A stretch of DNA of 64,000 nt. Origin: an uncultured Eubacteriales bacterium. GTDB taxonomy: Bacteria; Bacillota; Clostridia; Oscillospirales; Oscillospiraceae. Positions 1 through 64,000 of this stretch are shown here, piece by piece (the first letter of the stretch is position 1; each line of letters starts with the position of its first letter). The DNA is taken from NCBI GenBank assembly GCA_900079765.1, contig LT599017.1, forward strand, positions 620,001 through 684,000, written 5' to 3'. The position numbers and the translations under genes are program-made. Under the pieces are notes generated by a model, which worked only from the letters and a program-made list of their open reading frames with translations, had not been told where the DNA came from and searched no databases.

Positions 1-1105
1 TAGTTCCTGCGTTTGCTGAGGTTGCCGGGGTTACCGGTGCGGGGGAAGGAGAGGGAGAGGGATCTTCGTTTTTGCTTGGTACAACACTCTGACCGTATTT
101 ACCGTCAGCGGTAGTAAGGTCCAGCGTGTCTACGTTAGTATTTCTTTCAGTGGAAAAAGAGACAGTCTCCCCATCACTGGTACAGATGATAGTTCCCTGC
201 ATGTCGGTGCGGTATGTAATCACGTCAGCGTCTCGCAGGCGGCTCAAGGTGGCCTCTGTGGGGTGTCCATAGGTATTTCCTTGTCCAACGCTTATTACGG
301 CGTACTGCGGCATAATTTCGCGCAGGAAAGGATATGTGGTGCTGGTGTCACTACCGTGGTGCCCAACCTTTAAGACGGTGGCTGATAAATCATACCCTGC
401 GCTAAGGATGTCTTGCTCTTCATCTCGCTCGGCGTCACCAGTAAAAAGGAAAGATGTTTTGCCAAAGGTTAGTTTTAAGACGATTGATGTGTTGTTTGGT
501 TCATCGGAGCTATTTATCGGCCCCAGTATATCGAAATAGGAGCTGCCAAATGTATAACGATCACCAGCAGTGGGGACGGTGATTGGGGTATCCCCTAAAT
601 ACTTTACAAAACTGCGGAATGCCTTTGAATCATAGTCGGTGACAGGACAAAGCGCGGTGTCGGCGCTTGCATAGTTTAGGGCACCGGCCAGCCCGCCAAC
701 ATGGTCCTCGTGAGCATGAGTGGCAACCACATAATCGAGATGGTCCACGCCTTCGTTTTTGAGGTAGGTATAGATTAAGTCGGAGTCAGCTACGTTACCG
801 CCGTCAATGAGCATCGCATGCCCATCACTCAAAATGAGTGCACTATCGGCCTGTCCCACGTCAATAAAATGGACCTCAAGGCTGGAGCCGTCCAGCAAAG
901 GCACGGGGGCTACAACATCAACAGATGGGGAAGTGGAGATACTCGCGTTTTCCGTGCCCTGCGGAGGAGTAGTAGAAGAGCGCGGGATTGAACTGCTGAC
1001 TGTTGGCTCCGGTGCTTGCGCTGTTCCACCGCTATCAGAGAAACAGGCAGAAAGCGAGATACATAGTAAAATGCTGAGGGCCAGCGCCAATACTCTTTCT
1101 TTCAT
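1..1105 (-). CDS. ComEC/Rec2-type metallo-beta-lactamase hydrolase, lipoprotein (C-terminus cut by window edge)
   Basis: Reads leftward from ATG at 1105 behind a GGGGAGGG ribosome site and stays open to base 1. The N-terminus is a lipoprotein signal ending in LSACFS, followed by a Pro/Ser/Thr-rich linker and then a metallo-beta-lactamase fold. The zinc motif THAHEDH is visible, as are LIDGG, GDAE and the late KVGHHGS motif typical of the ComEC/Rec2 hydrolase branch. It starts 36 bp after the ImmA/IrrE stop, so it probably belongs to the repressor operon and is a lysogenic-conversion gene acting outside the membrane. The substrate is unknown; nucleic acid or a phosphodiester is possible from the family. 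The Ser/Pro-rich tail near base 1 suggests that little is missing. Confidence 0.85.
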   Translation of the reverse strand, partial: MKERVLALALSILLCISLSACFSDSGGTAQAPEPTVSSSIPRSSTTPPQGTENASISTSPSVDVVAPVPLLDGSSLEVHFIDVGQADSALILSDGHAMLIDGGNVADSDLIYTYLKNEGVDHLDYVVATHAHEDHVGGLAGALNYASADTALCPVTDYDSKAFRSFVKYLGDTPITVPTAGDRYTFGSSYFDILGPINSSDEPNNTSIVLKLTFGKTSFLFTGDAERDEEQDILSAGYDLSATVLKVGHHGSDTSTTYPFLREIMPQYAVISVGQGNTYGHPTEATLSRLRDADVITYRTDMQGTIICTSDGETVSFSTERNTNVDTLDLTTADGKYGQSVVPSKNEDPSPSPSPAPVTPATSANAGT

Positions 1106-1141
1106 TCGCAATCCCTCCCCTTGTAGTCGTTTGATATCTTC

Positions 1142-1417
1142 CTAAAACCTCATATACTCCTCAACATCCATGTTTCCGTATGTATACAGGCAAACCGCCT
1201 TTTCCATAAACTCCTGCGTAACGCCAAACCGCTCGGCCAGCTCCCACATCTCGGTGCACCCGTCAGCTACCGCCTCGTCCAGCGCCTCGGCGGTCAGCAG
1301 TTTCTTCACGGCCCACTTGTCAGCCCGGTTTTCATGCTTTCGCCTCACGTCCAGCGCGGCGTAGCGGTTATAAAAGCTCCCGGTGAGGCAGTGTCCAAGC
1401 TCATGGGCCAGGTGCAC
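1142..1417 (-). CDS. ImmA/IrrE-type metallopeptidase, probably N-terminally truncated
   Basis: The sequence contains the zinc peptidase motif HLAHELGH, followed by conserved HENRADKWA and a C-terminal YMRF tail seen in phage ImmA/IrrE proteins, which cleave the repressor during induction. GTG at 1417 is the only standard start and lies right at the active site. The same frame runs upstream through DYDLIGTGPDEWV, which belongs to the family, and then meets TAA near 1473 inside the repressor gene. Family members normally have 40 to 60 more N-terminal residues. The gene therefore looks 5'-truncated and fused head to tail with a shortened repressor. Activity is doubtful. Confidence 0.7.
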   Translation of the reverse strand: MHLAHELGHCLTGSFYNRYAALDVRRKHENRADKWAVKKLLTAEALDEAVADGCTEMWELAERFGVTQEFMEKAVCLYTYGNMDVEEYMRF

Positions 1418-1452
1418 CCACTCGTCGGGCCCCGTGCCGATGAGGTCATAGT

Positions 1453-1743
1453 CTAGCCGCCGCCGCCGAACAGCGCTATCTTAATCGCGTCCTCACTGAC
1501 GCGCCCGCCCTCTCCGGCGGGCGCTTTTTTCGTTTGCTCAGAACCAGTCGCTAAATAGTCATAGCTCAAACCAAGGCATTCTGCTGCACTCCTAATCTTT
1601 TTAGGAGTCGGGTTAAATTTCCCGGTGTTCCACTGTGAGTACGAGGCGGAGGAAATACCACTTTTTTCATAAAAGTCGGCCTTGCTCATGCCGATTTCCG
1701 CCAGCCGCATTTCGATTCGCTTAATTATGGCTAAGGTGTCCAT
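1453..1743 (-). CDS. XRE-family phage repressor (C-terminally shortened)
   Basis: An N-terminal helix-turn-helix of the XRE/CI type (about residues 5 to 60) is followed by a short tail ending IALFGGGG. ATG at 1743 is chosen because AAGGAG lies 8 bases upstream; a GTG at 1752 would overlap that site. It probably binds the CTTAGT operators to its right and represses the rightward early genes. Relatives usually continue past ALFGG with a further 15 to 20 residues, so this copy appears truncated at the junction with the protease gene. Confidence 0.85.
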   Translation of the reverse strand: MDTLAIIKRIEMRLAEIGMSKADFYEKSGISSASYSQWNTGKFNPTPKKIRSAAECLGLSYDYLATGSEQTKKAPAGEGGRVSEDAIKIALFGGGG

Positions 1744-1969
1744 ATTTTGCACTCCTTAGTTGTACGAAACGACGAACTTAGTAATTGCAAAATTCTAGGC
1801 TTGACTTTAACAATAACTTAGTATAGACTAAAGTCATACTTGATAAAGGCAACAAGAATCCTGCCAAACTTAGTTCGGCACTTCGTAAAATATAAGTTTG
1901 TTGGCACTTCTTATATTAAGCGAGCCGCGCTAAGTTGTCAAGTAAAACTTAGTATTTGGGGGTGAAAAA
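1744..1969. promoter_or_regulatory. Divergent lysogeny/early control region with repeated operator half-sites
   Basis: This gene-free interval separates the leftward repressor from the rightward Cro-like gene. It holds at least five copies of a CTTAGT-type half-site. One forms the inverted repeat TTAGT-ATAG-ACTAA at 1818-1831. Others occur near 1755, 1778, 1869 and 1948. It is AT-rich compared with its flanks. By analogy with lambdoid control regions it should contain the repressor/Cro operators and two promoters; I did not assign -35/-10 boxes firmly. Confidence 0.75.
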
Positions 1970-2182
1970 ATGGGTTTTATTTCCGCAAGAAAGGCGTCCG
2001 GGCTGTCTCAGGTGGTCGTGGCGGAACAGCTCGGTGTAACCGATGCGGCGGTATCGATGTGGGAAACCGGAAAAACCAAGCCGAGGACGTCGCTGCTCAC
2101 TAAGATTGCGGCTTTGTATTGCTGCTCTGTTGATGATTTACTTTCTCCGGATTGCTGCGACCAAGAACACAGCACTACATAA
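1970..2182 (+). CDS. Cro-like XRE helix-turn-helix protein
   Basis: A 70-residue protein that is essentially one HTH domain: SQVVVAEQLGVTDAAVSMWE covers the two helices and TKPRTSLLTKIAALYCCSVDDLL completes the fold. GGGGGTG lies directly upstream of ATG. It is divergent from the repressor and is the first rightward gene, so it probably acts as the Cro counterpart that commits the phage to lytic growth. Confidence 0.8.
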   Translation: MGFISARKASGLSQVVVAEQLGVTDAAVSMWETGKTKPRTSLLTKIAALYCCSVDDLLSPDCCDQEHSTT

Positions 2183-2221
2183 CCTGTCCCATAAGACGGA
2201 CTATTCAAGGGGGAGGAGTCG

Positions 2222-2476
2222 ATTCACACGCCTAAAACACTGTTATCCGCGAAATCCGAAGCTCAGCAGCATCTTGACAGGCTTGTCCGTATGTACGCAT
2301 CAGCGAACCGCATCAGCATATCCGAGTGCGCCAAGCGGATGAAGTTAGGGCAGGACACGTTATATAGGAGGCTGCGCAATCCAGGGGATTTTACACTGGC
2401 CGAACTGTATGCGCTGCGTGCAACCCTCGGGATCCCCCAGGACGAAATGCTGGAGGCAATTCAAAAACGGTTGTGA
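2222..2476 (+). CDS. Small putative DNA-binding phage protein, start uncertain
   Basis: The frame encodes a helical protein whose C-terminal half (ISECAKRMKLGQDTLYRRL and ELYALRATLGIPQDEML) resembles phage HTH regulators. A strong GGGGGAGGAG site at 2209-2218 precedes an ATT codon at 2222; the first ATG in frame is at 2291 with no ribosome site. The residues between them read as normal protein, so a rare ATT or a CTG start is likely. If ATG is used the product is 61 residues. Confidence 0.5.
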   Translation: MHTPKTLLSAKSEAQQHLDRLVRMYASANRISISECAKRMKLGQDTLYRRLRNPGDFTLAELYALRATLGIPQDEMLEAIQKRL

Positions 2477-2530
2477 GATGTCCCGCCAGTGGACAAGCCA
2501 CCGCAAGGGGGGGTGAAAGGAGGAGAACTA

Positions 2531-2695
2531 GTGGCGCAAACTGTTGTTATCAAAACAGAGAAAAACGCCGCAAAAATCGTTGTAGACGGCAACGAAATTA
2601 GCGACGTTATCTCGTATGTGCTCAGCGAGGACCCGAACGGGGCAAGGCTGACAATCGAAATCTCGATTACGGGGGAGATTGAAGTGCGGCTTTAA
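2531..2695 (+). CDS. Hypothetical 54-residue phage protein
   Basis: GTG at 2531 sits 5 bases after AAAGGAGGAG. The product is a short beta-rich protein (TVVIKTEKNAAKIVVDGNEI, then LTIEISITGEIEVRL). Its 3' end overlaps the tail of the opposing DUF2513 gene by 29 bp. No family could be named. Confidence 0.6.
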   Translation: MAQTVVIKTEKNAAKIVVDGNEISDVISYVLSEDPNGARLTIEISITGEIEVRL

Positions 2696-3059
2696 TGGCG
2701 GCAGCAGCAACTTCCTTAGCTATATCACCAAGGGCTTTGATAGAAAATGCTCCAGCTGCCTTAGCGATGTCCTTTGCCTTTTTCCAATTCTTATTCTCTC
2801 TAACTGTGTTTAAAAATTCATGCCCTGCAAAGGTGATACTGTTTATCTGCTTTATCGCTGGCATCGTCATTCTAAGCATCTGAACCGTCATCAGGTCTAG
2901 GTATCCACCTTCTTCTAATTTAAGGCAGGTGTACCAAAGCTGCTCCTCGCTATAATCAGGAAGCTTGTCTACAAGCATATCAAGAGTCATGTGTTCATGA
3001 AATTCGCAGCCTTCTAAGGAGATTAATACGTCTCGTACGCAATCAGCATTTAATTCCAT
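2667..3059 (-). CDS. DUF2513 family protein
   Basis: A 130-residue protein starting MELNADCVRDVLISLE, with TLDMLVDKLPDYSEEQLWYT and SITFAGHEFL, the hallmarks of DUF2513. These small proteins are common on mobile elements and their function is unknown. The fold looks like a winged helix plus a C-terminal Ala/Lys-rich helix. It lies antisense to the early operon, has its own GGAAAGGGAG ribosome site and appears to be an independently transcribed accessory gene. Confidence 0.8.
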   Translation of the reverse strand: MELNADCVRDVLISLEGCEFHEHMTLDMLVDKLPDYSEEQLWYTCLKLEEGGYLDLMTVQMLRMTMPAIKQINSITFAGHEFLNTVRENKNWKKAKDIAKAAGAFSIKALGDIAKEVAAAAIKAALQSPP

Positions 3060-3085
3060 ATTCCGGCACTCCCTTTCCTCAGCAT

Positions 3086-3150
3086 CTTACCACATTCAAC
3101 CTACAAGAAGAGCACCACACAGGTGGACAAGCATAAAAAGGAGGTGTGGA
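3086..3150. repeat. Copy 1 of an imperfect repeat upstream of a leftward accessory gene
   Basis: TACCACATTC, then GAAGAG, then ACAAGCATAAA and a GGAGGT site. The same ordered blocks recur at about 3807-3842 ahead of the second leftward gene. On the minus strand the block provides a -10-like TGTGGTA(A/G)(A/G)AT; on the plus strand it ends in a ribosome site for a rightward frame. Confidence 0.5.
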
Positions 3151-3155
3151 AATCC

Positions 3156-3257
3156 ATGCATATAAACTGGATCGATTGCGGAACTCCAGATATTGAAATC
3201 ACAGTGGACTTTCCTCACAAGCCTGAATATCCAACTGAGTTTTTGGACGATGGGTAG
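3156..3257 (+). CDS. Possible 33-residue leftover of an early gene
   Basis: An AAAAAGGAGGTG ribosome site at 3136-3147 precedes ATG at 3156 and a 33-codon frame ending TAG. It overlaps the 3' end of the opposing 3199-3774 gene by 59 bp. It may be a start region left after an accessory gene inserted here, or a genuine small protein. Confidence 0.35.
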   Translation: MHINWIDCGTPDIEITVDFPHKPEYPTEFLDDG

Positions 3258-3774
3258 CGGGTATTTCAAGAAGTCCTTGAAACTTTTCAATAGTCTCTCG
3301 GTCTGCGATTTTGATTCTCCCACGGTTCGTTACAACCTGCACTTCATTGACGCAGTTTGCGTTAAAGTCCCTAGGTAACGAAAAATCTATGTATTCATAC
3401 GCTGCACCATAGCTTTCGATTTCAATTGGGAAATCGGCGCTCTCAACAAAGTGCTCGTAGTATCCCCCCTTAGCATCAATTAGCGCCCTAAAACAATGTG
3501 CGACAAAACCTTTTTTTAGGTTTGCCCTGTAGTAAGCTCCGTGCTTAGAAACAAGCTGGACATACATTACCGCAATTGGATTGCTCGATTTGTTCTCGAA
3601 TGAAAATGCAATAGTAGCATTTAGGAATCTGGAGCTAAAGAACGACTCACCAAACTCTGAGGCGAAGTCGATGGTTACTCTTAAATTCTTGCGACCTTTC
3701 CATAGTTCGTTCGCCCAAGACGCAACAGACAACAATAGCCCAACGACCGCAATCACCAATGTTACGATTTCCAT
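3199..3774 (-). CDS. Membrane-anchored accessory protein of unknown function
   Basis: ATG at 3774 follows AGAAAGGATG. Residues 1 to 20 (EIVTLVIAVVGLLLSVASW) form one membrane helix. The rest is a soluble beta-rich domain of about 170 residues with FENKSSNPIAVMYVQLVSK and VNEVQVVTNRGRIKI. This layout resembles small prophage-encoded surface or superinfection proteins, but I recognise no family. It has its own promoter-like sequence: on the minus strand TTGTCC, 17 bases, TAGAAT, just above the start. Confidence 0.65.
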   Translation of the reverse strand: MEIVTLVIAVVGLLLSVASWANELWKGRKNLRVTIDFASEFGESFFSSRFLNATIAFSFENKSSNPIAVMYVQLVSKHGAYYRANLKKGFVAHCFRALIDAKGGYYEHFVESADFPIEIESYGAAYEYIDFSLPRDFNANCVNEVQVVTNRGRIKIADRETIEKFQGLLEIPATHRPKTQLDIQACEESPL

Positions 3775-3806
3775 ATAAAAACACATCCTTTCTCGCCCAG
3801 ATTCTA

Positions 3807-3842
3807 CCACATTCGCGAGAAGAGGACAAGCACAAAGGAGGT
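3807..3842. repeat. Copy 2 of the imperfect repeat, with minus-strand promoter
   Basis: It shares CTACCACATTC, AGAAGAG and GACAAGCACAAAGGAGGT with copy 1. On the minus strand it contains TTGTCC-17-TAGAAT, a plausible sigma-A promoter for the 3199-3774 gene. On the plus strand its GGAGGT serves the gene starting at 3848. Confidence 0.5.
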
Positions 3843-3847
3843 ACACA

Positions 3848-4504
3848 ATGCAAGCCTTATCCGCAATACTCGGCCTCTGTTTCTGCCTTGCTGGCGGGGG
3901 CATCATGGACAGCCTTGGCCCTGGGTGGTTTTTGTTCTGGGGCGTGGTGATCCTGGGGGGGCAATTAAATTACTGGAGGTGGAGAAATGTTTCAGATCGG
4001 AAAGCATCTGACCCGCGAGGAGCGGCGCAGAATCTAGCGCATCCGGGCGAACCTGATCGGCGTCTGCATGATCTTGGCGCTTGTGGCTGCGGGGTTCGTG
4101 CTGGGAGTGGGGTGGATGTCGTGAGTACCACAGAGGAAACCAGACGAGCGGCATACTACGAGACCCGTGAAGATGCCAGAACTCGGCGCAAACTGGTATA
4201 CCAAGCGCTTAAAGACAACGGGCCTATGACGGTGGACGAGCTTGTGTGCTATCTGATCCGCACCGGAGAAATGCGGTCTTACGACCGCGGCTATGTTGCC
4301 CCAAGGCTGACGGAACTCAAGAAGGACGGGCTTGTGAAGACAGGCGGTGTCCGAGAGAGCCAGCGCAGCGGTAAGATGACCGCAGTCTTTATGACGGTGG
4401 ACATAAAAAGGACCGCCCCCGGTGGTAACGACACCGAGAGCGGCAACACAGAAAATAACTCTACAGCAAAGATAGCACAGGAGGGCGGCGATGTCAACAT
4501 TTGA
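3848..4504 (+). CDS. Small membrane protein frame running into a winged-helix protein
   Basis: ATG at 3848 follows AAAGGAGG and opens with about 45 hydrophobic residues (two short membrane segments). The frame then crosses a Gly/Arg/Pro-rich stretch of poor coding quality before a good soluble domain. That domain probably starts at GTG 4121, overlapping the TGA of the frame at 3987-4124. It is a 127-residue winged-helix-like protein (KLVYQALKDNGPMTVDELV, YVAPRLTELKKDGLV), so a DNA-binding role is likely. I think two genes have become joined by the lack of a stop, but a true fusion cannot be excluded. Confidence 0.55.
   Translation: MQALSAILGLCFCLAGGGIMDSLGPGWFLFWGVVILGGQLNYWRWRNVSDRKASDPRGAAQNLAHPGEPDRRLHDLGACGCGVRAGSGVDVVSTTEETRRAAYYETREDARTRRKLVYQALKDNGPMTVDELVCYLIRTGEMRSYDRGYVAPRLTELKKDGLVKTGGVRESQRSGKMTAVFMTVDIKRTAPGGNDTESGNTENNSTAKIAQEGGDVNI
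3987..4124 (+). pseudogene. Small membrane protein gene interrupted by an in-frame TAG
   Basis: A GGAGGTGGAGAA site precedes ATG at 3987. The frame reads MFQIGKHLTREERRRI, TAG at 4035-4037, then a membrane segment (IGVCMILALVAAGFVLGVGW) and TGA at 4122 overlapping GTG of the next gene. A single change from CAG to TAG would explain it. Other prophage genes use TAG as a normal stop (for example the repressor), so recoding is unlikely. The lesion could weaken translational coupling to the 4121 gene. Confidence 0.5.
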
Positions 4505-4724
4505 TATTCCTGACCATTACGATGTTGCTTGCGCTCTCCGCACTGGCTACTCTACGTTTTCTCAGCCTGTTACGGACGAGCCTGACAACGATCCGGAACC
4601 AAAGTATGACGAATCAACCGTTGACGCCGTATTTGAGGCATTCGATACCGAACTGAAAAAATATCTCTCTGATGATCTACGTACCACCGTATGGAATGCG
4701 GTGTCGCGGAAGTTTCCGGGGTGA
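4491..4724 (+). CDS. Hypothetical acidic early phage protein
   Basis: A 77-residue protein with an Asp/Glu-rich middle (PDNDPEPKYDESTVD) and a C-terminal helix. ATG follows GGAGGGCGGCG and overlaps the preceding gene by 14 bp. No domain was recognised. Confidence 0.6.
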   Translation: MSTFDIPDHYDVACALRTGYSTFSQPVTDEPDNDPEPKYDESTVDAVFEAFDTELKKYLSDDLRTTVWNAVSRKFPG

Positions 4725-4734
4725 GGAGGAGCAC

Positions 4735-5307
4735 ATGAACATTTTTGAAAAGATATCTGCCATTATGTCGGATATCCAATATCTCGCAAAGGATGACAAG
4801 GTCGAGTTTGGAAACACGAAGTACAAGGCGCTTTCGGAAGAGAAGGTAACCTCCATTATGCGGGCCGAATTGCTCAAATATAAGCTTGTGGTGTACCCAA
4901 TTTCGCAGGCTTCCAACCGTGCCGGATCAATTACCCATGTGGATGTTGTGTACAGAATGGTTAACGTGGATAACCCGGAAGAGTACATAGATATTGCTTC
5001 CTGCGGCGACGGAGCGGACAGCCAGGATAAGGGAAGTGGCAAGGCCATGACATATGCCTTTAAGTATATGTGGTTGCGCACTTTTGCCCTCCCAACAGGC
5101 GAGGACCCGGACAAGATTTCGAGCGCAGAACTCGACGCGCAGGCGACGTCGCTCTGTGAGGACTGCGGACAAGTCATTAAATCCATCACTAAAAAGGATG
5201 GGTTCCCGTGGCCCGTTGAAGATATCGTCGCATACTCCAAGCGTCGTTTTGAGCGCCAATTATGCCCGGATTGCCAAAAGTCAGCCCTTAAGGCTAAAGA
5301 GGCATGA
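4735..5307 (+). CDS. erf: ERF-family single-strand annealing protein
   Basis: ATG at 4735 sits behind GAGGAGGAGC. The N-terminal about 130 residues match the ERF core: ISAIMSDIQYLAKDDKVEFG, YKALSEEKVTSIMR, and the conserved GDGADSQDKGSGKAMTYAFKY region. The C-terminus carries a CEDCG...CPDC zinc-ribbon-like element. ERF proteins anneal complementary single strands in phage recombination. It is followed by NinB-like, Ref-like and SSB genes, which fits a recombination module. Confidence 0.85.
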   Translation: MNIFEKISAIMSDIQYLAKDDKVEFGNTKYKALSEEKVTSIMRAELLKYKLVVYPISQASNRAGSITHVDVVYRMVNVDNPEEYIDIASCGDGADSQDKGSGKAMTYAFKYMWLRTFALPTGEDPDKISSAELDAQATSLCEDCGQVIKSITKKDGFPWPVEDIVAYSKRRFERQLCPDCQKSALKAKEA

Positions 5308-5843
5308 AGCTGACCGCAGACAAGGCCCGGTGGTACGAGGACGGAGATGGCTTCTGGCTGGCCTTCCGTACCCGCGATCGCCGTGCAGCGGCGGAACTGT
5401 CCGCAGAAATTGATAACAAGCCCTATGACGTAGAGGCGAAGCCACATCGTGAACGGCGCAGTTTGGATGCGAACGCTTATTTCTGGGTGCTGGCAGGCAA
5501 GTTATCAGCGGTCATGCAAATACCGCCCAATGATGTGTACAAGCAGTACATACCCAACGTAGGAGGCAACTACGAAGTTATCCCGGTCAAGGACGATAGA
5601 ATCGAGCACTGGGACAGGATATGGTGCTCTGGTCATGTGGGGCGCTGCACGGACGACCTAGGCCCCTGCCGCAACATACCGGGGTATAACTACATCCGCT
5701 CATATTTTAGCTCCAGCGACTACGATACGGCCCAGATGGCGCGGTTGATCGATCTGATTGTGCGGGACTGCAAAGACCAGGGAATCGAAACCCTCACCCC
5801 ATCCGAGTTGGATCGCATGAAAGGTGAGTGGGGCCGTGGATAG
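5304..5843 (+). CDS. NinB-like phage recombination protein
   Basis: A 179-residue protein overlapping erf by 4 bp. HRERRSLDANAYFWVLAGKLS is the signature of the NinB/YbcN family, whose members bind single-stranded DNA and assist recombination. A Trp-rich central part and a helical C-terminus follow. Family assignment rests on this motif and on its position after erf. Confidence 0.6.
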   Translation: MKLTADKARWYEDGDGFWLAFRTRDRRAAAELSAEIDNKPYDVEAKPHRERRSLDANAYFWVLAGKLSAVMQIPPNDVYKQYIPNVGGNYEVIPVKDDRIEHWDRIWCSGHVGRCTDDLGPCRNIPGYNYIRSYFSSSDYDTAQMARLIDLIVRDCKDQGIETLTPSELDRMKGEWGRG

Positions 5844-6114
5844 CATCATTCAGGACACCCGCGAGTGCTACATCACTGGTGATACCCAAGGACTACATAA
5901 GCACCACATTTACTTTGGCAACCCAGGACGGCGGATCAGCGAGGAGAATGGCTTTTGGGTCTGGCTTCGCTGGGACTGGCACAACGGGGCAGAATACGGA
6001 GTTCACTTCAACCGTGACCTTGACTTGCGCCTGAAACGGGAGTGCCAAGAACGGTTTGAGGAAACCAACAGCCGTGAGGAGTTCCGGCGGCTGATAGGTA
6101 AAAGCTACTTATAG
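5824..6114 (+). CDS. Ref-like / HNH-type small phage nuclease candidate
   Basis: A 96-residue protein with GLHKHHIYFG, WLRWDWHN and GVHFNRDL. The spaced His/Asn residues resemble the His-Me finger of phage Ref/HNH-like recombination nucleases. GTG at 5824 is used here; GTG at 5836 is an alternative. It sits between the NinB-like gene and ssb. Nuclease activity is inferred. Confidence 0.5.
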   Translation: MSGAVDSIIQDTRECYITGDTQGLHKHHIYFGNPGRRISEENGFWVWLRWDWHNGAEYGVHFNRDLDLRLKRECQERFEETNSREEFRRLIGKSYL

Positions 6115-6123
6115 GAGGGCATT

Positions 6124-6564
6124 ATGCTCAACAAATGTATATTACAGGGGCGCATGACGCGCGATCCTGAGTTAAGACACACCCAAAGCGGGACCCCTGT
6201 AGCCTCGTTCTCCATGGCGGTTGACCGTGATATGAAGGACAAGCAGACAGGGGAGAGGGCCACAGACTTTATCGATGTTGTGGCATGGCGGCAGACGGCG
6301 GAGTTCGTTTCCAAGTTCTTCACCAAGGGCCGTATGGCCATCGTTGAGGGTCGCTTGCAGGTGCGTGACTGGACGGACAAGGACGGCGGCAAGCGCCGCA
6401 GCGCCGAGGTAATCGCTGATAACGTCTACTTTGGCGACTCCAAGCGAGACGGTGAAGGCGGCTGTGGCAATTCCGGCGGAGGTTACGACCGTGGCGGCGG
6501 TGGATACCAAAGTTCTGGCGGCGGAGTTGACGTGCCTGGCCCTAATGAAGAGCTTCCCTTTTAA
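6124..6564 (+). CDS. ssb: Single-stranded DNA-binding protein
   Basis: A complete SSB of 146 residues: an N-terminal OB fold (LNKCILQGRMTRDPELRHTQ, FIDVVAWRQTAEFVSKFF, GRLQVRDWTDKDG), a Gly-rich linker, and the acidic tip NEELPF that recruits partner proteins. ATG follows TAGGAGGGC. It serves phage replication and recombination. Confidence 0.95.
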   Translation: MLNKCILQGRMTRDPELRHTQSGTPVASFSMAVDRDMKDKQTGERATDFIDVVAWRQTAEFVSKFFTKGRMAIVEGRLQVRDWTDKDGGKRRSAEVIADNVYFGDSKRDGEGGCGNSGGGYDRGGGGYQSSGGGVDVPGPNEELPF

Positions 6565-6576
6565 GGGGGCGGCAGC

Positions 6577-6924
6577 GTGAAACCCATATGGTTTGCCGTG
6601 GACTGCAACGTACATACGAACCCAAAGACCAACCGCCTGGCGGAAATGCTCAAACTGGATGTAGATACGACGGTTGGAAAGTTGAGCCGCCTGTGGGCTT
6701 GGGCTAAGTCAACGAATAACGAGACCGGGGACATAAGTTTTCTACCAGATCAGGAAATCGCGGATTTGATGCGCTGGAAAAAGAAACCCACTGTGCTTGT
6801 CTCCGCTCTGACGGAATGTGGCTTTCTGGATGTTGAAGAAGGTAGCCGGGTGCTCCATGGATGGATAGAGCTAAACGGAGACCTTTGCACCAAACGAAGA
6901 AAGGATAAGGAGCGGAAAAGTTGA
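6577..6924 (+). CDS. Phage replisome organizer N-terminal domain protein, short form
   Basis: The protein starts with KPIWFAVDCNVHTNPKTNRL and has a winged-helix-like core (VGKLSRLWAWAKSTN, LVSALTECGFLDVE) and a basic end, RRKDKERKS. This matches the N-terminal domain of Firmicutes phage replisome organizers, which bind the origin and recruit helicase loaders. Relatives are often longer; here TGA at 6922 stops the frame just before a tandem repeat tract. Confidence 0.7.
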   Translation: MKPIWFAVDCNVHTNPKTNRLAEMLKLDVDTTVGKLSRLWAWAKSTNNETGDISFLPDQEIADLMRWKKKPTVLVSALTECGFLDVEEGSRVLHGWIELNGDLCTKRRKDKERKS

Positions 6925-6928
6925 AAAA

Positions 6929-6990
6929 CTTCCGTGTAATTTCCGTGTAATTTCCGTGTAATTTCCGTGGAATTTCCGCTCGTTTTCCAC
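6929..6990 (+). repeat. Helically phased TTCCG repeats, candidate iterons
   Basis: TTCC(G/A) elements begin at 6929, 6940, 6951, 6963, 6974 and 6985, spaced 11, 11, 12, 11 and 11 bases. The first three share TTCCGTGTAA. The tract starts 5 bp after the replisome organizer stop and leads into a gene-free CCATACC-rich stretch to about 7030. Such phased repeats beside an initiator gene resemble a phage origin. Decayed coding repeats from a longer organizer tail are an alternative. Confidence 0.5.
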
Positions 6991-7102
6991 GCCTACCGTA
7001 CCATACCATACCTAACCATACCATTTACGAGGGACGGGGGATGTTAACCTTGAGACTTTCAGTAGACGTACAAGCCCCCCCTCCCGTGTTGTGAGGATTC
7101 TC

Positions 7103-7438
7103 ATGGAACAAAAGGACATACAGGAACTCTTTACGTACATCAAGGGCAAGCTGCCTAAAGCAAAACCGAAGACGCTTACCCCGCGCATTGCCGCTGCATG
7201 GTGCAAAGAAATGGATGGCTACACGCTGGAACAGTTGAAATGCGCGGTAGATGACTGGACAGCACTAAAGCCGTTCTGGCCAGATGCGGACGAGTTGAAG
7301 GCGTTGCTTCCACCTCCGCCAGAGAAGAGGACTTTCCCCGGATGGCCTGCATACGGCTACCGGGACGTAGACGACTACCGGGAGCAGATGCAGAGCTTTA
7401 TACGGCGTAGCCGTGAGGAGGATGCCGCAGATGGTTAA
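7103..7438 (+). CDS. Hypothetical protein, possibly a helicase-loader-like factor
   Basis: ATG at 7103 lies 5 bases after GAGGA. The helical 111-residue product contains LTPRIAAAWCKEMDGYTLEQ and WTALKPFWPDADELKALL, which recall the Pro-Phe-x-Pro segment of G39P-like loaders. It follows the organizer gene and overlaps the RusA gene. The function is a guess from position and this weak likeness. Confidence 0.45.
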   Translation: MEQKDIQELFTYIKGKLPKAKPKTLTPRIAAAWCKEMDGYTLEQLKCAVDDWTALKPFWPDADELKALLPPPPEKRTFPGWPAYGYRDVDDYREQMQSFIRRSREEDAADG

Positions 7439-7814
7439 GCTGACGATACCGGGAACCTTACCAAATCTTAACGACTACATAACCGCCGAACGCACCAGCC
7501 GCTATAAAGCCGCAGCCATGAAACGCCAAGCCGAGCAAGCGGTAATGCTTGTGGCAAAACGTCACCTCCGAGGTGTGCGGTTTGATAGGCCGGTGACAAT
7601 GCGCTACACATGGTATGAGCCGAACCGCCGCCGTGACAAGGACAACGTGTCTAGCTTTGGGCGCAAGGTGATACAGGATGCTTTAGTACGGGCTGGCATA
7701 CTGAAAAACGACGGATGGGCCGAAATAGAGCGCTTTGAGGATAGCTTTGTGGTCGACGCAAAGCACCCCCGCATCGAGGTAGAAATCTATGACGGGAGGC
7801 TTGACCCCTCATGA
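7431..7814 (+). CDS. rusA: RusA-type Holliday junction resolvase
   Basis: ATG at 7431 follows GAGGAGG and gives MVKLTIPGTLPNLNDYI, the standard RusA start. The catalytic acidic cluster is present in RRRDKDNVSSFGRKVIQDAL, and ILKNDGW follows as in the family. RusA cuts four-way junctions to resolve replication and recombination intermediates before packaging. Confidence 0.88.
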   Translation: MVKLTIPGTLPNLNDYITAERTSRYKAAAMKRQAEQAVMLVAKRHLRGVRFDRPVTMRYTWYEPNRRRDKDNVSSFGRKVIQDALVRAGILKNDGWAEIERFEDSFVVDAKHPRIEVEIYDGRLDPS

Positions 7815-7893
7815 GACGAATCATCGGCACAGCCATAGAGGCTCAACGCAACTAACCAGTAGCGCCCCACGGGGCAGATAACGAGACGTGGCG

Positions 7894-8067
7894 CTAGAAA
7901 ACTTTCTTCGCATCCTCGGCCATGGCGACAAGGGCCTCATAGGACTCAGGGGAATGCTTTTGGGCTTTAATCTGGTCCTGCACATATCCGGGCAACTCGT
8001 TGAAATAAGCTTCTGCCTTGCGGTCGTGCTGAAAGAGCACGTACATATCACTATAGGTCAGATCCAT
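7894..8067 (-). CDS. 57-residue leftward phage protein
   Basis: A short minus-strand gene in the gap between rusA and dcm. ATG at 8067 follows CGAGGTGATTTATT. The product begins MDLTYSDMYVLFQHDRKAEA and is acidic and helical, ending AMAEDAKKVF. The clean ribosome site and even codon quality support it. A TAGCGCC...GGCGCTA inverted repeat at its 3' end may stop transcription. Function unknown. Confidence 0.6.
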   Translation of the reverse strand: MDLTYSDMYVLFQHDRKAEAYFNELPGYVQDQIKAQKHSPESYEALVAMAEDAKKVF

Positions 8068-8163
8068 AATAAATCACCTCGCGGGTAGTTTGCCCGCAAA
8101 GAAGAAAAACAAACGGAGCGTGTACACGAAAAGCCGCGCGGCCTCCCTGATCAGGAGGTAAAA

Positions 8164-9372
8164 ATGGAATTGACACACTTATCACTTTTTAGCGGCATCG
8201 GCGGCCTTGACATTGCCGCCGAGATGGCGGGATTTGAGACCGTCGGTCAATGCGAGTGGGCGGACTACCCCACAAAAGTGCTGGAAAAGCACTGGCCCGG
8301 GCTGCCACGATGGCGGGACATCCGCACACTGACAGGAGAGAGCTTTTATGAGCGAACAGGTTTACGAACAGTTGACGTTATTTCCGGAGGGTTCCCCTGC
8401 CAGCCGTTTTCTCTCGCCGGGCAGCGAAGAGGCACGGAGGATGACCGCTACCTCTGGCCAGAAATGCTCCGAGTTGTGTCGGAACTCCGGCCCACTTGGG
8501 TTATTGGTGAGAATGTTGCTGGGCTCGTCTCAATGGTCCAGCCCGGCGCGGCTGCTAGAGTGGAAAGCCGAATCATTAACCGCCAGCCGGACGAGGACTT
8601 TTATGAGGCGGTACTATCACGACAAGAGGACTTCTTGCTCTTCAACCTCATTGGAGGCCTTGAGCGAATCGGTTACGAGGTCCAACCGCTTATTATTCCG
8701 GCTTGTGCCGTTGGAGCCGCCCATCGTAGAGATAGGCTCGCACTTGTGGCCCACAATACGCGCTCACGAAGTAGGGGATTATCAGTACAGCCAAGGAGAT
8801 CACAGCAAGCCGACACCGACGCTCAGCGGAGCGGTGAAAATGTGGCCGACACCAAAGGCAAGCGATGCAATCATGGGTATGACGGCCAGGACCAGCGGAA
8901 GGCCGTTGGAGAAGTCAACGCATTTGCAGGCACAAGTATATGTGGCGGAGATGTTCCCAACACCGACGGCAATGGACAGCAATCCCACTCTTGCCACAAA
9001 ACTTCGGAAAGACGCATCACCGACCAGATCAATTCTGTTGTCGCAAAAGGTAGCGATGTTTGCAACCCCACAGGCTCTGGACTTTCGGACGGGACAGACC
9101 AGCCGCTGGGAGGACGAGAACCGAAGCCGCAACCTCAACGACCAGATGGGCGGCCAGCTCAACCCGGCCTGGGTGGAGTGGCTGATGGGATTCCCGCCTG
9201 GATGGACCGATATTGGTTAGAAGAGCCTGATATCCCACGGGTAGCATCCGGAGTGCCTGACCGGGTGGACAAGCTCAAAGCCCTGGGAAACGCCGTGTAC
9301 TGGCGGCAATTTTACCCCATATTCGCGGGGATTTATGACATTGAGATAGGAGGCCACCATGGAAAACGATAG
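8164..9372 (+). CDS. dcm: C5 cytosine DNA methyltransferase
   Basis: A 402-residue protein with the m5C motifs in order: I (LFSGIGGLDIA), IV (GGFPCQPFS, catalytic Cys79), VI (GENV), VIII (RRDRLALV) and X (KALGNAV) near the end. Such phage enzymes modify DNA against host restriction. The target-recognition part, from about residue 200 to 340, is low in hydrophobic residues and carries repeated VA(D/H)T-like units. The same DNA encodes another protein in the +1 frame there. AGGAGG lies 7 bases upstream of ATG. Confidence 0.92.
   Translation: MELTHLSLFSGIGGLDIAAEMAGFETVGQCEWADYPTKVLEKHWPGLPRWRDIRTLTGESFYERTGLRTVDVISGGFPCQPFSLAGQRRGTEDDRYLWPEMLRVVSELRPTWVIGENVAGLVSMVQPGAAARVESRIINRQPDEDFYEAVLSRQEDFLLFNLIGGLERIGYEVQPLIIPACAVGAAHRRDRLALVAHNTRSRSRGLSVQPRRSQQADTDAQRSGENVADTKGKRCNHGYDGQDQRKAVGEVNAFAGTSICGGDVPNTDGNGQQSHSCHKTSERRITDQINSVVAKGSDVCNPTGSGLSDGTDQPLGGREPKPQPQRPDGRPAQPGLGGVADGIPAWMDRYWLEEPDIPRVASGVPDRVDKLKALGNAVYWRQFYPIFAGIYDIEIGGHHGKR
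8348..9220 (+). CDS. 290-residue protein encoded entirely inside dcm in the +1 frame
   Basis: ATG at 8348 is preceded by GGAGAG at good spacing. The frame stays open for 290 codons within dcm. The product has protein-like order: EQLTLFPEGSPASRF at the start, a basic middle, four units of the type (L/M)(W/F)PTPxA at 8744, 8840, 8951 and 9056, and an end NPAWVEWLMGFPPGWTD. I recall similar sequences in other phage dcm loci, so overprinting is likely; no function is known to me. The repeated units correspond in the dcm frame to its VADT-like repeats. Confidence 0.65.
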   Translation: MSEQVYEQLTLFPEGSPASRFLSPGSEEARRMTATSGQKCSELCRNSGPLGLLVRMLLGSSQWSSPARLLEWKAESLTASRTRTFMRRYYHDKRTSCSSTSLEALSESVTRSNRLLFRLVPLEPPIVEIGSHLWPTIRAHEVGDYQYSQGDHSKPTPTLSGAVKMWPTPKASDAIMGMTARTSGRPLEKSTHLQAQVYVAEMFPTPTAMDSNPTLATKLRKDASPTRSILLSQKVAMFATPQALDFRTGQTSRWEDENRSRNLNDQMGGQLNPAWVEWLMGFPPGWTDIG

Positions 9373-9760
9373 GGCGCAGAGCGCCGAGGAGATTGTGCGG
9401 GGGCTGCGATGCTGGGGTGGGTTAACGACACCGTGCAAGTCGGAATCCGGGGATTGCTATTACATCGCTCACGGATGGCCCGTCCACTGCCGGGAAACAG
9501 CGTGTAACGATGCCGCCGATTTGATTGAGACCCAGGCCGCCGAGATAACTGAGCTGCAAGATCAGCTGGGCGCTTGTGGCCAGCAAATCGGATTAATGAC
9601 ATCGGACTACGAAAATCAGCTACGCATCTTAAAGGCCCAGCTCACCGCCTCCCAGCAGCGGGAGAGGGCGGCGCGAAACGAGTTGTGCTTGAAATGTGGG
9701 CGTTACCACGAGGCTCACAAGAGTGCCTGCGATGGGTGCAGGTGGACGAAAGGAGAATAA
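9359..9760 (+). CDS. Hypothetical coiled-coil protein with C-terminal Cys cluster
   Basis: ATG follows GGAGGCCACC and overlaps dcm by 14 bp. After an N-terminal His/Cys-containing part comes a helical segment (DLIETQAAEITELQDQL), then LCLKCGRYHEAHKSACDGC, a likely zinc site. A common type of small early phage protein; role unknown. Confidence 0.65.
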   Translation: MENDRAQSAEEIVRGLRCWGGLTTPCKSESGDCYYIAHGWPVHCRETACNDAADLIETQAAEITELQDQLGACGQQIGLMTSDYENQLRILKAQLTASQQRERAARNELCLKCGRYHEAHKSACDGCRWTKGE

Positions 9761-9762
9761 AA

Positions 9763-10116
9763 ATGAATAACTTTAGCAAGGTGCAAACCGTTTATGAATT
9801 TACAAACAAGGATTCTGGGAATACGAATGGCGTTTACCATGTCACTTTCAAGGGGTGTGAATATGTGTTCGTCCGCAACGGAAACTCCATCGGAAAGGTC
9901 TCGCACTACCTTGGTGAACCCGCAAGTCGTTGTGTCGGCGAAATCCGTGACGATGTAAAGCAAGAGTTTTTGGCACAGCTTGCATTGCAACGCATCACGG
10001 GGGAGTGCGCTGGTTGCGACAATTGGAGCGGCTCAGACTGCACACTCGTTGCACCGGACACTGGATGCCCATACGACGGCCCTCAGGAGGCCGGGGAGGG
10101 TGAGCGGGATGGATAA
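9763..10116 (+). CDS. Hypothetical early phage protein
   Basis: ATG at 9763 follows GAAAGGAGAA. The 117-residue product has a beta-rich first half (GVYHVTFKGCEYVFVRNG) and a Cys pattern CAGCDNWSGSDCT near the end, possibly metal-binding. It overlaps the next gene by 8 bp. No family named. Confidence 0.65.
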   Translation: MNNFSKVQTVYEFTNKDSGNTNGVYHVTFKGCEYVFVRNGNSIGKVSHYLGEPASRCVGEIRDDVKQEFLAQLALQRITGECAGCDNWSGSDCTLVAPDTGCPYDGPQEAGEGERDG

Positions 10117-10528
10117 GCTCCCTGACCATATTGTCCGATTTGATGTTGTCCGCGTGGAGTACGGCAAAAAGAAAATGTGCCAGTGCCTCAACCCGCACTA
10201 CGAAATCGATTATCAAAACAGGCTGGTGTATTGCAACGACTGCGGGGCCGTAGTTGACCCGCTTGAAGCCCTCAGTGAGATAGCCCGCCACTATGAGCGC
10301 ATCGAGGCGCAAACCAAAGAACTGCTGGAACAGCGCCGCCTAATTGCCAATTATCATCCGCGCCGGGTTGTGCTGAAGGAACTTGAAAAGCAATATATCC
10401 GAGCCGAACACAATAAGCTCGACCCGACCTGCCCGCACTGCCATAGGCCGTTTCCGCTGGCCGAGTTGCTTAATGTGTCCTGGTGTAACAGCGAGTTCGC
10501 GAAACGAATGGAGGCACCCAATGAGTGA
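10109..10528 (+). CDS. Zinc-ribbon hypothetical protein
   Basis: ATG at 10109 follows GGGGAGGG. It contains two Cys pairs, C-x-C...CNDCG and CPHCHRPF, separated by a long helix (IARHYERIEAQTKELLEQRR). This looks like a two-knuckle zinc protein. Function unknown; translationally coupled to its neighbours. Confidence 0.65.
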   Translation: MDKLPDHIVRFDVVRVEYGKKKMCQCLNPHYEIDYQNRLVYCNDCGAVVDPLEALSEIARHYERIEAQTKELLEQRRLIANYHPRRVVLKELEKQYIRAEHNKLDPTCPHCHRPFPLAELLNVSWCNSEFAKRMEAPNE

Positions 10529-10910
10529 ATTGAAACCGTGCCCGATCGACGTCATGAAGGTACGTAAGCTGTGCTATGACGGCGCTCTACAGGCCTATGT
10601 TGAGGACGAGTACATTTATCTCAAAGACACAGCCAGTGGAGAGGTTGTGTGGATAGGAGATGCACCCGACTGCCGCGCCCAGCCCGACAACGATCCCCTC
10701 ACCCTGGAGGAGCTGCGGGGGATGCTGGAGCGACTTGAAGAGGAATGCCGACAAGCGGGTGACGGCCACGAGGACTACACCAATGGCTTTCGGTGGGGGC
10801 ATAGAAACGGGCAGATGGAGTTGCTGAGGCGGATATTGAAAATCAGTGACGGGGCCTGTGAGAGCGACCGCCGCAAGCCGGAAGGAGGCGACCCCCATGC
10901 TCAGAGGTGA
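10521..10910 (+). CDS. Hypothetical early phage protein
   Basis: ATG at 10521 overlaps the previous stop. The 129-residue product starts MSELKPCPIDVMKVRKLC, has an acidic helix (LTLEELRGMLERLEEECRQ) and ends in a basic, poorly ordered tail. No recognised domain. Confidence 0.6.
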   Translation: MSELKPCPIDVMKVRKLCYDGALQAYVEDEYIYLKDTASGEVVWIGDAPDCRAQPDNDPLTLEELRGMLERLEEECRQAGDGHEDYTNGFRWGHRNGQMELLRRILKISDGACESDRRKPEGGDPHAQR

Positions 10911-11583
10911 GCTATTCGCAACCGACATGGTACGGGCGTATCAGGAGGGGCGGAAACTGCACACGGCGAGGCCAGTTAAACCGCAACCTACAACGACGGA
11001 CTTCAAATGGGCCGAAGATCGGGAGGACATTGACCAGAATAAACTTGCAGCGTACAAGCAAAAGGCCTACCAGAACGTAAAAGTGAGAGCCGAACAAAGC
11101 CGGACGTCAAAGCACCGCCCCGGAGACTACATATACTGCCGGGAGACGTGGGCGGAATATGACCGCTTGTACTACAGAGCCTCGGAACCAGACGCCGCAG
11201 AACCAATTGAAAACGGAGATGCCAGATGGTTCAAGTGGCGACCCTCCATCCACATGCCCCGCGAGGCGGCACGCCTATTCTTCAGAGTGACAAAGGTAGA
11301 GGTCATGCGCCTGGAGGACGTGGACGAGCAGTTTGCACTGGACGATGGATTTGAGCCAAACGACGATTTTAATGATTTTGCAAGAGATCAGGCGCGAGGA
11401 CTTCGGCATTCTGGGATTCCGGTAGAGGTACATTATTCAACTGCGCTTTCAGAGTTTAAAGATTTTTGGGAGCAGACCTACGGCCCAGATGCCCGCTGGA
11501 TGTGGGTGTACTGGACGGAACCGTGCAGCAGAGAGGAGGCGATGTGTGATGGCGCAATGCGAAAACTGCAAGAAGTACGATGA
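10897..11583 (+). CDS. ASCH-like phage protein
   Basis: ATG at 10897 lies 8 bases after GGAAGGAGG. LFATDMVRAYQEGRKLHTARPVK, RPGDYIYCRETWAE and PSIHMPREAARLFFRVTKVEV are characteristic of the ASCH/PUA-like family often carried by phages, which probably binds RNA or modified nucleotides. Relatives usually end soon after the WVWV segment, as here (WMWVYWTEP). Confidence 0.65.
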   Translation: MLRGELFATDMVRAYQEGRKLHTARPVKPQPTTTDFKWAEDREDIDQNKLAAYKQKAYQNVKVRAEQSRTSKHRPGDYIYCRETWAEYDRLYYRASEPDAAEPIENGDARWFKWRPSIHMPREAARLFFRVTKVEVMRLEDVDEQFALDDGFEPNDDFNDFARDQARGLRHSGIPVEVHYSTALSEFKDFWEQTYGPDARWMWVYWTEPCSREEAMCDGAMRKLQEVR

Positions 11584-11830
11584 TTGCAGGGATGGAAGTG
11601 GGCTGACTTGGCCTTGCGGTGCGTATCGCCCTATTGTAACCACTAACGCAGACCGCATCCGGGCGATGAGCGATGAGGAGCTGGCAGAAGACAGGGTGGC
11701 TGAGTTCAGCGGTCTCGCACCATGCCCGATGTGGGCCGCCATGGACGTACCAGACAAAATGTACCTATCAAAAAATGCCGCGGTAGAGGTTGAGCTGGAA
11801 TACCTTCGGCAACCAGCAGAGGAGGGGTAG
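11549..11830 (+). CDS. Cys-rich hypothetical protein
   Basis: ATG at 11549, inside the 3' end of the preceding gene, follows AGGAGG by 9 bases. MAQCENCKKYDDCRDGSG and CPMW give a probable zinc site; RIRAMSDEELAE is a short helical motif common in such phage proteins. Function unknown. Confidence 0.6.
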   Translation: MAQCENCKKYDDCRDGSGLTWPCGAYRPIVTTNADRIRAMSDEELAEDRVAEFSGLAPCPMWAAMDVPDKMYLSKNAAVEVELEYLRQPAEEG

Positions 11831-11833
11831 ACG

Positions 11834-12223
11834 ATGTACGAAAACCTAATCACGCAAGCCGAGGAAAGAGTAAGACGCGCCGATGAACGATTTGAGGAAA
11901 CCGGGGAATGGAGGATTGGAGATGCCCGATCCCTAATATCCGAGTTAACCGTAGCGCTGAGAAATGTGGTCAAGGCCCAGCAGGACGGGCGGCTGGTGGT
12001 GCTGCCGTGCAAGGTGGGGGATGAGATATTCTCGTTCCGTTGGAGCATCAAAAACGAAAAGCACGAGGTGACCGCAGGGAAAGTAAAAAATGTAAGATAC
12101 GACACGGCGGACGGCATTGTGACGGTTTCTGACGGAGAGAGGTATTGCATCTGGGGAAAGACCGTCTTCCTCACTCGTTCCGAGGCAGAGGCGGCGCTGG
12201 GGGGTAAAGCCGATGAAGTTTAA
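11834..12223 (+). CDS. Hypothetical early phage protein
   Basis: A 129-residue protein: an N-terminal helix pair, then VVLPCKVGDEIFSFRWSIKN and FLTRSEAEAAL, a pattern shared by many Firmicutes phage proteins with a short SH3-like barrel. ATG lies 4 bp after the preceding stop. Function unknown. Confidence 0.65.
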   Translation: MYENLITQAEERVRRADERFEETGEWRIGDARSLISELTVALRNVVKAQQDGRLVVLPCKVGDEIFSFRWSIKNEKHEVTAGKVKNVRYDTADGIVTVSDGERYCIWGKTVFLTRSEAEAALGGKADEV

Positions 12224-12359
12224 CGGCATTCACTGCCCGAAGTGCGGCAAGCGGCTTAAGCGAAGCGGCAAACACCTCTCCTGCCGGTGCGGATTCAGCT
12301 ACGCCGAGGAGGATGACAAGTGGACAAAGAAGTTCATCTGGGGGGCGCGTTTTTTCTAA
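12213..12359 (+). CDS. 48-residue zinc-ribbon protein
   Basis: It overlaps the previous gene by 11 bp. CPKCGKRL and CRCGF form a clear zinc ribbon, followed by a short basic end. Likely a small DNA- or protein-binding factor of the early operon. Confidence 0.6.
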   Translation: MKFNGIHCPKCGKRLKRSGKHLSCRCGFSYAEEDDKWTKKFIWGARFF

Positions 12360-12423
12360 TCCGCCGCAAATGATGTAACTACACTTATACGTTCGGCAGG
12401 GCCGAAATTTGAAAGGAGACGAA

Positions 12424-12585
12424 ATGATGAAACGCAACTGGACTTATTCTGGGGCAAAAAAACACATCGCCGACGTGAACCGAGGCCGCATACCTTTTGG
12501 CCTGACCTTTTGCTCGGCGTGCGACTACCTGAAGATCAAAGTTTCCACCATGCCACGCTTAAATAAAGAAAACCGCCCCGGTTAA
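12424..12585 (+). CDS. 53-residue hypothetical protein
   Basis: Tandem ATG codons follow GAAAGGAGAC. The product is basic with one C-x-x-C pair (FCSACDYL). Its last codons lie inside the hairpin that ends the opposing gene at 12582-12827. Confidence 0.5.
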   Translation: MMKRNWTYSGAKKHIADVNRGRIPFGLTFCSACDYLKIKVSTMPRLNKENRPG

Positions 12586-12592
12586 GGGGCGG
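12561..12592 (-). terminator. Intrinsic terminator of the leftward gene 12582-12827
   Basis: On the minus strand CCGCCCC-TTAACC-GGGGCGG forms a 7-bp GC stem, followed by TTTTCTTTATTT. This is a textbook rho-independent terminator placed at the stop of the leftward gene. Confidence 0.8.
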
Positions 12593-12827
12593 ATACCTCC
12601 ACAAACCATTTATCACCATCGCGCCATAGATAGCGCGTCTTGCCATAGACCCTCACCTCGTAACGTAGCATACCGCCTCCGCCAGACTCAGGGGCGCGAT
12701 GCTCAACCCGGATGAGCCTGTCGATATCAAACCAGCGATCCGAGTATTCCATCTTGACAGGCGTGGCGATTCCATCGGGCAAAAACTCGACGAGGACTTT
12801 GATGTAAACGCGCTTTGGCACAGCCAT
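12582..12827 (-). CDS. 81-residue leftward protein with own terminator
   Basis: ATG at 12827 follows AGGGGTGATTG. The protein starts MAVPKRVYIKVLVEFLPDG and ends with GKTRYLWRDGDKWFVE, the pattern of a small beta-barrel family widespread in Firmicutes. It stands alone against the early operon and ends in a strong terminator, so it is probably expressed in the lysogen. Confidence 0.65.
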   Translation of the reverse strand: MAVPKRVYIKVLVEFLPDGIATPVKMEYSDRWFDIDRLIRVEHRAPESGGGGMLRYEVRVYGKTRYLWRDGDKWFVEVSAP

Positions 12828-12886
12828 TTCAATCACCCCTTGCAGTATACCATGCCAAGAAAAAAAGATACATAGGAGGAGACACC

Positions 12887-13453
12887 ATGAAAGCAACCAT
12901 AAGCGGAGCGAATTTTAACCGGCTGATCGATGCCGTGAAGTATTTTGTGGACAAGAACTGCACCAGGGAGGCGCTTAGGTATATCCAGCTAAGATTTGAT
13001 CGTGAACTTTGCAAGGTTACTGCGTACGGGGTTGATGGCCACCGAGCCTCAAAAGAGTGCGTCATGTGCCTCACCGTGGATGAGGACTTTACCGCAATGG
13101 TGAAAGTGCCGCCCATAAAGGCCAACGGGCAGTTGACCGTTGAAATCAGCCGAGATGACGGGTACGCCTATATAAGCTACGGAGACATCCAATTCCGTAC
13201 AGCGAAACCAGAGGGGATGCCGTTTGATGTGGAGGATGTCATTAAAAAGGCCGTGGAGCGCACAGACGTTACGCGATTCGGGGCAAACGTGGACTATCTC
13301 ATGGATGCGCTCAGGAGCCTAAAGACTACCGGCTCTACTGGGAGGCACCCCGTCATCGTAGAGTTTCGTGGGCCGAATGACCCCGTCATCTTGCGGACTG
13401 ACAAAGATAATCCAAAGATGGTGTTGCCGACGCGCATTAGCTCGAAGGAGTAG
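12887..13453 (+). CDS. DnaN-like sliding-clamp-fold phage protein
   Basis: ATG at 12887 follows TAGGAGGAG. The 188-residue product carries clamp-like segments: LQLRFDRELCKVTAYGVDGHRAS, an alternating beta region, then NVDYLMDALRSL, VIVEFRGPNDPVIL and PKMVLPTRI. The last resemble the third domain of the polymerase III beta clamp. It is half the size of a full clamp. A role as a clamp mimic or clamp modulator is inferred. Confidence 0.5.
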   Translation: MKATISGANFNRLIDAVKYFVDKNCTREALRYIQLRFDRELCKVTAYGVDGHRASKECVMCLTVDEDFTAMVKVPPIKANGQLTVEISRDDGYAYISYGDIQFRTAKPEGMPFDVEDVIKKAVERTDVTRFGANVDYLMDALRSLKTTGSTGRHPVIVEFRGPNDPVILRTDKDNPKMVLPTRISSKE

Positions 13454-13455
13454 CC

Positions 13456-13545
13456 ATGAGACGAATTAACATCCTTGAAATCGCGCTGTATCTGGCCTGT
13501 GCGGTCATTCTGGCGGCGGCGTTGCTGTCGCTGGTGGGGAGGTAA
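13456..13545 (+). CDS. 29-residue single-span membrane peptide
   Basis: ATG at 13456 follows AAGGAGTAGCC. The peptide is almost entirely one membrane helix (LEIALYLACAVILAAALLSLV). It is sandwiched between coupled early genes. Function unknown. Confidence 0.45.
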   Translation: MRRINILEIALYLACAVILAAALLSLVGR

Positions 13546-13549
13546 CGCC

Positions 13550-13867
13550 ATGAGACCAATTGATGCGGATGCGTTGCTTAAAAACTATGGGCTGAAAGAT
13601 GCGGCCAAGTATGGCGGGAAAGACCGCCACGGGTATGACACCCTCATGCTGTACGAAATCCGGGACATGATTGAGGACGCCCCCACCATCGACCCGGTGA
13701 AGCACGGGCGGTGGGTCAGGCCTTATGCATCTGGTACAAAAATTAAAAACCCATACTGTTTTTGCTCTAATTGCGCCCAGTGGGCAAGTCCACGAAAAAT
13801 GTCGGCCTACTGTCCCTCCTGCGGGGCGAAGATGGACGGTGATGGTGGTGTACCCAAAACAGTATAA
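13550..13867 (+). CDS. Phage zinc-ribbon protein
   Basis: ATG at 13550 follows GGGGAGGTAACGCC. MRPIDADAL, then TLMLYEIRDMIEDAPTIDPV, HGRWV and a C-terminal CFCSNC...CPSCGAKM zinc ribbon: a very common Firmicutes phage protein of unknown function. Confidence 0.7.
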   Translation: MRPIDADALLKNYGLKDAAKYGGKDRHGYDTLMLYEIRDMIEDAPTIDPVKHGRWVRPYASGTKIKNPYCFCSNCAQWASPRKMSAYCPSCGAKMDGDGGVPKTV

Positions 13868-14039
13868 TGGATTCTCCGAGATTACCGAAGGTTTAATCAG
13901 CGTCCATCACACAAATAGCTGGACCATCAAGTTTATATCTAAAACAGCAGCCAAACGGCTCATGCACCAAAAGAAAAAAGAAAGGACAAAGCGATGTGGT
14001 GTAAATCACTCGAGACCCTTAACCCTGCAGAAGCAATAA
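13842..14039 (+). CDS. Hypothetical basic protein
   Basis: The 65-residue frame overlaps the previous gene by 26 bp and the next by 46 bp. It begins MVVYPKQYNGFSEITEGL and ends with a Lys/Arg-rich tail. The amount of overlap makes it uncertain whether it is expressed, but without it this stretch would have no gene until 13994. Confidence 0.4.
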   Translation: MVVYPKQYNGFSEITEGLISVHHTNSWTIKFISKTAAKRLMHQKKKERTKRCGVNHSRPLTLQKQ

Positions 14040-14191
14040 GAGAGGCATTACGAAAGGAAGAAGAAAATATGGCTAACAGAACTAACCCTTGGAACCAGTA
14101 TGCAAAGAACTACAAAGGCCCCGCAAAAGTGCTTGCGACCATCCTTTTGGTCGTTATCGCCGTCTTGATCATGGTCTCACTCACACGATGA
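13994..14191 (+). CDS. Small membrane protein
   Basis: ATG at 13994 follows AAAGGACAAAG; ATG at 14069 is an alternative start. The C-terminal 20 residues (VLATILLVVIAVLIMVSL) form one membrane helix after a soluble Asn/Lys-rich segment. Function unknown. Confidence 0.5.
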   Translation: MWCKSLETLNPAEAIREALRKEEENMANRTNPWNQYAKNYKGPAKVLATILLVVIAVLIMVSLTR

Positions 14192-14204
14192 AGGAGAAGC
14201 CGGT

Positions 14205-14405
14205 ATGAAAAAATACACACTTGAAATGACAGACGACGGCGGGTTCGTAACTATCACCGCAGAAAACGACGGATTCGCGGCGCTTGAGCTTATCGGACTT
14301 TTCGAACACAGAAAAGAAGACATCTTCCGCCAGATGCGCGGAGAAATCCGCCCGGACGTGATTACTCGCAAGGTTGTGAAAGAGGAGGAACCCACAAATG
14401 AGTAA
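14205..14405 (+). CDS. Hypothetical early phage protein
   Basis: ATG follows GAAGGAGAAGCC. A 66-residue protein with a beta-hairpin start (KKYTLEMTDDGGFVTITAE) and a charged helical end. It overlaps the next gene by 8 bp. Confidence 0.6.
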   Translation: MKKYTLEMTDDGGFVTITAENDGFAALELIGLFEHRKEDIFRQMRGEIRPDVITRKVVKEEEPTNE

Positions 14406-15060
14406 ACACCTAGACTGGTCACGCATCACGCCTGACGTCGCCGTGTGGTGCAAAACCGAGGAGGAAGAGCTTGCTTTTCTGCTGGCTTGCGAGGAGCGTG
14501 GGATTACATGGATATCTGGTAAAAAACCGACAAACGAACTGTTTTTTAATGAGGCTGGTGCGAACCATTATGAAGTTGAGAATAACAGAATATCGTTAGC
14601 AGATACGCAAACCGCTACAACCATCCCCTACTCCGACCTCCTGGTGGAGGACGAGCCCGCCCGCTCCCGTCTGGCCGAGATATTGGGCGTGGAGGAAGAC
14701 GAGGAGTGGACGATCAGGCCCGAACTTGTATGGGATGGAGATGCAGTCTACCGCATACACAACGGACGTCGCCAATACAGGTCAAACGATGATATCTGGC
14801 GCGACTGTGCGGCAGAGGCTGATTTTTGGTACATCATCAACCACCCAGAGAGCATCATCCGCAAACCCCGCTTTACCGCTGACGAGGTGGCTATGCTGCG
14901 CGTAATGGCGAGCGATGGAGTTACAAAGCTATCAAGGGCTATGGGTGGGGCTTTGACCTGGGAGCGGGAAGGCGCATCTATGACAGGCTATTTGCCCCCA
15001 AACATCTTGCCCACTATACTCTACGGCGAGTCCGTGGAGCTTGCGGAGGTGCTGAAATGA
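14398..15060 (+). CDS. Hypothetical early phage protein, 220 residues
   Basis: The N-terminus (TEEEELAFLLACEERGITWISG) looks like a small alpha/beta domain. The centre (LAEILGVEEDEEWTI, YRIHNGRRQ) and the end (FTADEVAMLRVMASDGVTKLSR, VELAEVL) match modules found separately in Firmicutes phage proteins, so this may be a mosaic. It overlaps the YopX gene by 4 bp. Role unknown. Confidence 0.6.
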   Translation: MSKHLDWSRITPDVAVWCKTEEEELAFLLACEERGITWISGKKPTNELFFNEAGANHYEVENNRISLADTQTATTIPYSDLLVEDEPARSRLAEILGVEEDEEWTIRPELVWDGDAVYRIHNGRRQYRSNDDIWRDCAAEADFWYIINHPESIIRKPRFTADEVAMLRVMASDGVTKLSRAMGGALTWEREGASMTGYLPPNILPTILYGESVELAEVLK

Positions 15061-15461
15061 GGGAGTACCTATTTCGAGGGAAGCGGCTGGACAACGGCGA
15101 GTGGGTGGAGGGGTTTTTGACCAGTGCCAGAACAATAGGCGTTGTATCACCGATTGGGAACTACGGCGAATATGTAATCGACCCCGCCACCGTAGGCCAG
15201 TACACGGGGCTTAAGGACAAGCACGGCAAGCGGATTTTCGAGGGGGATGTGCTGCGAAATACATCTAACCCAGCATGGGCGCTGCAACTCGTTAAGTATG
15301 GCTACTGTAAAAGCTGGGTCGTTGATGATTTTACCGATAAGCAGGCAAATCCGAAAACGCGCCAAATGAAAAAATGTTGCTATATAACTGCAAGCGATAT
15401 TATCTACGAGGTCATCGGCAACATCCACAACAACCCCGAACTGCTGGAGGCCACCACATGA
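15057..15461 (+). CDS. YopX family protein
   Basis: REYLFRGKRLDNGEWVEG, TVGQYTGLKDKHGKRIFEGDVL and YEVIGNIHNNPELL are the defining segments of the YopX family of temperate-phage proteins. The family is beta-rich and of unknown function. Full length at 134 residues. Confidence 0.85.
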   Translation: MREYLFRGKRLDNGEWVEGFLTSARTIGVVSPIGNYGEYVIDPATVGQYTGLKDKHGKRIFEGDVLRNTSNPAWALQLVKYGYCKSWVVDDFTDKQANPKTRQMKKCCYITASDIIYEVIGNIHNNPELLEATT

Positions 15462-15523
15462 CGATGATCTGCGAGGGATGTGGCGCGGAGTTTCTAATTG
15501 AGATGGGAGGAACTACAGTATGA
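15458..15523 (+). CDS. 21-residue Cys-containing microprotein
   Basis: ATG overlaps the YopX stop (ACATGACG) and the frame ends overlapping the next start. It encodes CEGCGAEF, half a zinc knuckle. Tight coupling on both sides supports translation, but its size leaves doubt. Confidence 0.35.
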   Translation: MTMICEGCGAEFLIEMGGTTV

Positions 15524-15723
15524 AAAACTGGATGACAATAGGCAATATGCACATTAACCTAGACCGTATCACCGGCTTTAAGTGGGACAACGAAAATCTA
15601 TTCCTGCAGGATGAAAGTGGACATATTTTTGAAATACCTGACGAGACGGGGGAGTGGTATAGAGCATTGTGTACGATAGTCCAAGTTACACCAAGCGAAC
15701 TTCATTACCAGGAAGTGCTATAA
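15520..15723 (+). CDS. Hypothetical early phage protein
   Basis: ATG follows GATGGGAGGAAC. A 67-residue, probably beta-rich product (INLDRITGFKWDNENLFLQD). Coupled to the next gene, whose ATG overlaps its stop. Confidence 0.55.
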   Translation: MKNWMTIGNMHINLDRITGFKWDNENLFLQDESGHIFEIPDETGEWYRALCTIVQVTPSELHYQEVL

Positions 15724-16046
15724 TGAGCGCCAATCCATGCAAGGGCTGCATCTACAGCAGCCGCACAAGCTACGGTATCGGCTGCGACTACATAGGAGCT
15801 ACAGGCCACATGCGCCCGTGTAAGTCCGGCAAGGCCTGTACCGTCCGCACAACAGGCGAAAAGCCAAAGCCACAGATTGCCGTGGGCAGGATGCGTAACT
15901 GGAGCGCAGCCAAGGCCGAGACGATGAGAGCGCAGGGCATGACGTACCCAGCCATCGCTGAGGCGTTGGGGACGACAGCCCCGGCGATAGTGGGTTACTT
16001 CGTGCAGAAGCGCAAGGCGGGGAGGTCTGCTACATGCACAAAATAA
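15723..16046 (+). CDS. Phage protein with N-terminal Cys cluster and C-terminal HTH
   Basis: The first 45 residues contain five Cys (CKGCIYSS, GCDY, CKSGKACT), a likely zinc site. The C-terminal part (AAKAETMRAQGMTYPAIAEALGTTAPAIVGYF) is a helix-turn-helix. It probably binds DNA or regulates late genes. Confidence 0.6.
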   Translation: MSANPCKGCIYSSRTSYGIGCDYIGATGHMRPCKSGKACTVRTTGEKPKPQIAVGRMRNWSAAKAETMRAQGMTYPAIAEALGTTAPAIVGYFVQKRKAGRSATCTK

Positions 16047-16189
16047 CAATCACAGTAGACGACGCAAAGCCGGACGACCTCCTGGGCCTTAAAGAAGCAT
16101 ATGCCATGGTTACGGAGGGCGCAGGTCGTGTGGTACGCGTCGACGTACAGGAGATCGTGCCGGAGCAGTTGAGGATGGAGGGAGGATAG
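16034..16189 (+). CDS. 51-residue hypothetical protein
   Basis: ATG follows GGGGAGGTC. The product starts MHKITITVDDAKPDDLLGLK and may be a small beta-alpha protein. It sits directly upstream of the late regulator. Confidence 0.5.
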   Translation: MHKITITVDDAKPDDLLGLKEAYAMVTEGAGRVVRVDVQEIVPEQLRMEGG

Positions 16190-16193
16190 CAAA

Positions 16194-16616
16194 TTGAGAT
16201 ATAAGTTTTCCTTGGCACCAAAAATCAAGGGGTACGTCGAGTGGCAGCTAGAGCACTACCATGAGGACAAACGGCAGATGGAGGAGTATAAACGGGATAT
16301 GGTTCCGTCAGGTACAGCAAACTACAGCGGCATGTGGGGCGGAAGTGAGCCGGGAAACCCGACAGCGGCCACAGTAGAGCGTATTGTCACAAACCCATAC
16401 ATAATCACCACCGAGAGGAACGTTAAGGCCGTAGATCGCGCACTTATGGCGTGTGACGATGAGACAAAGCGCATAGTTGATTTGGTGTACTGGCGGAGGA
16501 CGCACACGGTGACAGGGGCAGGGTATAAGATTGGGATGTCACCTGCAACGGCATACCGCAAAGTAAATCGCGTGCTATGTCTCCTGTCTTTAGAAATGGG
16601 GCTTGTGAATCCATAA
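16194..16616 (+). CDS. ArpU/RinA-type late-gene transcriptional regulator
   Basis: TTG at 16194 lies downstream of GGAGGATAG. The 140-residue helical protein ends with a sigma-region-4-like fold (CDDETKRIVDLVYW, YKIGMSPATAYRKVNRVL), typical of the ArpU/RinA regulators that switch on packaging, structural and lysis genes. It is the last early gene and precedes the direct-repeat promoter at 16619-16662. Confidence 0.75.
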   Translation: MRYKFSLAPKIKGYVEWQLEHYHEDKRQMEEYKRDMVPSGTANYSGMWGGSEPGNPTAATVERIVTNPYIITTERNVKAVDRALMACDDETKRIVDLVYWRRTHTVTGAGYKIGMSPATAYRKVNRVLCLLSLEMGLVNP

Positions 16617-16618
16617 CG

Positions 16619-16662
16619 TGAGAAAAATATGAGAAAAATAGACCCATAGACTGTGCTATTAT
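16619..16662 (+). promoter_or_regulatory. Late promoter with perfect tandem activator repeats
   Basis: Two exact tandem copies of TGAGAAAAATA (16619-16629, 16630-16640) overlap the -35 position. They precede an extended -10, TGCTATTAT, with the hexamer at 16657-16662. There is no good -35 hexamer, which fits an activator-dependent promoter driven by the ArpU-type protein encoded immediately upstream. Confidence 0.7.
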
Positions 16663-16810
16663 GTCATTGATGAGATGTGGGTAATCCTCCTGCCCACGCT
16701 CATACAACGGCCTCCCGCTGAAAACTGCTTGTACCGGAACGGGTAAAGTACCATATGGCCTATCCATATGACGCAAGTGTGACAATTAAGCGGGAAGCCG
16801 AACAAAAAGC

Positions 16811-16850
16811 AAAGAACACACTCAACATGACGTGGGTGTGTTCTTTTTAT
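16811..16850 (+). terminator. Intrinsic terminator/attenuator in the late leader
   Basis: AAAGAACACAC pairs perfectly over 11 bp with GTGTGTTCTTT across a 14-nt loop and runs into TTTAT. It lies between the late promoter and terminase, about 150 nt into the transcript. It may stop leaky early transcription or require antitermination. The rest of the 16617-16929 gap holds no convincing gene. Confidence 0.7.
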
Positions 16851-16929
16851 GGTCAAGTGGGTAATGTACACCGCGATCCGTGAGGACAGCAGGGGCGGGA
16901 GCTGAGTGGTGTGAATGAGAGAGGTGGTG

Positions 16930-17400
16930 ATGACAATGGAAGGCTTAACTGAAAAGCAGACTAGGTTCATAGATGCCTATGTTGAGATGGGCAATGCGAC
17001 GGAGGCCGCGAGGATTGCGGGGTATAAGCAGCCGCACGTTCAAGGTAGCCAGAACTTAGAAAAACTTAGCGTTTATATAAAGCAGCGGATTGATGAAAAA
17101 GCGGATGAACGCATTGCCAAGCAGGACGAGGTACTGCGCACACTTACCAGCGTTTTGCGGCGGGAGGCGACGGAAACCGTTGTTGTCACCTGTAAGACCA
17201 AGCGCAGTTACTATGACAAAGATGGCAAGAAGGTCACCGAGGAGGAAGAGGAGCCGCGGCTTGTTGAGATACCCACCAGGATCAGCGACGTGAACAAGGC
17301 TGCCGAGCTGCTGGGTAAGCGCTACCGCCTGTGGGCAGAGACCGAGGCGAACAGCGCCCCGGTGACGGTGGTGGTGAAGTATGACTACGGCGACGGTTGA
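16930..17400 (+). CDS. terS: Terminase small subunit
   Basis: ATG at 16930 follows GAGAGGTGG; an ATG at 16915 has worse spacing. EGLTEKQTRFIDAYVEMGNATEAARIAGY is the N-terminal DNA-binding helix-turn-helix of Terminase_2 proteins. Then come an oligomerisation helix and a region after RYRLWAE. It recognises the packaging site and overlaps the large subunit by 20 bp. Confidence 0.88.
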   Translation: MTMEGLTEKQTRFIDAYVEMGNATEAARIAGYKQPHVQGSQNLEKLSVYIKQRIDEKADERIAKQDEVLRTLTSVLRREATETVVVTCKTKRSYYDKDGKKVTEEEEEPRLVEIPTRISDVNKAAELLGKRYRLWAETEANSAPVTVVVKYDYGDG

Positions 17401-18649
17401 AGTACAGGCCAACGTACAGTTTAATCCCGTCTTCCGCCCGGTCAACGAGTGGCGGGGGCGCTACCGGGCGCTGAAGGGGTCCGCGGGCTCCGGAAAGTCG
17501 GTCAACCTGGCCCAAGACTATATCGCCAAGCTGTCGGACTCTGCCTATACCGGTGCAAATTTGCTTGTAGTTCGCAAGGTAGAGGAGACCAACCGAGACA
17601 GTACCTTTGCGGAACTCCAGGCGGCAGTGTACCGTATGTTTGGTGAGCACGCGGATCGTTTCTGGAAGATCAACCTGAACCCCCTCTCCATGGAGAGCAG
17701 GATCACCGGCGGGAAGATCATCTTCCGGGGCATGAAGGACGACAGCCAGCGGGAAAAGGTCAAGTCCATCACGTTTAAGAAAGGGAAGCTCACCTGGATA
17801 TGGTGCGAGGAGGCCACGGAGCTACGGGCCGAGGATGTGGACATCCTGGACGACCGTCTACGCGGCGAATTGAGGGATTTAAACCCGAACCTATACTATC
17901 AGCTCACCCTGTCTTTTAACCCCATCAGCGCAACGCACTGGGTCAAGGGGAGGTACTTTGACCGCAAGGACTTTGACGTGCTGGCCCACCACTCCACTTT
18001 CAGGGAGAACCGCTTTATTGACCCGGCCTACTACCGGCGCATGGAGCGCCGCGCTGTGGAGGACCCTGACGGCTACCGGGTTTACGGCTTGGGTGAATGG
18101 GGAGAACTGGGCGGGCTGATCCTCACAAACACCGCGATCGAGGACTTCGACACCAGCAGAGAGCGCTTTGATGCGTTCGTCTATGCCCAGGACTTCGGTT
18201 TCAATCACGCCAACGCCTTGCTCGGTGTGGGCATGAAGGATGGGGAAGTCTATATCTGCTCGGAAATCTATGTGTTCGAAAAGGACACAGGGGAGATCAT
18301 AGCCCTTGCCGATAAGGCGGGGGTAGATAAGCGAACTATGATGTGGTGCGACAGCGCGGAGCCAGACCGCATTAAGACTTGGAAAAAGGCCGGATACCGG
18401 GCCTATGGTGTCAAGAAGGAGCAGGGGAGCGTAAAGGCGCAGATAGACTGGCTGAAGGGCAGAAAAGTTCATATCCACCCGTCCTGTATAAACGTCCAGC
18501 GTGAGGTATCACAGTGGAAGTGGAAGAAAGACCCCAAGACGGGGTTGTATATCGATGAGCCGGTCGAGTTCATGGACGACGCCATGGCCGCTTTGCGGTA
18601 CTCTGCGGAGTCCTGGCGGCGCGGCACGGCAGTGGAAGTGTTGAGGTGA
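17381..18649 (+). CDS. terL: Terminase large subunit, PBSX family
   Basis: A 422-residue packaging motor. Walker A is GSAGSGKS (residues 33-40), Walker B LTWIWCEEAT, and SFNP is the coupling motif. The nuclease domain shows DFGFNHANALLG, WCDSAEPDRI and a late FMDDAMAALRY, which supply the metal-binding acids. Full length. It translocates DNA into the prohead and cuts it. Confidence 0.95.
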   Translation: MTTATVEVQANVQFNPVFRPVNEWRGRYRALKGSAGSGKSVNLAQDYIAKLSDSAYTGANLLVVRKVEETNRDSTFAELQAAVYRMFGEHADRFWKINLNPLSMESRITGGKIIFRGMKDDSQREKVKSITFKKGKLTWIWCEEATELRAEDVDILDDRLRGELRDLNPNLYYQLTLSFNPISATHWVKGRYFDRKDFDVLAHHSTFRENRFIDPAYYRRMERRAVEDPDGYRVYGLGEWGELGGLILTNTAIEDFDTSRERFDAFVYAQDFGFNHANALLGVGMKDGEVYICSEIYVFEKDTGEIIALADKAGVDKRTMMWCDSAEPDRIKTWKKAGYRAYGVKKEQGSVKAQIDWLKGRKVHIHPSCINVQREVSQWKWKKDPKTGLYIDEPVEFMDDAMAALRYSAESWRRGTAVEVLR

Positions 18650-18653
18650 GGAA

Positions 18654-20114
18654 ATGGAGTACACACAGACAGCGCTGGTGAATGCGGCGATCTCGGACCC
18701 AGTAAATGCGCCTATGACGCTGGAGCAAATCGTGAGCGAGGAGATCAGGGAGTTTAAAAACTCCCCGCAGTACGTCCAATTGCTGCAGGCGGAGGAGTAT
18801 TACCGGAATCGCTCGGACGTGCAAAAGAAGACCACCGACATGAAGAACCGCTCCAACACCAAGATAGAGCACCCCATCTACCGAAAGCTGGTGGATCAGA
18901 AGGCGCGGTATCTGTTGGCCCGGCCTTGGGCGGTGGAGACCGATGACAAGAAATATGGGGCTGCGCTGGAAGAGCTGTTTGACGCGTCCTTCCGCCGAAA
19001 GATCAAGTCCATGGGCAGGGGGGCGGTTAAGTCGGGAGTTGCGTGGCTACAGCCCTACATAAATGACTTGGGTGCGCTGGCCTTTATGCGCGTTCCCGCC
19101 CATGAGCTGGTCCCTCTCTGGAGGGACACCGAGCGCACTGAACTGGACGGGTTCATCCGTTTCTACGACCAAGTCATTTACGTGGGGCGTAACCGGAAGA
19201 CGATCTCCCGCGCTGAGTATTGGTTCTCAGGCGGTGTGCGCTGGTTCGTCTGTGCCGATAGCAGCGGGGAGTACCGGGTGGACCCGGAGCGCGGCAACAC
19301 GGATGCCGCCCAAGCCGAGCCGCACTTTACGCTGGGGGAGAAAGCATACAATTGGGCGCACGTTCCCCTCCTGTGGCTGAGATACAACGAAGAAGAACTG
19401 CCCCTGCTACACTATGTCAAAGAGCTGATCGACGACTACAACTGGCAGACCAGCGTCACCGCCGACGTGCTGCGGGATATTGCCAAGTTCATCTATATCC
19501 TGAAAAACTACGGCGGGGCCGATCTGGATGAGTTTGTTCGTGATCTGCGGCAGGCGATGGCCGTCAAGGTGGATGGAGACGGCGGGGTAGATAAGCTACA
19601 GGCCGACATAAACATTGCAGCAGTTATGACATTCCTGGACAAGCAGAGGCGTGACACCTTCGACTTCGCCTCTGCTGTTGACACAAAAGATGCGGACTTG
19701 GGCAATGCCTCAGGAACAGCTATAAACTTCCGGTACATGGACCTCGACGCCGACTGCGCAGACCTGGCCGATGAGCTCCAGGACACCTTCGCGCGGATGA
19801 AGCCCTTCCTTGACACATGGCTCCAGGCTAAAGGGCAGGGGGACTTTTCCGCTCAAACCTTCTCCATCGCCTTCAACATGGACTTGCCGGTGAATGAGGC
19901 GGATATCATCACCAACGTCAATAACAGCAAGGATGTTTTGTCTCGACGCACCCTTCTGAGCAATCACCCCTGGGTCAAGAACGTGGACGCGGAGATCGAA
20001 CAGCTGGATGCGGAAAAGGAGAAAGCGATGCGCAAATATGGGGATGACCTCTTCGAGGATGAACTGGGGCACAACGGAGAGGGCGTGAACCGCGACGATG
20101 GCGGCGATGAATAA
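18654..20114 (+). CDS. Portal protein, SPP1 gp6 type
   Basis: A 486-residue protein beginning with TLEQIVSEEIREFKNSPQYV and carrying the portal core (YRKLVDQKARYLLARPW, VKELIDDYNWQTSVTADVL, ASGTAINFRYMDLDADCADLADEL). It forms the dodecameric DNA gate, placed between terminase and MuF as usual. Confidence 0.93.
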   Translation: MEYTQTALVNAAISDPVNAPMTLEQIVSEEIREFKNSPQYVQLLQAEEYYRNRSDVQKKTTDMKNRSNTKIEHPIYRKLVDQKARYLLARPWAVETDDKKYGAALEELFDASFRRKIKSMGRGAVKSGVAWLQPYINDLGALAFMRVPAHELVPLWRDTERTELDGFIRFYDQVIYVGRNRKTISRAEYWFSGGVRWFVCADSSGEYRVDPERGNTDAAQAEPHFTLGEKAYNWAHVPLLWLRYNEEELPLLHYVKELIDDYNWQTSVTADVLRDIAKFIYILKNYGGADLDEFVRDLRQAMAVKVDGDGGVDKLQADINIAAVMTFLDKQRRDTFDFASAVDTKDADLGNASGTAINFRYMDLDADCADLADELQDTFARMKPFLDTWLQAKGQGDFSAQTFSIAFNMDLPVNEADIITNVNNSKDVLSRRTLLSNHPWVKNVDAEIEQLDAEKEKAMRKYGDDLFEDELGHNGEGVNRDDGGDE

Positions 20115-21510
20115 CCGGGACTACTGGGCCGCCAGGGCATTGCAGCGGGAGCAGGAGGCATATCTGCGCGGTGAGGAGCTGACGTCAAAGCTCTTCCAGG
20201 AGTACCAGCGCGCCGCGAGAGAACTGCGTAAGGCGGTCAATGACTTTTACGCCCGTTACGCCACCAAGCACGGCCTGACCTATGAGCAGGCGGTGCGGCT
20301 GCTGACCCGCAAGGAGATGCAGGAGTGGAAGGCCGATCTGGGGGAGTATGTGGCACAGATCAACGCCACCTCCGACGCAAGGGTAAAGGCGGCGATGACA
20401 GCCCAACTGGACGCCCTGTCCACGAATAGCCGCATCTCCAGGCTGGAGGCACTACAGGGCCAAGTGGACCAAATACTCAACACTCTGTATGATAGTGGCT
20501 CGGAGCAAATGCGCCAGGGGTTCGGGGGCCTCTACCAGGAGAGCTATTACCACAAGCACTATGACCTACAGTCCCGTGCCGGGTGGCTGAATGAGATCGC
20601 CAAGCTCGATGCAGGTATGGTAGAGGATGCGGTAAACTACCCTTGGTCTGGAGCTATGTTCTCCGATCGGCTGTGGAGGAACAAGGACGCACTGCTCTTC
20701 AACCTCCGGGAGACCATCACACAGGGTTTGATTCAGGGGAAGGGTCTGGCCGAGACCTCCAAAGCTATGGCGACGCAGCTGGGGCAGAGTTACAAGGTGG
20801 CTGAGCGCTTGGTGAGGACTGAGACCAACCACCTCCACAACGGGGCTGACAGGGCCGCATACGAGGCCGCAGGGGTGGAGGAGTACGAGTACATGGCCAC
20901 ATTAGATTCCCGCACCTGCGCGGTGTGCGGAGCACTGGACGGGAAACACTTCAAGCTGAAGGATGCAAGACCTGGGGAGAACTACCCGCCCATGCACCCT
21001 AACGACCGATGCACCACTGTGGAACACGACCCGGAGGACGCCGCCGACTGGGCGAAATCAGGACAGCCGATGCCAAAGGATATGACCTATGAAGAGTGGG
21101 CTGAAAAGCAGAACGTCACGGTCGAGGTTGATAAGAGCCGCATGGTTGAATCCGCGCGTGACAAGGTGTATAATCAGGGCGTAACCATCAGTGATAAGCA
21201 ATTTGGGAAAAAAGTCGGTAAACACGCATCTGACTTCGGGCTAGACCCAGCAGACAAGGGCAGCCGCGAAAAGATGCGGGCAATTATTCAAGATATCGCC
21301 CAAAACCGGGACGAAATCGTCAGAGGTTCATGGCGAGGGCTGGGGAAGGTGTTGGAGTCTGGCAGCCGCGCCAGTGGCCCCGCCGATTTCCTCATCAAGG
21401 GCAGGGACGTTGTGGTCGCGCAAAACGGAAGGTTTGTGACTATTCTTAGGGATGGCGTTACAAACCCCCATGTTAAAAAAGCTAAAGAGAAAGGAGGGAC
21501 CAGACGATGA
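20098..21510 (+). CDS. MuF-type head morphogenesis protein fused to a C-terminal toxin domain
   Basis: The frame begins at 20098 (ATG at 20107 also possible), overlapping the portal gene. Residues up to about 345 are the SPP1 gp7/MuF domain, with AERLVRTETNHLHNGA, DSRTCAVCGALDGK and YPPMHPNDRCTT. About 115 further residues follow; SWRGLGKVLESGSRASG and VVVAQNGRFVTILRDG resemble BECR-fold ribonuclease ends of polymorphic toxins. MuF-fused toxins of this kind are known from prophages and may be delivered with the particle. The next gene, overlapping by 4 bp, is the probable immunity gene. Confidence 0.85.
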   Translation: MAAMNNRDYWAARALQREQEAYLRGEELTSKLFQEYQRAARELRKAVNDFYARYATKHGLTYEQAVRLLTRKEMQEWKADLGEYVAQINATSDARVKAAMTAQLDALSTNSRISRLEALQGQVDQILNTLYDSGSEQMRQGFGGLYQESYYHKHYDLQSRAGWLNEIAKLDAGMVEDAVNYPWSGAMFSDRLWRNKDALLFNLRETITQGLIQGKGLAETSKAMATQLGQSYKVAERLVRTETNHLHNGADRAAYEAAGVEEYEYMATLDSRTCAVCGALDGKHFKLKDARPGENYPPMHPNDRCTTVEHDPEDAADWAKSGQPMPKDMTYEEWAEKQNVTVEVDKSRMVESARDKVYNQGVTISDKQFGKKVGKHASDFGLDPADKGSREKMRAIIQDIAQNRDEIVRGSWRGLGKVLESGSRASGPADFLIKGRDVVVAQNGRFVTILRDGVTNPHVKKAKEKGGTRR

Positions 21511-21788
21511 CAAGGGAAGAACGCTTTTTCGGCTTAATTCAAGAAACTGCCGCGGAACAAGGAAAGAAGTTTTTCGTGTCCTGCGGGGAAGGCCATGAAT
21601 TGAATACAGAGGAGTTGGAGGGTGAGGACTTTTCTGGATGGATGATCCCTCTGGACCGGGCAGAAGCCTTCTTTGAAGATTGGAAGTCGGAAGACGCCGA
21701 TGCTCTTGATACATGGGAGGAGTTTTTCACCTTTGCCGAGTGGGTTGAGGAAAGCGGGACAATCAAAATCACATTTCAAACGCATTAA
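21507..21788 (+). CDS. Probable immunity protein for the MuF toxin
   Basis: A 93-residue very acidic protein (FFVSCGEGHELNTEELEGED, WKSEDADALDTWEEFFTFAEW), overlapping the toxin gene stop by 4 bp. A small acidic partner directly behind a basic nuclease-like domain is the usual toxin/immunity arrangement. A terminator-like hairpin follows at once. No family was recognised; the role is inferred from position and charge. Confidence 0.6.
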   Translation: MTREERFFGLIQETAAEQGKKFFVSCGEGHELNTEELEGEDFSGWMIPLDRAEAFFEDWKSEDADALDTWEEFFTFAEWVEESGTIKITFQTH

Positions 21789-21789
21789 G

Positions 21790-21818
21790 CCATCGTTCTT
21801 TGGGACGGTGGTTTTCTT
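21790..21818 (+). terminator. Terminator-like hairpin after the immunity gene
   Basis: CCATCGTTC pairs over 9 bp (two G-U) with GGACGGTGG around a 4-nt loop, followed by TTTTCTT. It would reduce transcription from the toxin pair into the scaffold and coat genes, or end a separate transcript. Confidence 0.6.
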
Positions 21819-21853
21819 ATGCCCTGAAAGGACGTGGTGCCTATGCCAAAGCT

Positions 21854-22024
21854 ATGCCCATCAATGTTCACGTAGAGCAAGTCAACCAAAACCGCTACGT
21901 ATACAACGAAGATAACCAACAGACGTTCCACGAGCATAAGCTTGTGGAGGTGCAAAAGCCCACGCCGTGCGCTGGCAAGAAATGCGCTGCTTACCGCTTT
22001 GGCCACTGCACAAGAAAGTCATAA
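21854..22024 (+). CDS. 56-residue hypothetical protein with C-terminal Cys
   Basis: The frame from ATG 21854 gives MPINVHVEQVNQNRYVYNED and ends CAGKKCAAYRFGHC, a likely metal site. The best ribosome site (AAAGGACG) precedes another ATG at 21843, which would give only ten codons in a different frame. The start is uncertain and a recent frameshift is possible. Confidence 0.45.
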   Translation: MPINVHVEQVNQNRYVYNEDNQQTFHEHKLVEVQKPTPCAGKKCAAYRFGHCTRKS

Positions 22025-22048
22025 CGCAAAACATTCCTATACTGATTT

Positions 22049-22074
22049 AAGCAGCTGATAGAGGCTGCTTTTTT
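22049..22074 (+). terminator. Second terminator-like hairpin before the scaffold gene
   Basis: AAGCAGC-TGATAGAG-GCTGCTT followed by TTTTC. Together with the hairpin at 21790 it brackets the small gene and isolates the toxin/immunity region inside the late operon. Confidence 0.6.
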
Positions 22075-22162
22075 CATACCATTTTGGGTTCCCTGTCCCA
22101 GACCAACAGGGGCGGCAATGAGCGTGGAAGTCGCTATACAAACAGCCAGAAAGGAGAACAGC

Positions 22163-22798
22163 ATGATTACCGAGAGCATTAAATCCCTGTTGGGGGAGGA
22201 GCTGAGCGCCCAAGTGGACGAGGCTCTGAAGGGCAAAGGCAAGGACGGAAAAGACGTAGACCTGGTGGTGGGCAATGACGGGAGCTTCGTTCCTTCGGAT
22301 AAGTACGATGGGGAGAAACGCCGCGCCGCCGCCGCTGAGACCGCCCTGAAGACCGCTGCTGATGCGGTGAAGGCCTTGGGCGGCACCGGAGACCCGGCCA
22401 CACTAGGCGAGGATGTCATCAAGGCACAGGGCGATATGGAAACCCTGAAGACTAACCATAAGAAGGAGCTGGCCAGTATCCGGAAGGACACCGCGCTACG
22501 CATGGCTCTTTCCGGGTTGGTACATGATCCCGCCGATGTGATTAGCCGACTACCTGAGGAGAAGATCGAGGTGGGGGAGGACGGCAGCCTGAAAACCGAC
22601 CTAACCGAACTGCTCAAGCCCATACAGGAGTCTAAGCCCTACCTGTTCAAGGAACAGAAGAAGGAGGAACAACCTCCGCTGAAGGGTGCGCTGCCTGCGC
22701 CCCCCGCGGGCGGTAGTCCGGCAGAGAAACCCACATCTCAGATGACCTATTCCGAACTGGACGCCTATATGAAGGCGAACCCCGGCGCACAAATTTAA
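22163..22798 (+). CDS. Capsid scaffold protein (GP20-like)
   Basis: ATG at 22163 follows AAAGGAGAACAGC. It is helical and charged: IKSLLGEELSAQVDEALKGK, an Ala-rich central coil, then LRMALSGLVHDPADVI, the standard GP20-type segment, and a Pro/Gly tail ending SELDAYMKANPGAQI. It guides prohead assembly directly upstream of the coat gene. Confidence 0.8.
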   Translation: MITESIKSLLGEELSAQVDEALKGKGKDGKDVDLVVGNDGSFVPSDKYDGEKRRAAAAETALKTAADAVKALGGTGDPATLGEDVIKAQGDMETLKTNHKKELASIRKDTALRMALSGLVHDPADVISRLPEEKIEVGEDGSLKTDLTELLKPIQESKPYLFKEQKKEEQPPLKGALPAPPAGGSPAEKPTSQMTYSELDAYMKANPGAQI

Positions 22799-22819
22799 TT
22801 ATGACAAGGAGAATAATCA

Positions 22820-23920
22820 ATGGCCGAATACACTCAGACCAAATTTGACAGCAAAAGTTTTAACCCGGTAGCGTTTGGAGCTTATGTGGAGCGCATTCCC
22901 TCTACCAAGAGAAATGAACTTATTAAGTCCCGCGCTTTGCGAGGGAACGCCCAGATTAAAGAGGCCTTCTCCAGCCAGACCGGCACCGCCTACGCTACTA
23001 TCCCCATGACCGGGCGTATTGGTGGAACGCCTCTGAACTATGACGGTGTGACCGACATCACCGCTCAGACTACCACCACCTTCGAGCGCGGCGTGGTTGT
23101 TATCGGTAGGGCGCAGGCGTGGACGGAGAAGGACTTCTCCACCGATATCACCGGCGGCGTGAACTTCATGGACAATGTGGCCGCTCAGGTCGCCGAGTAT
23201 TGGGACAGCGTGGACCAGAATACGATTCTGTCCGTCCTCAAGGGCATATTCGCCATGACCGGTGCAGATAACCTGAAGTTCGTCAATGGCCACACTCTGG
23301 ACATCGCCGCCATCGCTGGAGAGGACAAGGACGGCAACCCCAAGAGTGCAGTGGGCCCAACCACCCTCAATGTTGCCATCCAGCAGTCCAGCGGCGACAA
23401 CAAATCTGTGTTCACTGTCGCTATCATGCACTCTACCGTGGCCACCAACCTAGAGAATCTGCGGCTGCTGTCCTACCTGAAGTACACAGATGCCCAGGGC
23501 ATCCAGCGCGATCTCGGCATTGGGACATGGAATGGGCGGGCCGTTCTTATCGATGATTCCATGCCAACAGAGGACGTTGCGGAAAGCTCCGCTGGTGCTG
23601 GTGATGGCTACACCAAGTACACCACGTATGTCCTTGGTGACGGCGCTTTCGATTATGAGAGCATCGGGGCAAAAGTGCCTTTCGAGATGGACCGCAACCC
23701 TTCCGTCAATGGTGGCCAGGACACGCTTTATTCCAGACAGCGCAAAGTGTTTGCACCCTTCGGTGTCTCCTACGCCAAGAAGACCCAGGCCAGCCTTTCC
23801 CCCACCAGCGCCGAGCTGGAGAACGGCGGAAACTGGACGCTGGTTCACAACGGGGCCACCAGTAAGGAGTACATCGACCACAAGGCAATCCCCATTGCTC
23901 GGATCATCTCCAGAGGGTAA
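22820..23920 (+). CDS. Major capsid protein
   Basis: A 366-residue protein with the phage coat pattern: YTQTKFDSKSFNPVAFGAYV at the N-terminus, TAYATIPMTGRIGG, RAQAWTEKDFSTDITGG and AAQVAEYWDSVDQNTILSVL. AAGGAG lies upstream. Its position after scaffold and before connectors, and its length, support the major coat assignment. Confidence 0.88.
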   Translation: MAEYTQTKFDSKSFNPVAFGAYVERIPSTKRNELIKSRALRGNAQIKEAFSSQTGTAYATIPMTGRIGGTPLNYDGVTDITAQTTTTFERGVVVIGRAQAWTEKDFSTDITGGVNFMDNVAAQVAEYWDSVDQNTILSVLKGIFAMTGADNLKFVNGHTLDIAAIAGEDKDGNPKSAVGPTTLNVAIQQSSGDNKSVFTVAIMHSTVATNLENLRLLSYLKYTDAQGIQRDLGIGTWNGRAVLIDDSMPTEDVAESSAGAGDGYTKYTTYVLGDGAFDYESIGAKVPFEMDRNPSVNGGQDTLYSRQRKVFAPFGVSYAKKTQASLSPTSAELENGGNWTLVHNGATSKEYIDHKAIPIARIISRG

Positions 23921-23925
23921 GCGCT

Positions 23926-24309
23926 ATGGATCAGGAAAGCGCCCGGCTGACTATGCTCAAGTCCCTGCTGGGCATTGGTGAGAGCGACAACGGCAAGGAC
24001 GTGCTGCTGGAGTTTGCCCTTAAGATGGTAGAGGGCCAGGTGCTGTCCTATATCAATCAAGATGTTCTGCCGGAGGCGCTGGAGCGCCCCTTGGTGCTGA
24101 TGACTGCAAGCTATTGGAAGGGGGCAGGCCTGGGCAATGAACAGGCCGCCCCCGGCCCAGTGGCAAGCGTCAGCCGTGGTGATGTGTCCACCAGCTTTGC
24201 CGCGCAGGCGGGGACAGCGGCTACGGCCGGAACTTTTGACCTGGGGGATGGCGGCAGTTTCTTCGGATGGCGGGAGACTCTGAACAGCTACAGAAAGCTG
24301 AGGCGGTAA
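23926..24309 (+). CDS. Head-tail connector (gp6-like)
   Basis: A 127-residue helical protein with LTMLKSLLGIGESDNGKDVLLEFALKM near the start and VVL-type helices for ring formation; SRGDVSTSFA near the end is typical for this connector family. It is the first gene after the coat protein. Confidence 0.75.
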   Translation: MDQESARLTMLKSLLGIGESDNGKDVLLEFALKMVEGQVLSYINQDVLPEALERPLVLMTASYWKGAGLGNEQAAPGPVASVSRGDVSTSFAAQAGTAATAGTFDLGDGGSFFGWRETLNSYRKLRR

Positions 24310-24310
24310 C

Positions 24311-24676
24311 ATGGGTTTCGGAAATCCATCCATTGAGCGGGCAGCCATTGAGGCCACCTACGAGGACAAAGCCGCTGTGCTCCGTGTCCAGGACGTTCAG
24401 GACGGCAGCCTGACCAGACAGGAGGAAACGACGGTCTATCAGGCTGTGTCCTGTGGGCTGAGCCGTGGCGGGGGAGACAGCAGCGGACAGACGGCGATGC
24501 AGAATAACATTGACTATGACGCGACGCTGTTCTTGGCCCCCGAGCTGGACATACGGCCCGGTGACCGGGTGGAGGTGACCCGGTTTGGGGTTATGCACTC
24601 TTTTTCGGTAGAGGGCCGCACGGCGGTTTATGCCACACACCAGGAGGCTCGGCTGAAGGAGCGCGGGCTGGCATGA
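24311..24676 (+). CDS. Head closure / head-tail joining protein
   Basis: A 121-residue beta-rich protein (DYDATLFLAPELDIRPGDRVEV, VMHSFSVEGRT) in the stopper position between the connector and the gp10-like gene. Assigned by gene order and by the barrel-like pattern. Confidence 0.65.
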   Translation: MGFGNPSIERAAIEATYEDKAAVLRVQDVQDGSLTRQEETTVYQAVSCGLSRGGGDSSGQTAMQNNIDYDATLFLAPELDIRPGDRVEVTRFGVMHSFSVEGRTAVYATHQEARLKERGLA

Positions 24677-25191
24677 GCGTGGACAACAGCGAGCTGATGG
24701 CATTTCAACGAAAGCTGGAGGCCCTGCGTGATAGTATGCCACAGGTGATGGAGCAGCTGGTGGTGGGCGAGGGCGTTTACGCCGTTAAGCAGGCCAGGAG
24801 CATCTGCAAGGAGGACGGCATCGTCAATAACGGCACCTACCGCATGAACTTCCACGCCGGCAACCGTGCAATGATAGATCCCGGCGGGGCAGAGTACGAC
24901 GGCAGCCCGGTCTTGAAGAGCGGAACAAGCTACAAGATCGACGTATACAACAACCTGGACTACGCAAAGCATCTGGAGTATGGGTTCCGGTCCCATTTTG
25001 TTCCCGGGTACTGGGAAGGGCATTCCTATGTCTATCAGCCAGGATTCCCCGGCGGGATGTATGTGGGACCGTATAACGGGTTTGTTAGAGGTCACTTCAC
25101 GCTGATGCGGGCAATACGCAGGACCAAGCAGACCCAGGACGCAAGGCTACAGCGCAAGGCGGATAAAATCATCCGGGAGGGATTGCGGTGA
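24673..25191 (+). CDS. HK97 gp10-like tail completion protein
   Basis: A 172-residue protein; VGEGVYAVKQARSICKEDGIVNNGTYRM and YAKHLEYGFRSHFVPGYW carry the gp10-family signature (a region around NLDYAKHLEYG). It overlaps both neighbours by 4 bp and links head and tail. Confidence 0.8.
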   Translation: MSVDNSELMAFQRKLEALRDSMPQVMEQLVVGEGVYAVKQARSICKEDGIVNNGTYRMNFHAGNRAMIDPGGAEYDGSPVLKSGTSYKIDVYNNLDYAKHLEYGFRSHFVPGYWEGHSYVYQPGFPGGMYVGPYNGFVRGHFTLMRAIRRTKQTQDARLQRKADKIIREGLR

Positions 25192-25625
25192 CATTGGAAC
25201 ATTTGGTACGCGCCGCGGGCCAGAGATTACAGGAGTTGTGGCCGGAGCGCAAGGTGCGTGTAGACAAAATCCCCAAAGATGCAGACGGGAGCTTCTTTCT
25301 GGGCGTGATCGATTCCGACCATGACGGGGAGCTGGACCGGCGCTTTCGCCGATCGGCGCGGTTCGAGGTCTGCTATTTCCTTCAAAGCGAGGACAATTTG
25401 GATTATCTGGCATGGGCGGAGACCATGTATGATTCCTTCCGTGTTCTGGAGGTAAATGACGGCGACAGAATCCGCCGGGTCAAGCTCATCAATCGAAAGG
25501 CCAGGCAAGACAGCGACCAACGGTATTACCAATTCCTCTTTGATGTGGAAAGTGTTCTATGGGAGACCGTCACATCCGGCGAGGTAATGGAGAAATTGGA
25601 ACAGAGGGAGGAAATCAGCACATGA
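25188..25625 (+). CDS. DUF6838 tail-completion/terminator protein
   Basis: GTG at 25188. The 145-residue protein shows DADGSFFLGVIDSDHDGELDRRFRRSARFEVCYF and FDVESVLWE, the pattern of the DUF6838 family that sits just before sheath genes in Clostridia myophages. Role inferred as tail terminator. Confidence 0.75.
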   Translation: MTLEHLVRAAGQRLQELWPERKVRVDKIPKDADGSFFLGVIDSDHDGELDRRFRRSARFEVCYFLQSEDNLDYLAWAETMYDSFRVLEVNDGDRIRRVKLINRKARQDSDQRYYQFLFDVESVLWETVTSGEVMEKLEQREEIST

Positions 25626-25798
25626 GCTGCGAGAAAAAGAACAGCGACCCTGTGTTCACTAAGGACCAGTTGATGGGCAGCGCGGCCTTTTATAGCCGGA
25701 AGGATGTTCTTGCGGCGGTTCTGCGGGACAAGGAAGTTTACACAAAGAGCCAGGCCGAGCGCCTGGTAGATGAATTTTTGAAAGGCAAGGTGAAGTAA
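25622..25798 (+). CDS. 58-residue hypothetical tail-region protein
   Basis: ATG at 25622 overlaps the previous stop. FTKDQLMGSAAFYSRKDVLAAVL and a Lys-rich end are typical of small proteins that sit between DUF6838 and sheath genes. Function unknown. Confidence 0.7.
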   Translation: MSCEKKNSDPVFTKDQLMGSAAFYSRKDVLAAVLRDKEVYTKSQAERLVDEFLKGKVK

Positions 25799-25799
25799 G

Positions 25800-27137
25800 A
25801 TGCCTGTGGGCGGAGGCACCTTTATGGTGCAGAACAAGGTCCTTCCTGGGGCCTACATCAATATGGTTAGCGCGGCGAACGCCGCTATGGCCGGGGCACG
25901 GGGCGTCGTAGCCCTTCCGTTGGAACTGAACTGGGGGCCTGAGAATCAGATTTTAACCATCACGGCGGCTGAGTTCAACCAGATCGCGCTGAAGACTCTG
26001 GGGTACGCTCCAACCGACCAAAGCCTGCTATTGGTGCGGGAGACACTGAAGCGGGCCGGTACGCTGCTGGTCTACCGTGTTAATTCGGGCGGCGCGAAGG
26101 CAAGCGCCACTGCCGGAGGTGCAACGGCGACCGCCAAATACGGCGGGACCCGAGGGAATGCCATTAAGGTGGCTCTCTTGGGAAATGCGGACAACGCCGA
26201 TAACGTGGACGTAGTGACCTATCTGGATGATGCCGAGGTGGACAGCCAGACAGTTGCTAAGTCTGGCGGGACCTCCAGTTTAAAACCCAATGACTATGTG
26301 ACGTTCGCCGGGCCGGGCCCGTTGACTGCGGCAGCGGCTACATCCTTAACCGGTGGCGCTAATGGCACAGCGAATGGCACGGCATACGCTGCTTGGCTCT
26401 CCGCACTTGAAGTGGAGAGCTTTGGCGTTGTGGGGTTCCCTGGGACAGATGCCACCGTGAAAGCCCTTGTGGCCGCCTTTGTGGAGCGTCTACGCAATGA
26501 CGACGGGCGGAAGGTTATCGGCGTACTCTACCAGTACCCTGCGGCGGACAGCATCGGCATCATTAGCGTGAAAAACGGCGTGAAACTTTCCGATGGCACT
26601 ACGTTGACCGGCGACAAAGCGGTAGCCTGGGTGGCGGGGGCCTCAGCCGGTGCAGAAATCAACGAGAGCCTGACCAATACGGCCTATGACGGCGCGGTGG
26701 ACGTTGACATCAAGTATACCAAGAGCCAGTACGAGGCAGCCATCCGGGCGGGCGAGTTCGTCTTCTATGCCGACGGCGGGAAGGCACGGGTGCTGTCCGA
26801 TATCAACACTCGCACCACCTTCAGCGGAGGTATGAGCGAGGACTGGACCGGTAACCGGGTGGTGCGCGTCATGGATGGGTGGGCAAATGAGGTCGCCAGT
26901 ATCTTTGGTGAGCGCTACATGGGGGCACAGACCAACAGCGACACCGGGCGTGAGCTTTTCAAGGCCGACCTCGTTGCCCTGGGAATGGAGTATCGGGAGC
27001 TGGATGCTATCAGCGGCTTCAGCTCTGAGGACATCACCGTGCAGCAGGGGGCCGGGAAACGAGACGTGGTGGTAGACTGCGCCCTCACGCCCAATGACAG
27101 CATGGAGAAGCTTTACATGACCGTGACGGTCAACTGA
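25800..27137 (+). CDS. Phage tail sheath protein (XkdK-like)
   Basis: A 445-residue contractile sheath subunit. VLPGAYINMVSAAN, GARGVVALPLELNWGP, a variable middle insertion, and the conserved C-terminal half (GGKARVLSDINTRTTF, VVRVMDGWANEVASIFGERY, ITVQQGAGKRDVVVDCALTP) fit the family. It shows that the phage is a contractile-tailed myovirus. Confidence 0.93.
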   Translation: MPVGGGTFMVQNKVLPGAYINMVSAANAAMAGARGVVALPLELNWGPENQILTITAAEFNQIALKTLGYAPTDQSLLLVRETLKRAGTLLVYRVNSGGAKASATAGGATATAKYGGTRGNAIKVALLGNADNADNVDVVTYLDDAEVDSQTVAKSGGTSSLKPNDYVTFAGPGPLTAAAATSLTGGANGTANGTAYAAWLSALEVESFGVVGFPGTDATVKALVAAFVERLRNDDGRKVIGVLYQYPAADSIGIISVKNGVKLSDGTTLTGDKAVAWVAGASAGAEINESLTNTAYDGAVDVDIKYTKSQYEAAIRAGEFVFYADGGKARVLSDINTRTTFSGGMSEDWTGNRVVRVMDGWANEVASIFGERYMGAQTNSDTGRELFKADLVALGMEYRELDAISGFSSEDITVQQGAGKRDVVVDCALTPNDSMEKLYMTVTVN

Positions 27138-27154
27138 GAAAGGAGTAACACGGT

Positions 27155-27613
27155 ATGAAGACACTATCCGGCAACGACACCCTTTCCGGAAAGGAGGGGC
27201 GGGCGTATGCCAAGATCGGCGGCAACAACGAAGAGATGTTCATGGCGAAGTCCATTGAGGCCTCCGTGGAGAAGAGCAAGGGCACGGTGAAGTCCATCGG
27301 ACGGCGCATGACGGGCCACAAGACCACCGGTGGCGAGGGCACAGGCTCTATGACCCTCTACTATGGTACCCCCCTCTTCCGGGCACAACTGAAGGAGTGG
27401 AAGGAGACCGGCGTAGACCCGTACTTCGATATGGTCATTGAGAACGACGACCAGGAATCCGCTGCCGGGAAACAGACGGTGCTCCTGATGGGGGTCAACC
27501 TGGATTCCACAATGCTGACCAAGCTGGATGGCGACAGCGACGACCCCCTGGAGGAGGACGTGGATTTCACCTTCGAGGATTTCGACATTCTTACTCCGTT
27601 TAAGAAGTTCTAA
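27155..27613 (+). CDS. Tail tube protein (XkdM-like)
   Basis: A 152-residue protein. TLSGKEGRAYAKIGGNNEEMF, VKSIGRRMTGHKTTGGEGTGS and EEDVDFTFEDFDIL are the hallmarks of XkdM-type tube proteins. It directly follows sheath, as in PBSX. Confidence 0.9.
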   Translation: MKTLSGNDTLSGKEGRAYAKIGGNNEEMFMAKSIEASVEKSKGTVKSIGRRMTGHKTTGGEGTGSMTLYYGTPLFRAQLKEWKETGVDPYFDMVIENDDQESAAGKQTVLLMGVNLDSTMLTKLDGDSDDPLEEDVDFTFEDFDILTPFKKF

Positions 27614-27619
27614 CAGGGG

Positions 27620-27649
27620 TTGCGCCTTACCCTTTAGGCGTGGTATCAT
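27620..27649 (+). promoter_or_regulatory. Promoter of an inserted accessory gene
   Basis: TTGCGC (27620-27625), an 18-bp spacer and TATCAT (27644-27649). It lies in a 61-bp gap between tail tube and the inserted gene, so transcription independent of the late promoter is likely. Confidence 0.55.
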
Positions 27650-27674
27650 ATGGAAAAAAGGGGAGGGCTGTAAC

Positions 27675-28025
27675 ATGGGAGCGAAAAACATGGTCATTGC
27701 GGGAGACTACTTAAACAAAGGTGTAATGAAATTTGGCGTGACAGCGCAAATTAACACCAGCTTGAAAGAGTCTTTGGTGCTGAACAAAGCAACCGTTGAC
27801 AGTTACGAGGTCGTCACCGAAGAACACAGCAAAAGCGCCTCAAGTGGGGTTGCCCGCGGGCTCGTGGGCGGAGTGTTGCTCGGGCCAGTAGGACTGCTGG
27901 CGGGTGGAATAAGTGCAAAGAACAAGGGGGCGTATACTGTCGCAATTGCCTTCAAGGATGGTAAGCGGAGCCTTGCAGAAATTGACGAAAAGATATATAA
28001 AGCCCTGGTAGCAAGCATGTTTTAA
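27675..28025 (+). CDS. Accessory glycine-zipper protein between tail genes
   Basis: ATG at 27675 follows GGGGAGGGC. The 116-residue protein has a central glycine-zipper hairpin (GVARGLVGGVLLGPVGLLAGG), likely membrane-active, flanked by soluble parts ending AIAFKDGKRSLAEIDEKIYKAL. It interrupts the normal tube-to-chaperone order and is bracketed by a promoter and a terminator, the layout of a phage moron. Similar proteins occur in bacterial genomes without known function. Confidence 0.7.
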   Translation: MGAKNMVIAGDYLNKGVMKFGVTAQINTSLKESLVLNKATVDSYEVVTEEHSKSASSGVARGLVGGVLLGPVGLLAGGISAKNKGAYTVAIAFKDGKRSLAEIDEKIYKALVASMF

Positions 28026-28036
28026 GAAAAGTGAGA

Positions 28037-28069
28037 GGCAGCCGTCCGAATGTGGGCGGTTGCCTTTTT
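28037..28069 (+). terminator. Terminator of the accessory gene
   Basis: GGCAGCCGTCC pairs over 11 bp (two G-U) with GGGCGGTTGCC around GAATGT, followed by TTTTTC. It closes the accessory transcription unit just before the tail chaperone gene. Confidence 0.75.
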
Positions 28070-28095
28070 CATAGCTATATTGAGAGGAGAACAAT

Positions 28096-28503
28096 ATGAG
28101 CAAGTTGCAGGAATTTTTGATGCAGGGCGGAGCCGCAGAATCGGTAACCGCCGAGGTTGCGGTGGCTGGGTTCCCGCACCCGTTCACCGTAAAAAGCATC
28201 AGCGAGGCCGAGAACAAGGCCCTGCGCAAGAGCTGCCAGAAGACCAGCCTGGACAAGAAGACCCACCAGAAGAGCGTAGAGACCGACCAGGACCTGTATA
28301 ACAACCGCCTGGTGGCCGCGTGCTGCGTTGACCCTAACTTCAAGGACGCGCAGTTGCAGGAGACCTATGGAGTGGTGGGCGCGGAGGCCCTGATTGATAA
28401 TGTGCTCAAGCCAGGGCAGTTCGTTGAGGTGCTGCTTGCGGTGCAGGAGGTCAATGGCTTTTCTGATAGCGTAAACGATCTGAGGGACGAAGCAAAAAAC
28501 TGA
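28096..28503 (+). CDS. Tail assembly chaperone, short form (XkdN-like)
   Basis: ATG follows GAGAGGAGAAC. The 135-residue protein (KLQEFLMQGGAAESVTAEVAV, FPHPFTVKSISEAENKALRK, CCVDPNFKDAQLQETYG, VLLAVQEVNGFSDSVNDL) matches XkdN. Its last codons read GCA AAA AAC TGA, so the stop lies directly after a canonical slippery heptamer. Confidence 0.88.
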   Translation: MSKLQEFLMQGGAAESVTAEVAVAGFPHPFTVKSISEAENKALRKSCQKTSLDKKTHQKSVETDQDLYNNRLVAACCVDPNFKDAQLQETYGVVGAEALIDNVLKPGQFVEVLLAVQEVNGFSDSVNDLRDEAKN

Positions 28504-28685
28504 TCGAGGAGGGTGACGGTGAGGCGGTCTATGCCCACTACGCCCTCCACCGGCTTAAAATACTGCCCGGCCAACTGACGGCCCTCCCTGTAAGAGAGAG
28601 GGCTTTTATTTATGCCTCCATTGACCTACAGGTTGATAAGGAAAAGCGGGAGGCGGCACGGGCCGCTAAGAGGAAACGGAGGTGA
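28494..28685 (+). other. Programmed -1 frameshift site and extension of the tail chaperone
   Basis: The heptamer A-AAA-AAC (28494-28500) precedes TGA 28501. A slip of -1 continues at CTG 28500 with 61 more codons to TGA 28683, adding YAHYALHRLKILPGQLTAL and a very basic Lys/Arg tail. This yields the long G-T type chaperone found in nearly all long-tailed phages. The extension has no start of its own. Confidence 0.8.
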
Positions 28686-28689
28686 TTTC

Positions 28690-30621
28690 GTGTCTGTCGC
28701 AACACAAATGGATATCAGGGACAGGATGTCCTCGGTTCTGGACAAAATTACTCGCAATACGGAACGGGTGAATACTGCCCTGCGGACTACCGACGCCCTG
28801 ACACAGACTACGGGGAGTCAGGTAGGAGGATTCGGCCATACGGCCACTGAGGCCGACAGAGCCGCGGAGCGCGTGGAGAACTTCAACCAAAAGCAGCGGC
28901 AGGCCCAGACGGAGTCGCGCGGCATCACCGACGAGTGGGGGCGGATTAAAGGGGCTGTCCAAGGGGCGATAGCCGCCATGGGGCTGAAGAAGGCACTGGA
29001 CCTCTCCGACACAATGGCGACCACCCAGGCACGGTTGGACCTGATGAACGACGGACTGCAGACCACAAAGGAGTTACAGGACCAGATCATGGCCTCCGCT
29101 AACCGCTCCCGCGCTGCCTACCAGACTACCGCCGACGCAGTGTCTAAGATGGGCATTATGGCGGCGGATGCCTTCGGTAGCAACAAGGAACTGATTGCTT
29201 TTTCTGAGCTTATCAACAAGCAATTCACCATTGCCGGGACATCGGCGGCGGGGATCGACGCGGCCATGCTGCAATTGACCCAGGCCATGGCCTCTGGTGT
29301 CCTTCGCGGCGAGGAATTGAACAGCGTATTTGAGCAAGCACCGACAATCATTCAGACCATCGCCAAATATCTGGACGTTCCCATCGGGAAAATCCGGGAG
29401 ATGGCAGCAGATGGAGAGATTACGGCCAGCGTCGTCAAAAACGCTATGCTAGCGTCTGCGGATGAGATCAATGCAAAATTTGAATCTATGCCTATGACCT
29501 GGGGGCAGGTGTGGATCCGGATGAGCAATGCAGCGCTGGTAGCGCTCCAGCCTGTTTTGACAGGAATCAACTGGCTTGCAAACAACATTGAAATCATCGG
29601 GCCCTTGGTTCTAGGCCTCGGGGCCGCATTCCTGGTGTTTCAGGTGGCAGCTCACTGGACGCAGATTGCGGCGGCAGCCACTGCGGCTTATCATGCCGTG
29701 GTAGGGTTCTTATCCATTGGGTTCGGCGTGTTGACAGGGAGCACAACTGCAGCAACTGCAGCAGTGTCTACGTTTAATTCTGCCTTGCTTGCCAGTCCGA
29801 TCACCTGGATTGTTATGTTGGTCGTCATCCTAATTGCCGCGCTCTACGCCGTAGTGGCGATAGTCAACAAGGTTACAGGCTCTACAGTCTCGGCAACGGG
29901 TATTATTGCAGGCGCGGTGATGTGGTTAGTGGCGCTAATCGGGAATATCGCAATCGGTCTGTTTAACGGACTGATCCAGTCTGCGTGGAGTACGTTTGTC
30001 GAGCCCTTTATCGGGATCATTGAATGGGTTTTGAACGTAGTCAATGGTGGCTTTGACGACTTCGGCGGAGCCGTGGCGAACCTGATCGGAAACATAATCT
30101 CCTGGTTCTTGTCCCTGGGAAAGGTGGTCACGAAGATCATTGACGCGATCTTTGGGACTGACTGGACGGGTGGTCTTACAGCCCTACAAGATAATGTTCT
30201 CGGCTGGGGTAAGAATGAAACAGCGATCACCCTTGACCGGAGCGCCCCCGAAATAGCTCATCGTTTTGATATGACAGATGCTTTTGACATGGGGTATAAC
30301 TTCGGCTCTGGAATTGAGGATAAGGTTGCCGGGCTATTTGGGTTCGATGGCAGCAACATGGACGCGATCTATGATGGCGTGGGCGACACGGCAGACAATA
30401 CGGGGAAAATGGCGGAGTCCGTCAACATCGCCGACGAAGACCTGAAGTTCCTGCGCGATGTGGCTGAAATGCGCTTCGTCCAGAATTTCGTCACCCTTAC
30501 CCCGACAGTTGCCATGAACGCCAGCATCAGCGAGAAGGTGGACGTGGGAGACGTTGTTGGCGAGATCGAACGTAGGCTGGAGGAGGAGTTTGCTGCCAAC
30601 GCCGAGGGGGTGTACGCATGA
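28690..30621 (+). CDS. Tail tape measure protein
   Basis: GTG at 28690 follows CGGAGGTGATTTC. A 643-residue protein: an N-terminal helical part (MDIRDRMSSVLDKITRNTERV), the tape-measure domain (LDLSDTMATTQARLDLMND, GVLRGEELNSVFEQAPTI), several hydrophobic stretches in the middle (WIVMLVVILIAALYAVVAIV) and a soluble end. The size predicts a rather short contractile tail. Confidence 0.9.
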   Translation: MSVATQMDIRDRMSSVLDKITRNTERVNTALRTTDALTQTTGSQVGGFGHTATEADRAAERVENFNQKQRQAQTESRGITDEWGRIKGAVQGAIAAMGLKKALDLSDTMATTQARLDLMNDGLQTTKELQDQIMASANRSRAAYQTTADAVSKMGIMAADAFGSNKELIAFSELINKQFTIAGTSAAGIDAAMLQLTQAMASGVLRGEELNSVFEQAPTIIQTIAKYLDVPIGKIREMAADGEITASVVKNAMLASADEINAKFESMPMTWGQVWIRMSNAALVALQPVLTGINWLANNIEIIGPLVLGLGAAFLVFQVAAHWTQIAAAATAAYHAVVGFLSIGFGVLTGSTTAATAAVSTFNSALLASPITWIVMLVVILIAALYAVVAIVNKVTGSTVSATGIIAGAVMWLVALIGNIAIGLFNGLIQSAWSTFVEPFIGIIEWVLNVVNGGFDDFGGAVANLIGNIISWFLSLGKVVTKIIDAIFGTDWTGGLTALQDNVLGWGKNETAITLDRSAPEIAHRFDMTDAFDMGYNFGSGIEDKVAGLFGFDGSNMDAIYDGVGDTADNTGKMAESVNIADEDLKFLRDVAEMRFVQNFVTLTPTVAMNASISEKVDVGDVVGEIERRLEEEFAANAEGVYA

Positions 30622-31283
30622 GCTACAGTATGTATCTCAAAACAGCAGCGGGAGTGTGGCTGCCTATTCCCGTACTGCCGGACAAGTTGAAGGTGACCAG
30701 CCCAGGCAAGAACAAGACCGATACCGTGCTGGGGCTCGGCGAGGTTCTGTTGCTACGGAAGAAGGGGCTGCGAACGCTGGCGTGGGACAGCCATTTCCCC
30801 GCCCATCCTGCGCCCTACGTGACCGGCGGCGCGTCCGCGGATATCCCAGCACCTATTGAACTGGTTAAGGCCATACAGGCGGCCAGGGACAGCCTAGAGC
30901 CGCTACGGTTCCTGCTGCTTGGCACGGACCTGGATGTAAATATGCTGGTGGGTGTGGGTGATTTCAGCTATGACGAGCGAGGCGGAGAGGTCGGGGATAT
31001 CTACTACTCTATTGAGCTGACCGAGTGGAAGGATTATTCCGCCCGGCGGCTGGTACTCCAGGGCGGCACGAAAAAGGTGGTGGATGCACCGGCAGAACGA
31101 AGTGGAACGCCTGGCCCAGCACCCAAGAGCTATACGGTGGCAGCAGGAGACAGCCTATGGTCCGTGGCCCGCAGAGCTTATGGAGACGGTGCGGCATGGA
31201 AACAAATTTATGATGCAAACAAGGCGACCATTGGGGCCAACCCTAGCCTCATCTATGCGGGGCAGGTGCTGACGCTGATATGA
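30618..31283 (+). CDS. LysM-containing tail protein (XkdP-like)
   Basis: The N-terminal 150 residues are the XkdP baseplate/tube domain (SYSMYLKTAAGVWLPIPVLP, RDSLEPLRFLLLGTDLDVNM). A C-terminal LysM follows: SYTVAAGDSLWSVARRAYGD...AGQVLTLI. It probably sits near the baseplate hub and binds glycan during entry. Confidence 0.88.
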   Translation: MSYSMYLKTAAGVWLPIPVLPDKLKVTSPGKNKTDTVLGLGEVLLLRKKGLRTLAWDSHFPAHPAPYVTGGASADIPAPIELVKAIQAARDSLEPLRFLLLGTDLDVNMLVGVGDFSYDERGGEVGDIYYSIELTEWKDYSARRLVLQGGTKKVVDAPAERSGTPGPAPKSYTVAAGDSLWSVARRAYGDGAAWKQIYDANKATIGANPSLIYAGQVLTLI

Positions 31284-32227
31284 TGATTCAATACCAGAAC
31301 AATCGAACCGGCGCGTCTTTCGATGTGACGAGCCTGGTGGTCTCGGCAAAATGGACCACCACGCGGTCGGGGTCTCCCGCAAAGCTGGAGCTGAGCGCAC
31401 TCAAAGACGCTGCCGTAGAGTGGACTGAAGGCGGGATCATTACCCTGCAGGATGGAGAAAGCGGCCTCTTCTATGGGTATGTGTTCAAGATATCCCTATC
31501 TCAAGATGAGACCGTAGATATTACCGCCTATGACCAGACCCGATATCTAAAAAACAAGGAGACCTATGTGTTCCAGGGCGTACGGGCAGACCAAGTGTTA
31601 CGCGAAATCGCCGAGGACTTCAAGCTGAAAGCAGGGGACGTGCCCAACACGGGATACCTCATCTCCTACATGATCTTCGACTCAAAGCCCCTCTTCGACA
31701 TCATCCTGGAGGCGCTGGACAGGACGCTAATAAACAGTGGTCGAATGTTCTACCTGTGGGACGATTTTGGAGCCCTGCGGCTGAGTGAAGTGACGCGGCC
31801 CGCGGAGCTGCCGGTGATCGGGGAGGACAGCTTGTCCACGGGGTTCACCTATACCTCCTCTATCGATGGGGAGACCTACAACCAGATCAAGCTGGTTCGA
31901 GACAACAAGGACACCGGAAAGCGGGACGTCTACATCGTCAAGGACTCCAACAATATGGCCCTCTGGGGGACACTGCAGGCCTATGAGAAGGCTGACGATG
32001 GACTGAACGAGGGGCAGATCAAGGCCCAGGCGGAGCAGATGCTGGAGCTATACAACCGCCCTGAGCGCACCCTGTCCCTGTCTGCGCTGGCCCTGCCGGG
32101 CCTGAGGGCTGGACAGATCATCTATGCCCGCCTTCCTGCGGCTGGTGTGGAACAATCCTTCCTGGTAGAGGAGGTAACGCACGACCTACTGGAGGAAGAC
32201 ATGGAACTGAAAGTGAGGGTGGTATGA
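31280..32227 (+). CDS. Baseplate hub protein (XkdQ/gp27-like)
   Basis: A 315-residue protein with QYQNNRTGASFDVTSLVVSA, YKFS-type hub strands, YDQTRYLKNKETYVFQG and LPGLRAGQIIYARLP. It matches XkdQ/YqbQ, the hub ring that joins tube and spike. Confidence 0.85.
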   Translation: MMIQYQNNRTGASFDVTSLVVSAKWTTTRSGSPAKLELSALKDAAVEWTEGGIITLQDGESGLFYGYVFKISLSQDETVDITAYDQTRYLKNKETYVFQGVRADQVLREIAEDFKLKAGDVPNTGYLISYMIFDSKPLFDIILEALDRTLINSGRMFYLWDDFGALRLSEVTRPAELPVIGEDSLSTGFTYTSSIDGETYNQIKLVRDNKDTGKRDVYIVKDSNNMALWGTLQAYEKADDGLNEGQIKAQAEQMLELYNRPERTLSLSALALPGLRAGQIIYARLPAAGVEQSFLVEEVTHDLLEEDMELKVRVV

Positions 32228-32565
32228 TGCTGGAACAAATGAAACGGGTGGCAGCCCAGACCGGGGAGGCAGGAGTTCCGGTTAAGCTCATGTTTGGGAC
32301 TGTCTCGGAGACGGAACCGTTGACCGTAATGGTGGACAGCCGATTTCCTGTCACCGCTCCGGCTTTGCTCGTCCCCCTGGAGTTGCAGGGGCACACCCAT
32401 GAGGTGAAGGCTGCTGTCACGGGGGAGGCGCAAGGGCACGCCCACACTATCGCGGCCACAGCGACCGAGCTGGACACCGGCGGCGGGCTGAAAAAAGGAG
32501 ACCGGGTGATCCTGCTGCGCAACCAGGGCGGGCAGGAGTACTTGGTGCTGGGGAGGTGCGGGTGA
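32224..32565 (+). CDS. DUF2577 baseplate protein (XkdR-like)
   Basis: 113 residues. MGTV-like start (VKLMFGTVSETEPLTVMVDS), a His-containing strand pair (GHTHEV, GHAHTI) and LKKGDRVILLRNQGGQEYLVLGR, as in DUF2577. Probably part of the central spike or hub. Confidence 0.85.
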   Translation: MMLEQMKRVAAQTGEAGVPVKLMFGTVSETEPLTVMVDSRFPVTAPALLVPLELQGHTHEVKAAVTGEAQGHAHTIAATATELDTGGGLKKGDRVILLRNQGGQEYLVLGRCG

Positions 32566-32978
32566 TGCTGCCGACAGCACAGAGCGGAATCCTGGGCGTG
32601 GTTGAGGTAGTAAATCAGGCCGATTTGCCCTCTAGGACCTACCGCATAGACTTTGAGACGGGCCGGGTGTCTGGTTTCGTGGACGGTGCGCAAGCTGTAT
32701 CCCAGGCCATTCGAAAGACACTGTTGACCGAGCGATTTTCCTACCTCATCTACTCCTGGAACTACGGCATGGAATGGAACGGGCTGACCGGGAAGAGCCC
32801 GCGGGCGGTGGAGAGTGAGCTTCGCCGCCTGCTATCTGAGTCCCTGCTACAGGATGAGCGCATCCTGTCCGTTGGTGAGGTCGCGATTGACCGGATTAGC
32901 AGAGGAGTCGCCACTGTTACTGTCACGGTAGAAACCGCCTTCGGTGAAGTCAAAGAGGAGGTGACAGCTTATGTATGA
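32565..32978 (+). CDS. DUF2634 baseplate wedge protein (XkdS/gp25-like)
   Basis: ATG at 32565 has GGGGAGG 8 bases upstream; a GTG at 32556 overlaps that site. RTYRIDFETGRVSGFVDG, AVSQAIRKTLLTERFSYLIYSW and LSVGEVAIDRI define DUF2634, the gp25-like wedge. Confidence 0.87.
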   Translation: MLPTAQSGILGVVEVVNQADLPSRTYRIDFETGRVSGFVDGAQAVSQAIRKTLLTERFSYLIYSWNYGMEWNGLTGKSPRAVESELRRLLSESLLQDERILSVGEVAIDRISRGVATVTVTVETAFGEVKEEVTAYV

Positions 32979-34053
32979 AGATCAGACCTATGAGGCCATT
33001 ATGGAGCGCTGCTTGAGCCGGGTCCCGGACACGATGGATAAGCGGGAGGGCTCCATCATCTACGACGCATTGGGCCCGGCTTGCGCTGAAGTGGCGGGTC
33101 TGTACGTGGAGCTCAGCAATATCCTTGACCGGGCGTTTCCGGATACAGCTATTGGAACCGACCTTGACCGAAAGGCGGCTGAGAGAAGTGTGGTCCGCCA
33201 ACCGGCCACCGGTGCAATTCGAAAAGCTACCTTTACCGGCACATCTGGTGCGGCTATTGACGTGCCTGTTGGCACACGCTTTTCTGGTGGGGGAATCAAC
33301 TACACAGCAACCGAGAAAATGGAGACCGGCGCGTGGAAGATGACCGCCGAGACAGTGGGGAGCGTGGGCAACACCTACTTTGGATTGCTGTTCCCTATTG
33401 ATTACGTGGAGGGGCTTGCGGGGGCGCAGTTGGGTGACGTGCTCATCCCCGGCGACGATCAAGAAGACGACGAGAGCCTACGCAAGCGATATTTCAATTC
33501 CTTCTGGGCCCAGGCCTTTGCAGGAAATCCCGCGGCGTATAGAGAGTTTGTGGGTGCGCTGGACGGCGTAGGTGGTGTCAAGGTGGCCCGTGCGCCATCG
33601 GGCGGCGGCACCGTAGGGGTGACAATCGTAGCTAGTGACTGGGCGGTGCCGTCAACTGCGCTGATAGATATGGTGCAGGCCGCTGTGGACCCCGTGGGAA
33701 ACCAGGGAGCAGGAGCGGGGCTTGCCCCCATTGATCACGTCGTTACGGTGGCGGGTGTGGTCAGTAGGAGTGTTGGCATTGCATTTACGCTCACGCTTGA
33801 AGATGGCGTCACATGGGCCGGTGTCAAGCCAACTGCGGAGGCCGCCATTCAGGACTACTTTGACGAGCTGACTCGCAGTTGGGCGGACTCGGTCACGCTG
33901 ACGGTCCGTATCAGCCAGATTGAGACCAGGATACTGTCGATACCTGGGGTGCTGGACGTGGAAGGCACCATCTTGAACGGAGCAGCGACAAACCTTCAGC
34001 TCATGGGAACGGAAATTCCGGTACTTGGGAGTGTAGCCAATGGAACTGCATAA
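32971..34053 (+). CDS. Baseplate J protein (XkdT-like)
   Basis: A 360-residue protein with the J-like layout: YEAIMERCLSRVPDTMDKREGS, GTDLDRKAAERSVVRQPATGA, ETVGSVGN and GDDQEDDESLRKRYF, then the C-terminal half with VRISQIETRILSIPGVLDV. It forms baseplate wedges. Confidence 0.92.
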   Translation: MYEDQTYEAIMERCLSRVPDTMDKREGSIIYDALGPACAEVAGLYVELSNILDRAFPDTAIGTDLDRKAAERSVVRQPATGAIRKATFTGTSGAAIDVPVGTRFSGGGINYTATEKMETGAWKMTAETVGSVGNTYFGLLFPIDYVEGLAGAQLGDVLIPGDDQEDDESLRKRYFNSFWAQAFAGNPAAYREFVGALDGVGGVKVARAPSGGGTVGVTIVASDWAVPSTALIDMVQAAVDPVGNQGAGAGLAPIDHVVTVAGVVSRSVGIAFTLTLEDGVTWAGVKPTAEAAIQDYFDELTRSWADSVTLTVRISQIETRILSIPGVLDVEGTILNGAATNLQLMGTEIPVLGSVANGTA

Positions 34054-34576
34054 CTACTGGCCGGAGTTCATGGCGGAGATGAAAGAGTTCAAAGCCCTGG
34101 CTTTGGCCGAGCAACCCGAAGTTACTGTTGTCCAGCTTGTCGTTCGGCAGATACCGGACGATTTTTTTGTTGAGACGCTGACCGATGCTGGGGCAGAGCG
34201 CTGGGAGAAGATGCTTGGCCTGGCCGTGGCTGGGGACTGGGCATTAGATGATCGAAGGTTCCGCATTATGACGTGGTTTACTGAGCAGGCGCCCTTCACG
34301 TTCCGGCGGCTGAAGGAGTTACTGGGGACGCTATGCGGAGAGGGCGGCTTTACGGCAACCCGGGATGTGAGCACGAGAAATCTCGTTGTTCGTGTGGCCC
34401 TGACTGCAAAGCAGAACTATAAAGACGTGGGGGCCTTGTTAGAACGGATCGTTCCGGCGAATATGACCATTGATTTGTCTCTGCTCTATAACCAACACGG
34501 GCTGCTGGCGGGATTCACCCACACCCAGCTCTCGGCCTATACTCACGAGCAATTAAGAAACGAGGCGATTACCTGA
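34040..34576 (+). CDS. DUF2313 baseplate protein (XkdU/YmfQ-like)
   Basis: 178 residues. PEFMAEMKEFKALALAEQPEV, DAGAERWEKMLGLA, FTFRRLKELLGTLCGEGGF and LLERIVPANMTIDL are typical of YmfQ. It connects the wedge to the fibres. Confidence 0.88.
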   Translation: MELHNYWPEFMAEMKEFKALALAEQPEVTVVQLVVRQIPDDFFVETLTDAGAERWEKMLGLAVAGDWALDDRRFRIMTWFTEQAPFTFRRLKELLGTLCGEGGFTATRDVSTRNLVVRVALTAKQNYKDVGALLERIVPANMTIDLSLLYNQHGLLAGFTHTQLSAYTHEQLRNEAIT

Positions 34577-36033
34577 TGCAGGAGACTGAGCACTATAAAC
34601 TGAAAAAGCCCGCGGTGACAGACTTTTACAACATCGCAGACCAGAATGAAAACGCCGACAAGCTGGAGGCTGCCCTCGACGGCCTGGAGACAGGGAAGGA
34701 GGCGCTTGTAAAGAACGCCTCCGAGAAGTCTGCCCCGGCGGATGCTGACAGTCTGGCCATAATCGACAGCGCGGACAGCAGCAAGACCAAGCGGCTGACG
34801 TGGAGTAACCTCAAGGCGGTGCTGAAGACCTGGCTTGATTCGCTGTATGCCACAGTGAGTCATAACCACGCCTGGAGCGCCATCACGGGAAAGCCCACCG
34901 CCTTCACGCCCACCTCCCACGCTGCAACGCACAAGACCGGGGGGGCGGACGCATTGACGCCGGCAGACGTAGGGGCGGCGGCGGCCTCGCACACCCATGG
35001 GAGCCTCACCAACGACGGTAAAATCGGGGCCACCGCTGATTTGCCCATCTTCACCGGGACTGGCGGCGCACTTGCCACCAAGACAGCAGCGGCGGCAAGG
35101 ACGGCGTTGGGAGTGCCCAGCGTAGCGGATACTACAGCGCTGCTGACGCTGCCGCCCTGGGTCCGTATTGCCACCTATGAGACCGCAGGTGCGTTTACAT
35201 GGACCGCGCCTGACCTGTTCAACGGCGCAAACTACGACATCGGCGGGTGGATGTGCGGGGGAGGCGGAGCTGGGGGCGTGGCACTGCGTAACAGCGGTAC
35301 CACCACTTATTACTACCAGGCCGTAGGCGGGGCGTCAGGGCGCGCGAGAGCATTTAAAATGACTGTTACGCCTGGGCAAGTTTATAACCTGGTGGTGGGT
35401 GTAGGCGGCGCGGCGGCGGTTGCAGCCACGTCTCTCTACGCAAACGGCAATTCCGGAGGCTCGACCTCGTTCAATGGAATCTCCGTCGACGGTGGAGAGG
35501 GCGGTAAGTACGCTTATGACAGCTCATCCGATTTCTCCTATAAAAGTCTGCCCGCTGCGATTGGGGCACAATGCTCCGTTGGACTTACGCAACCACTTAG
35601 CACGTCGTCTCTGTATTTATTTAACACGTTTCTTATGACCATGAATCCCTTCGGCGGTGTATTGGTACCGCACTCCCTTCGTGTCAGGGATGGGTCACCG
35701 ATCTATGATTTCTGGAACCTCGGCATGGTGGGATTCCCCAATGAGTGCTTTGACCCCTTTGCCTGTGAGCAAAGGCTCGGCGCGGGCGCAAGTGCGCTTT
35801 ATACTGTGTCATCGTCTCCTTCGGGTATCTTGTTCCCGCCGGGCTTGAACCCGACAAGCGGCCTTGGCGGCGGTGCGGGTAGCATCACGAACGGTACGCC
35901 TGCCGGGGACGCCACGGCCCCCGGCTGCGGCGGCGGGGCATTGTGCTATGCAGCCTCAGGCCCCATCGCGTCGCGCAACGGAGCAGGCGCTCCCGGCGCG
36001 GTCTACATCTACGCAAGGAGGGTGGCGGCGTGA
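34576..36033 (+). CDS. Tail fibre / adhesin
   Basis: 485 residues. The N-terminal anchor (YKLKKPAVTDFYNIADQNENAD) attaches to the baseplate. It is followed by fibre repeats with YATVSHNHAWSAITGKP and HAATHKTGGADALTPADVG. The C-terminal 300 residues form a Gly-rich receptor-binding domain (WMCGGGGAGG, GGLGGGAGS, CGGGALC). Host-range determinant. Confidence 0.88.
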   Translation: MQETEHYKLKKPAVTDFYNIADQNENADKLEAALDGLETGKEALVKNASEKSAPADADSLAIIDSADSSKTKRLTWSNLKAVLKTWLDSLYATVSHNHAWSAITGKPTAFTPTSHAATHKTGGADALTPADVGAAAASHTHGSLTNDGKIGATADLPIFTGTGGALATKTAAAARTALGVPSVADTTALLTLPPWVRIATYETAGAFTWTAPDLFNGANYDIGGWMCGGGGAGGVALRNSGTTTYYYQAVGGASGRARAFKMTVTPGQVYNLVVGVGGAAAVAATSLYANGNSGGSTSFNGISVDGGEGGKYAYDSSSDFSYKSLPAAIGAQCSVGLTQPLSTSSLYLFNTFLMTMNPFGGVLVPHSLRVRDGSPIYDFWNLGMVGFPNECFDPFACEQRLGAGASALYTVSSSPSGILFPPGLNPTSGLGGGAGSITNGTPAGDATAPGCGGGALCYAASGPIASRNGAGAPGAVYIYARRVAA

Positions 36034-36356
36034 AAACGGTAAGAGTAGCGGGCGGCATTGTGCAGGAGATCATCCCCGACTATGCCAAACCGGTAGATCA
36101 GTGGTACGGGGAGGCGTTTGCGGCACAGTGCCATGAGGCCCCCGACGAGGTGGAGCAGGGATGGAGGTATGACGCAGATACCGGGACGTTCGCGCCGCCC
36201 GCAGAGCCGGAGTCGCCCACTCCTGCGCCACTTGATGCACTGACAGTGACGCAACTGGCCGTCGCGGAACTTGCCCAAACCGTAGAGGACAACAATACCG
36301 CCACACAGCTTGCAATTGCGGAGCTGGCCGAGGCGCTTTTAGGAGGTGCGACATAA
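36030..36356 (+). CDS. Fibre-associated small protein
   Basis: GTG at 36030 lies behind AAGGAGGGTGGC. The N-terminus WYGEAFAAQCHEAPDEVEQGWRYD resembles small fibre assembly proteins. A Pro-rich linker then leads to two near-identical helices (VTQLAVAELAQTVEDNNTATQLAIAELAEAL). Confidence 0.7.
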   Translation: MKTVRVAGGIVQEIIPDYAKPVDQWYGEAFAAQCHEAPDEVEQGWRYDADTGTFAPPAEPESPTPAPLDALTVTQLAVAELAQTVEDNNTATQLAIAELAEALLGGAT

Positions 36357-36463
36357 TGGCAGCACTGTATTATGACCTTATCAAAAAGGGCCTGAAGACC
36401 CTGGAGTCCGTGCCCAGGCGCTGGCGCGACGAGGTGGCCGCGCTGATGGAGGTAACGACATGA
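36356..36463 (+). CDS. CD1375-type 35-residue protein
   Basis: ATG overlaps the previous TAA. ALYYDLIKKGLKTLESVPRRWRDEV matches the small CD1375 family that follows tail-fibre genes in Clostridia phages. Function unknown. Confidence 0.7.
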   Translation: MAALYYDLIKKGLKTLESVPRRWRDEVAALMEVTT

Positions 36464-37200
36464 GTAAGCATATAGAAAAGATTCCGCTTTCGCGGATCGT
36501 ACGCATCCAGATATGGCCCAACCCAAACCGACTGACGCTTGCAGAGGCCATGGCAGCCCAGGCGGAGCCGCCTGACATCGCTCTGAGCGGAGTCTACTAT
36601 AACGGTGACTGGACGATTGCCGGGCACGTCAAGGCGGACGGACAGATTTTGAGCAGGGAGGAGGGATGGGGTGAGTGGGGTTACGCCTGGGACAATGGAC
36701 CGGATATTAAGATGATCCAGATCCCCAAGGGCGGCGGAGCGCCCTACCTCAATTACCTGTCCTGCAAGTCCCTCCTGACCCCGTGGGACGGCATTGACGC
36801 GCCGCTGACGGTAGGCACTGCACTCCAAGGCAAGCGAGGCTGGGCGGCTCTCGCTTTGGATGGGGACAACCTGATCGTGTGGGCCGCCGGTGACGGCGCG
36901 AATGCCATCACCCTGCCACAGCTGCGCTCAGAGCTATATGAGTTGGGCGCGGAGACCGCCCTTGCCCTGGACGGCGGCCAGAGCGTCAAGTACCGGGCAA
37001 AGGACGGGAGCGTATACATCAACAACGCCTCGCGGCCCGTGACCCAGCACTATATCTTTATCTGGCTCAAGCCGATCCCGACCAAGACCCAGTACAAGGT
37101 GCAGGTGGGGGCTTTCAGCGTCAAGTCCAACGCGGAGCGGCTACGGGACGAGCTGGCGGGTAAAGGCTATCCGGGGTTTATCACGGAGGTGCAGACATGA
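36460..37200 (+). CDS. Phosphodiester glycosidase (NAGPA-like) with C-terminal SPOR domain
   Basis: 246 residues. The first 210 resemble NAGPA/DUF2233 phosphodiester glycosidases (ALSGVYYNGDW, GWAALALDGDNLIVWAAGD, ETALALDGGQSVKYRAKDG). Residues about 214 to 246 (YKVQVGAFSVKSNAERLRDELAGKGYPGF) are a SPOR domain, which binds denuded peptidoglycan. It sits next to the amidase in the lysis cassette. It may remove phosphodiester-linked sugars from wall polymers, though that is inferred. Confidence 0.8.
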   Translation: MSKHIEKIPLSRIVRIQIWPNPNRLTLAEAMAAQAEPPDIALSGVYYNGDWTIAGHVKADGQILSREEGWGEWGYAWDNGPDIKMIQIPKGGGAPYLNYLSCKSLLTPWDGIDAPLTVGTALQGKRGWAALALDGDNLIVWAAGDGANAITLPQLRSELYELGAETALALDGGQSVKYRAKDGSVYINNASRPVTQHYIFIWLKPIPTKTQYKVQVGAFSVKSNAERLRDELAGKGYPGFITEVQT

Positions 37201-37928
37201 GCCTAGTAATCCACGGAGATTACCCCTGCCACCCGGACAACTACCAGGGCAAGCGGACGCAGACGGTAGAGTACCTTGTTATTCACTACGTCGGAGCCCT
37301 GGGTGACGCCCAACAGAACGCGTGGTACTATCACAACACTCCGGGCATCGGCGCATCAGCCCACTATTTCGTTGGGCATGCTGAGGACGGCGCGGACATC
37401 TGGGGCAGCGTACCGGAGGACTGCGTAGCTTCCCATTGTGGACGCACCGACAATAAGTACAAGCACCCAACCTGCCGCAACGCCAATAGCATCGGCATAG
37501 AGATGTGTTGCCACCAGCGGAAGGATGGGACGTGGTACTTCGACCAGGAGACCATTGACCGCACCGTGGAGCTGGCCAGGGACATCATGGCCCGGTACGG
37601 CATCGACGTGGATCACGTACTGCGGCACTACGACGTGACCGGCAAGATATGCCCCGCGCCTTTCGTCAATGATGCGTCGGCATGGGAGAATTTTAAAGAA
37701 AGACTGGTGGAAGACGATATGACCAAAGAAGAAGTACAGGCCATGATTGACGCCGCAAAGCCCAAGGTATATACCACGCTGGACGAGATACCTAAGTGGG
37801 CGCAGGGGCTTGTGGAGAGGGCTATAAGCGAGGGCGTTATCAAGGGTGACGGCAGCGGCAATCTTAACCTTACCATCCAAGACCTGAAGACGCTGTCCAT
37901 GATGGATGCGGCGGGGCTGCTGGACTAA
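37197..37928 (+). CDS. N-acetylmuramoyl-L-alanine amidase (endolysin)
   Basis: 243 residues. The Amidase_2 zinc ligands are visible in YLVIHYVG (His30), ASAHYFVG (His56) and LRHYDVTGKICPAPF. The C-terminal 70 residues (TLDEIPKWAQGLVERAISEGVIKGDGSGN) form an S-layer-homology-like repeat often found in phage lysins as an anchor. It cleaves the stem peptide at lysis. Confidence 0.93.
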   Translation: MSLVIHGDYPCHPDNYQGKRTQTVEYLVIHYVGALGDAQQNAWYYHNTPGIGASAHYFVGHAEDGADIWGSVPEDCVASHCGRTDNKYKHPTCRNANSIGIEMCCHQRKDGTWYFDQETIDRTVELARDIMARYGIDVDHVLRHYDVTGKICPAPFVNDASAWENFKERLVEDDMTKEEVQAMIDAAKPKVYTTLDEIPKWAQGLVERAISEGVIKGDGSGNLNLTIQDLKTLSMMDAAGLLD

Positions 37929-38019
37929 GGTACATAGTTCGACATACAATGTCAAGGAGACCATGGTTTTACGGACAAGCTGCGGTCTCCTTGGCGCAAT
38001 TTAATTGGAGGTATAAGTT

Positions 38020-38292
38020 ATGGATATCACTACTCTTGGCGTTGCCAGCGTGGCGGCCATCACGATTCTTTGTTACTGGGTGGGGCTTATCGTCAAGGCC
38101 ACGCCGCTGGACGATAAGTATATTCCCGTTGTCTGCGGAGCTGCTGGGGCCTTGCTTGGCCTCCTATGGTTTCTTTCCGGTTTCCCTGACTTCCCGGCCA
38201 GTGACCCCATTACCGCCGCCGCTGTGGGCATTGTGAGCGGCCTCGCGGCTACTGGGGTAAATCAGATCACTAAGCAGCTCAAGGGGGACTGA
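38020..38292 (+). CDS. Phage holin (holin_5_2-like)
   Basis: 90 residues with two to three membrane segments (VAAITILCYWVGLIVKA, IPVVCGAAGALLGLLWFLSG, AAAVGIVSGLAATGVNQI) and the family end NQITKQLKGD. ATG follows TTGGAGGTATAAG. It makes the membrane lesions that release the amidase. Confidence 0.85.
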   Translation: MDITTLGVASVAAITILCYWVGLIVKATPLDDKYIPVVCGAAGALLGLLWFLSGFPDFPASDPITAAAVGIVSGLAATGVNQITKQLKGD

Positions 38293-38294
38293 GT

Positions 38295-38516
38295 ATGGAG
38301 CCTGAGGTTGTAGTAGCCGTCCTTGCGCTTATCGGCACGCTGTCCGGCTCCATGCTTGGTGTGCTTGCGGCTAACCGGCTTACCAATTACCGCATCGAGC
38401 AGTTGGAGAAAAAGGTGGATAAGCACAATAGCGTTATTGAGCGCACGAGCATCCTTGAGGAGCAGATGAAGGTGGCAAACCATCGGATTGGTGACCTTGA
38501 GGAGAGCAAGGCATAA
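38295..38516 (+). CDS. XhlA-like haemolysin/lysis accessory protein
   Basis: 73 residues: an N-terminal membrane helix (VVVAVLALIGTLSGSMLGVL) and a coiled-coil (YRIEQLEKKVDKHNSVIERT, LEEQMKVANHRIGDLEE). Together with the adjacent holin this resembles the XhlA/holin pair of PBSX. Confidence 0.75.
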   Translation: MEPEVVVAVLALIGTLSGSMLGVLAANRLTNYRIEQLEKKVDKHNSVIERTSILEEQMKVANHRIGDLEESKA

Positions 38517-38521
38517 AGATA

Positions 38522-38563
38522 GCCCCCGGCCTGGATTTATCGTCCTGGTTGGGGGCGTTTTTT
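38522..38563 (+). terminator. Late operon terminator
   Basis: GCCCCC (38522-38527) pairs with GGGGGC (38551-38556) and is followed by GTTTTTTAT. It comes 6 bp after the last lysis gene. Confidence 0.75.
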
Positions 38564-38647
38564 ATTTCACGCTCATTATTTAATGTTTCCGGGGCATCAT
38601 AACGCCTGTAGGTGATAGTCTCTCATAGCAGCCTCCTTTGGAGACAG

Positions 38648-38679
38648 GCCGGACGTCAAGAGCAGGCGTCCGGCTTTCT
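38648..38679. terminator. Second hairpin between the convergent late operon and PanAT-like pair
   Basis: GCCGGACG pairs perfectly with CGTCCGGC (38667-38674), followed by TTTCT on the plus strand. It lies in the convergent gap, which otherwise holds no gene. Confidence 0.6.
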
Positions 38680-38758
38680 CTATGCTATAAAGATACCGCC
38701 CCTGGGTATTGCTCACTGTGGGCCGTTTTTATGCAATTTAATTGCCTACGCAGTTATT

Positions 38759-39736
38759 TCAATTATTGCGTTGCGGCTTAAATAAAAGCCAAGCAATTGC
38801 TCCAAAAATTATTGTAATTAATGCAGCGCTTAAGAAAAAAGAGAGGACTTGATTGTTACGAGAAAATTCCAATATCCAAGAACCCGAACTAGAATAGCTC
38901 AAATAATAAATCCAACTTGAAACAGCAAGCAAAAACAACAATAAATAGTTACTCCAAACCATCAGCGGGTATTTCCTAGCCAACGTCTCCTTCGGGCCGT
39001 CAACGGCACATATTGAGAGCTTTGTAAGCCTAGATACGAATAGCATAAATACAAAGACCAAATTCATGGTGCACAAGCCCCAGATGCACCCGGTAATCAT
39101 CAGCTCTGTAATAGGAATCGACCCCGCCCCTATGAATATATTGTCAAGCGACGAAATCCCGCCAAACACAATAAATGATAGAGCGGTAAATATTGCTATT
39201 AGAGAGATGAACTGCATGTTCATGTCATGTGCAAATTGCGCCTTAAATGGAATGATATTTGTCTCAAAGCGCGATTTAAAATCGTCTTCTTTCTCTGTGA
39301 AGTTCATTGCCTGACTTTGGGCTAAATTTGCATGATCACAAAGTTTGTCTATTTTTGTCATCATATCAGTTTCTTCATTTGCTGGAACGGTGTCTAATTT
39401 GTTACCGCTTGTGTTTCTTGAATAATCTTGCAAGCGCCCGATGTTGGTTGTAAATATCCCGATAGATTCCAAATCACGACTAAAAAGAAATGCGCTAATA
39501 TCAGAATACATCCATCTTCCGTATTCATCCATATAAGTCTTTATGGTTTTGTAAGTCTTAGCAGGATCAAAAGACTCTGTTGATGCCGCTAATAGCTCGC
39601 ATATTTTAATGATATCATTGTGCCTATTTTGCAAATCTAAGCAAGGCAAATCGCCCCCACAAGAAATATCTTCTACAGGCGGAGGCGATTCGTCTCGCTT
39701 ATTCAAATCAATTGCAGGTTCAAACTTAATCTCCAT
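38759..39736 (-). CDS. Four-helix membrane protein, probable toxin of a Panacea-type pair
   Basis: 325 residues. The soluble N-terminal 170 residues include TYKTIKTYMDEYGRWMYSDI and FNFTEK-like helices. Four membrane segments follow, near residues 175-197, 208-235, 258-280 and 300-320. It starts 6 bp after the stop of the Panacea-domain gene. Panacea antitoxins are known to be paired with many unrelated toxins, some of them membrane proteins. I do not recognise a family for this partner. The low GC and the orientation against the late genes point to lysogen expression. Confidence 0.7.
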   Translation of the reverse strand: MEIKFEPAIDLNKRDESPPPVEDISCGGDLPCLDLQNRHNDIIKICELLAASTESFDPAKTYKTIKTYMDEYGRWMYSDISAFLFSRDLESIGIFTTNIGRLQDYSRNTSGNKLDTVPANEETDMMTKIDKLCDHANLAQSQAMNFTEKEDDFKSRFETNIIPFKAQFAHDMNMQFISLIAIFTALSFIVFGGISSLDNIFIGAGSIPITELMITGCIWGLCTMNLVFVFMLFVSRLTKLSICAVDGPKETLARKYPLMVWSNYLLLFLLAVSSWIYYLSYSSSGSWILEFSRNNQVLSFFLSAALITIIFGAIAWLLFKPQRNN

Positions 39737-39742
39737 AGAACA

Positions 39743-40183
39743 CTATCCTTCGAAATAATCCCTAATTAGACTAATAGGTATTACATTATTTCTGCCTTGC
39801 CTATAGGAGAGCCGCCATGGCTTTTGGTTATGGGTAATATCAACAAGTTCAGAGGCCGAGTATTTGATCCCTTGGTTTACTATACTTTCTATAATAGACC
39901 TATCTTTTGAGGAAATTGGGTCAATCGAAGAGTATAAGGCGCCGATAGAATTAGAAGGGATAATTGCACCGCCATATCTTTTATACTTATGATAGACTGT
40001 TGGGACAACCGGCCCAAAATCCCAAGCCTCAATCTCATCCCGAAAACATGGCTTATGTTGTGATACCAAAAATTCTGCTTGAACAAAATAAAGGATTTTT
40101 TGCAGTTTCAAATTCGAAATTCCTTTACCGTACTTATTGCAGTAATCAACTACATACTGAGCGACTGATAGCGCGCTGTACAC
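39743..40183 (-). CDS. panA: Panacea-domain (DUF4065, SocA/GepA-like) antitoxin
   Basis: GTG at 40183. 146 residues spanning the Panacea domain: LSVAQYVVDYCNKYGKGISNLKLQKILYF, then EIEAWDFGPVVPTVYHKYKRYG. This domain serves as the antitoxin in PanAT systems and as a proteolysis adaptor in SocA. A near-consensus promoter with an overlapping palindrome lies directly upstream. The next gene is a membrane protein, so a toxin-antitoxin pair is likely. Confidence 0.85.
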   Translation of the reverse strand: MYSALSVAQYVVDYCNKYGKGISNLKLQKILYFVQAEFLVSQHKPCFRDEIEAWDFGPVVPTVYHKYKRYGGAIIPSNSIGALYSSIDPISSKDRSIIESIVNQGIKYSASELVDITHNQKPWRLSYRQGRNNVIPISLIRDYFEG

Positions 40184-40206
40184 ATCAATCCACCCCTTCC
40201 GTATAT

Positions 40207-40242
40207 ATATTATGTTTTGTTGTACAAATTGTCAATTGACAA
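40207..40242 (-). promoter_or_regulatory. Strong promoter with palindromic operator of the PanAT-like pair
   Basis: On the minus strand: TTGACA (40235-40230), a 17-bp spacer, TAATAT (40212-40207). The -35 lies inside the perfect 14-bp palindrome TTGTCAATTGACAA (40229-40242). An autoregulated promoter is the simplest reading. Confidence 0.75.
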
Positions 40243-40528
40243 CATGACCAATTATAAAAACATCATATCACATTTAAGCTAATTAAAATCTAACTGCAGT
40301 GAGTCCGCATTTATTCTGCTCCGTCCACCACCCCACGGTAGGCTCCGGACTTTCCTTTTTCCCCCGCAAATACCGACCTATTTATCCCTCCATGGCTGCT
40401 ACAATCAAAGAATCCGTGGCGAGGCGGTCTGGCGTGTTGTGGATGGCGGCTCTTGGGTGGGGCCGCTATCCCTGCCTATCCGGATACGCTGTGGCACACC
40501 TCTTGAGCGCCGGGAATATACTGCTAAT

Positions 40529-40605
40529 GCGGGCGCACCGCAAGGTATAGATGTCCTCCATCAAAACATCCCCCGCTCGGTAGTCCCGGGTGGGGGATAC
40601 CTACT
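40529..40605 (+). ncRNA. Promoter/hairpin unit 1
   Basis: GGAATATACT (hexamer TATACT 40517-40522, weak -35) is followed about 50 bp later by an 11-bp stem, CCCCCGCTCGG / CCGGGTGGGGG, with a 5-nt loop. No reading frame is convincing here. A short structured RNA is possible; a plain terminator is the alternative. Confidence 0.4.
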
Positions 40606-40657
40606 TATATTGCCTGAGCGCGTTTACACATTCGCCCAATCGGAATATACTACACCA

Positions 40658-40740
40658 GGGACACGACTGACACCTTCCTTTCCGTACTACCCCACGGCCC
40701 CCCCACTCAGATCCTCTCTGGGTGGGGGATTCTTTGTTTT
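40658..40740 (+). ncRNA. Promoter/hairpin unit 2
   Basis: TTTACA (40623-40628), a 17-bp spacer, TATACT (40646-40651): a good promoter. About 45 bp later an 11-bp stem, CCCCCACTCAG / CTGGGTGGGGG with a 7-nt loop, is followed by ATTCTTTGTTTT. The predicted transcript is about 80 nt and encodes no plausible protein. Confidence 0.5.
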
Positions 40741-40798
40741 GACTCATAGGCCGCTGACGTTTTTGATACGTCCCGCCAAGCCGTGACATACTATGAAT

Positions 40799-40872
40799 AC
40801 GGGAGCAGATGAGACATGGCCGCTCCTTTAATATACCCCCACTCGGTGTTGCGCTGGGTGGGGGGCTTTCGT
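40799..40872 (+). ncRNA. Promoter/hairpin unit 3
   Basis: TTGATA (40763-40768), 18 bp, CATACT (40787-40792). The 11-bp stem CCCCCACTCGG / CTGGGTGGGGG with a 7-nt loop (40836-40864) is followed by CTTTCGTTT. It has the same architecture as unit 2, 140 bp upstream, but its 5' part is unrelated in sequence. Confidence 0.45.
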
Positions 40873-40913
40873 TTGCTCGGCCTATTGCCCGACCGGCGGA
40901 TTATGTAGATTTC

Positions 40914-40936
40914 TGCACACGAAAATGCACACGAAA
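40914..40936 (+). repeat. Tandem TGCACACGAAA pair near attR
   Basis: Two exact 11-mers, TGCACACGAAA, start at 40914 and 40926. Repeats of this sort 50 to 100 bp from the crossover are typical of integrase arm-type sites. The integrase gene itself is outside the window. Confidence 0.5.
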
Positions 40937-40975
40937 TTTAAACACACTTAGAGCCGCAACGGTTATAATGCTGTA

Positions 40976-41008
40976 TCTGTCGGGGTTCGAGTCCCCGCTG
41001 GGTCACCA
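40976..41008 (+). other. attR: 3' end of a tRNA gene
   Basis: CGGGG-TTCGAGT-CCCCG is a complete T-arm, followed by the acceptor strand CTGGGTC, discriminator A and CCA (41006-41008). No matching 5' half (GACCCAG) lies within 100 bp upstream, so this is the tRNA 3' end duplicated by prophage integration. The acceptor suggests tRNA-Lys, with moderate certainty. It marks the prophage right end. Confidence 0.7.
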
Positions 41009-41027
41009 AAATGATACAACGGTATAG

Positions 41028-41058
41028 ATGCCACTGGCTGTAAGCCAGTGGCATCAGC
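41028..41058 (+). terminator. tRNA transcription terminator
   Basis: ATGCCACTGGCT pairs perfectly over 12 bp with AGCCAGTGGCAT around GTA; CCGTTTTAG follows. It sits 20 bp after the tRNA CCA end and belongs to the host locus. Confidence 0.7.
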
Positions 41059-41121
41059 CGTTTTAGAGAATTTTCAGCCCCGAAATTCACCAGTGTAACA
41101 ATAGATGCCAAGGCCCTATTC

Positions 41122-41188
41122 GGAGCGACTGGCGGGGCTCGAACCCCCGTTTTTGGCTGGCGCCCTTTTTGAAATTCAAAAAGGGCGC
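41122..41188 (-). other. tRNA-like remnant and a long palindrome
   Basis: On the minus strand CGGGGGTTCGAGCCCCGCC followed by TCGCTCC (41149-41122) resembles a T-arm and acceptor 3' strand, with no complete tRNA. Next to it GCGCCCTTTTTGAA and its complement form an almost perfect palindrome, 41160-41188. This may be a leftover of an earlier integration. Otherwise 41009-41389 holds no gene. Confidence 0.4.
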
Positions 41189-41389
41189 TGATTAAAATAA
41201 GAAGCAAATAATGCGCGCAAAGTGCGCCGATTTAGATTGCCCTGATTAAATTTTGCGATTGCCTGGGGTCAAGCAGGGGTAAGCGGCGAAATCGCCGCGC
41301 TCATGATTCTCGCTCCCCGCTACACTTGGGCACTGCTGGATGTGCAAGACAAGGTCGGAATCACAGCCCAGCGATTTAGTAGGATACTG

Positions 41390-41418
41390 TTGACAAAGAT
41401 GATTTGTTATGGTAATCT
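41390..41418 (+). promoter_or_regulatory. Consensus promoter of the siderophore ABC operon
   Basis: TTGACA (41390-41395), a 17-bp spacer and TAATCT (41413-41418). Two dyads lie just downstream. The operon's first ATG is at 41641, leaving a leader of about 215 nt with a GGAGG ribosome site. Confidence 0.75.
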
Positions 41419-41427
41419 TTAAAAGAC

Positions 41428-41479
41428 AGTTAGCTGCAACTAACTAATTTTTTTGAGGCGAAAGTTAGCTGAAGGTAAC
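41428..41479 (+). promoter_or_regulatory. DtxR/IdeR-like metal-responsive operators
   Basis: AGTTAG-CTGCAA-CTAACT (41428-41445) is a perfect 6-bp dyad, and a second imperfect copy, GTTAGCTGAAGGTAAC, lies at 41464-41479. They resemble the TTAGG...CCTAA boxes of iron-dependent DtxR-family repressors and sit just after the transcription start, suiting iron repression. The regulator is not in the window. Confidence 0.6.
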
Positions 41480-41640
41480 ATGGGCAAGGCGGATTTTTGC
41501 GCTGCATTTTATGGTGGAAGGGGTGAGGAGATTCACAAAGACACAGCAAAACGGTTCAAAACCTTAGCTTAGCTATAGGAATATAGCAATCGATAAAACT
41601 GATTGCTTGCCCATCAGGACATATATCTAGGAGGATATGC

Positions 41641-42684
41641 ATGAGAAAGTTCACTTTATCGAAATCAATTGTTTCTATAGCAGCGTTTGCTCTATTATTG
41701 ACGGGCTGTACAAATTCAGGCAACCCGGCCGGCCAACAAACACCTGCTCCCACCGTTTCTGAAACGAATCAGCAAACAAGCGCCCCTATTAAGCCCACGA
41801 CAGTTGAAATCACAGATATTTACGGAACCGTTACCGTTCCGGTTAATCCGAAGAACGTCGTCGCTCTGGATAACAGGACCTTTGAAACTCTGGCTGATTG
41901 GGGAATTGAATTGGCGGCGGTCCCGAAGGGGGTCATGCCTGCCGATTCCGTATATGTGAAGGACGATTCTGTTCAGGATATCGGGAATCACAGTGACCCG
42001 AACCTTGAAATCATAGCGGCTGTAAACCCCGAGCTCGTCATTGTAGGACAGCGTTTTGCCAGCTATTATGAGGATATTAAAACCCTGGTGCCCAATGCCG
42101 CCGTTATCAACCTCAATTTTGATGTCTCCGCCAAAACCGCCGCGCCTGGCGAAAGCCTGGTAAACGGGCTTAAAAATTCTACCATTGCCCTGGGACAGAT
42201 TTTTGATAAAAATGCAGAGGCCGAGAAACTGGTTATCGATTTCGACAAGGCGATTGAAGACGCGAAATCTGCGTACAATGGGACAGATACCATTATCAGT
42301 GTTGTGGTTTCCGGTGGCGAGATCGGTTTTTCCGCGCCTCTTTCCGGACGCGTCTGGGGCCCCATGTATGAAGTGTTTGGATGGGTTTCGGCATTAGAGG
42401 TGGAGGGCGCTACTTCCGACCATCAGGGCGATGATATTTCTGTGGAAGCAATTGCACAGAGCAATCCCGATTGGTTGTTCGTGCTGGATCGCGATGCGGC
42501 GGTATCCTCCACGAAGGATGCGGTCCCCGCCCAGGATGTGATCAACAATTCCCCCGCCCTTCAAAACACAACCGCCGTTACCAAGGGGCACATCGTTTAT
42601 GCGCCAAACGATACTTACACGAACGAATCCATCCAGACCTATCTGGAACTGTTTGAAAACCTTGCAGGCGCTTTGGCGGGGTAA
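41641..42684 (+). CDS. Siderophore ABC transporter substrate-binding lipoprotein (YclQ/FatB-like)
   Basis: A lipoprotein signal ends LLLTGCTNSG. The mature domain has the class-III binding-protein fold: ITDIYGTVTVPVNPKNVVALDNRTFETLADWG, then the helix link, and GRVWGPMYEVFGW with DWLFVLDRDAAV late. 347 residues. It is first in an operon with two FecCD permeases and an ATPase, and resembles the YclNOPQ petrobactin uptake system, although the actual ligand is not shown. Confidence 0.88.
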   Translation: MRKFTLSKSIVSIAAFALLLTGCTNSGNPAGQQTPAPTVSETNQQTSAPIKPTTVEITDIYGTVTVPVNPKNVVALDNRTFETLADWGIELAAVPKGVMPADSVYVKDDSVQDIGNHSDPNLEIIAAVNPELVIVGQRFASYYEDIKTLVPNAAVINLNFDVSAKTAAPGESLVNGLKNSTIALGQIFDKNAEAEKLVIDFDKAIEDAKSAYNGTDTIISVVVSGGEIGFSAPLSGRVWGPMYEVFGWVSALEVEGATSDHQGDDISVEAIAQSNPDWLFVLDRDAAVSSTKDAVPAQDVINNSPALQNTTAVTKGHIVYAPNDTYTNESIQTYLELFENLAGALAG

Positions 42685-42689
42685 TATAA

Positions 42690-43703
42690 ATGTCAAAACA
42701 TACAGTACCAAAAATCACTGGGGCTGAGATTTCTCAGCCCCAGCACTATAATTCTAAAAAAATATGGACGAAGGCCTTTATATTGGCGGTTTCCACTGTT
42801 TTTGTTTTAGGCGTGATATCGCTGTTTACCGGGGTTTATGATATACGCGGCCAGGAAGACGGATGGAATATGTTTTTCATCACCCGTGTTCCAAGAACAG
42901 CGGCGCTTATGCTCACCGGCGCGGCGATGTCAATGTCCGGCCTGGTCATGCAGCTGATTACACAGAATCGTTTGGTGGAGCCCACCACAACAGGAACCAT
43001 TGAATGGGCTGGCCTGGGCCTTGTATTTGTCTATCTGGTGTTTCCGGCCCCGACTTTAGTGCTGAGAATGACCGGCGCGATTGCCTTTTCTTTTATAGGG
43101 ACGATGGTTTTCTTCTTCTTTTTAAAGAGAGTGAAGCTTCGCTCCTCGCTGATTGTGCCGATTATAGGAATGATGCTCGGAGCAGTCATCTCCGCAATTT
43201 CCACGTTTATCGGGCTCACCTTTTCCATGACGCAAAATATCGAGACCTGGTTTGTAGGCTCCTTTGCACCGGTTCAAATCGGGCGGTATGAGTATTTATG
43301 GCTCATTGTGATTGTCTCCATTCTCATTTTTCTCTATGCGGATCGGTTGACCTTGGCGGGACTGGGCGAAGACGTTGCGACAAGCCTTGGTGTAAACTAT
43401 AACAAAATCGTTGTTTTAGGGACCGGCCTTATCTCCTTTGCCGTTGGGATTGTGGCGGCCGTTATCGGAAACCTGCCTTTTTTAGGCTTGATCGTACCAA
43501 ATATTGTTTCCATGTATCGAGGCGATGATCTCAGGAGCAACCTGCCCTGGGTGTGCGTATTGGGGATGGGCGCGATCACGCTTTGCGACATCATTTCCCG
43601 TACCATCATTATGCCGTTTGAGGTCCCTGTCTCGTTGATCCTTGGAACCGTAGGCGCGGTTGTATTTATTATGATCCTGTTGAAACAGAGGAGGCTAAGA
43701 TGA
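42690..43703 (+). CDS. Siderophore ABC permease (FecCD family, YclN-like)
   Basis: 337 residues with about nine membrane helices. RVPRTAALMLTGAAMSMSGLVMQLITQNRLVEPTT is the classic FecCD segment that contacts the ATPase, and GNLPFLGLIVPNIV is the conserved late motif. It starts 5 bp after the binding-protein stop and overlaps the next permease by 4 bp. Confidence 0.92.
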   Translation: MSKHTVPKITGAEISQPQHYNSKKIWTKAFILAVSTVFVLGVISLFTGVYDIRGQEDGWNMFFITRVPRTAALMLTGAAMSMSGLVMQLITQNRLVEPTTTGTIEWAGLGLVFVYLVFPAPTLVLRMTGAIAFSFIGTMVFFFFLKRVKLRSSLIVPIIGMMLGAVISAISTFIGLTFSMTQNIETWFVGSFAPVQIGRYEYLWLIVIVSILIFLYADRLTLAGLGEDVATSLGVNYNKIVVLGTGLISFAVGIVAAVIGNLPFLGLIVPNIVSMYRGDDLRSNLPWVCVLGMGAITLCDIISRTIIMPFEVPVSLILGTVGAVVFIMILLKQRRLR

Positions 43704-44767
43704 GCGAGTTGATCTATGGGAATAAAGCTCATGCAGGCATAGATTCCGGCCTCCAGAACAAAAGTAGATCGGCGAGAGCCTTTCGTTCCAAAAAAGAAGA
43801 AAAACGTTACTGGATTTTGCTGGTCACATTGATTGCTTTGGGCGTCCTCGCCTCCTATGGGCTTTTGGTTTATGAGAACCCCGTTCCGGTGGGTTCTCCC
43901 TCTTTTCTCCCGGTGGTCAGAAGAAGAATGGTCGCTCTTGTGGCAATGCTGATCTCCGCCGTCTGCCAGAGCCTGTCCACCGTCGCATTCCAGTCGAGTA
44001 CAAACAATCGGATCATCACCCCTTCCTTGTTGGGGTTTGAGGCGCTTTACTCAACCATCCATACCAGCGTCATGTTTTTTTTCGGTGCCGGCGTATTTAT
44101 TAAGCTGAGCGGGGGGGTTGAATCCTTCCTGCTGCAAATCGTTATTATGGTTGTTGTGTGCCTGATTCTTTATGGCTGGCTGCTTTCCGGAAAGTATGGA
44201 AACCTGCAGCTAATGCTTTTGGTGGGGGTTATTATCGGGACCGGCCTGAAGTCTGTATCCTCTTTTATGAGAAGGCTTTTAGCGCCGTCTGAATTTGACG
44301 TTCTGCAGGCCAGATTGTTTGGCTCCGTCAGCAACGCGGATGCCGAGTTCTTTCCCGTTGCGATTCCGCTTGTACTGGTTGCGGCAGTCCTTATTCTTGC
44401 GTATTCTAAAAAACTAAATGTGCTGTCACTTGGAAAGAGCGCCAGCACCGCTTTGGGCGTTCATCATCAATCCGGCGTAATCTATACGCTTATATTGGTT
44501 TCTGTTCTGATGTCGGTTTCAACCGCGCTGGTCGGTCCCCTTACGTTCTACGGATTTTTGGTAGCCACCATGAGTTACCAGGCAGCGCCGACCTATGATC
44601 ACAGATATATCTTTCCGATGGCGCTCGCAATAGGGTTTTTGATCCTAACGGGGTCGTATTTCTTCATGTATCATGTATTTCGGGCCCAAGGCGTCGTTTC
44701 CATCATTATTGAGATGTTTGGAGGAATCGCATTTTTGATTGTGATCTTAAGGAAGGGAACTTTATGA
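43700..44767 (+). CDS. Siderophore ABC permease (FecCD family, YclO-like)
   Basis: 355 residues with a long charged N-terminus before the first helix. RRRMVALVAMLISAVCQSLSTVAFQSSTNNRIITPSLLG is the FecCD motif and VGPLTFYGFLVATMSY the late one. It forms a heterodimer with the previous gene product. Confidence 0.92.
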   Translation: MSELIYGNKAHAGIDSGLQNKSRSARAFRSKKEEKRYWILLVTLIALGVLASYGLLVYENPVPVGSPSFLPVVRRRMVALVAMLISAVCQSLSTVAFQSSTNNRIITPSLLGFEALYSTIHTSVMFFFGAGVFIKLSGGVESFLLQIVIMVVVCLILYGWLLSGKYGNLQLMLLVGVIIGTGLKSVSSFMRRLLAPSEFDVLQARLFGSVSNADAEFFPVAIPLVLVAAVLILAYSKKLNVLSLGKSASTALGVHHQSGVIYTLILVSVLMSVSTALVGPLTFYGFLVATMSYQAAPTYDHRYIFPMALAIGFLILTGSYFFMYHVFRAQGVVSIIIEMFGGIAFLIVILRKGTL

Positions 44768-45516
44768 TAAATATTCTTAACGCCAGAAAGTCTTACACGG
44801 ATGAGGTGGAAATAGGGCCTCTAAATATCCAAATACCAAAAGCCGGGTTCACTTCTCTGATCGGGCCGAATGGAGCGGGAAAATCCACCGCACTTTTAAT
44901 GATCGGAAGACTTCTGAACATGGACGAGGGCCAAATCAAGGTAGCCAATATGGACGTTTCTGACTCCAAATCAGAAGACCTGGCAAAAATTTTGACCATT
45001 TTACGGCAAGAAAATCATTTTGTAACGAGACTTACCGTCCGGCAGCTCGCCGGGTTTGGCCGGTTCCCTTATTCGAAAGGCAGATTAACGAAAGAGGACG
45101 AGTCAATTATTTCTAAGTATATCGATTTTTTGGACCTGGCTGACCTAGAAAACAGATATTTAGATGAGCTCTCCGGGGGCCAAAGACAACGGGCGTACGT
45201 AGCGATGGTTTTGTGCCAGGAGACAGAATATGTTCTTTTGGATGAGCCACTGAACAATCTCGACGTTGCGCGTTCCGTTCAAATGATGGAGCATTTAAGG
45301 CATGCGGCCGATGAATTCGGAAGGACGATTTTGACTGTTATGCATGATATAAATTTTGCAGCCAAATATTCCGATCGGATTTGCGCGATGAAAGGCGGAC
45401 GAATCGCCGCCTTTGGAACGGTGGAAGAAATTATGAACACGGAGCTTTTGACCGATATTTTTGAAACAAAAATAGAAATTATTGACGGCCCGCATGGACC
45501 GATCGCAATTTACTAG
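44764..45516 (+). CDS. Siderophore ABC transporter ATPase (YclP-like)
   Basis: 250 residues. Walker A GPNGAGKS, Q-loop LRQENHFV, signature LSGGQRQR, Walker B VLLDEPLNNLD and H-loop VMHD are all intact. It overlaps the permease stop by 4 bp and closes the operon. Confidence 0.93.
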   Translation: MINILNARKSYTDEVEIGPLNIQIPKAGFTSLIGPNGAGKSTALLMIGRLLNMDEGQIKVANMDVSDSKSEDLAKILTILRQENHFVTRLTVRQLAGFGRFPYSKGRLTKEDESIISKYIDFLDLADLENRYLDELSGGQRQRAYVAMVLCQETEYVLLDEPLNNLDVARSVQMMEHLRHAADEFGRTILTVMHDINFAAKYSDRICAMKGGRIAAFGTVEEIMNTELLTDIFETKIEIIDGPHGPIAIY

Positions 45517-46028
45517 TGATTGAATCAGACAGGCTCATTTAAAGTCTGGCTTTGCCATATTATAAGGAAGCAACTGAAACCGGGGGACAGGATTGCCGTA
45601 ATCCTGTCCCCCGAGGTATAGGGGAATGGGGGGTGATCCTATTGCCTTTTGTTCATACTTCGTTGTAGGGGTTCAAGATGGGTTGTCCCTTTTTCTAAGT
45701 AAAAACACGTTTCTACGCCGAAGTGGCTCATTGCGGCATTTTCTATTTATCCGAGGGAAATGCAAAATAAACATAATTGGAAAAAGGAAATCATTAAAGC
45801 GGGGTTCGTAAGGTTTTCAGGAAGGTAATTGAAAAATGGCAGCCCGGAAATGTTATGGGTAAGATGCCACACCCGGTGGCCTCGTAATTAACCAGCAGGA
45901 GGCTAAGATTGCCCTCTGGCTTTTTGAGTGATATTTAGGGGGTGACAGCCTCACGCTCCCTTTGGGTATATCTACATATATGCTACACACTTGCTATGTT
46001 ATAATAAAATAATACGGAGGTGAGCGAA
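45517..46028. other. Gap with hairpin 45582-45612 and promoter of the two-component system
   Basis: GGGGGACAGGATT pairs perfectly over 13 bp with AATCCTGTCCCCC around GCCGT; no T-run follows. The rest is AT-rich with no convincing gene (a 61-codon frame at 45626 lacks a ribosome site). A -10 TATAAT lies at 46000-46005, with only a weak -35, ahead of the response-regulator gene. Confidence 0.55.
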
Positions 46029-46688
46029 TTGGACATACAGATTCTTCTCGTTGAGGATGATGAACATATCTGTAATGCAGCTAAAGCATTTTTAGAGAAT
46101 GCAGGTTTTATCGTTGATGCTTTTGATGATGGATTAAAAGCATGGGAAATGTTTTATAACAAGACCTACCAGCTCGTCATTTTGGATATTATGCTTCCCA
46201 ACATAAGCGGTCTTGAGATATTGAAAGAAATACGCAAGCATTCAGATGTGCCTGCTTTAATTATTACTGCACTGGCGGATGACGAACATCAATTAACTGC
46301 ATTTTCGAGCCATGCCGATGATTATATTACTAAGCCTTTCGCTATGATCATACTGCTTAAAAGAGCTGAGGCTATATTGCGCAGGACAGGAATTCTGAAA
46401 GAAGAAATTTGCGTTGGTGATTTATCTTTGTTTCCAATTGCTTATAAAGCCACTTTTCAAGGAGAGGATATTCTTCTCACGCCAAAGGAGTTTGAGCTTT
46501 TATTCATGCTTGTGCAGAACAAAGATAATATCGTATTGCGTGAACGGATGCTGGTTCAGATTTGGGGGTATGATTTTGAGGGAAACGAGAGAATCGTAGA
46601 TACGCATATCAAGAATCTGCGTAGTAAACTGCCTGTCAATATTATAAAAACCATTAAAGGGATTGGCTACCGTCTGGAGACTGAGTAA
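46029..46688 (+). CDS. OmpR/PhoB-type response regulator
   Basis: TTG at 46029 is preferred because GGAGG lies 8 bases before it; a GTG at 46020 overlaps that site. The receiver domain has the acidic pocket EDD and phospho-acceptor Asp53 in LVILDIMLP, then Thr in IITA and Lys in TKPF. The C-terminal winged helix (LTPKEFELLFMLVQNKDNIV, ERIVDTHIKNLRSKL) binds DNA. It overlaps the kinase gene by 1 bp. The region is clearly more AT-rich than the flanks, suggesting transfer. Confidence 0.93.
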   Translation: MDIQILLVEDDEHICNAAKAFLENAGFIVDAFDDGLKAWEMFYNKTYQLVILDIMLPNISGLEILKEIRKHSDVPALIITALADDEHQLTAFSSHADDYITKPFAMIILLKRAEAILRRTGILKEEICVGDLSLFPIAYKATFQGEDILLTPKEFELLFMLVQNKDNIVLRERMLVQIWGYDFEGNERIVDTHIKNLRSKLPVNIIKTIKGIGYRLETE

Positions 46689-48106
46689 TGAAGCAAAAAG
46701 GAATTGGAATTTTTGGAAAGACATTTTTTTATACGTTTTCATTGATTGTTACGATCCTGATTGTTACGATAGTTTTTTTTGCCAATCAGTTTGTTCAGTT
46801 TTATGCTGCCAGCAGAGAAAATCAAGTTTCCGAAATAGTGGAGTCCCTTATAAAGCAGCTTAATGGACAATCGAAAGAAGAGGCCAAAACAATTGCTGAT
46901 GATTTCATTGACAGAAATTTCGCAGTAGATATTGCTGTAGCAAGTATTGATGGCACTTTCTTATATAAAACCTCATCCTCTGCTGCACCTTTTACAGTAA
47001 TCAATGGACAAGTAAGTATTCATGACATTCCAATAGGCGAGAATGATCCGAAAACTTATAAGAATGATGTGAAAATGCAATCTGCAAAAGTACATCTGGA
47101 AAAGGAAGAGTTCTACCTGGTTGTTACATATCACTACTCGGAACGGGATGCTTATGAAACATTCTTCAAGATGCTCCCAATCGGTTTAATAATTGTTTTT
47201 TTGGTCAGCGTGTTTGGCTCAGCGGGTTATGCAAAAATGATAACGCAACCAATAAAAAAGCTCGCGGGAGATACACGGAAAATGTCCGAAATGAAAAACA
47301 TCCCTATTCCTGAGATCAAGAATGATGAAATTGGGCAACTGACAGCCAATGTGCATCATTTATACGATTCGCTGAAAACGACGATTACGGAGTTGAAGCT
47401 TGAAATGGATCATGTCCGCAAACTGGAGGAAAGCCAGCGATATTTCTTTTCATCTGCTTCCCATGAACTAAAAACACCAATTGCCGCTATAAGTGCGCTC
47501 TTGGAGGGAATGCTTGAAAATATCGGAGATTATAAAGATCATCCGAAATACTTAGCGGAATGCCTTAAAATGATGCATTCCCTCAATAAGCTGGTGGTGG
47601 AAATTTTGGAGATTGTTCGTCTGAAGGACAGAAAAGTTTTGCCCAAGGTTGAAACGATTGATCTTGGGCTTATGGTGAATTCATTAATGCCTGCATACCA
47701 ATCTCTAGCGGGCCTTAAGAGTCAAGATTTTTCCCTGCGTATCCCCCAAAATCAGACCTGTTATGCAGATAGCCAGATGCTCAAACGCGTTCTTTCCAAT
47801 GTGATCATGAACGCCCTCCAAAATGCGCCTGAAAATAGCCTCATAAAGATTTGGAGTGAAGAAAGCACCTCCACAATAAAGCTCTGCCTGCAGAACCAAG
47901 GCTATATTGACGAAAATGCAATTTCCAAGGTGTTTGAGCCATTCTATCGCATGGATTCTGTTCGATCCAGAAAGGACGGTCACAGTGGGATAGGGCTTAC
48001 GATCGTAAAAGAACTGATGAATAGTATGCAAATCCCTTATAATCTTTGCAACACCGAGCAAGGTGTTCTGTTCAGTATAGAATTTCAAAAATTGAACAAT
48101 AGATAA
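46688..48106 (+). CDS. Sensor histidine kinase
   Basis: 472 residues. TM1 is about residues 12-38, an extracytoplasmic domain follows to about 160, TM2 is about 161-183, then HAMP, HisKA with SSASHELKTP (His259), and HATPase with N-box NVIMNALQNAP and G-box GIGLTIVKE. It forms a pair with the upstream regulator. The signal is unknown. Confidence 0.93.
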   Translation: MKQKGIGIFGKTFFYTFSLIVTILIVTIVFFANQFVQFYAASRENQVSEIVESLIKQLNGQSKEEAKTIADDFIDRNFAVDIAVASIDGTFLYKTSSSAAPFTVINGQVSIHDIPIGENDPKTYKNDVKMQSAKVHLEKEEFYLVVTYHYSERDAYETFFKMLPIGLIIVFLVSVFGSAGYAKMITQPIKKLAGDTRKMSEMKNIPIPEIKNDEIGQLTANVHHLYDSLKTTITELKLEMDHVRKLEESQRYFFSSASHELKTPIAAISALLEGMLENIGDYKDHPKYLAECLKMMHSLNKLVVEILEIVRLKDRKVLPKVETIDLGLMVNSLMPAYQSLAGLKSQDFSLRIPQNQTCYADSQMLKRVLSNVIMNALQNAPENSLIKIWSEESTSTIKLCLQNQGYIDENAISKVFEPFYRMDSVRSRKDGHSGIGLTIVKELMNSMQIPYNLCNTEQGVLFSIEFQKLNNR

Positions 48107-48359
48107 ACTCCTTATCTCTATTTCAAAATCTCTTTCCGACTGTAGTATTTAGGCTCCAGTCAGGGGGAGATTTTTTGTTTACCTCAAAATCAATTTGCTG
48201 GATGGAGGCAGGAATGAATTGATCACCACTCATTTCAAAAATTGCATCTTCACATACACTCCAGATTAATGATTTATATTAGAAAGCAGACAAGGTCAGT
48301 TTAATTTTGTAAGACCCTATGGCTACCACAAAACCAGTAAAGACAAGGAGAATGAAATT

Positions 48360-48866
48360 ATGAAATTATCCAAAAACTTATCCATTACAGCAGCTGTGCT
48401 TCTCGTACTAGGAGCCTTTGCGGCTACCCCCGCACTGGCATCAGTAACTGACATATGGAAAGATACTGACAATAACGGTGCTGCCATTACCGTACAGGAA
48501 ATGCGCGTCAGCCCTAGCAAAGAAACACTGGATTCCATCAGCATCACAGATGAAAAGGGTAACCCCATCAAACTGGATTCGTTAAGCGTCATTCCGGCTG
48601 CACAGAATCTGAATTCCATTAGCATCACCGACGAAAACGGCAACCCCATCAAGTTAGATTCATTAAGCATTACACCTGATAAGAACACCTTCGACACTGT
48701 CAGCATTACAGATGGAAATGGCAGCCCTATTAAGCTGGATTCCTTTTCAATCGCTGGTGAGGGAGCCGAATATGTATCCATGAAGTCTCTTGGATATTCC
48801 GATTCTGATTTTGAAGGAAAAGACTCCATTGTTGTTCATAAAGAAGCTTGGACACAGGGTAAATAA
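48360..48866 (+). CDS. Secreted protein with three internal tandem repeats
   Basis: 168 residues. A Sec signal peptide (LSITAAVLLVLGAFAATPALA) leads to three tandem repeats of about 27 residues, each with the core (D/N)(S/T)(I/V)SITD-x-x-G-(N/S)PIKLDS. A short unique end follows. The repeat cores are nearly identical and predict stacked beta strands. It follows the kinase by 253 bp and has its own AAGGAG site. No family was recognised; a target of the adjacent two-component system is plausible. Confidence 0.7.
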   Translation: MKLSKNLSITAAVLLVLGAFAATPALASVTDIWKDTDNNGAAITVQEMRVSPSKETLDSISITDEKGNPIKLDSLSVIPAAQNLNSISITDENGNPIKLDSLSITPDKNTFDTVSITDGNGSPIKLDSFSIAGEGAEYVSMKSLGYSDSDFEGKDSIVVHKEAWTQGK

Positions 48867-49201
48867 CCTGGAGTCTCAATAGTAAGTCCTTGCCATATGG
48901 CCTTACAAAATTATACTGAGCCTGTCATACAGAAATAAACCCAGTAACCATTGACCTTGAAATAGGTATGTCCGCTCCGCCCCCGTGTCTTGTTGGAAGG
49001 ACTAACTCTTTTGCAACAGTTATAACGTAATCTGACGGTCATACAGAGAGATTGGGCTGCATCTATATCGTTGCAATACTTCATAGTGAACGGCCATAGC
49101 CAATCCGATCAAGTTGTTGAGACTTGAAAGGATTGGCTATGGCCGTTTAATTTCGAGGCAGGCTCCAATCAATTCGTTGAGATTATGTTAAAATCTATTT
49201 A
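48867..49201. terminator. Convergent gap with an 18-bp perfect stem
   Basis: AACGGCCATAGCCAATCC (49089-49106) pairs exactly with GGATTGGCTATGGCCGTT (49130-49147) over a 23-nt loop, with TTTAATTT-like ends on both sides. It probably ends transcription from both directions between the repeat-protein gene and the leftward ABC operon. The rest of the gap shows no gene. Confidence 0.7.
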
Positions 49202-50188
49202 TTATTTAATCGTTTCTTCGGCAAAGCTATTGTCGACCAGTTTATTAAAGTCAACGCGCTTATCCAGCTCACCGGCAGTTTCCATGACGTCCTCCAAGCG
49301 CTCTAAGGATTCCTGTTTCATAACTGGGGTTTCGTTCCAGGCATCGATATCCTTATAGCGCTGAACTACCAGGGTTAGTACGTCGATCTTGGTGTCAGGG
49401 AACTGATCAGCTAAAGCTTCAGCAATCTCCTGTGCGGTATGCTCCCGGACCCATTTCTGACCTTTGGCAACAGCATTTGTAAAGCTTTGCACGACGATAG
49501 AATTGTTCTTAATATAGCTTTGAGAAGCAAAGAAGGCTGTGTAGGGGATTTCCCCGCTTTCCTGACCAATGGAGGTAAGTACAAAACCTTTGCCTTCCAG
49601 CTCTACTTCAGTGGCAGTGGGTTCAAACAGGGTAACATAGTCACTTTCGCCGCCCGTAAAGGCGCCTGCCATCATGTTAAATTGTACAGAGGTATCCACC
49701 ACGGCATCCTGATTGGGAATAATGCCGTTTTGACGCATGACATACTCCAGAGTCATTTCAGGAACGCCGCCCTTGCGGCCGCCAATGATGGTTTTGCCTT
49801 TAAGATTCTCCCACGTAAAGTCTTCGTCAGTGCGGCCGACCAGGAAGGAGCCGTCACGCTTGGTAAGCTGGGCAAATATGACTGCGTAGTCCTCACGGCC
49901 CTCATTAATGACATAGAGGCAAGCCTCCGGGCCCGCCAAGCCAATATCGGCCTGCCCTGCCAAAACTGCGGTCATCACCTTATCGGCACCGCCGCCGTTC
50001 GTTAACTCAATATTCAGGCCTTCCTCGGCAAAAAGGCCAAGCTCCAGCGCCACATACATAGGGGCGTAGAACACAGAATGAGTTACTTCGTTCAGCCGTA
50101 CCTTCGTTACCTCTTCTTTCTTGCCACAGCCCGAAACCAGGGTTGTCAGCAGTACAATACCCAGACCTAGCGCAATTAATCTCTTCAT
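49202..50188 (-). CDS. NMT1/SsuA-type ABC substrate-binding lipoprotein
   Basis: A lipoprotein signal ends VSGCGKKEE. VRLNEVTHSVFYAPMYVALELGLFAEEGLNIEL and GGGADKVMTAVLAGQADIGLAGPE are the NMT1/THI5-like fold, which binds thiamine precursors, sulfonates, riboflavin or similar small organics. 328 residues. Last gene of a three-gene leftward operon. The ligand is not evident; proximity to the molybdenum hydroxylases might hint at a heterocycle. Confidence 0.87.
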   Translation of the reverse strand: MKRLIALGLGIVLLTTLVSGCGKKEEVTKVRLNEVTHSVFYAPMYVALELGLFAEEGLNIELTNGGGADKVMTAVLAGQADIGLAGPEACLYVINEGREDYAVIFAQLTKRDGSFLVGRTDEDFTWENLKGKTIIGGRKGGVPEMTLEYVMRQNGIIPNQDAVVDTSVQFNMMAGAFTGGESDYVTLFEPTATEVELEGKGFVLTSIGQESGEIPYTAFFASQSYIKNNSIVVQSFTNAVAKGQKWVREHTAQEIAEALADQFPDTKIDVLTLVVQRYKDIDAWNETPVMKQESLERLEDVMETAGELDKRVDFNKLVDNSFAEETIK

Positions 50189-51000
50189 ACTGTCACTCCC
50201 ATATGCGTTTTCATTACTTTTTCAAGCCACAGGATGCACTGGTACATCAGTGCAGCCGCCGCGGCCAGAATCAGAACCGTTGTCATGACCAGGTCCATCT
50301 TAAAGACCTGAGAGCCATAGACGATAAGATAACCGAGGCCGGCTTTGGAGACCAGGAATTCGCCCATGATCACACCGACCCACGACAGACCGACGTTTAC
50401 CTTCAAGGCATTGATCATAGTGGTGAAGTTTGCCGGAAGTACCAGCTTCATTAGAATCTGTGCTCGAGTAGCGCCTAGCGTGCGCATCAAACGGATCTTC
50501 TCCGGATCAGTGTCCAAAAAGCCGTTATGCATATCAAGGATAGTAACGATCAATGAGATGGCCAGCGTCATGGCGATGATAGAGGATGGCCCGGCACCAA
50601 TCCAGACAATGAAGATGGGGCCCATTGCTGTTTTGGGTAGGGCATTCAGTACAACAAGGTAAGGGTCTAGCACTCGGGATAAAAAATCACTCCACCAAAG
50701 CAAAACGGCAATCACAGTGCCGAGTAGCGTGCCAAGTAAAAAACCGACTACGGTCTCTATAACAGAAGTGCCCACATGAAGCCACAGATCACCGGATTGG
50801 TATAAGTTCATGAAGGTATTCCACATTCTTGATGGACTGCTGACAATAAAAGCATCAATGGCGCCCAGACGCGCAGCGATTTCCCAGCCGGCAAACAGAA
50901 CGACCAATATGCCTATACGCAGTGTGGTAATGGCAGTTTTAGTTTGTCTTCGCCTTTTTAAGTACGCTTTTCGCTGTAGGGAGACGGCAGGCTCAGACAT
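50185..51000 (-). CDS. ABC permease of the SsuC/TauC family
   Basis: 271 residues with six membrane helices and the binding-protein-dependent transport signature: LMRTLGATRAQILMKLVLPANF (EAA loop). SSPSRMWNTF and LNALPKTAMGPIFIVWIG are typical of the SsuC branch. It overlaps both neighbours. Confidence 0.9.
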   Translation of the reverse strand: MSEPAVSLQRKAYLKRRRQTKTAITTLRIGILVVLFAGWEIAARLGAIDAFIVSSPSRMWNTFMNLYQSGDLWLHVGTSVIETVVGFLLGTLLGTVIAVLLWWSDFLSRVLDPYLVVLNALPKTAMGPIFIVWIGAGPSSIIAMTLAISLIVTILDMHNGFLDTDPEKIRLMRTLGATRAQILMKLVLPANFTTMINALKVNVGLSWVGVIMGEFLVSKAGLGYLIVYGSQVFKMDLVMTTVLILAAAAALMYQCILWLEKVMKTHMGVTV

Positions 51001-51751
51001 TGATATCCAACTCCCTCCAGATGGTGTTAAAATACGTTCGGAAAGCAGGATGATCTCGCCGCTTCATAGGAGAGATTCCCGTTAGATCTTCAAGGTTATG
51101 GATCGCCTTTACAGCAGCTGGCCTTTTACTTAAAACAATAATTCGATCAGAAAGACTTATACTTTCAGAGATATCGTGGGTAACCAGCAAAGCTGTTTTG
51201 CGTTCTTGACGAATAATGGTATAGATATCGGTGGATACAGAAAGTCGTGTTTGGTAATCCAAGGCTGAAAATGGTTCATCCAGCAATAATATTCTTGGGT
51301 CTGTTGCCAGTGTTCTAATTAATGCACACCGTTGACGCATGCCCCCAGACAGCTGAGACGGTGTTTTTTGAAGAAATTCGCCCAGTCCATAACGCGCCAA
51401 GAGTTCACGGACATACTCTTGACGTTCCGCCGTATTTTGATGCTGTAGCTCCAGGCCCAGGGTAACATTGGCCCAAATAGTTCTCCACGGAAATAGTTGG
51501 TCTTTCTGAGGCATATAGCCAATCTTGGGCGATGGCGCTGTAACAGCATCGCCATCTATGTATACCGAGCCTGCGGAGGCTGGCTCAAGCCCGGCAATTA
51601 CTGACAGCAAGGTGGATTTGCCGCACCCTGACGGCCCCACAATACTGACAAATTCTCCGTCGGAAATTTCGAAATCGATCCCGCGCAGGGCATCTATTTC
51701 TCCATCCGGCGCCTGGTATGTCAGGTCGACATTATTTACTTGTACAATCAT
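50993..51751 (-). CDS. ABC ATPase of the SsuB/TauB family
   Basis: 252 residues. Walker A GPSGCGKS, Q-loop MPQKDQLFPW, signature LSGGMRQR, Walker B ILLLDEPFSALD, H-loop VTHD. First gene of the leftward operon; overlaps the permease by 8 bp. Confidence 0.92.
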   Translation of the reverse strand: MIVQVNNVDLTYQAPDGEIDALRGIDFEISDGEFVSIVGPSGCGKSTLLSVIAGLEPASAGSVYIDGDAVTAPSPKIGYMPQKDQLFPWRTIWANVTLGLELQHQNTAERQEYVRELLARYGLGEFLQKTPSQLSGGMRQRCALIRTLATDPRILLLDEPFSALDYQTRLSVSTDIYTIIRQERKTALLVTHDISESISLSDRIIVLSKRPAAVKAIHNLEDLTGISPMKRRDHPAFRTYFNTIWRELDINV

Positions 51752-52209
51752 AGTTTCGGGGGCTCCTTCCGTACATGATGGTAGAGGAATGCAAATCAGC
51801 TCCCTAGCTCATCATACGGTGCTGGCCCTCAAATGTGTGGAATTAAATTGAACGCTATGAGCTTGCCAGGAAACGGTGTGTAGGTTAAACTTACAAACAG
51901 TCGATTTTAGAACTTACAGAGAGGTAGGGTAGATTTTTTCACACGAAATTTACACGAAAATGGATGATTACCTCGACAGGTTCTCTTCGAAATAAGGGGT
52001 TATAAAATTTGATATCTCGTCCTCCTTATACGTTTTAAACCCAGTAAAATAAAAAAATCCCTAAGCCGCTAAGTTCAAATTGCTAGACCACATCCAATCG
52101 CATTGCAGATAAAATTATGGTATACTTTAATAGATTGGATTGGCACTGCCGCAAGTATGGCGCGTATGGCGTGCTGCGCTGTGGCGATCATGAAAGGAAG
52201 GTATGGCTG
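51752..52209. other. Divergent gap between the ABC operon and the molybdenum locus
   Basis: It contains CACACGAAATTTA (51940-51952) and CACGAAAATG (51953-51962), both of which also occur next to attR at 40916-40940 in the opposite order. An extended -10, TGGTATACT (hexamer 52121-52126), precedes the regulator gene. No gene is convincing; a frame open from 52117 lacks a ribosome site before TTG 52210. Confidence 0.45.
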
Positions 52210-53142
52210 TTGACCATAAGCAGAGTTGGGGGACTGATTGCTGCCGCCAGCAAAAAGGCCAGCCGGCCCATGTTACAGCTTGGCGGCATCAGCGTGGTGG
52301 AGCGGATCGTGCTCACCTTTCAGCAGGCAGGCGTATTTCCCATCGTAGTGGTGACGGGTGTGGAGGCCGACGAGGTCAAGTACCGGCTGGCCGGCCGCGG
52401 CGTGGTTTTTTTGCACAATGAGGAGTTTGAAGATCCCGAGCTGATTGACTCGGTAAAAATAGGGCTCTCCTTTTTGCGCGGAAAATGTGAGCGTGTCGTA
52501 TTCTCTCCGGTGAACACCCCGATGTTTCTCCCCTCTACGCTTTATACGCTGCTTGGGACGACGGGCGACATTGTCACCCCCTCCTATATGGGCAGGGGAG
52601 GGCACCCCATTATATTCTCCAACGCCGTGATACCCAATCTCCTCGCCTGGCAGGGGGAGACCGGCCTGCGGGGCGGTCTCGCCTCCATGTCCGGTCTCCG
52701 CATACCGGTTGAGGTCGACGATGAGGGTATTTTGCTTACGATTCACCAGCAGTCCCGCTTGCAGGCATATTATGAGGAAAACAAGGCCTCGTTTTTACAT
52801 CCCCGCCTGCGCCTAAGCCTGGAACGTGAGGAGGAGCTGTTCAACGCCAGGGCAAAGCTGCTGCTGCTGTTGATCGGCGAGACCCATTCAGTTCGTACCG
52901 CCAGCGCAGTAATGGCGCTCTCCCAGAGCAAGGCATGGGATATGCTCAATAAGCTTGAGGCTGCCCTGGGATATGCCCTCATTACCCGCCGCAAAGGTGG
53001 CACGCAGGGCAGCCGGAGCGACCTGACCCCCGAGGGGCTCTCTTTTTTAAAGGCCTGGCAGCGTTATGAGGAGCGCGCGATTGAGTGCGCCTATTTGGGA
53101 TACCTTCAGATGCTGCGGGATATCTCTCATCTACCATCGTAG
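52210..53142 (+). CDS. Degenerate MobA/MocA-like nucleotidyltransferase fused to a ModE/LysR-type winged helix
   Basis: TTG at 52210 lies 8 bases after GAAAGGAAGG. Residues 1 to about 200 have the NTP-transferase fold (MLQLGGISVVERIVLTFQQAG, FPIVVVTGVEADEVKYRLAG). The usual AAGxSxRMG signature is replaced by AAASKKASRP, and the catalytic GD-type metal site reads SPVNTPMF. The C-terminal 100 residues (HSVRTASAVMALSQSKAWDMLNKLE, GYALITRRKGGTQGSRSDLTPEG) are a ModE-like DNA-binding domain. A cofactor-sensing regulator of the downstream molybdenum hydroxylases is the likely role. Confidence 0.8.
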   Translation: MTISRVGGLIAAASKKASRPMLQLGGISVVERIVLTFQQAGVFPIVVVTGVEADEVKYRLAGRGVVFLHNEEFEDPELIDSVKIGLSFLRGKCERVVFSPVNTPMFLPSTLYTLLGTTGDIVTPSYMGRGGHPIIFSNAVIPNLLAWQGETGLRGGLASMSGLRIPVEVDDEGILLTIHQQSRLQAYYEENKASFLHPRLRLSLEREEELFNARAKLLLLLIGETHSVRTASAVMALSQSKAWDMLNKLEAALGYALITRRKGGTQGSRSDLTPEGLSFLKAWQRYEERAIECAYLGYLQMLRDISHLPS

Positions 53143-53161
53143 CATAGAGTCAATACGTCCC

Positions 53162-53198
53162 GAGGCGGCCCATTTCATTATGAAATGGGCCGCCTCTT
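53162..53198 (+). terminator. Terminator after the regulator gene
   Basis: GAGGCGGCCCATTTCA pairs perfectly with its complement at 53181-53196 over a 3-nt loop, followed by TTCT. A very stable hairpin, 20 bp after the regulator stop. Confidence 0.75.
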
Positions 53199-53267
53199 CT
53201 CTGCGCAGTGCAACAAAAAACGCCGTGCTTTTTCGCTGCCGGGTAGCATGTTCCTCCAACAAAGAAT

Positions 53268-53297
53268 TTGGCATGTCAGTTTTATGCGCGCTACAAT
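53268..53297 (+). promoter_or_regulatory. Promoter of the molybdenum hydroxylase operon
   Basis: TTGGCA (53268-53273), an 18-bp spacer and TACAAT (53292-53297), 60 bp above the first gene and after the regulator's terminator. Confidence 0.65.
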
Positions 53298-53356
53298 GTA
53301 GATAATCATTACCGCCGCATTCCCATAACGTATTTTTGATACAGGAGGAGATGTTA

Positions 53357-55924
53357 TTGTTTACCCTGACTGTAAACGGAGCGGAGGTCCATTCAGAGAA
53401 GGATAAGCGCCTATTGTCCTTTTTGAGGGACGATCTGCGGCTGACCGCCACAAAGGATGGATGCAGCGAGGGCGCCTGCGGCACCTGCACCGTGTTGGTG
53501 GACGGCAAAAAGGTAAAGGCCTGCACTCAGAACCTGTCCAGGTTTGAAGGTAAGAGCATCGTCACGGTGGAGGGCCTGAGCGAGCGGGAAAAAGAGGTCT
53601 ATACTTATTGTTTCGGCGAGGCCGGAGCGGTGCAGTGCGGCTTTTGCATTCCCGGCATGGTCATTTCGGCCAAGGCGCTTCTGGACGAGAACCAAAGCCC
53701 CTCCCGCGACGAGGTAAAGGCCGCGCTGCGGGGAAACATCTGCCGCTGTACCGGATACAGAAAAATTGAAGACGCCGTTTTAATGGCCGCTGAGTTTTTC
53801 CGTGAGAACCAATCTGTTCCCGTACCGGATACCTCCACCGGCGTGAATCGCCGTTTCCAGCGCCCTGATGTGCGGGAGAAGGTGCTTGGAACCGGAGAAT
53901 TTGTGGACGACATCGTACTGCCGGGCATGCTGTACGCCAAGGCCCTGCGCTCCAAATACCCCCGCGCGGTGGTGAACAAAATCGATCTCTCCAGGGCGGA
54001 GACCCATCCGCAGTGCGTAAAGATCCTCACCGCAAAGGATGTCCCCTACAACAAAACCGGCCATATCATCCCCGACTGGGACGTGATGATCGCCGAGGGC
54101 GACACGACGCGCTACATTGGCGACGCCATCGCGCTGGTGTGCACCAAAACCCAGGAGGCGCTGGACGAGGTTTTGACCCTCATTGAGGTGGACTACACCG
54201 AGCTCACTCCCGTCACCAGCCCCACCGACGCGCTGCGGGCAGACGCGCCCCTGATCCATAAAAGCGGCAACATTATGCGCAAGGAGATTTTGATTCGGGG
54301 CAGCGCGGACGCCGCGATCAAAAACTCCAAGTACGTAGTGACCCGCAAGTACTACACGCCTTTTAACGACCACGCCTTTATGGAGCCCGAGTGCGCCATT
54401 GCCATGCCCGAGGGGGAGGACGGCATTTTGCTCTACAGCGGCGCGCAGAGCGTATACGACGAAAAGCATGAGATCGCCGCCATGCTGAAAATCCCGGAGG
54501 AAAAGGTGCACTGCCAGAGCAAGCTGGTGGGCGGCGGCTTTGGCGGCAAGGAGGACATGAGCGTGCAGCACCACGCCGCGCTGATGGCCTGGTACGTAAA
54601 GGCGCCGGTAAAGGTGAAGTTCAGCCGCCAGGAGAGTCTTCTCTACCACACCAAGCGCCACGCCATGGATATGGAGTTCACCACCGCCTGCGACGAGGAA
54701 GGGAACCTCACGGCCATGAAGGCAATCCTCATTGCCGACACCGGGGCGTACGCCAGCCTGGGCGGGCCGGTGCTGCAGCGGGCCTGTACCCATGCCGCCG
54801 GGCCGTATAACTACCAGAATGTCGATATCCTGGGCATGAGCGTGTACACAAACAATGTGGTGGCCGGGGCGTACCGGGGATTCGGCGTCACGCAGTCATG
54901 CTTTGCCACCGAGAACAACCTCAATCTCCTGGCCGAGCTGGTGGGCATTTCCCCCTGGGAGATCCGCTATAAAAACGCCATTCGCCCCGGGCAGGAGCTG
55001 CCAAACGGCCAGCTGGCGGACGAGAGCTGCGCCATGGCGGAGTGCCTTGAGGCGGTAAAGGATGTGTACGAAGCCCACCCCTACGCGGGAATTGCCTGTG
55101 CCTTTAAAAACAGCGGCAAGGGCATCGGCATCCGGGATACCGGGCGGGTCCTGCTCAGCATCGAAAACGGCGTCGTCCACATCCGCACCAGCGCCGCGTG
55201 CATGGGCCAGGGCATCGCCACGGTCTGCACCCAGATGCTGTGCGAGGTGACCGGCCTTGACCCCAGCCATGTTTATCACGAGCGGCCCGACACCGTGCGT
55301 ACTCCCGACAGCGGCACGAGTACCGCCAGCCGCCAGACCGTGATTACCGGGGAGGCGGCCCGCCGGGCCGCCGAAAAGCTGGCGGAGGCGCTGAAGGGCG
55401 GAAAGGCCCTTGCCGATCTGGAGGGGCAGGAAATTTACGGCGAATATGTGCCTATTACCGACCCCATGGGCACCCTGAAGAAAAACCCCGTGAGCCACGT
55501 CAGCTACAGCTATGGCGCACAGGTCGTGGTGCTGGATGAAAACGGCAGGGTAGATAAGGTGGTGGCCGCGTACGACGTGGGTACGCCGGTCAACATTCAG
55601 AGCGTAGAGGGCCAGATCGAGGGCGGAATCGTGATGGGGCTCGGCTTTGCCCTGACGGAGGATTTCCCCACCGAGAGAGGGTACCCAAAGGTGAAATTCG
55701 GCACGCTGGGTCTGATGCGCGCGCCTGACGTACCGGCTATCGAGGTAAAGCTGGTGCAGTCACGGGGCGAAAAGCTGCCCCTTGCCATGGGCGCAAAGGG
55801 AGTGGGCGAGCTGTGCCTGATCCCCACCTCCCCCGCCTGTTCCCATGCCTATTACCGCTATGACGGCAAGCTGCGAACACGCCTGCCGCTGCAGGATACC
55901 TATTACAGGAAGACAAAGAAATGA
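53357..55924 (+). CDS. Fused Fe-S/molybdopterin xanthine dehydrogenase (selenium-dependent XDH architecture)
   Basis: TTG at 53357 has AGGAGG 8 bases upstream; an ATG at 53351 is too close to it. Residues 1-160 carry two [2Fe-2S] clusters (CSEGACGTC...C and CGFCIPG...CRCTG). Residues 170-855 are the molybdopterin-binding large subunit, with GGGFGGKED, GAYRGFGV and GAKGVGE carrying the catalytic Glu. There is no FAD domain. This fusion matches the selenium-dependent xanthine dehydrogenase family, which hydroxylates purines or other heterocycles. Start of a five-gene operon. Confidence 0.88.
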   Translation: MFTLTVNGAEVHSEKDKRLLSFLRDDLRLTATKDGCSEGACGTCTVLVDGKKVKACTQNLSRFEGKSIVTVEGLSEREKEVYTYCFGEAGAVQCGFCIPGMVISAKALLDENQSPSRDEVKAALRGNICRCTGYRKIEDAVLMAAEFFRENQSVPVPDTSTGVNRRFQRPDVREKVLGTGEFVDDIVLPGMLYAKALRSKYPRAVVNKIDLSRAETHPQCVKILTAKDVPYNKTGHIIPDWDVMIAEGDTTRYIGDAIALVCTKTQEALDEVLTLIEVDYTELTPVTSPTDALRADAPLIHKSGNIMRKEILIRGSADAAIKNSKYVVTRKYYTPFNDHAFMEPECAIAMPEGEDGILLYSGAQSVYDEKHEIAAMLKIPEEKVHCQSKLVGGGFGGKEDMSVQHHAALMAWYVKAPVKVKFSRQESLLYHTKRHAMDMEFTTACDEEGNLTAMKAILIADTGAYASLGGPVLQRACTHAAGPYNYQNVDILGMSVYTNNVVAGAYRGFGVTQSCFATENNLNLLAELVGISPWEIRYKNAIRPGQELPNGQLADESCAMAECLEAVKDVYEAHPYAGIACAFKNSGKGIGIRDTGRVLLSIENGVVHIRTSAACMGQGIATVCTQMLCEVTGLDPSHVYHERPDTVRTPDSGTSTASRQTVITGEAARRAAEKLAEALKGGKALADLEGQEIYGEYVPITDPMGTLKKNPVSHVSYSYGAQVVVLDENGRVDKVVAAYDVGTPVNIQSVEGQIEGGIVMGLGFALTEDFPTERGYPKVKFGTLGLMRAPDVPAIEVKLVQSRGEKLPLAMGAKGVGELCLIPTSPACSHAYYRYDGKLRTRLPLQDTYYRKTKK

Positions 55925-56583
55925 AAGTGAACGGTCTCATTCTGGCTGCGGGCCTCTCCAGCCGTATGGGCAGCTTTAAGCCCCTCATGCCGGTGGGAGC
56001 GGAAACTCTGATTGAGCGCAGTACCCAGAGCATGCTCAGCGGCGGCGCGCACCATGTAACCGTAGTGCTGGGTTACCGGGCCGCCGAGGCAGAGGCCGTG
56101 CTGCGGGGGCGGTTCTCCCCCAAAAGGGTAAGCATCGTCCATAACCCGAACTATGAGAGCACCGATATGCTGGCGTCGGCCAAGATCGGGATTGCCGCCC
56201 TGCCGGCCTGCGAGGCCTTTTTCCTGCTGCCGGGCGACATGCCGGCTGTGGACAGCGAAACCTTTTGGGCCGTGCGCGCCGCTATGCAGAGCACCGGCGC
56301 AAGCCTTGCCTTTCCTACGCTGGAGGGGCGGCGTAAGCATCCGCCGCTGATCTCTGCCCGGTGCGTCCCCTCCATTCTGGCCTTTGACGGTACGGGCGGG
56401 CTGCGCGAGGTGTGGAGACAATACGCAAGCGAGACGGCAGAGGTAGCCGTAGACGATGCCGGCTGCCTGTTTGATGCCGATACACCGGAGGACTACCGCA
56501 GGCTGCTGCGGTATGTGGAAAAGAAACAGCGCGTCTTTGAACCACGAAAAAGGAGGAATGCTTGCAATGCGAGAAATCAGTAA
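55921..56583 (+). CDS. mocA: Molybdenum cofactor cytidylyltransferase
   Basis: 220 residues with intact nucleotidyltransferase motifs: LILAAGLSSRMGSFKPL and LPGDMPAV. HPPLIS follows, as in MocA. It attaches CMP to molybdopterin, or serves the related maturation of hydroxylases. It overlaps the genes on both sides, tying cofactor maturation to the enzymes. Unlike the upstream 52210 gene, its catalytic residues are present. Confidence 0.87.
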   Translation: MKVNGLILAAGLSSRMGSFKPLMPVGAETLIERSTQSMLSGGAHHVTVVLGYRAAEAEAVLRGRFSPKRVSIVHNPNYESTDMLASAKIGIAALPACEAFFLLPGDMPAVDSETFWAVRAAMQSTGASLAFPTLEGRRKHPPLISARCVPSILAFDGTGGLREVWRQYASETAEVAVDDAGCLFDADTPEDYRRLLRYVEKKQRVFEPRKRRNACNARNQ

Positions 56584-58702
56584 ATCGGTCATCAAAAAAG
56601 ACCACGCGCCCAAAATGGACGGCAGCGCCATATACGTAGCCGACTGGTCCTGCGACGGGGTGCTGTACGGCAAGCTGGTGCGCTCGCCCCATGCCCACGC
56701 CCGCGTACTGGACATTCAGCTGCCGCCCCTGCCGGAAGGGTACTTCGCCGTTGACAAAAACGATGTGCCTGGCAAGAACGAGGTCCATATCGTCATGGAT
56801 GACACCCCCGTGTATGCGGGGGAAACGGTGGAATACATCGGCGACCCGGTGCTGATGGTGGTGGGCCCCGAGGAAAAAGAGGTGGAGCGCCTGGCCGCCG
56901 CGGTCAATGTGGTATACGAGGTTTTGCCCGCCGTTCTGGATATCCGGGACTCGGATACGGTGTTCTTTGATTACAGTTTCGGCCAGGGGGATACCGAAGC
57001 CGCCTTTGCCGAGGCCGACAAGGTATACGAGGAGGAGTTTGAAACCGGCTATCAGGAGCAGGCCTATCTGGAGACCCAGGGCATGATCGCCGAGTATCGC
57101 GACGGAAAAATGACGGTGCACGGAAGTATGCAGTGCCCATACTATGTCCACGGCGCTATCGCCAAGGCGATCGGCCTCACACCCGATAAGGTGCGCGTGC
57201 TGCAGGATACGACGGGCGGCGGCTTTGGCGGCAAGGAGGCGTACCCCTCCATTCTGGCCTGTCAGGTGGCGGTGGCTGCTTATAAGGCCGACGGCAAGCG
57301 CGTGCGCGTGATCTATGGGCGGCGGGAGGACATGGAGTTTACCTCCAAGCGCCATCCCTCCCTCTGTCGGTACAAAATGGCGGTAAAGGACGGCTTTGTC
57401 ACTGCAATGGACATTGACGTCAAGTTCAATTCCGGCGGGTTTACCACTCTCTCCGCTGTCGTGCTGCAGCGGGGCATCATCGCGGCCCCGGGCGTATACC
57501 GGGTAAATAATCTCAAGGTGCGCGGCCGCGCTATGAAGACCAACACCATCCCCACCGGAGCCTACCGCGGCTTTGGCGCGCCGCAGACCTTCTTCGCCGT
57601 GGAGATGATGATGGACCACATTGCCAAGGACTTGGGCGAGGAGCCGCTGCGCTTTAAAAAGCGCCATCTGGTAAAGCAGCATGACGCCACCTCCACCGGC
57701 GGCAAGTACCACTTCCCCGTGCCGATGCCCGCCATGATCGCGGAGGTGGAGGAGATGAGCGGCTACCAGGAAAAGTGGAGCGGGTATCAAAAACCGCAGA
57801 CCGGGCGCTTTCGTAAGGGGATCGGCCTGAGCCTCTGGTTCCATGGCGCGGGCTTTACCGGCAGCGGCGAGCGGGATATCATCAAGGCCGTAGCCAAGCT
57901 GCGCAAGACCAAGGACGGTTTCGTAGAGGTTCTGGCCAGCCAAAGCGACATTGGGCAGGGCCTGAAGACCACCTTCTGCAAAATCGTCGCCAATGAGCTC
58001 AACCTGCCGCTTGAAAAGGTAAGCTATGATAACCCCGATACCGACCGCGTGCCCGACTCGGGCCCCACAGTGGCCTCCCGCAGCCTGATGACGGTGGGCG
58101 AGCTTCTGCGCCGTGCCGCCATTAACCTGCGAAGCCAGTGGAAGGAAGGCGAGGAGCAGGTTGTCGAGGAGCATTTCAAGGAGCCGGATTTCGTCATCCC
58201 CTTCTACCTCGACAAATTCGAGGGCGACGCCTACCCCACCTACGCTTGGGCCGCCTGCGCGGTGGAGGTACGCTTAGACACCCTCACCGGCGTAAACGAG
58301 GTGCTGGGTACGTGGGGTAGCTTCGACGTGGGTACGCCCATCGACCTGAACATCGTGATTGGTCAGATGGAGGGCGGTCTCATGCAGGGCCTGGGGTACT
58401 CCAGCATGGAACAGATGGGCACCGACGCCAAAGGCCGCATCCGCAACAACAGCTACAGTGATTACATCATCCCTACCTCGGTGGACGTCCCCAATCTGCA
58501 GGTGAAGATGCACGTGGAGGAATACCCCTTAGGGCCTTACGGGGCCAAAGGAGCGGGCGAGCTTCCGCTGGTGGGCGTACCTGGTGCGTATATCGAAGCG
58601 ATGGAGCAGGCCCTTGGCGGCGCTTTACTCCACCACGCGCCGTTCAGCGCCGAGGACGCTTTGAAAGTTCTGAAGGCCAACGCGCAAAAGGAGGCGATCT
58701 GA
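56567..58702 (+). CDS. Molybdenum hydroxylase large subunit (XdhA/CoxL-like)
   Basis: ATG at 56567 lies 9 bases after AAGGAGG; an ATG at 56558 is too close to it. 711 residues. Cofactor motifs GGGFGGKEA, GAYRGFGAPQT and GAKGAGELPL with the active-site Glu. KMDGSAIYVADW and LVRSPHAHARV near the start are typical. It forms the LMS complex with the next two genes. The substrate could be xanthine, nicotinate or another heterocycle. Confidence 0.9.
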   Translation: MREISKSVIKKDHAPKMDGSAIYVADWSCDGVLYGKLVRSPHAHARVLDIQLPPLPEGYFAVDKNDVPGKNEVHIVMDDTPVYAGETVEYIGDPVLMVVGPEEKEVERLAAAVNVVYEVLPAVLDIRDSDTVFFDYSFGQGDTEAAFAEADKVYEEEFETGYQEQAYLETQGMIAEYRDGKMTVHGSMQCPYYVHGAIAKAIGLTPDKVRVLQDTTGGGFGGKEAYPSILACQVAVAAYKADGKRVRVIYGRREDMEFTSKRHPSLCRYKMAVKDGFVTAMDIDVKFNSGGFTTLSAVVLQRGIIAAPGVYRVNNLKVRGRAMKTNTIPTGAYRGFGAPQTFFAVEMMMDHIAKDLGEEPLRFKKRHLVKQHDATSTGGKYHFPVPMPAMIAEVEEMSGYQEKWSGYQKPQTGRFRKGIGLSLWFHGAGFTGSGERDIIKAVAKLRKTKDGFVEVLASQSDIGQGLKTTFCKIVANELNLPLEKVSYDNPDTDRVPDSGPTVASRSLMTVGELLRRAAINLRSQWKEGEEQVVEEHFKEPDFVIPFYLDKFEGDAYPTYAWAACAVEVRLDTLTGVNEVLGTWGSFDVGTPIDLNIVIGQMEGGLMQGLGYSSMEQMGTDAKGRIRNNSYSDYIIPTSVDVPNLQVKMHVEEYPLGPYGAKGAGELPLVGVPGAYIEAMEQALGGALLHHAPFSAEDALKVLKANAQKEAI

Positions 58703-59176
58703 ATGGACGGCATTACGTTTACCCTGAACGGAGAGCAGGTTACTTATAAGGGCAGCGCCACCGCCCGGCTGCTGGACGTGCTGCGCGGCGAGTTTAAAGA
58801 CACCGGCGTAAAATGCGGCTGCAAGGAAGGCGAGTGCGGCGCGTGCAGCGTAATTCTCGACGGCAGGCTGGTAAACAGCTGCATGGTGGCCATGGGCCGC
58901 GTGGATGGCTGCACCGTCACCACCATTGAGGGCTACCGCCAAACCGAGCGCTTTCAGGTGCTGGACGCGGCCTATGCCTCCGTGTCGGCGGTCCAGTGCG
59001 GTTTTTGTATCCCCGGCATGGTGCTGGCCAGCGAGTGTATCCTGGCCAAAAACCCCAACCCCAGCGAGGAGGAGATCCGTGAGGGCATTTCCGGGAATTT
59101 GTGCCGCTGCACCGGGTATAACGCCATTGTAAAGGCCATTGGAATTGCCGCAAAGGAGGGGAACGGATTATGGTAA
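58703..59176 (+). CDS. Molybdenum hydroxylase [2Fe-2S] subunit (XdhC/CoxS-like)
   Basis: 157 residues. Two clusters: CGCKEGECGAC...C in the plant-ferredoxin domain and CGFCIPG...CRCTG in the helical domain. ATG directly follows the large-subunit TGA and the gene overlaps the FAD subunit by 7 bp. Confidence 0.93.
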   Translation: MDGITFTLNGEQVTYKGSATARLLDVLRGEFKDTGVKCGCKEGECGACSVILDGRLVNSCMVAMGRVDGCTVTTIEGYRQTERFQVLDAAYASVSAVQCGFCIPGMVLASECILAKNPNPSEEEIREGISGNLCRCTGYNAIVKAIGIAAKEGNGLW

Positions 59177-59988
59177 ACGGATATGCGCCCGTTTCGCTCA
59201 GCGAAGCGCTGGAGCTGCTTGCCGCCCACACGCCCACCCCCTACGCCGGGGGCACCGATCTGATGATCGAGGAGGAGCGGGAGTGCGATTACCTCTTTCT
59301 GCATAAGATACCCGAGCTCAAGCAGGTGACCCAGGACGAGCAATACCTCCGCTTTGGCGCGGGCTGCACCTTTACCGAGCTTTTGGAGCATGAGCTCACT
59401 CCCGCTCTCCTTAAGGAAGCGCTGGCCCTGATCGCCGCGCCGGCCATCCGCAATGAGGGCACCATCGGCGGTAATATCGGAAACGGCAGCGCCAAGGCCG
59501 ACAGTGCGCTGATCTTCTTTGTCACCGACTCCAAGCTGCGGCTGGTCAGCAGCAAGGGCGAGCGCATCGTATCCATCAAATCGTTTTACAAGGGCCGCAA
59601 GCGGCTGGACCTGGCAAAGGACGAGCTGATCGCCGAGGTGCTGATGCCCAAAAAGTGGCTGGGCAGCTATTGCTATCAGAAGGTCGGTGCCCGTAAGGCC
59701 CTGGCTATCTCCCGCCTCTCCTTCGCGGGCCTGATGACTGTTGAGGACGGAAAAATTGCCCACTGCGCCACCGCGTTCGGCGCCGTCAGCGATGTGATCA
59801 TCCGCCGGGAAGATATCGACGCTATGCTGATCGGGAAAACCGTCGAGGAGGCAAAGGCCGAAAAGGCCGCTTATCTCAAGGCCTTTGACGACGCCATCGT
59901 ACCGATACGGGGCCGGGTGTCCCAGGAATACCGCAAAAGCGTATGCATGAGCCTGCTGAGTGATTTCCTGAATCAATTCGGAATTTAG
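59170..59988 (+). CDS. Molybdenum hydroxylase FAD-binding subunit (XdhB/CoxM-like)
   Basis: 272 residues. FAD motifs YAGGTDLM and IRNEGTIGGNIGNGSAKADS; a CODH flavoprotein C-terminal domain (YQKVGARKALAISR) follows. It passes electrons to NAD or another acceptor. Last gene of the operon. Confidence 0.92.
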   Translation: MVNGYAPVSLSEALELLAAHTPTPYAGGTDLMIEEERECDYLFLHKIPELKQVTQDEQYLRFGAGCTFTELLEHELTPALLKEALALIAAPAIRNEGTIGGNIGNGSAKADSALIFFVTDSKLRLVSSKGERIVSIKSFYKGRKRLDLAKDELIAEVLMPKKWLGSYCYQKVGARKALAISRLSFAGLMTVEDGKIAHCATAFGAVSDVIIRREDIDAMLIGKTVEEAKAEKAAYLKAFDDAIVPIRGRVSQEYRKSVCMSLLSDFLNQFGI

Positions 59989-60454
59989 TTTCTTAAGCAT
60001 ATAAAGGGCATTTGGTTTTTCTGCGGCCATACTTAATATGCTGCCGCATTAAAAATGGGTGGCATCTATTTCGTAGCGGGAGTTCATATGCGCCGTTCAT
60101 ATAAAAAAATGCACACTTGAGACAAAATTGCACATAAAGAAAACCGCCTCTGGGACTGCTCCCTGAGGCGGTTCTTTTGTTTTGTATTGCATTTCTCCAC
60201 AATTTGCCGAGCCAAAGAGCTGAACAAATCAATCATATAGTAAATGACTTCCATTGGCCTTCTGTTGTGTTCGATAGATATGTGTTTTTGTACAACTCAT
60301 AATGGGCTTGCGATAGATATACTTTTTCTAAGCGTTCCGAGAGTTCCGACCAGAGATAACCCCCATCACTCGGAGCAATCCGGGTGGTGGGGGCTATTTT
60401 GCATTTTATACTAAGCTAAGAGGTCTCCAAACCCTGGGTTCCGGTGCTTTTTGA
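59989..60454. other. Gap with operon terminator and a fourth promoter/hairpin unit
   Basis: AACCGCCTC (60142-60150) pairs with GAGGCGGTT (60165-60173) and CTTTTGTTTT follows: the terminator of the molybdenum operon. Further on, TATACT (60318-60323) precedes a 14-bp hairpin at 60360-60393 (CCCCCATCACTCGG / CCGGGTGGTGGGGG), followed by CTATTTTGCATTTT. This resembles the three units next to attR. No gene was found here. Confidence 0.55.
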
Positions 60455-60676
60455 TTAGTGTGCGGGTTGAATAGGATAACCGAGGATTTCTATCTTCTTC
60501 CGAATTTCCGCTTGAGTCACAGAAGTAGTGTCGTAGTCAACCGCAATACTGCTGCTTTGCTTATTAATTTCGATTGACGTTACGCCTGGAAGGGAATCCA
60601 GAGCCCGCTTGAGCAGGGTTGTATCATGGAGCCCAACATCTTTATCAATAGCAAAATACACGCTCTCATTTGCCAA
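60455..60676 (-). CDS. HMA-fold protein lacking the CxxC metal motif
   Basis: TTG at 60676 follows GAGGTGATTTATT. 73 residues with the betaalphabeta-betaalphabeta pattern of heavy-metal-associated domains (LLKRALDSLPGVTSIEINKQ, SSIAVDYDTTSVTQAEIRKKIEILGY). The loop that should hold Cys-x-x-Cys reads KDVGLHDTT, so copper-type binding is improbable. It is a single leftward gene between two rightward operons. Confidence 0.75.
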   Translation of the reverse strand: MANESVYFAIDKDVGLHDTTLLKRALDSLPGVTSIEINKQSSSIAVDYDTTSVTQAEIRKKIEILGYPIQPAH

Positions 60677-60815
60677 AATAAATCACCTCATATTTAGGAT
60701 TCCCCAAGGTAATCAATTCAATGTACCGAGCCGGAAACACTTTAATGTTCCGACCTGGATTAAGGGAGGGTGGTGGTGACTTTTGGAGAACACCAGATAA
60801 TATTTTTAATTTTGC

Positions 60816-60846
60816 TTGACTTGGAGTTAACTCTAAGTGATAGCCT
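60816..60846 (+). promoter_or_regulatory. MerR-type promoter with 19-bp spacer and dyad operator
   Basis: TTGACT (60816-60821), a 19-bp spacer and TAGCCT (60841-60846). The palindrome ACTTGGAGTTAACTCTAAGT (60819-60838) fills the spacer. This is the AdhR/NmlR-type operator, where a MerR-family activator untwists a long spacer on sensing aldehydes or other electrophiles. It drives the redox operon at 60889. No MerR gene is in the window. Confidence 0.8.
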
Positions 60847-60888
60847 ATAAGCAGAGCAGAAGAACATACAAGTAGAGGAGGACGCAAC

Positions 60889-61851
60889 ATGGAATATGTA
60901 AGACTCGGTAACTCGGACATTCAGGTTTCCCGTTTCTGTGTCGGATGCATGAGTTTCGGCGATCCCGCCAGCAAAATGCACGCCTGGACGCTAAACTCGG
61001 GGAAAAGCGAGGCAATCATCAGGCACGCCCTGGATCTCGGCATCAACTTCTTTGATACGGCCAACACCTATTCGGCGGGCACCAGCGAGGAGTACCTCGG
61101 CCGCGCCATCCGGAACAATGTGAGCCGCGACAAGGTGGTGTTGGCCTCAAAGGTCTATTTCAACGAGGGCCATCTTTCCAAAGAAGCGATTCTGCGTGAA
61201 ATTGAGGATACGCTCAAACGGCTGGGTACTGATTATCTGGATCTCTATATTATTCACCGCTTTGATTACGGCACGCCTATCGAAGAAACCATGGAGACGC
61301 TCGACAGTCTCGTTAGGACGGGCAAGGTGCGGGCGCTCGGCGCCTCAGCCATGCATGGCTATCAGTTCAACAACATGCAGCTTTCCGCCGAAAGAAACGG
61401 CTGGACGCCCTTCGTCTCCATGCAGAACCATTATAATCTGCTCTACCGAGAGGACGAGCGTGAGCTGATTCCAATTTGCATTCAGCAAAACGTTGCGCGT
61501 ACGCCATACAGCCCTCTTGCGGCGGGCAGACTCTCCCGACTTGAATGGAGCGCCGGCACGAAGCGCAGCAAGACAGACAAAACAGCGATTTCCAAATATG
61601 ACGGCATGCAGGAGACAGACTACAAAATCGTGCTGCGTGTCGGTGAAATGGCAGAGAAATATAGTGCCACCATGACTCAGGTTGCCCTCGCGTGGCAGTT
61701 TGCCAAGGGCGTTACAGCGCCCATCATCGGCGCCACCAAGGAAAAGTATTTTGATGATGCGGTCGGCGCGCTGCATATCAAGCTGGCGGATGAGGACATC
61801 TCCTATCTTGAGGCGCTGTATGTCCCCCATAAAGTTGTCGGAGCGCTCTGA
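60889..61851 (+). CDS. Aldo-keto reductase
   Basis: 320 residues. The catalytic tetrad is visible: Asp56 and Tyr61 (DTANTYSAG), Lys88 (ASKVYF), His123 (IIHRFD). YVRLGNSDIQVSRFCVGCMSFG and the late GATK signature for NADPH binding place it with AKR subfamilies acting on aldehydes and quinones. ATG follows GAGGAGGAC and is 43 bp downstream of the MerR-type promoter. Confidence 0.92.
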   Translation: MEYVRLGNSDIQVSRFCVGCMSFGDPASKMHAWTLNSGKSEAIIRHALDLGINFFDTANTYSAGTSEEYLGRAIRNNVSRDKVVLASKVYFNEGHLSKEAILREIEDTLKRLGTDYLDLYIIHRFDYGTPIEETMETLDSLVRTGKVRALGASAMHGYQFNNMQLSAERNGWTPFVSMQNHYNLLYREDERELIPICIQQNVARTPYSPLAAGRLSRLEWSAGTKRSKTDKTAISKYDGMQETDYKIVLRVGEMAEKYSATMTQVALAWQFAKGVTAPIIGATKEKYFDDAVGALHIKLADEDISYLEALYVPHKVVGAL

Positions 61852-61978
61852 TAAACAATGCAAAATACCAGGCAAAGGAATCGGGTTCTTGAATAGGAGC
61901 TCTGTGGGAAAGGAAACTATCCCTGGAGAGCTTGTTACTGTCGACTGATTTAAAATAAAACGTAAAGGAGAAGACACA

Positions 61979-63145
61979 ATGAACAACTTTATTTACAATA
62001 TCCCCACAAAGGTCTATTTTGGAGAAGCTCAGCTTTCCCATCTCGGGACGGAGCTTTCCCGTTTCGGCAAGCGCGTGCTGCTGACGTATGGCGGCGGCTC
62101 TATAAAAAAGACGGGACTGTACGACAAAGTGACAGCGGAAATCAAGGCCGCGGGTCTGGAGCTGTTTGAACTCAGCGGCATTGCGCCCAACCCGCATATT
62201 GATTCTGTGCGTAAGGGTGCAGAAATCTGTAAAAAAGAAAAGATCGATGTCCTGCTTGCAGTGGGCGGAGGTTCTACACTGGACGCTACAAAATATATGG
62301 CGGCGGGTGCCTGTGTGGATTTCGACCCATGGAGGTTTCTGAGCGAGTGGGCGCCAATAGAAAAAGCGCTGCCGGTTGTAACCATCCTCACACTTGCGGC
62401 TACTGGCTCCGAAATGGACTGCGGCGGCGTCATCAGCAATCCCGAGACCAACGATAAGATCGGCCGGATGGAGCCACCAATGCTTCCAAAAGTCTCGTTC
62501 CTCGACCCCGCCAACACATACACGGTCAGCGCATATCAGACAGCTTGCGGCGCGGCGGATATGATGTCGCATCTCATGGAAGTCTACTTTAACATGGAGC
62601 AGGATCTGCAGATGCTGGATGGCATCATGGAAGTATTGATGAAAACCATCATCAAATACGCGCCTATCGCCATGCGGCAGCCCGAAAACTACGAGGCCCG
62701 CGCTAATTTGATGTGGACGAGTTCTTGGGCGATCAACGGCTTTGTGAACGGCGGCAAGCGCCAGGCATGGAGCTGCCATCCCATGGAGCATGAACTTTCC
62801 GCCATTTACGATATCACACACGGCCTCGGCCTGGCCATCCTCACTCCCCGCTGGATGGAATATACGTTGGAGGAGAGCACGGCATCAAAGTTTTATCAGT
62901 TCGGCGTGAACGTGTTTGGCATCGATGCATCTCTGCCGCAGATGCAGGTGGCAAAGGAAGGCATTGCGCTTTTAAGCGATTTCTTTTTTAAGACATTGGG
63001 ACTAAAAAGCAGCTTCCGTGAAATCGGTATCGATGATATAAATTTTGCGGTCATGGCAAAGAAAGCCTGCCATGGCGGCACGCTGTACGGTTTCAAGCCT
63101 CTAAACCAGCAGGACATCGAAAATATTTTTGAGATGTGTCTATAA
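61979..63145 (+). CDS. Iron-containing alcohol dehydrogenase (BDH-like)
   Basis: 388 residues. NAD site VGGGSTLDATKYMA, ligand region GAADMMSHLMEVY and WSCHPMEHELSAIYDITHGLGLAIL, with the metal Asp and His residues intact. The family reduces aldehydes such as butyraldehyde or methylglyoxal with NAD(P)H. ATG follows AAAGGAGAAG; second gene of the operon, 127 bp after the AKR. Confidence 0.92.
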   Translation: MNNFIYNIPTKVYFGEAQLSHLGTELSRFGKRVLLTYGGGSIKKTGLYDKVTAEIKAAGLELFELSGIAPNPHIDSVRKGAEICKKEKIDVLLAVGGGSTLDATKYMAAGACVDFDPWRFLSEWAPIEKALPVVTILTLAATGSEMDCGGVISNPETNDKIGRMEPPMLPKVSFLDPANTYTVSAYQTACGAADMMSHLMEVYFNMEQDLQMLDGIMEVLMKTIIKYAPIAMRQPENYEARANLMWTSSWAINGFVNGGKRQAWSCHPMEHELSAIYDITHGLGLAILTPRWMEYTLEESTASKFYQFGVNVFGIDASLPQMQVAKEGIALLSDFFFKTLGLKSSFREIGIDDINFAVMAKKACHGGTLYGFKPLNQQDIENIFEMCL

Positions 63146-63154
63146 GGAGCGCAT

Positions 63155-63694
63155 ATGAGCAAAAAGATTCTCGTGATTTCCGCCAGCCCCCGTAAGGGAG
63201 GCAATTCAGACACGCTGTGTGAGGAATTCATCCGCGGCGCGCGAGAGACAGGCAGTGAAACGGAAAAGATATCTCTGTGTGACAATAAAATCGGCTACTG
63301 TACCGGCTGTGGCGTCTGTAACAGCACTCACCAATGTGTGCAGCAGGACGACATGGAGGAAATCCTCGATAGGATGGTGCGGGCGGACGTGATCGTGCTG
63401 GCGACCCCGGTTTACTTCTACACGATGGATGCACAGATGAAAACGATGATCGACCGGACCGTACCCCGGTACACAGAAATCTCCGACAAAGACTTTTACT
63501 ATATCGTCACCGCCGCAGATACGGATCAGAGTATGCTGGAACGCACAATCGACGGTCTGCGGGGGTTCACCGAGGACTGCTTGCCGAGCCCGCATGAAAG
63601 GGGTATTATTTACGGTACCGGCACCTGGAGAATCGGCGATATCAAAAACAGTCCGGCCATGCGACAGGCCTATGATATGGGCAGGCAGGCTTAA
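63155..63694 (+). CDS. Flavodoxin-like NADPH-dependent FMN reductase
   Basis: 179 residues. FMN loop SASPRKGGNSDTL; CTGCGVCNSTHQC follows, typical for iron-sulfur-flavoprotein-type oxidoreductases; VLATPVYFYTMDAQMKTMIDR is the second flavin loop. It starts 9 bp after the dehydrogenase. Possible electron partner or quinone/nitro reductase. Confidence 0.9.
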   Translation: MSKKILVISASPRKGGNSDTLCEEFIRGARETGSETEKISLCDNKIGYCTGCGVCNSTHQCVQQDDMEEILDRMVRADVIVLATPVYFYTMDAQMKTMIDRTVPRYTEISDKDFYYIVTAADTDQSMLERTIDGLRGFTEDCLPSPHERGIIYGTGTWRIGDIKNSPAMRQAYDMGRQA

Positions 63695-63723
63695 CCGGGG
63701 ATAATTGCGAAGGAGCAAGGAGT

Positions 63724-64000
63724 ATGCGCAACACAGAATTTGATGAACAGAATCTTTTCGGCCGGGGCCTTCCCCTTCCGGAGGTGTTTTCAAAGTACTT
63801 TATCGGTCAGGCATATCTAAATCCGCTGACGCAGACACCAAACATTGCCAACGTCACCTTTGAGCCGGGTTGCCGCAACAACTGGCATATCCATCATAAG
63901 GGCGGTCAACTTCTACTGGTGATTGCGGGCCGCGGCTGGTATCAGACGTGGAACGAACCGGCGCGGGAGCTGCATCCCGGGGATGTCGTCGAGATACCCG
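63724..64000 (+). CDS. Cupin protein (3' end cut by window)
   Basis: ATG at 63724 follows GAAGGAGCAAGGAGT. The frame is open to base 64000. FEPGCRNNWHIHHKGGQLLLVIAGRGWYQ and LHPGDVVEIP are the two cupin motifs with metal-binding His. Such cupins, sometimes fused to carboxymuconolactone decarboxylase, are regular partners of AKR/ADH detoxification genes. Complete length unknown. Confidence 0.85.
   Translation, partial: MRNTEFDEQNLFGRGLPLPEVFSKYFIGQAYLNPLTQTPNIANVTFEPGCRNNWHIHHKGGQLLLVIAGRGWYQTWNEPARELHPGDVVEIP

Follow-up and report, generated by a model that had tools for sequence, protein, structure and literature searches.

A gene nested in the +1 frame of a putative prophage dcm gene as a candidate small subunit of a two-chain C5-cytosine DNA methyltransferase

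The dcm locus and its nested reading frame

Within the window (the whole 64,000-nucleotide stretch of DNA that was analysed), a gene for a C5-cytosine DNA methyltransferase, dcm (here called alpha), encloses a second, inner gene (beta) that begins with its own ATG and lies wholly within the alpha ORF. The features of the locus, in the order of their first positions, are:

8164-9372, plus strand: alpha (dcm), the C5-cytosine methyltransferase catalytic chain, 402 amino acids, with motifs I-VIII and X (PF00145, phrog_363)
8179-8217, plus strand: alpha motif I (LSLFSGIGGLDIA)
8334-8340, plus strand: Shine-Dalgarno-like AGGAGAG of the inner gene, 7 nt 5' of the beta ATG
8348-9220, plus strand: beta, the inner gene, 290 amino acids, in the +1 frame of alpha (phrog_1008 family)
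8348-8731, plus strand: N-terminal part of beta, overprinted on alpha motifs IV-VIII
8386-8412, plus strand: alpha motif IV with the catalytic cysteine (GGFPCQPFS), aligned to GFPCQ of M.HhaI
8722-8751, plus strand: alpha motif VIII (HRRDRLALVA)
8744-8839, plus strand: beta cassette 1 (LWPTIRA...SGAVK)
8840-8950, plus strand: beta cassette 2 (MWPTPKA...)
8951-9055, plus strand: beta cassette 3 (MFPTPTA...)
9056-9151, plus strand: beta cassette 4 (MFATPQA...)
9155-9214, plus strand: beta motif IX (QLNPAWVEWLMGFPPGWTDI), read in the inner frame
9262-9303, plus strand: alpha motif X (RVDKLKALGNAVYW)

The alpha protein matches PF00145 (E = 1.3e-35) and phrog_363 (E = 7.2e-72); the segments at 8179-8217, 8386-8412 and 8722-8751 are those that we take to be motifs I, IV and VIII. 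The beta protein matches the phrog_1008 profile over amino acids 106-289 (E = 4.6e-34), with no match to an NCBIfam family and none to Pfam above the cut-off. A sequence-only reading of this DNA had proposed that a gene equipped with a start and a ribosome-binding site of its own lies within dcm, and the ATG at 8348, the AGGAGAG at 8334-8340 and the ORF extending to 9220 bear this out.

Ten neighbouring ORFs were scanned. They encode an Erf-like annealing protein, NinB/Orf, SSB and RusA upstream and a terminase and portal protein downstream, with four lacking a named function; on the basis of these phage-type neighbours we take the alpha/beta pair to be prophage-borne, in a genome of 3.67 Mb. 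No restriction enzyme was seen among the ORFs scanned. In PADLOC, alpha matched methylase models among the 25 of 55 matches listed, and beta and three neighbouring ORFs matched nothing. The host genome also contains an ordinary single-chain C5 methyltransferase, with motifs IX and X in one frame (G000:C1:1219679-1220779, locus L184); a scan of viral contigs with that enzyme found nothing.

The +1 frame of dcm is open for a run of 295 codons. When synonymous codons of dcm were permuted, keeping both the protein and its codon usage, the longest +1 run averaged 118 codons, and a fraction of 0.0002 of 20,000 permutations attained 295; with uniform synonymous codons, none of 5,000 trials did so. 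Across the whole dcm ORF the +1 frame contains 5 stops versus a permutation mean of 10 (1.2% of permutations attain 5).

Relatives were collected through the dcm protein alone (the best 80 of 488 viral and the best 80 of 122 bacterial candidates) and through the inner protein (the best 80 of 591 viral loci). The three sets overlap, and comprise 199 distinct placed loci once near-duplicates are removed. Among the loci found through dcm alone, all 80 viral ones and 78 of the 79 bacterial ones that could be placed have a +1 frame that stays open for 300 nt or more past the PCQ codon, with 5 of the 159 runs stopping at a contig end and 129 of 130 distinct loci passing; the +2 frame is open to that extent in none of those 159. 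Stop codons, whose accumulation in the inner frame of homologues the sequence-only reading had named as evidence against a gene, have not piled up there, the frame being open in 158 of 159. Of 17 control C5 ORFs with motif X in frame (2 of them counted twice in overlapping loci, and 4 of an original 21 having been dropped for lack of an in-frame X), none had a +1 run reaching 300 nt; motif IX was in frame in 11 of the 17. Fourteen named phages chosen through the inner protein all displayed a +1 run, of 192-379 codons versus 43-145 in the +2 frame, with the motif IX pattern present in 8 and motif X in 12.

The start of the inner gene is conserved as well. Among 131 non-redundant relatives, 105 have an ATG at the beta start site, and 88 of those 105 also have a Shine-Dalgarno-like 4-mer. 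Of the 131 loci, 95 use TAT and 1 uses TAC for the tyrosine codon that overlies the beta ATG, versus 111 TAT and 297 TAC for the remaining tyrosine codons in the alpha/beta overlap.

Selection along the overlap and the cassette region

In this +1 overlap, position 3 of an alpha codon is position 2 of a beta codon, and alpha position 1 is the beta wobble position. Substitution rates at alpha positions 1, 2 and 3 were determined for 51 pairs of distinct relatives. No locus entered more than one pair, and the ungapped DNA matches were 65-95% identical and took in 60 nt or more of the stretch between motifs VIII and IX. The rates were 0.12/0.08/0.47 before the beta start, 0.17/0.08/0.25 in the catalytic overlap, 0.41/0.13/0.10 in the VIII-to-IX stretch, and 0.20/0.08/0.25 from motif IX onward. 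Between VIII and IX, all 51 pairs had a higher rate at the beta wobble position than at alpha position 3 (P = 9e-16), as did 57 of 57 with 30 nt as the minimum, and 65 of 65 in a set where some loci are present twice under two ids; pooled, non-independent pairs agree. The window compared with 174 relatives gave 0.42/0.12/0.16 for the same region, and compared with its near relative L087 alone, over 39 nt, too few to be informative, 4 versus 5 changes. The mean third-base entropy at conserved fourfold alpha sites, computed on the 131 loci kept of 159, was 1.78 bits for 21 sites before beta versus 1.14 bits for 30 sites inside it.

The concentration of substitutions at the inner wobble position between VIII and IX indicates that the DNA there is selected as the inner protein. 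Along the DNA, the selected frame is alpha, then both, then in effect beta, and then both again; two genes overlap here over a long distance on one strand, and the passage of selection from one frame to another along their length is measurable.

The same region of the window contains a repeated DNA unit. Four (L/M)(W/F)PTPxA units had been claimed for the inner protein; two are exact (MWPTPKA at 8840-8860 and MFPTPTA at 8951-8971), and the other two are only degenerate (LWPTIRA at 8744-8764 and MFATPQA at 9056-9076). A 28-nt repeat is present in three copies that start at 8839, 8950 and 9055 (68% and 71% identity to the reference copy) and, as had been recognised, is read in both frames, giving WPTP-type units in the inner protein and VADT, VPNT and VCNP in the dcm frame. 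The further suggestion that this repeat has shaped both proteins is rejected on the pattern of substitutions between VIII and IX, which is that of the inner frame in all 51 distinct pairs; because the substitutions follow the inner frame, VADT looks like a by-product of WPTP. By the same pattern, the target-recognition region, previously assigned to the dcm frame, is more likely to reside in the inner protein.

The beta protein of the window contains four cassettes of 32-37 residues, each headed by (L/M)(W/F)PTPxA. Splitting 159 beta proteins at their WPTPxA headers produced 377 cassettes (median 39 amino acids, quartiles 32 and 44) that form 46 single-linkage clusters, the largest with 102 members. 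Among 1,113 matched cassette pairs, 188 are in different slots counted from both ends and 925 are in the same slot counted from one end. At least one cassette is shared by 974 protein pairs, and in 793 of these the two proteins do not have every cassette in common. The cassettes are common to relatives but reshuffled, and make the VIII-to-IX stretch a set of exchangeable units some 40 residues long, as in the multispecific phage methyltransferases; the shuffled combinations form a natural set from which target specificity might be read. The beta protein of one relative, L007, is 36% identical to that of the window over a 344-column alignment. The two share a GDYQYSxGDH...PTPTLSGAVKM stretch and also have ATPQxxDFRxGQxSRW in common, in a different order, with a cassette resembling window cassette 4 coming directly after the cassette-1 type in L007. 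In two other relatives (L143 and L147), the beta variable region contains a second, degenerate motif IX-like stretch (TNPxLLEWLMGY) in the +1 frame upstream of motif IX.

Motif distribution and a proposed two-chain enzyme

The sequence at 9155-9214, which is the position of motif IX ahead of motif X in a normal enzyme, reads QLNPAWVEWLMGFPPGWTDI in the inner frame. A phage enzyme from the control set has RNLTPVECERLMGLPEGW at the motif IX position, and in the motif IX comparison with the small chain the phage enzyme L295 has LTPVECERLMGLPEGW versus LNPAWVEWLMGFPPGW. A profile made from nine canonical motif IX peptides scored highest in beta at residues 269-286 (13.3), and its best score in dcm was 4.3; 14 of the 73,140 six-frame windows in the 64 kb, the beta element included, score at least 13.3, and the evidence for motif IX is therefore modest for one protein. 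The MGxP element was the best-scoring window in 147 of 158 beta proteins, and the median beta score was attained by 10 of 148 alpha relatives. An hhalign comparison pairs the same beta residues with motif IX (E = 0.021, probability 2.3%).

The frames of motifs IX and X were then tabulated across the relatives, using a motif IX pattern that was composed after the element had been seen. The 80 viral loci found through dcm comprised 52 with IX in the +1 frame and X in alpha, 1 with both in +1, 12 with both shifted one step and 15 with no pair; the 80 bacterial loci comprised 54, 1, 5 and 19, respectively, with 1 unplaced. For the 80 viral loci found through the inner protein, the corresponding numbers were 69, 3, 1 and 4, with 3 unplaced. 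None of the 240 loci had both motifs in the dcm frame. The 199 distinct loci comprise 144 with IX in +1 and X in alpha, 4 with both in +1, 17 with both shifted, 34 with no clear pair and none with both in alpha.

The alpha chain terminates shortly past motif VIII in four relatives (L007, L008, L044 and L253), and 25, 12, 4 and 10 alpha-frame stops, respectively, precede the end of beta. The beta frame is open in each, with IX ahead of X in one ORF; given the alpha stops, the variable region in these loci can only be beta.

A further group of relatives contains simple repeat tracts, defined as a dinucleotide of at least 5 copies or a homopolymer of at least 7 between motifs VIII and X. From the 199 distinct placed loci, 4 whose beta also contains X and 22 whose state could not be resolved were set aside. 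The 38 distinct loci that have a tract and a resolvable state divide equally, with motif X in register in 19 and shifted in the other 19, compared with 133 in register and 2 shifted among the distinct loci without a tract (Fisher P = 6e-13); the state rests on X alone in 12 loci. In the shifted loci, the stretch between VIII and IX contains AG/AC dinucleotide or poly-G tracts, and X is displaced by one frame step, as is IX wherever it was found. Their tracts are located as follows:

Some 490-525 nt downstream of the PCQ codon: L143-L148, L151-L153, L155, L157, L162, L163, L165, L166, L252 and L256
363 nt (L262) and 751 nt (L074) 3' of the PCQ codon

No such tract was seen in the window copy, which has cassettes. 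The tract loci look like cases of phase variation in which both overlapping subunits would be re-framed at once, and such relatives would offer an unusual switch.

The AlphaFold2 model of beta alone had a pLDDT of 60.7, with its best long stretch, at amino acids ~45-125, forming a helix and four strands at fair confidence (block pLDDT 63-81). A fold search with this model returned no match, nor did searches of PDB sequences with beta as a single sequence and as a profile. In a model of a chimera joining alpha motifs I-VIII to the beta variable region and motif IX, the alpha domain was modelled and residues 1-206 matched C5 methyltransferases (VIA Z scores of 17.2 to 3g7u, over 166 residues at 3.2 Å, and 16.5 to 2uyc). 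The fold matches cover mainly residues 1-220, with a few VIA rows extending to 307 or 340. The pLDDT of the beta part was mostly below 50, with values of 68-71 in the motif IX region, and since that part is of low confidence we infer, rather than observe, the docking of beta on alpha.

Taken together, the sequence features make it highly likely, in our view, that the inner gene encodes the small subunit (beta) of a two-chain C5-cytosine DNA methyltransferase, with dcm as its large subunit (alpha). Beta is probably the subunit responsible for target recognition and motif IX, in a variant of the M.EcoHK31I kind of enzyme. It starts inside alpha at its own Shine-Dalgarno site and ATG, crosses the catalytic motifs in the +1 frame, holds the variable VIII-to-IX region in the form of consecutive cassettes, and ends with the motif IX-like element. 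Beta would dock on alpha, read the DNA target through its cassettes and complete the fold with its motif IX, so that neither chain would be expected to methylate alone. The presence of several cassettes may correspond to several targets per enzyme, and the pair, in its prophage, would probably shield phage DNA from host restriction. The sequence-only reading had left it between an inner product that acts with, against or independently of the methyltransferase; we favour the first, because the inner protein carries a motif IX that was not found in the dcm frame. For the family as a whole, we lean slightly towards a widespread phage enzyme in which a cassette-built specificity subunit is nested in the frame of its own catalytic subunit, with a single piece of DNA determining both chains, and in which, in part of the family, slippage of one repeat re-frames both chains as a double phase switch.

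It is improbable, although less so than the alternatives that follow, that beta is instead an overprinted protein with an independent or antagonistic job (such as a methyltransferase inhibitor or an anti-restriction protein). Much of beta does overlie the alpha catalytic motifs, and its low-confidence model lacks a fold match, but this account is at odds with the presence in beta of motif IX, which lies beside X in the alpha frame in no placed locus, and with selection of the variable region, the expected seat of specificity, as beta. Moreover, beta also holds motif X in L007, L008, L044 and L253, indicating that it is the missing half of the enzyme. We give considerably less credence to a single fused product that would arise if ribosomes moved, by programmed frameshifting, from the alpha frame to that of beta past motif VIII. 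Such a fusion would display the canonical order of motifs I-VIII, variable region and IX, and the chimera read in that way retains an intact alpha domain; however, beta has its own conserved ATG and Shine-Dalgarno-like site far upstream of VIII as well as a conserved N-terminal part, none of which a frameshift product would need, and the fused product would still be without motif X. Least credible of all is an untranslated inner frame that is an accident of alpha codon usage: while a conserved protein with biased codons can yield long +1 runs (the permutation mean being already 118 codons), chance is rejected by the permutation test, the open +1 frame of the relatives, its absence from the 17 in-frame controls, the TAT/TAC bias over the beta start, the beta-type substitutions in all 51 pairs and the four loci where beta is open while the alpha frame holds many stops. 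The inner ORF is a genuine gene.

Comparison with annotated and previously described methyltransferases

The preferred reading, a two-chain enzyme, bears on how such loci are annotated. PHROG 1008 and 363, which match beta and alpha, are both labelled DNA methyltransferase, a label that is silent on whether they are halves of one enzyme; two family labels would become a testable two-chain enzyme. Records for 3 of the 14 named phages (Bloom, K1ind3 and PhiXhv-5) annotate both ORFs and those for the other 11 annotate alpha only, such that annotation often keeps only the catalytic chain of the overlapping pair. The nested ORF is worth keeping in annotation, and a dcm gene cloned without its inner frame may yield a dead enzyme. 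In Paenibacillus phage Bloom (L001), beta is annotated at 1995-2699 as a second 'DNA cytosine methyltransferase', and in Escherichia phage K1ind3 (L316) it is annotated at 1632-2429 as 'Mte8-like protein'. A study of K1 phages lists an Mte8-like gene among those divergent between them (PMC5582158).

Both ORFs are annotated in some records (for example those of Paenibacillus phages), and the titles, abstract openings and passages of the literature searched do not join them as one enzyme. In these, which came mostly from outside subscription journals and dealt with the overlap, M.EcoHK31I, and phase-variable phage and multispecific methyltransferases, a nested phrog_1008 gene is nowhere described as a subunit, and the nested pair is absent from passages on GeneTack, P. 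larvae phages, Salmophages and virus overlaps. A table in the P. larvae phage paper contains two DNA-cytosine methyltransferase rows.

In M.EcoHK31I (YGGCCR), the gene for the small subunit is nested in an alternative frame of the large one, as it is in M.EaeI; the small-chain gene of the window likewise lies in another frame within the large one. According to a published description of M.EcoHK31I, its larger polypeptide contains motifs I-VIII, X and the predicted recognition domain and its smaller one only motif IX, whereas the larger subunit of M.AquI contains motifs I-VIII and part of the variable region and the smaller one the rest of that region and motifs IX-X (PMC3404938). The window pair resembles the two-polypeptide M.EcoHK31I in layout, in that its large chain holds motifs I-VIII and X without IX and its small chain carries motif IX (for which the single-sequence statistics are weak). 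It differs in the placement of the recognition domain, which is predicted in the larger subunit of M.EcoHK31I, as described there; in the window it is the smaller chain's frame that is under selection between VIII and IX, and since this region evolves as beta in 51 of 51 pairs, we regard the pair as a variant and not a strict member of the M.EcoHK31I type.

The split enzyme M.AquI (CYCGRG), as described in the same paper, is matched more closely by L007, L008, L044 and L253, in which alpha ends after motif VIII and beta has both IX and X. It is unlike the window, where motif X stays in alpha (9262-9303) and beta is nested within alpha; a motif X in the small chain is found in only 4 of the 199 distinct relatives.

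The multispecific methyltransferases of Bacillus phages (SPR, phi3T and H2) are single chains in which a row of exchangeable recognition units, each about 40 residues long, separates motif VIII from motif IX. The window pair is like them in its row of exchangeable units, and differs in that those units are in a second chain, encoded in the other frame. Titles on these multispecific enzymes appear in the reference list of PMC8936443.
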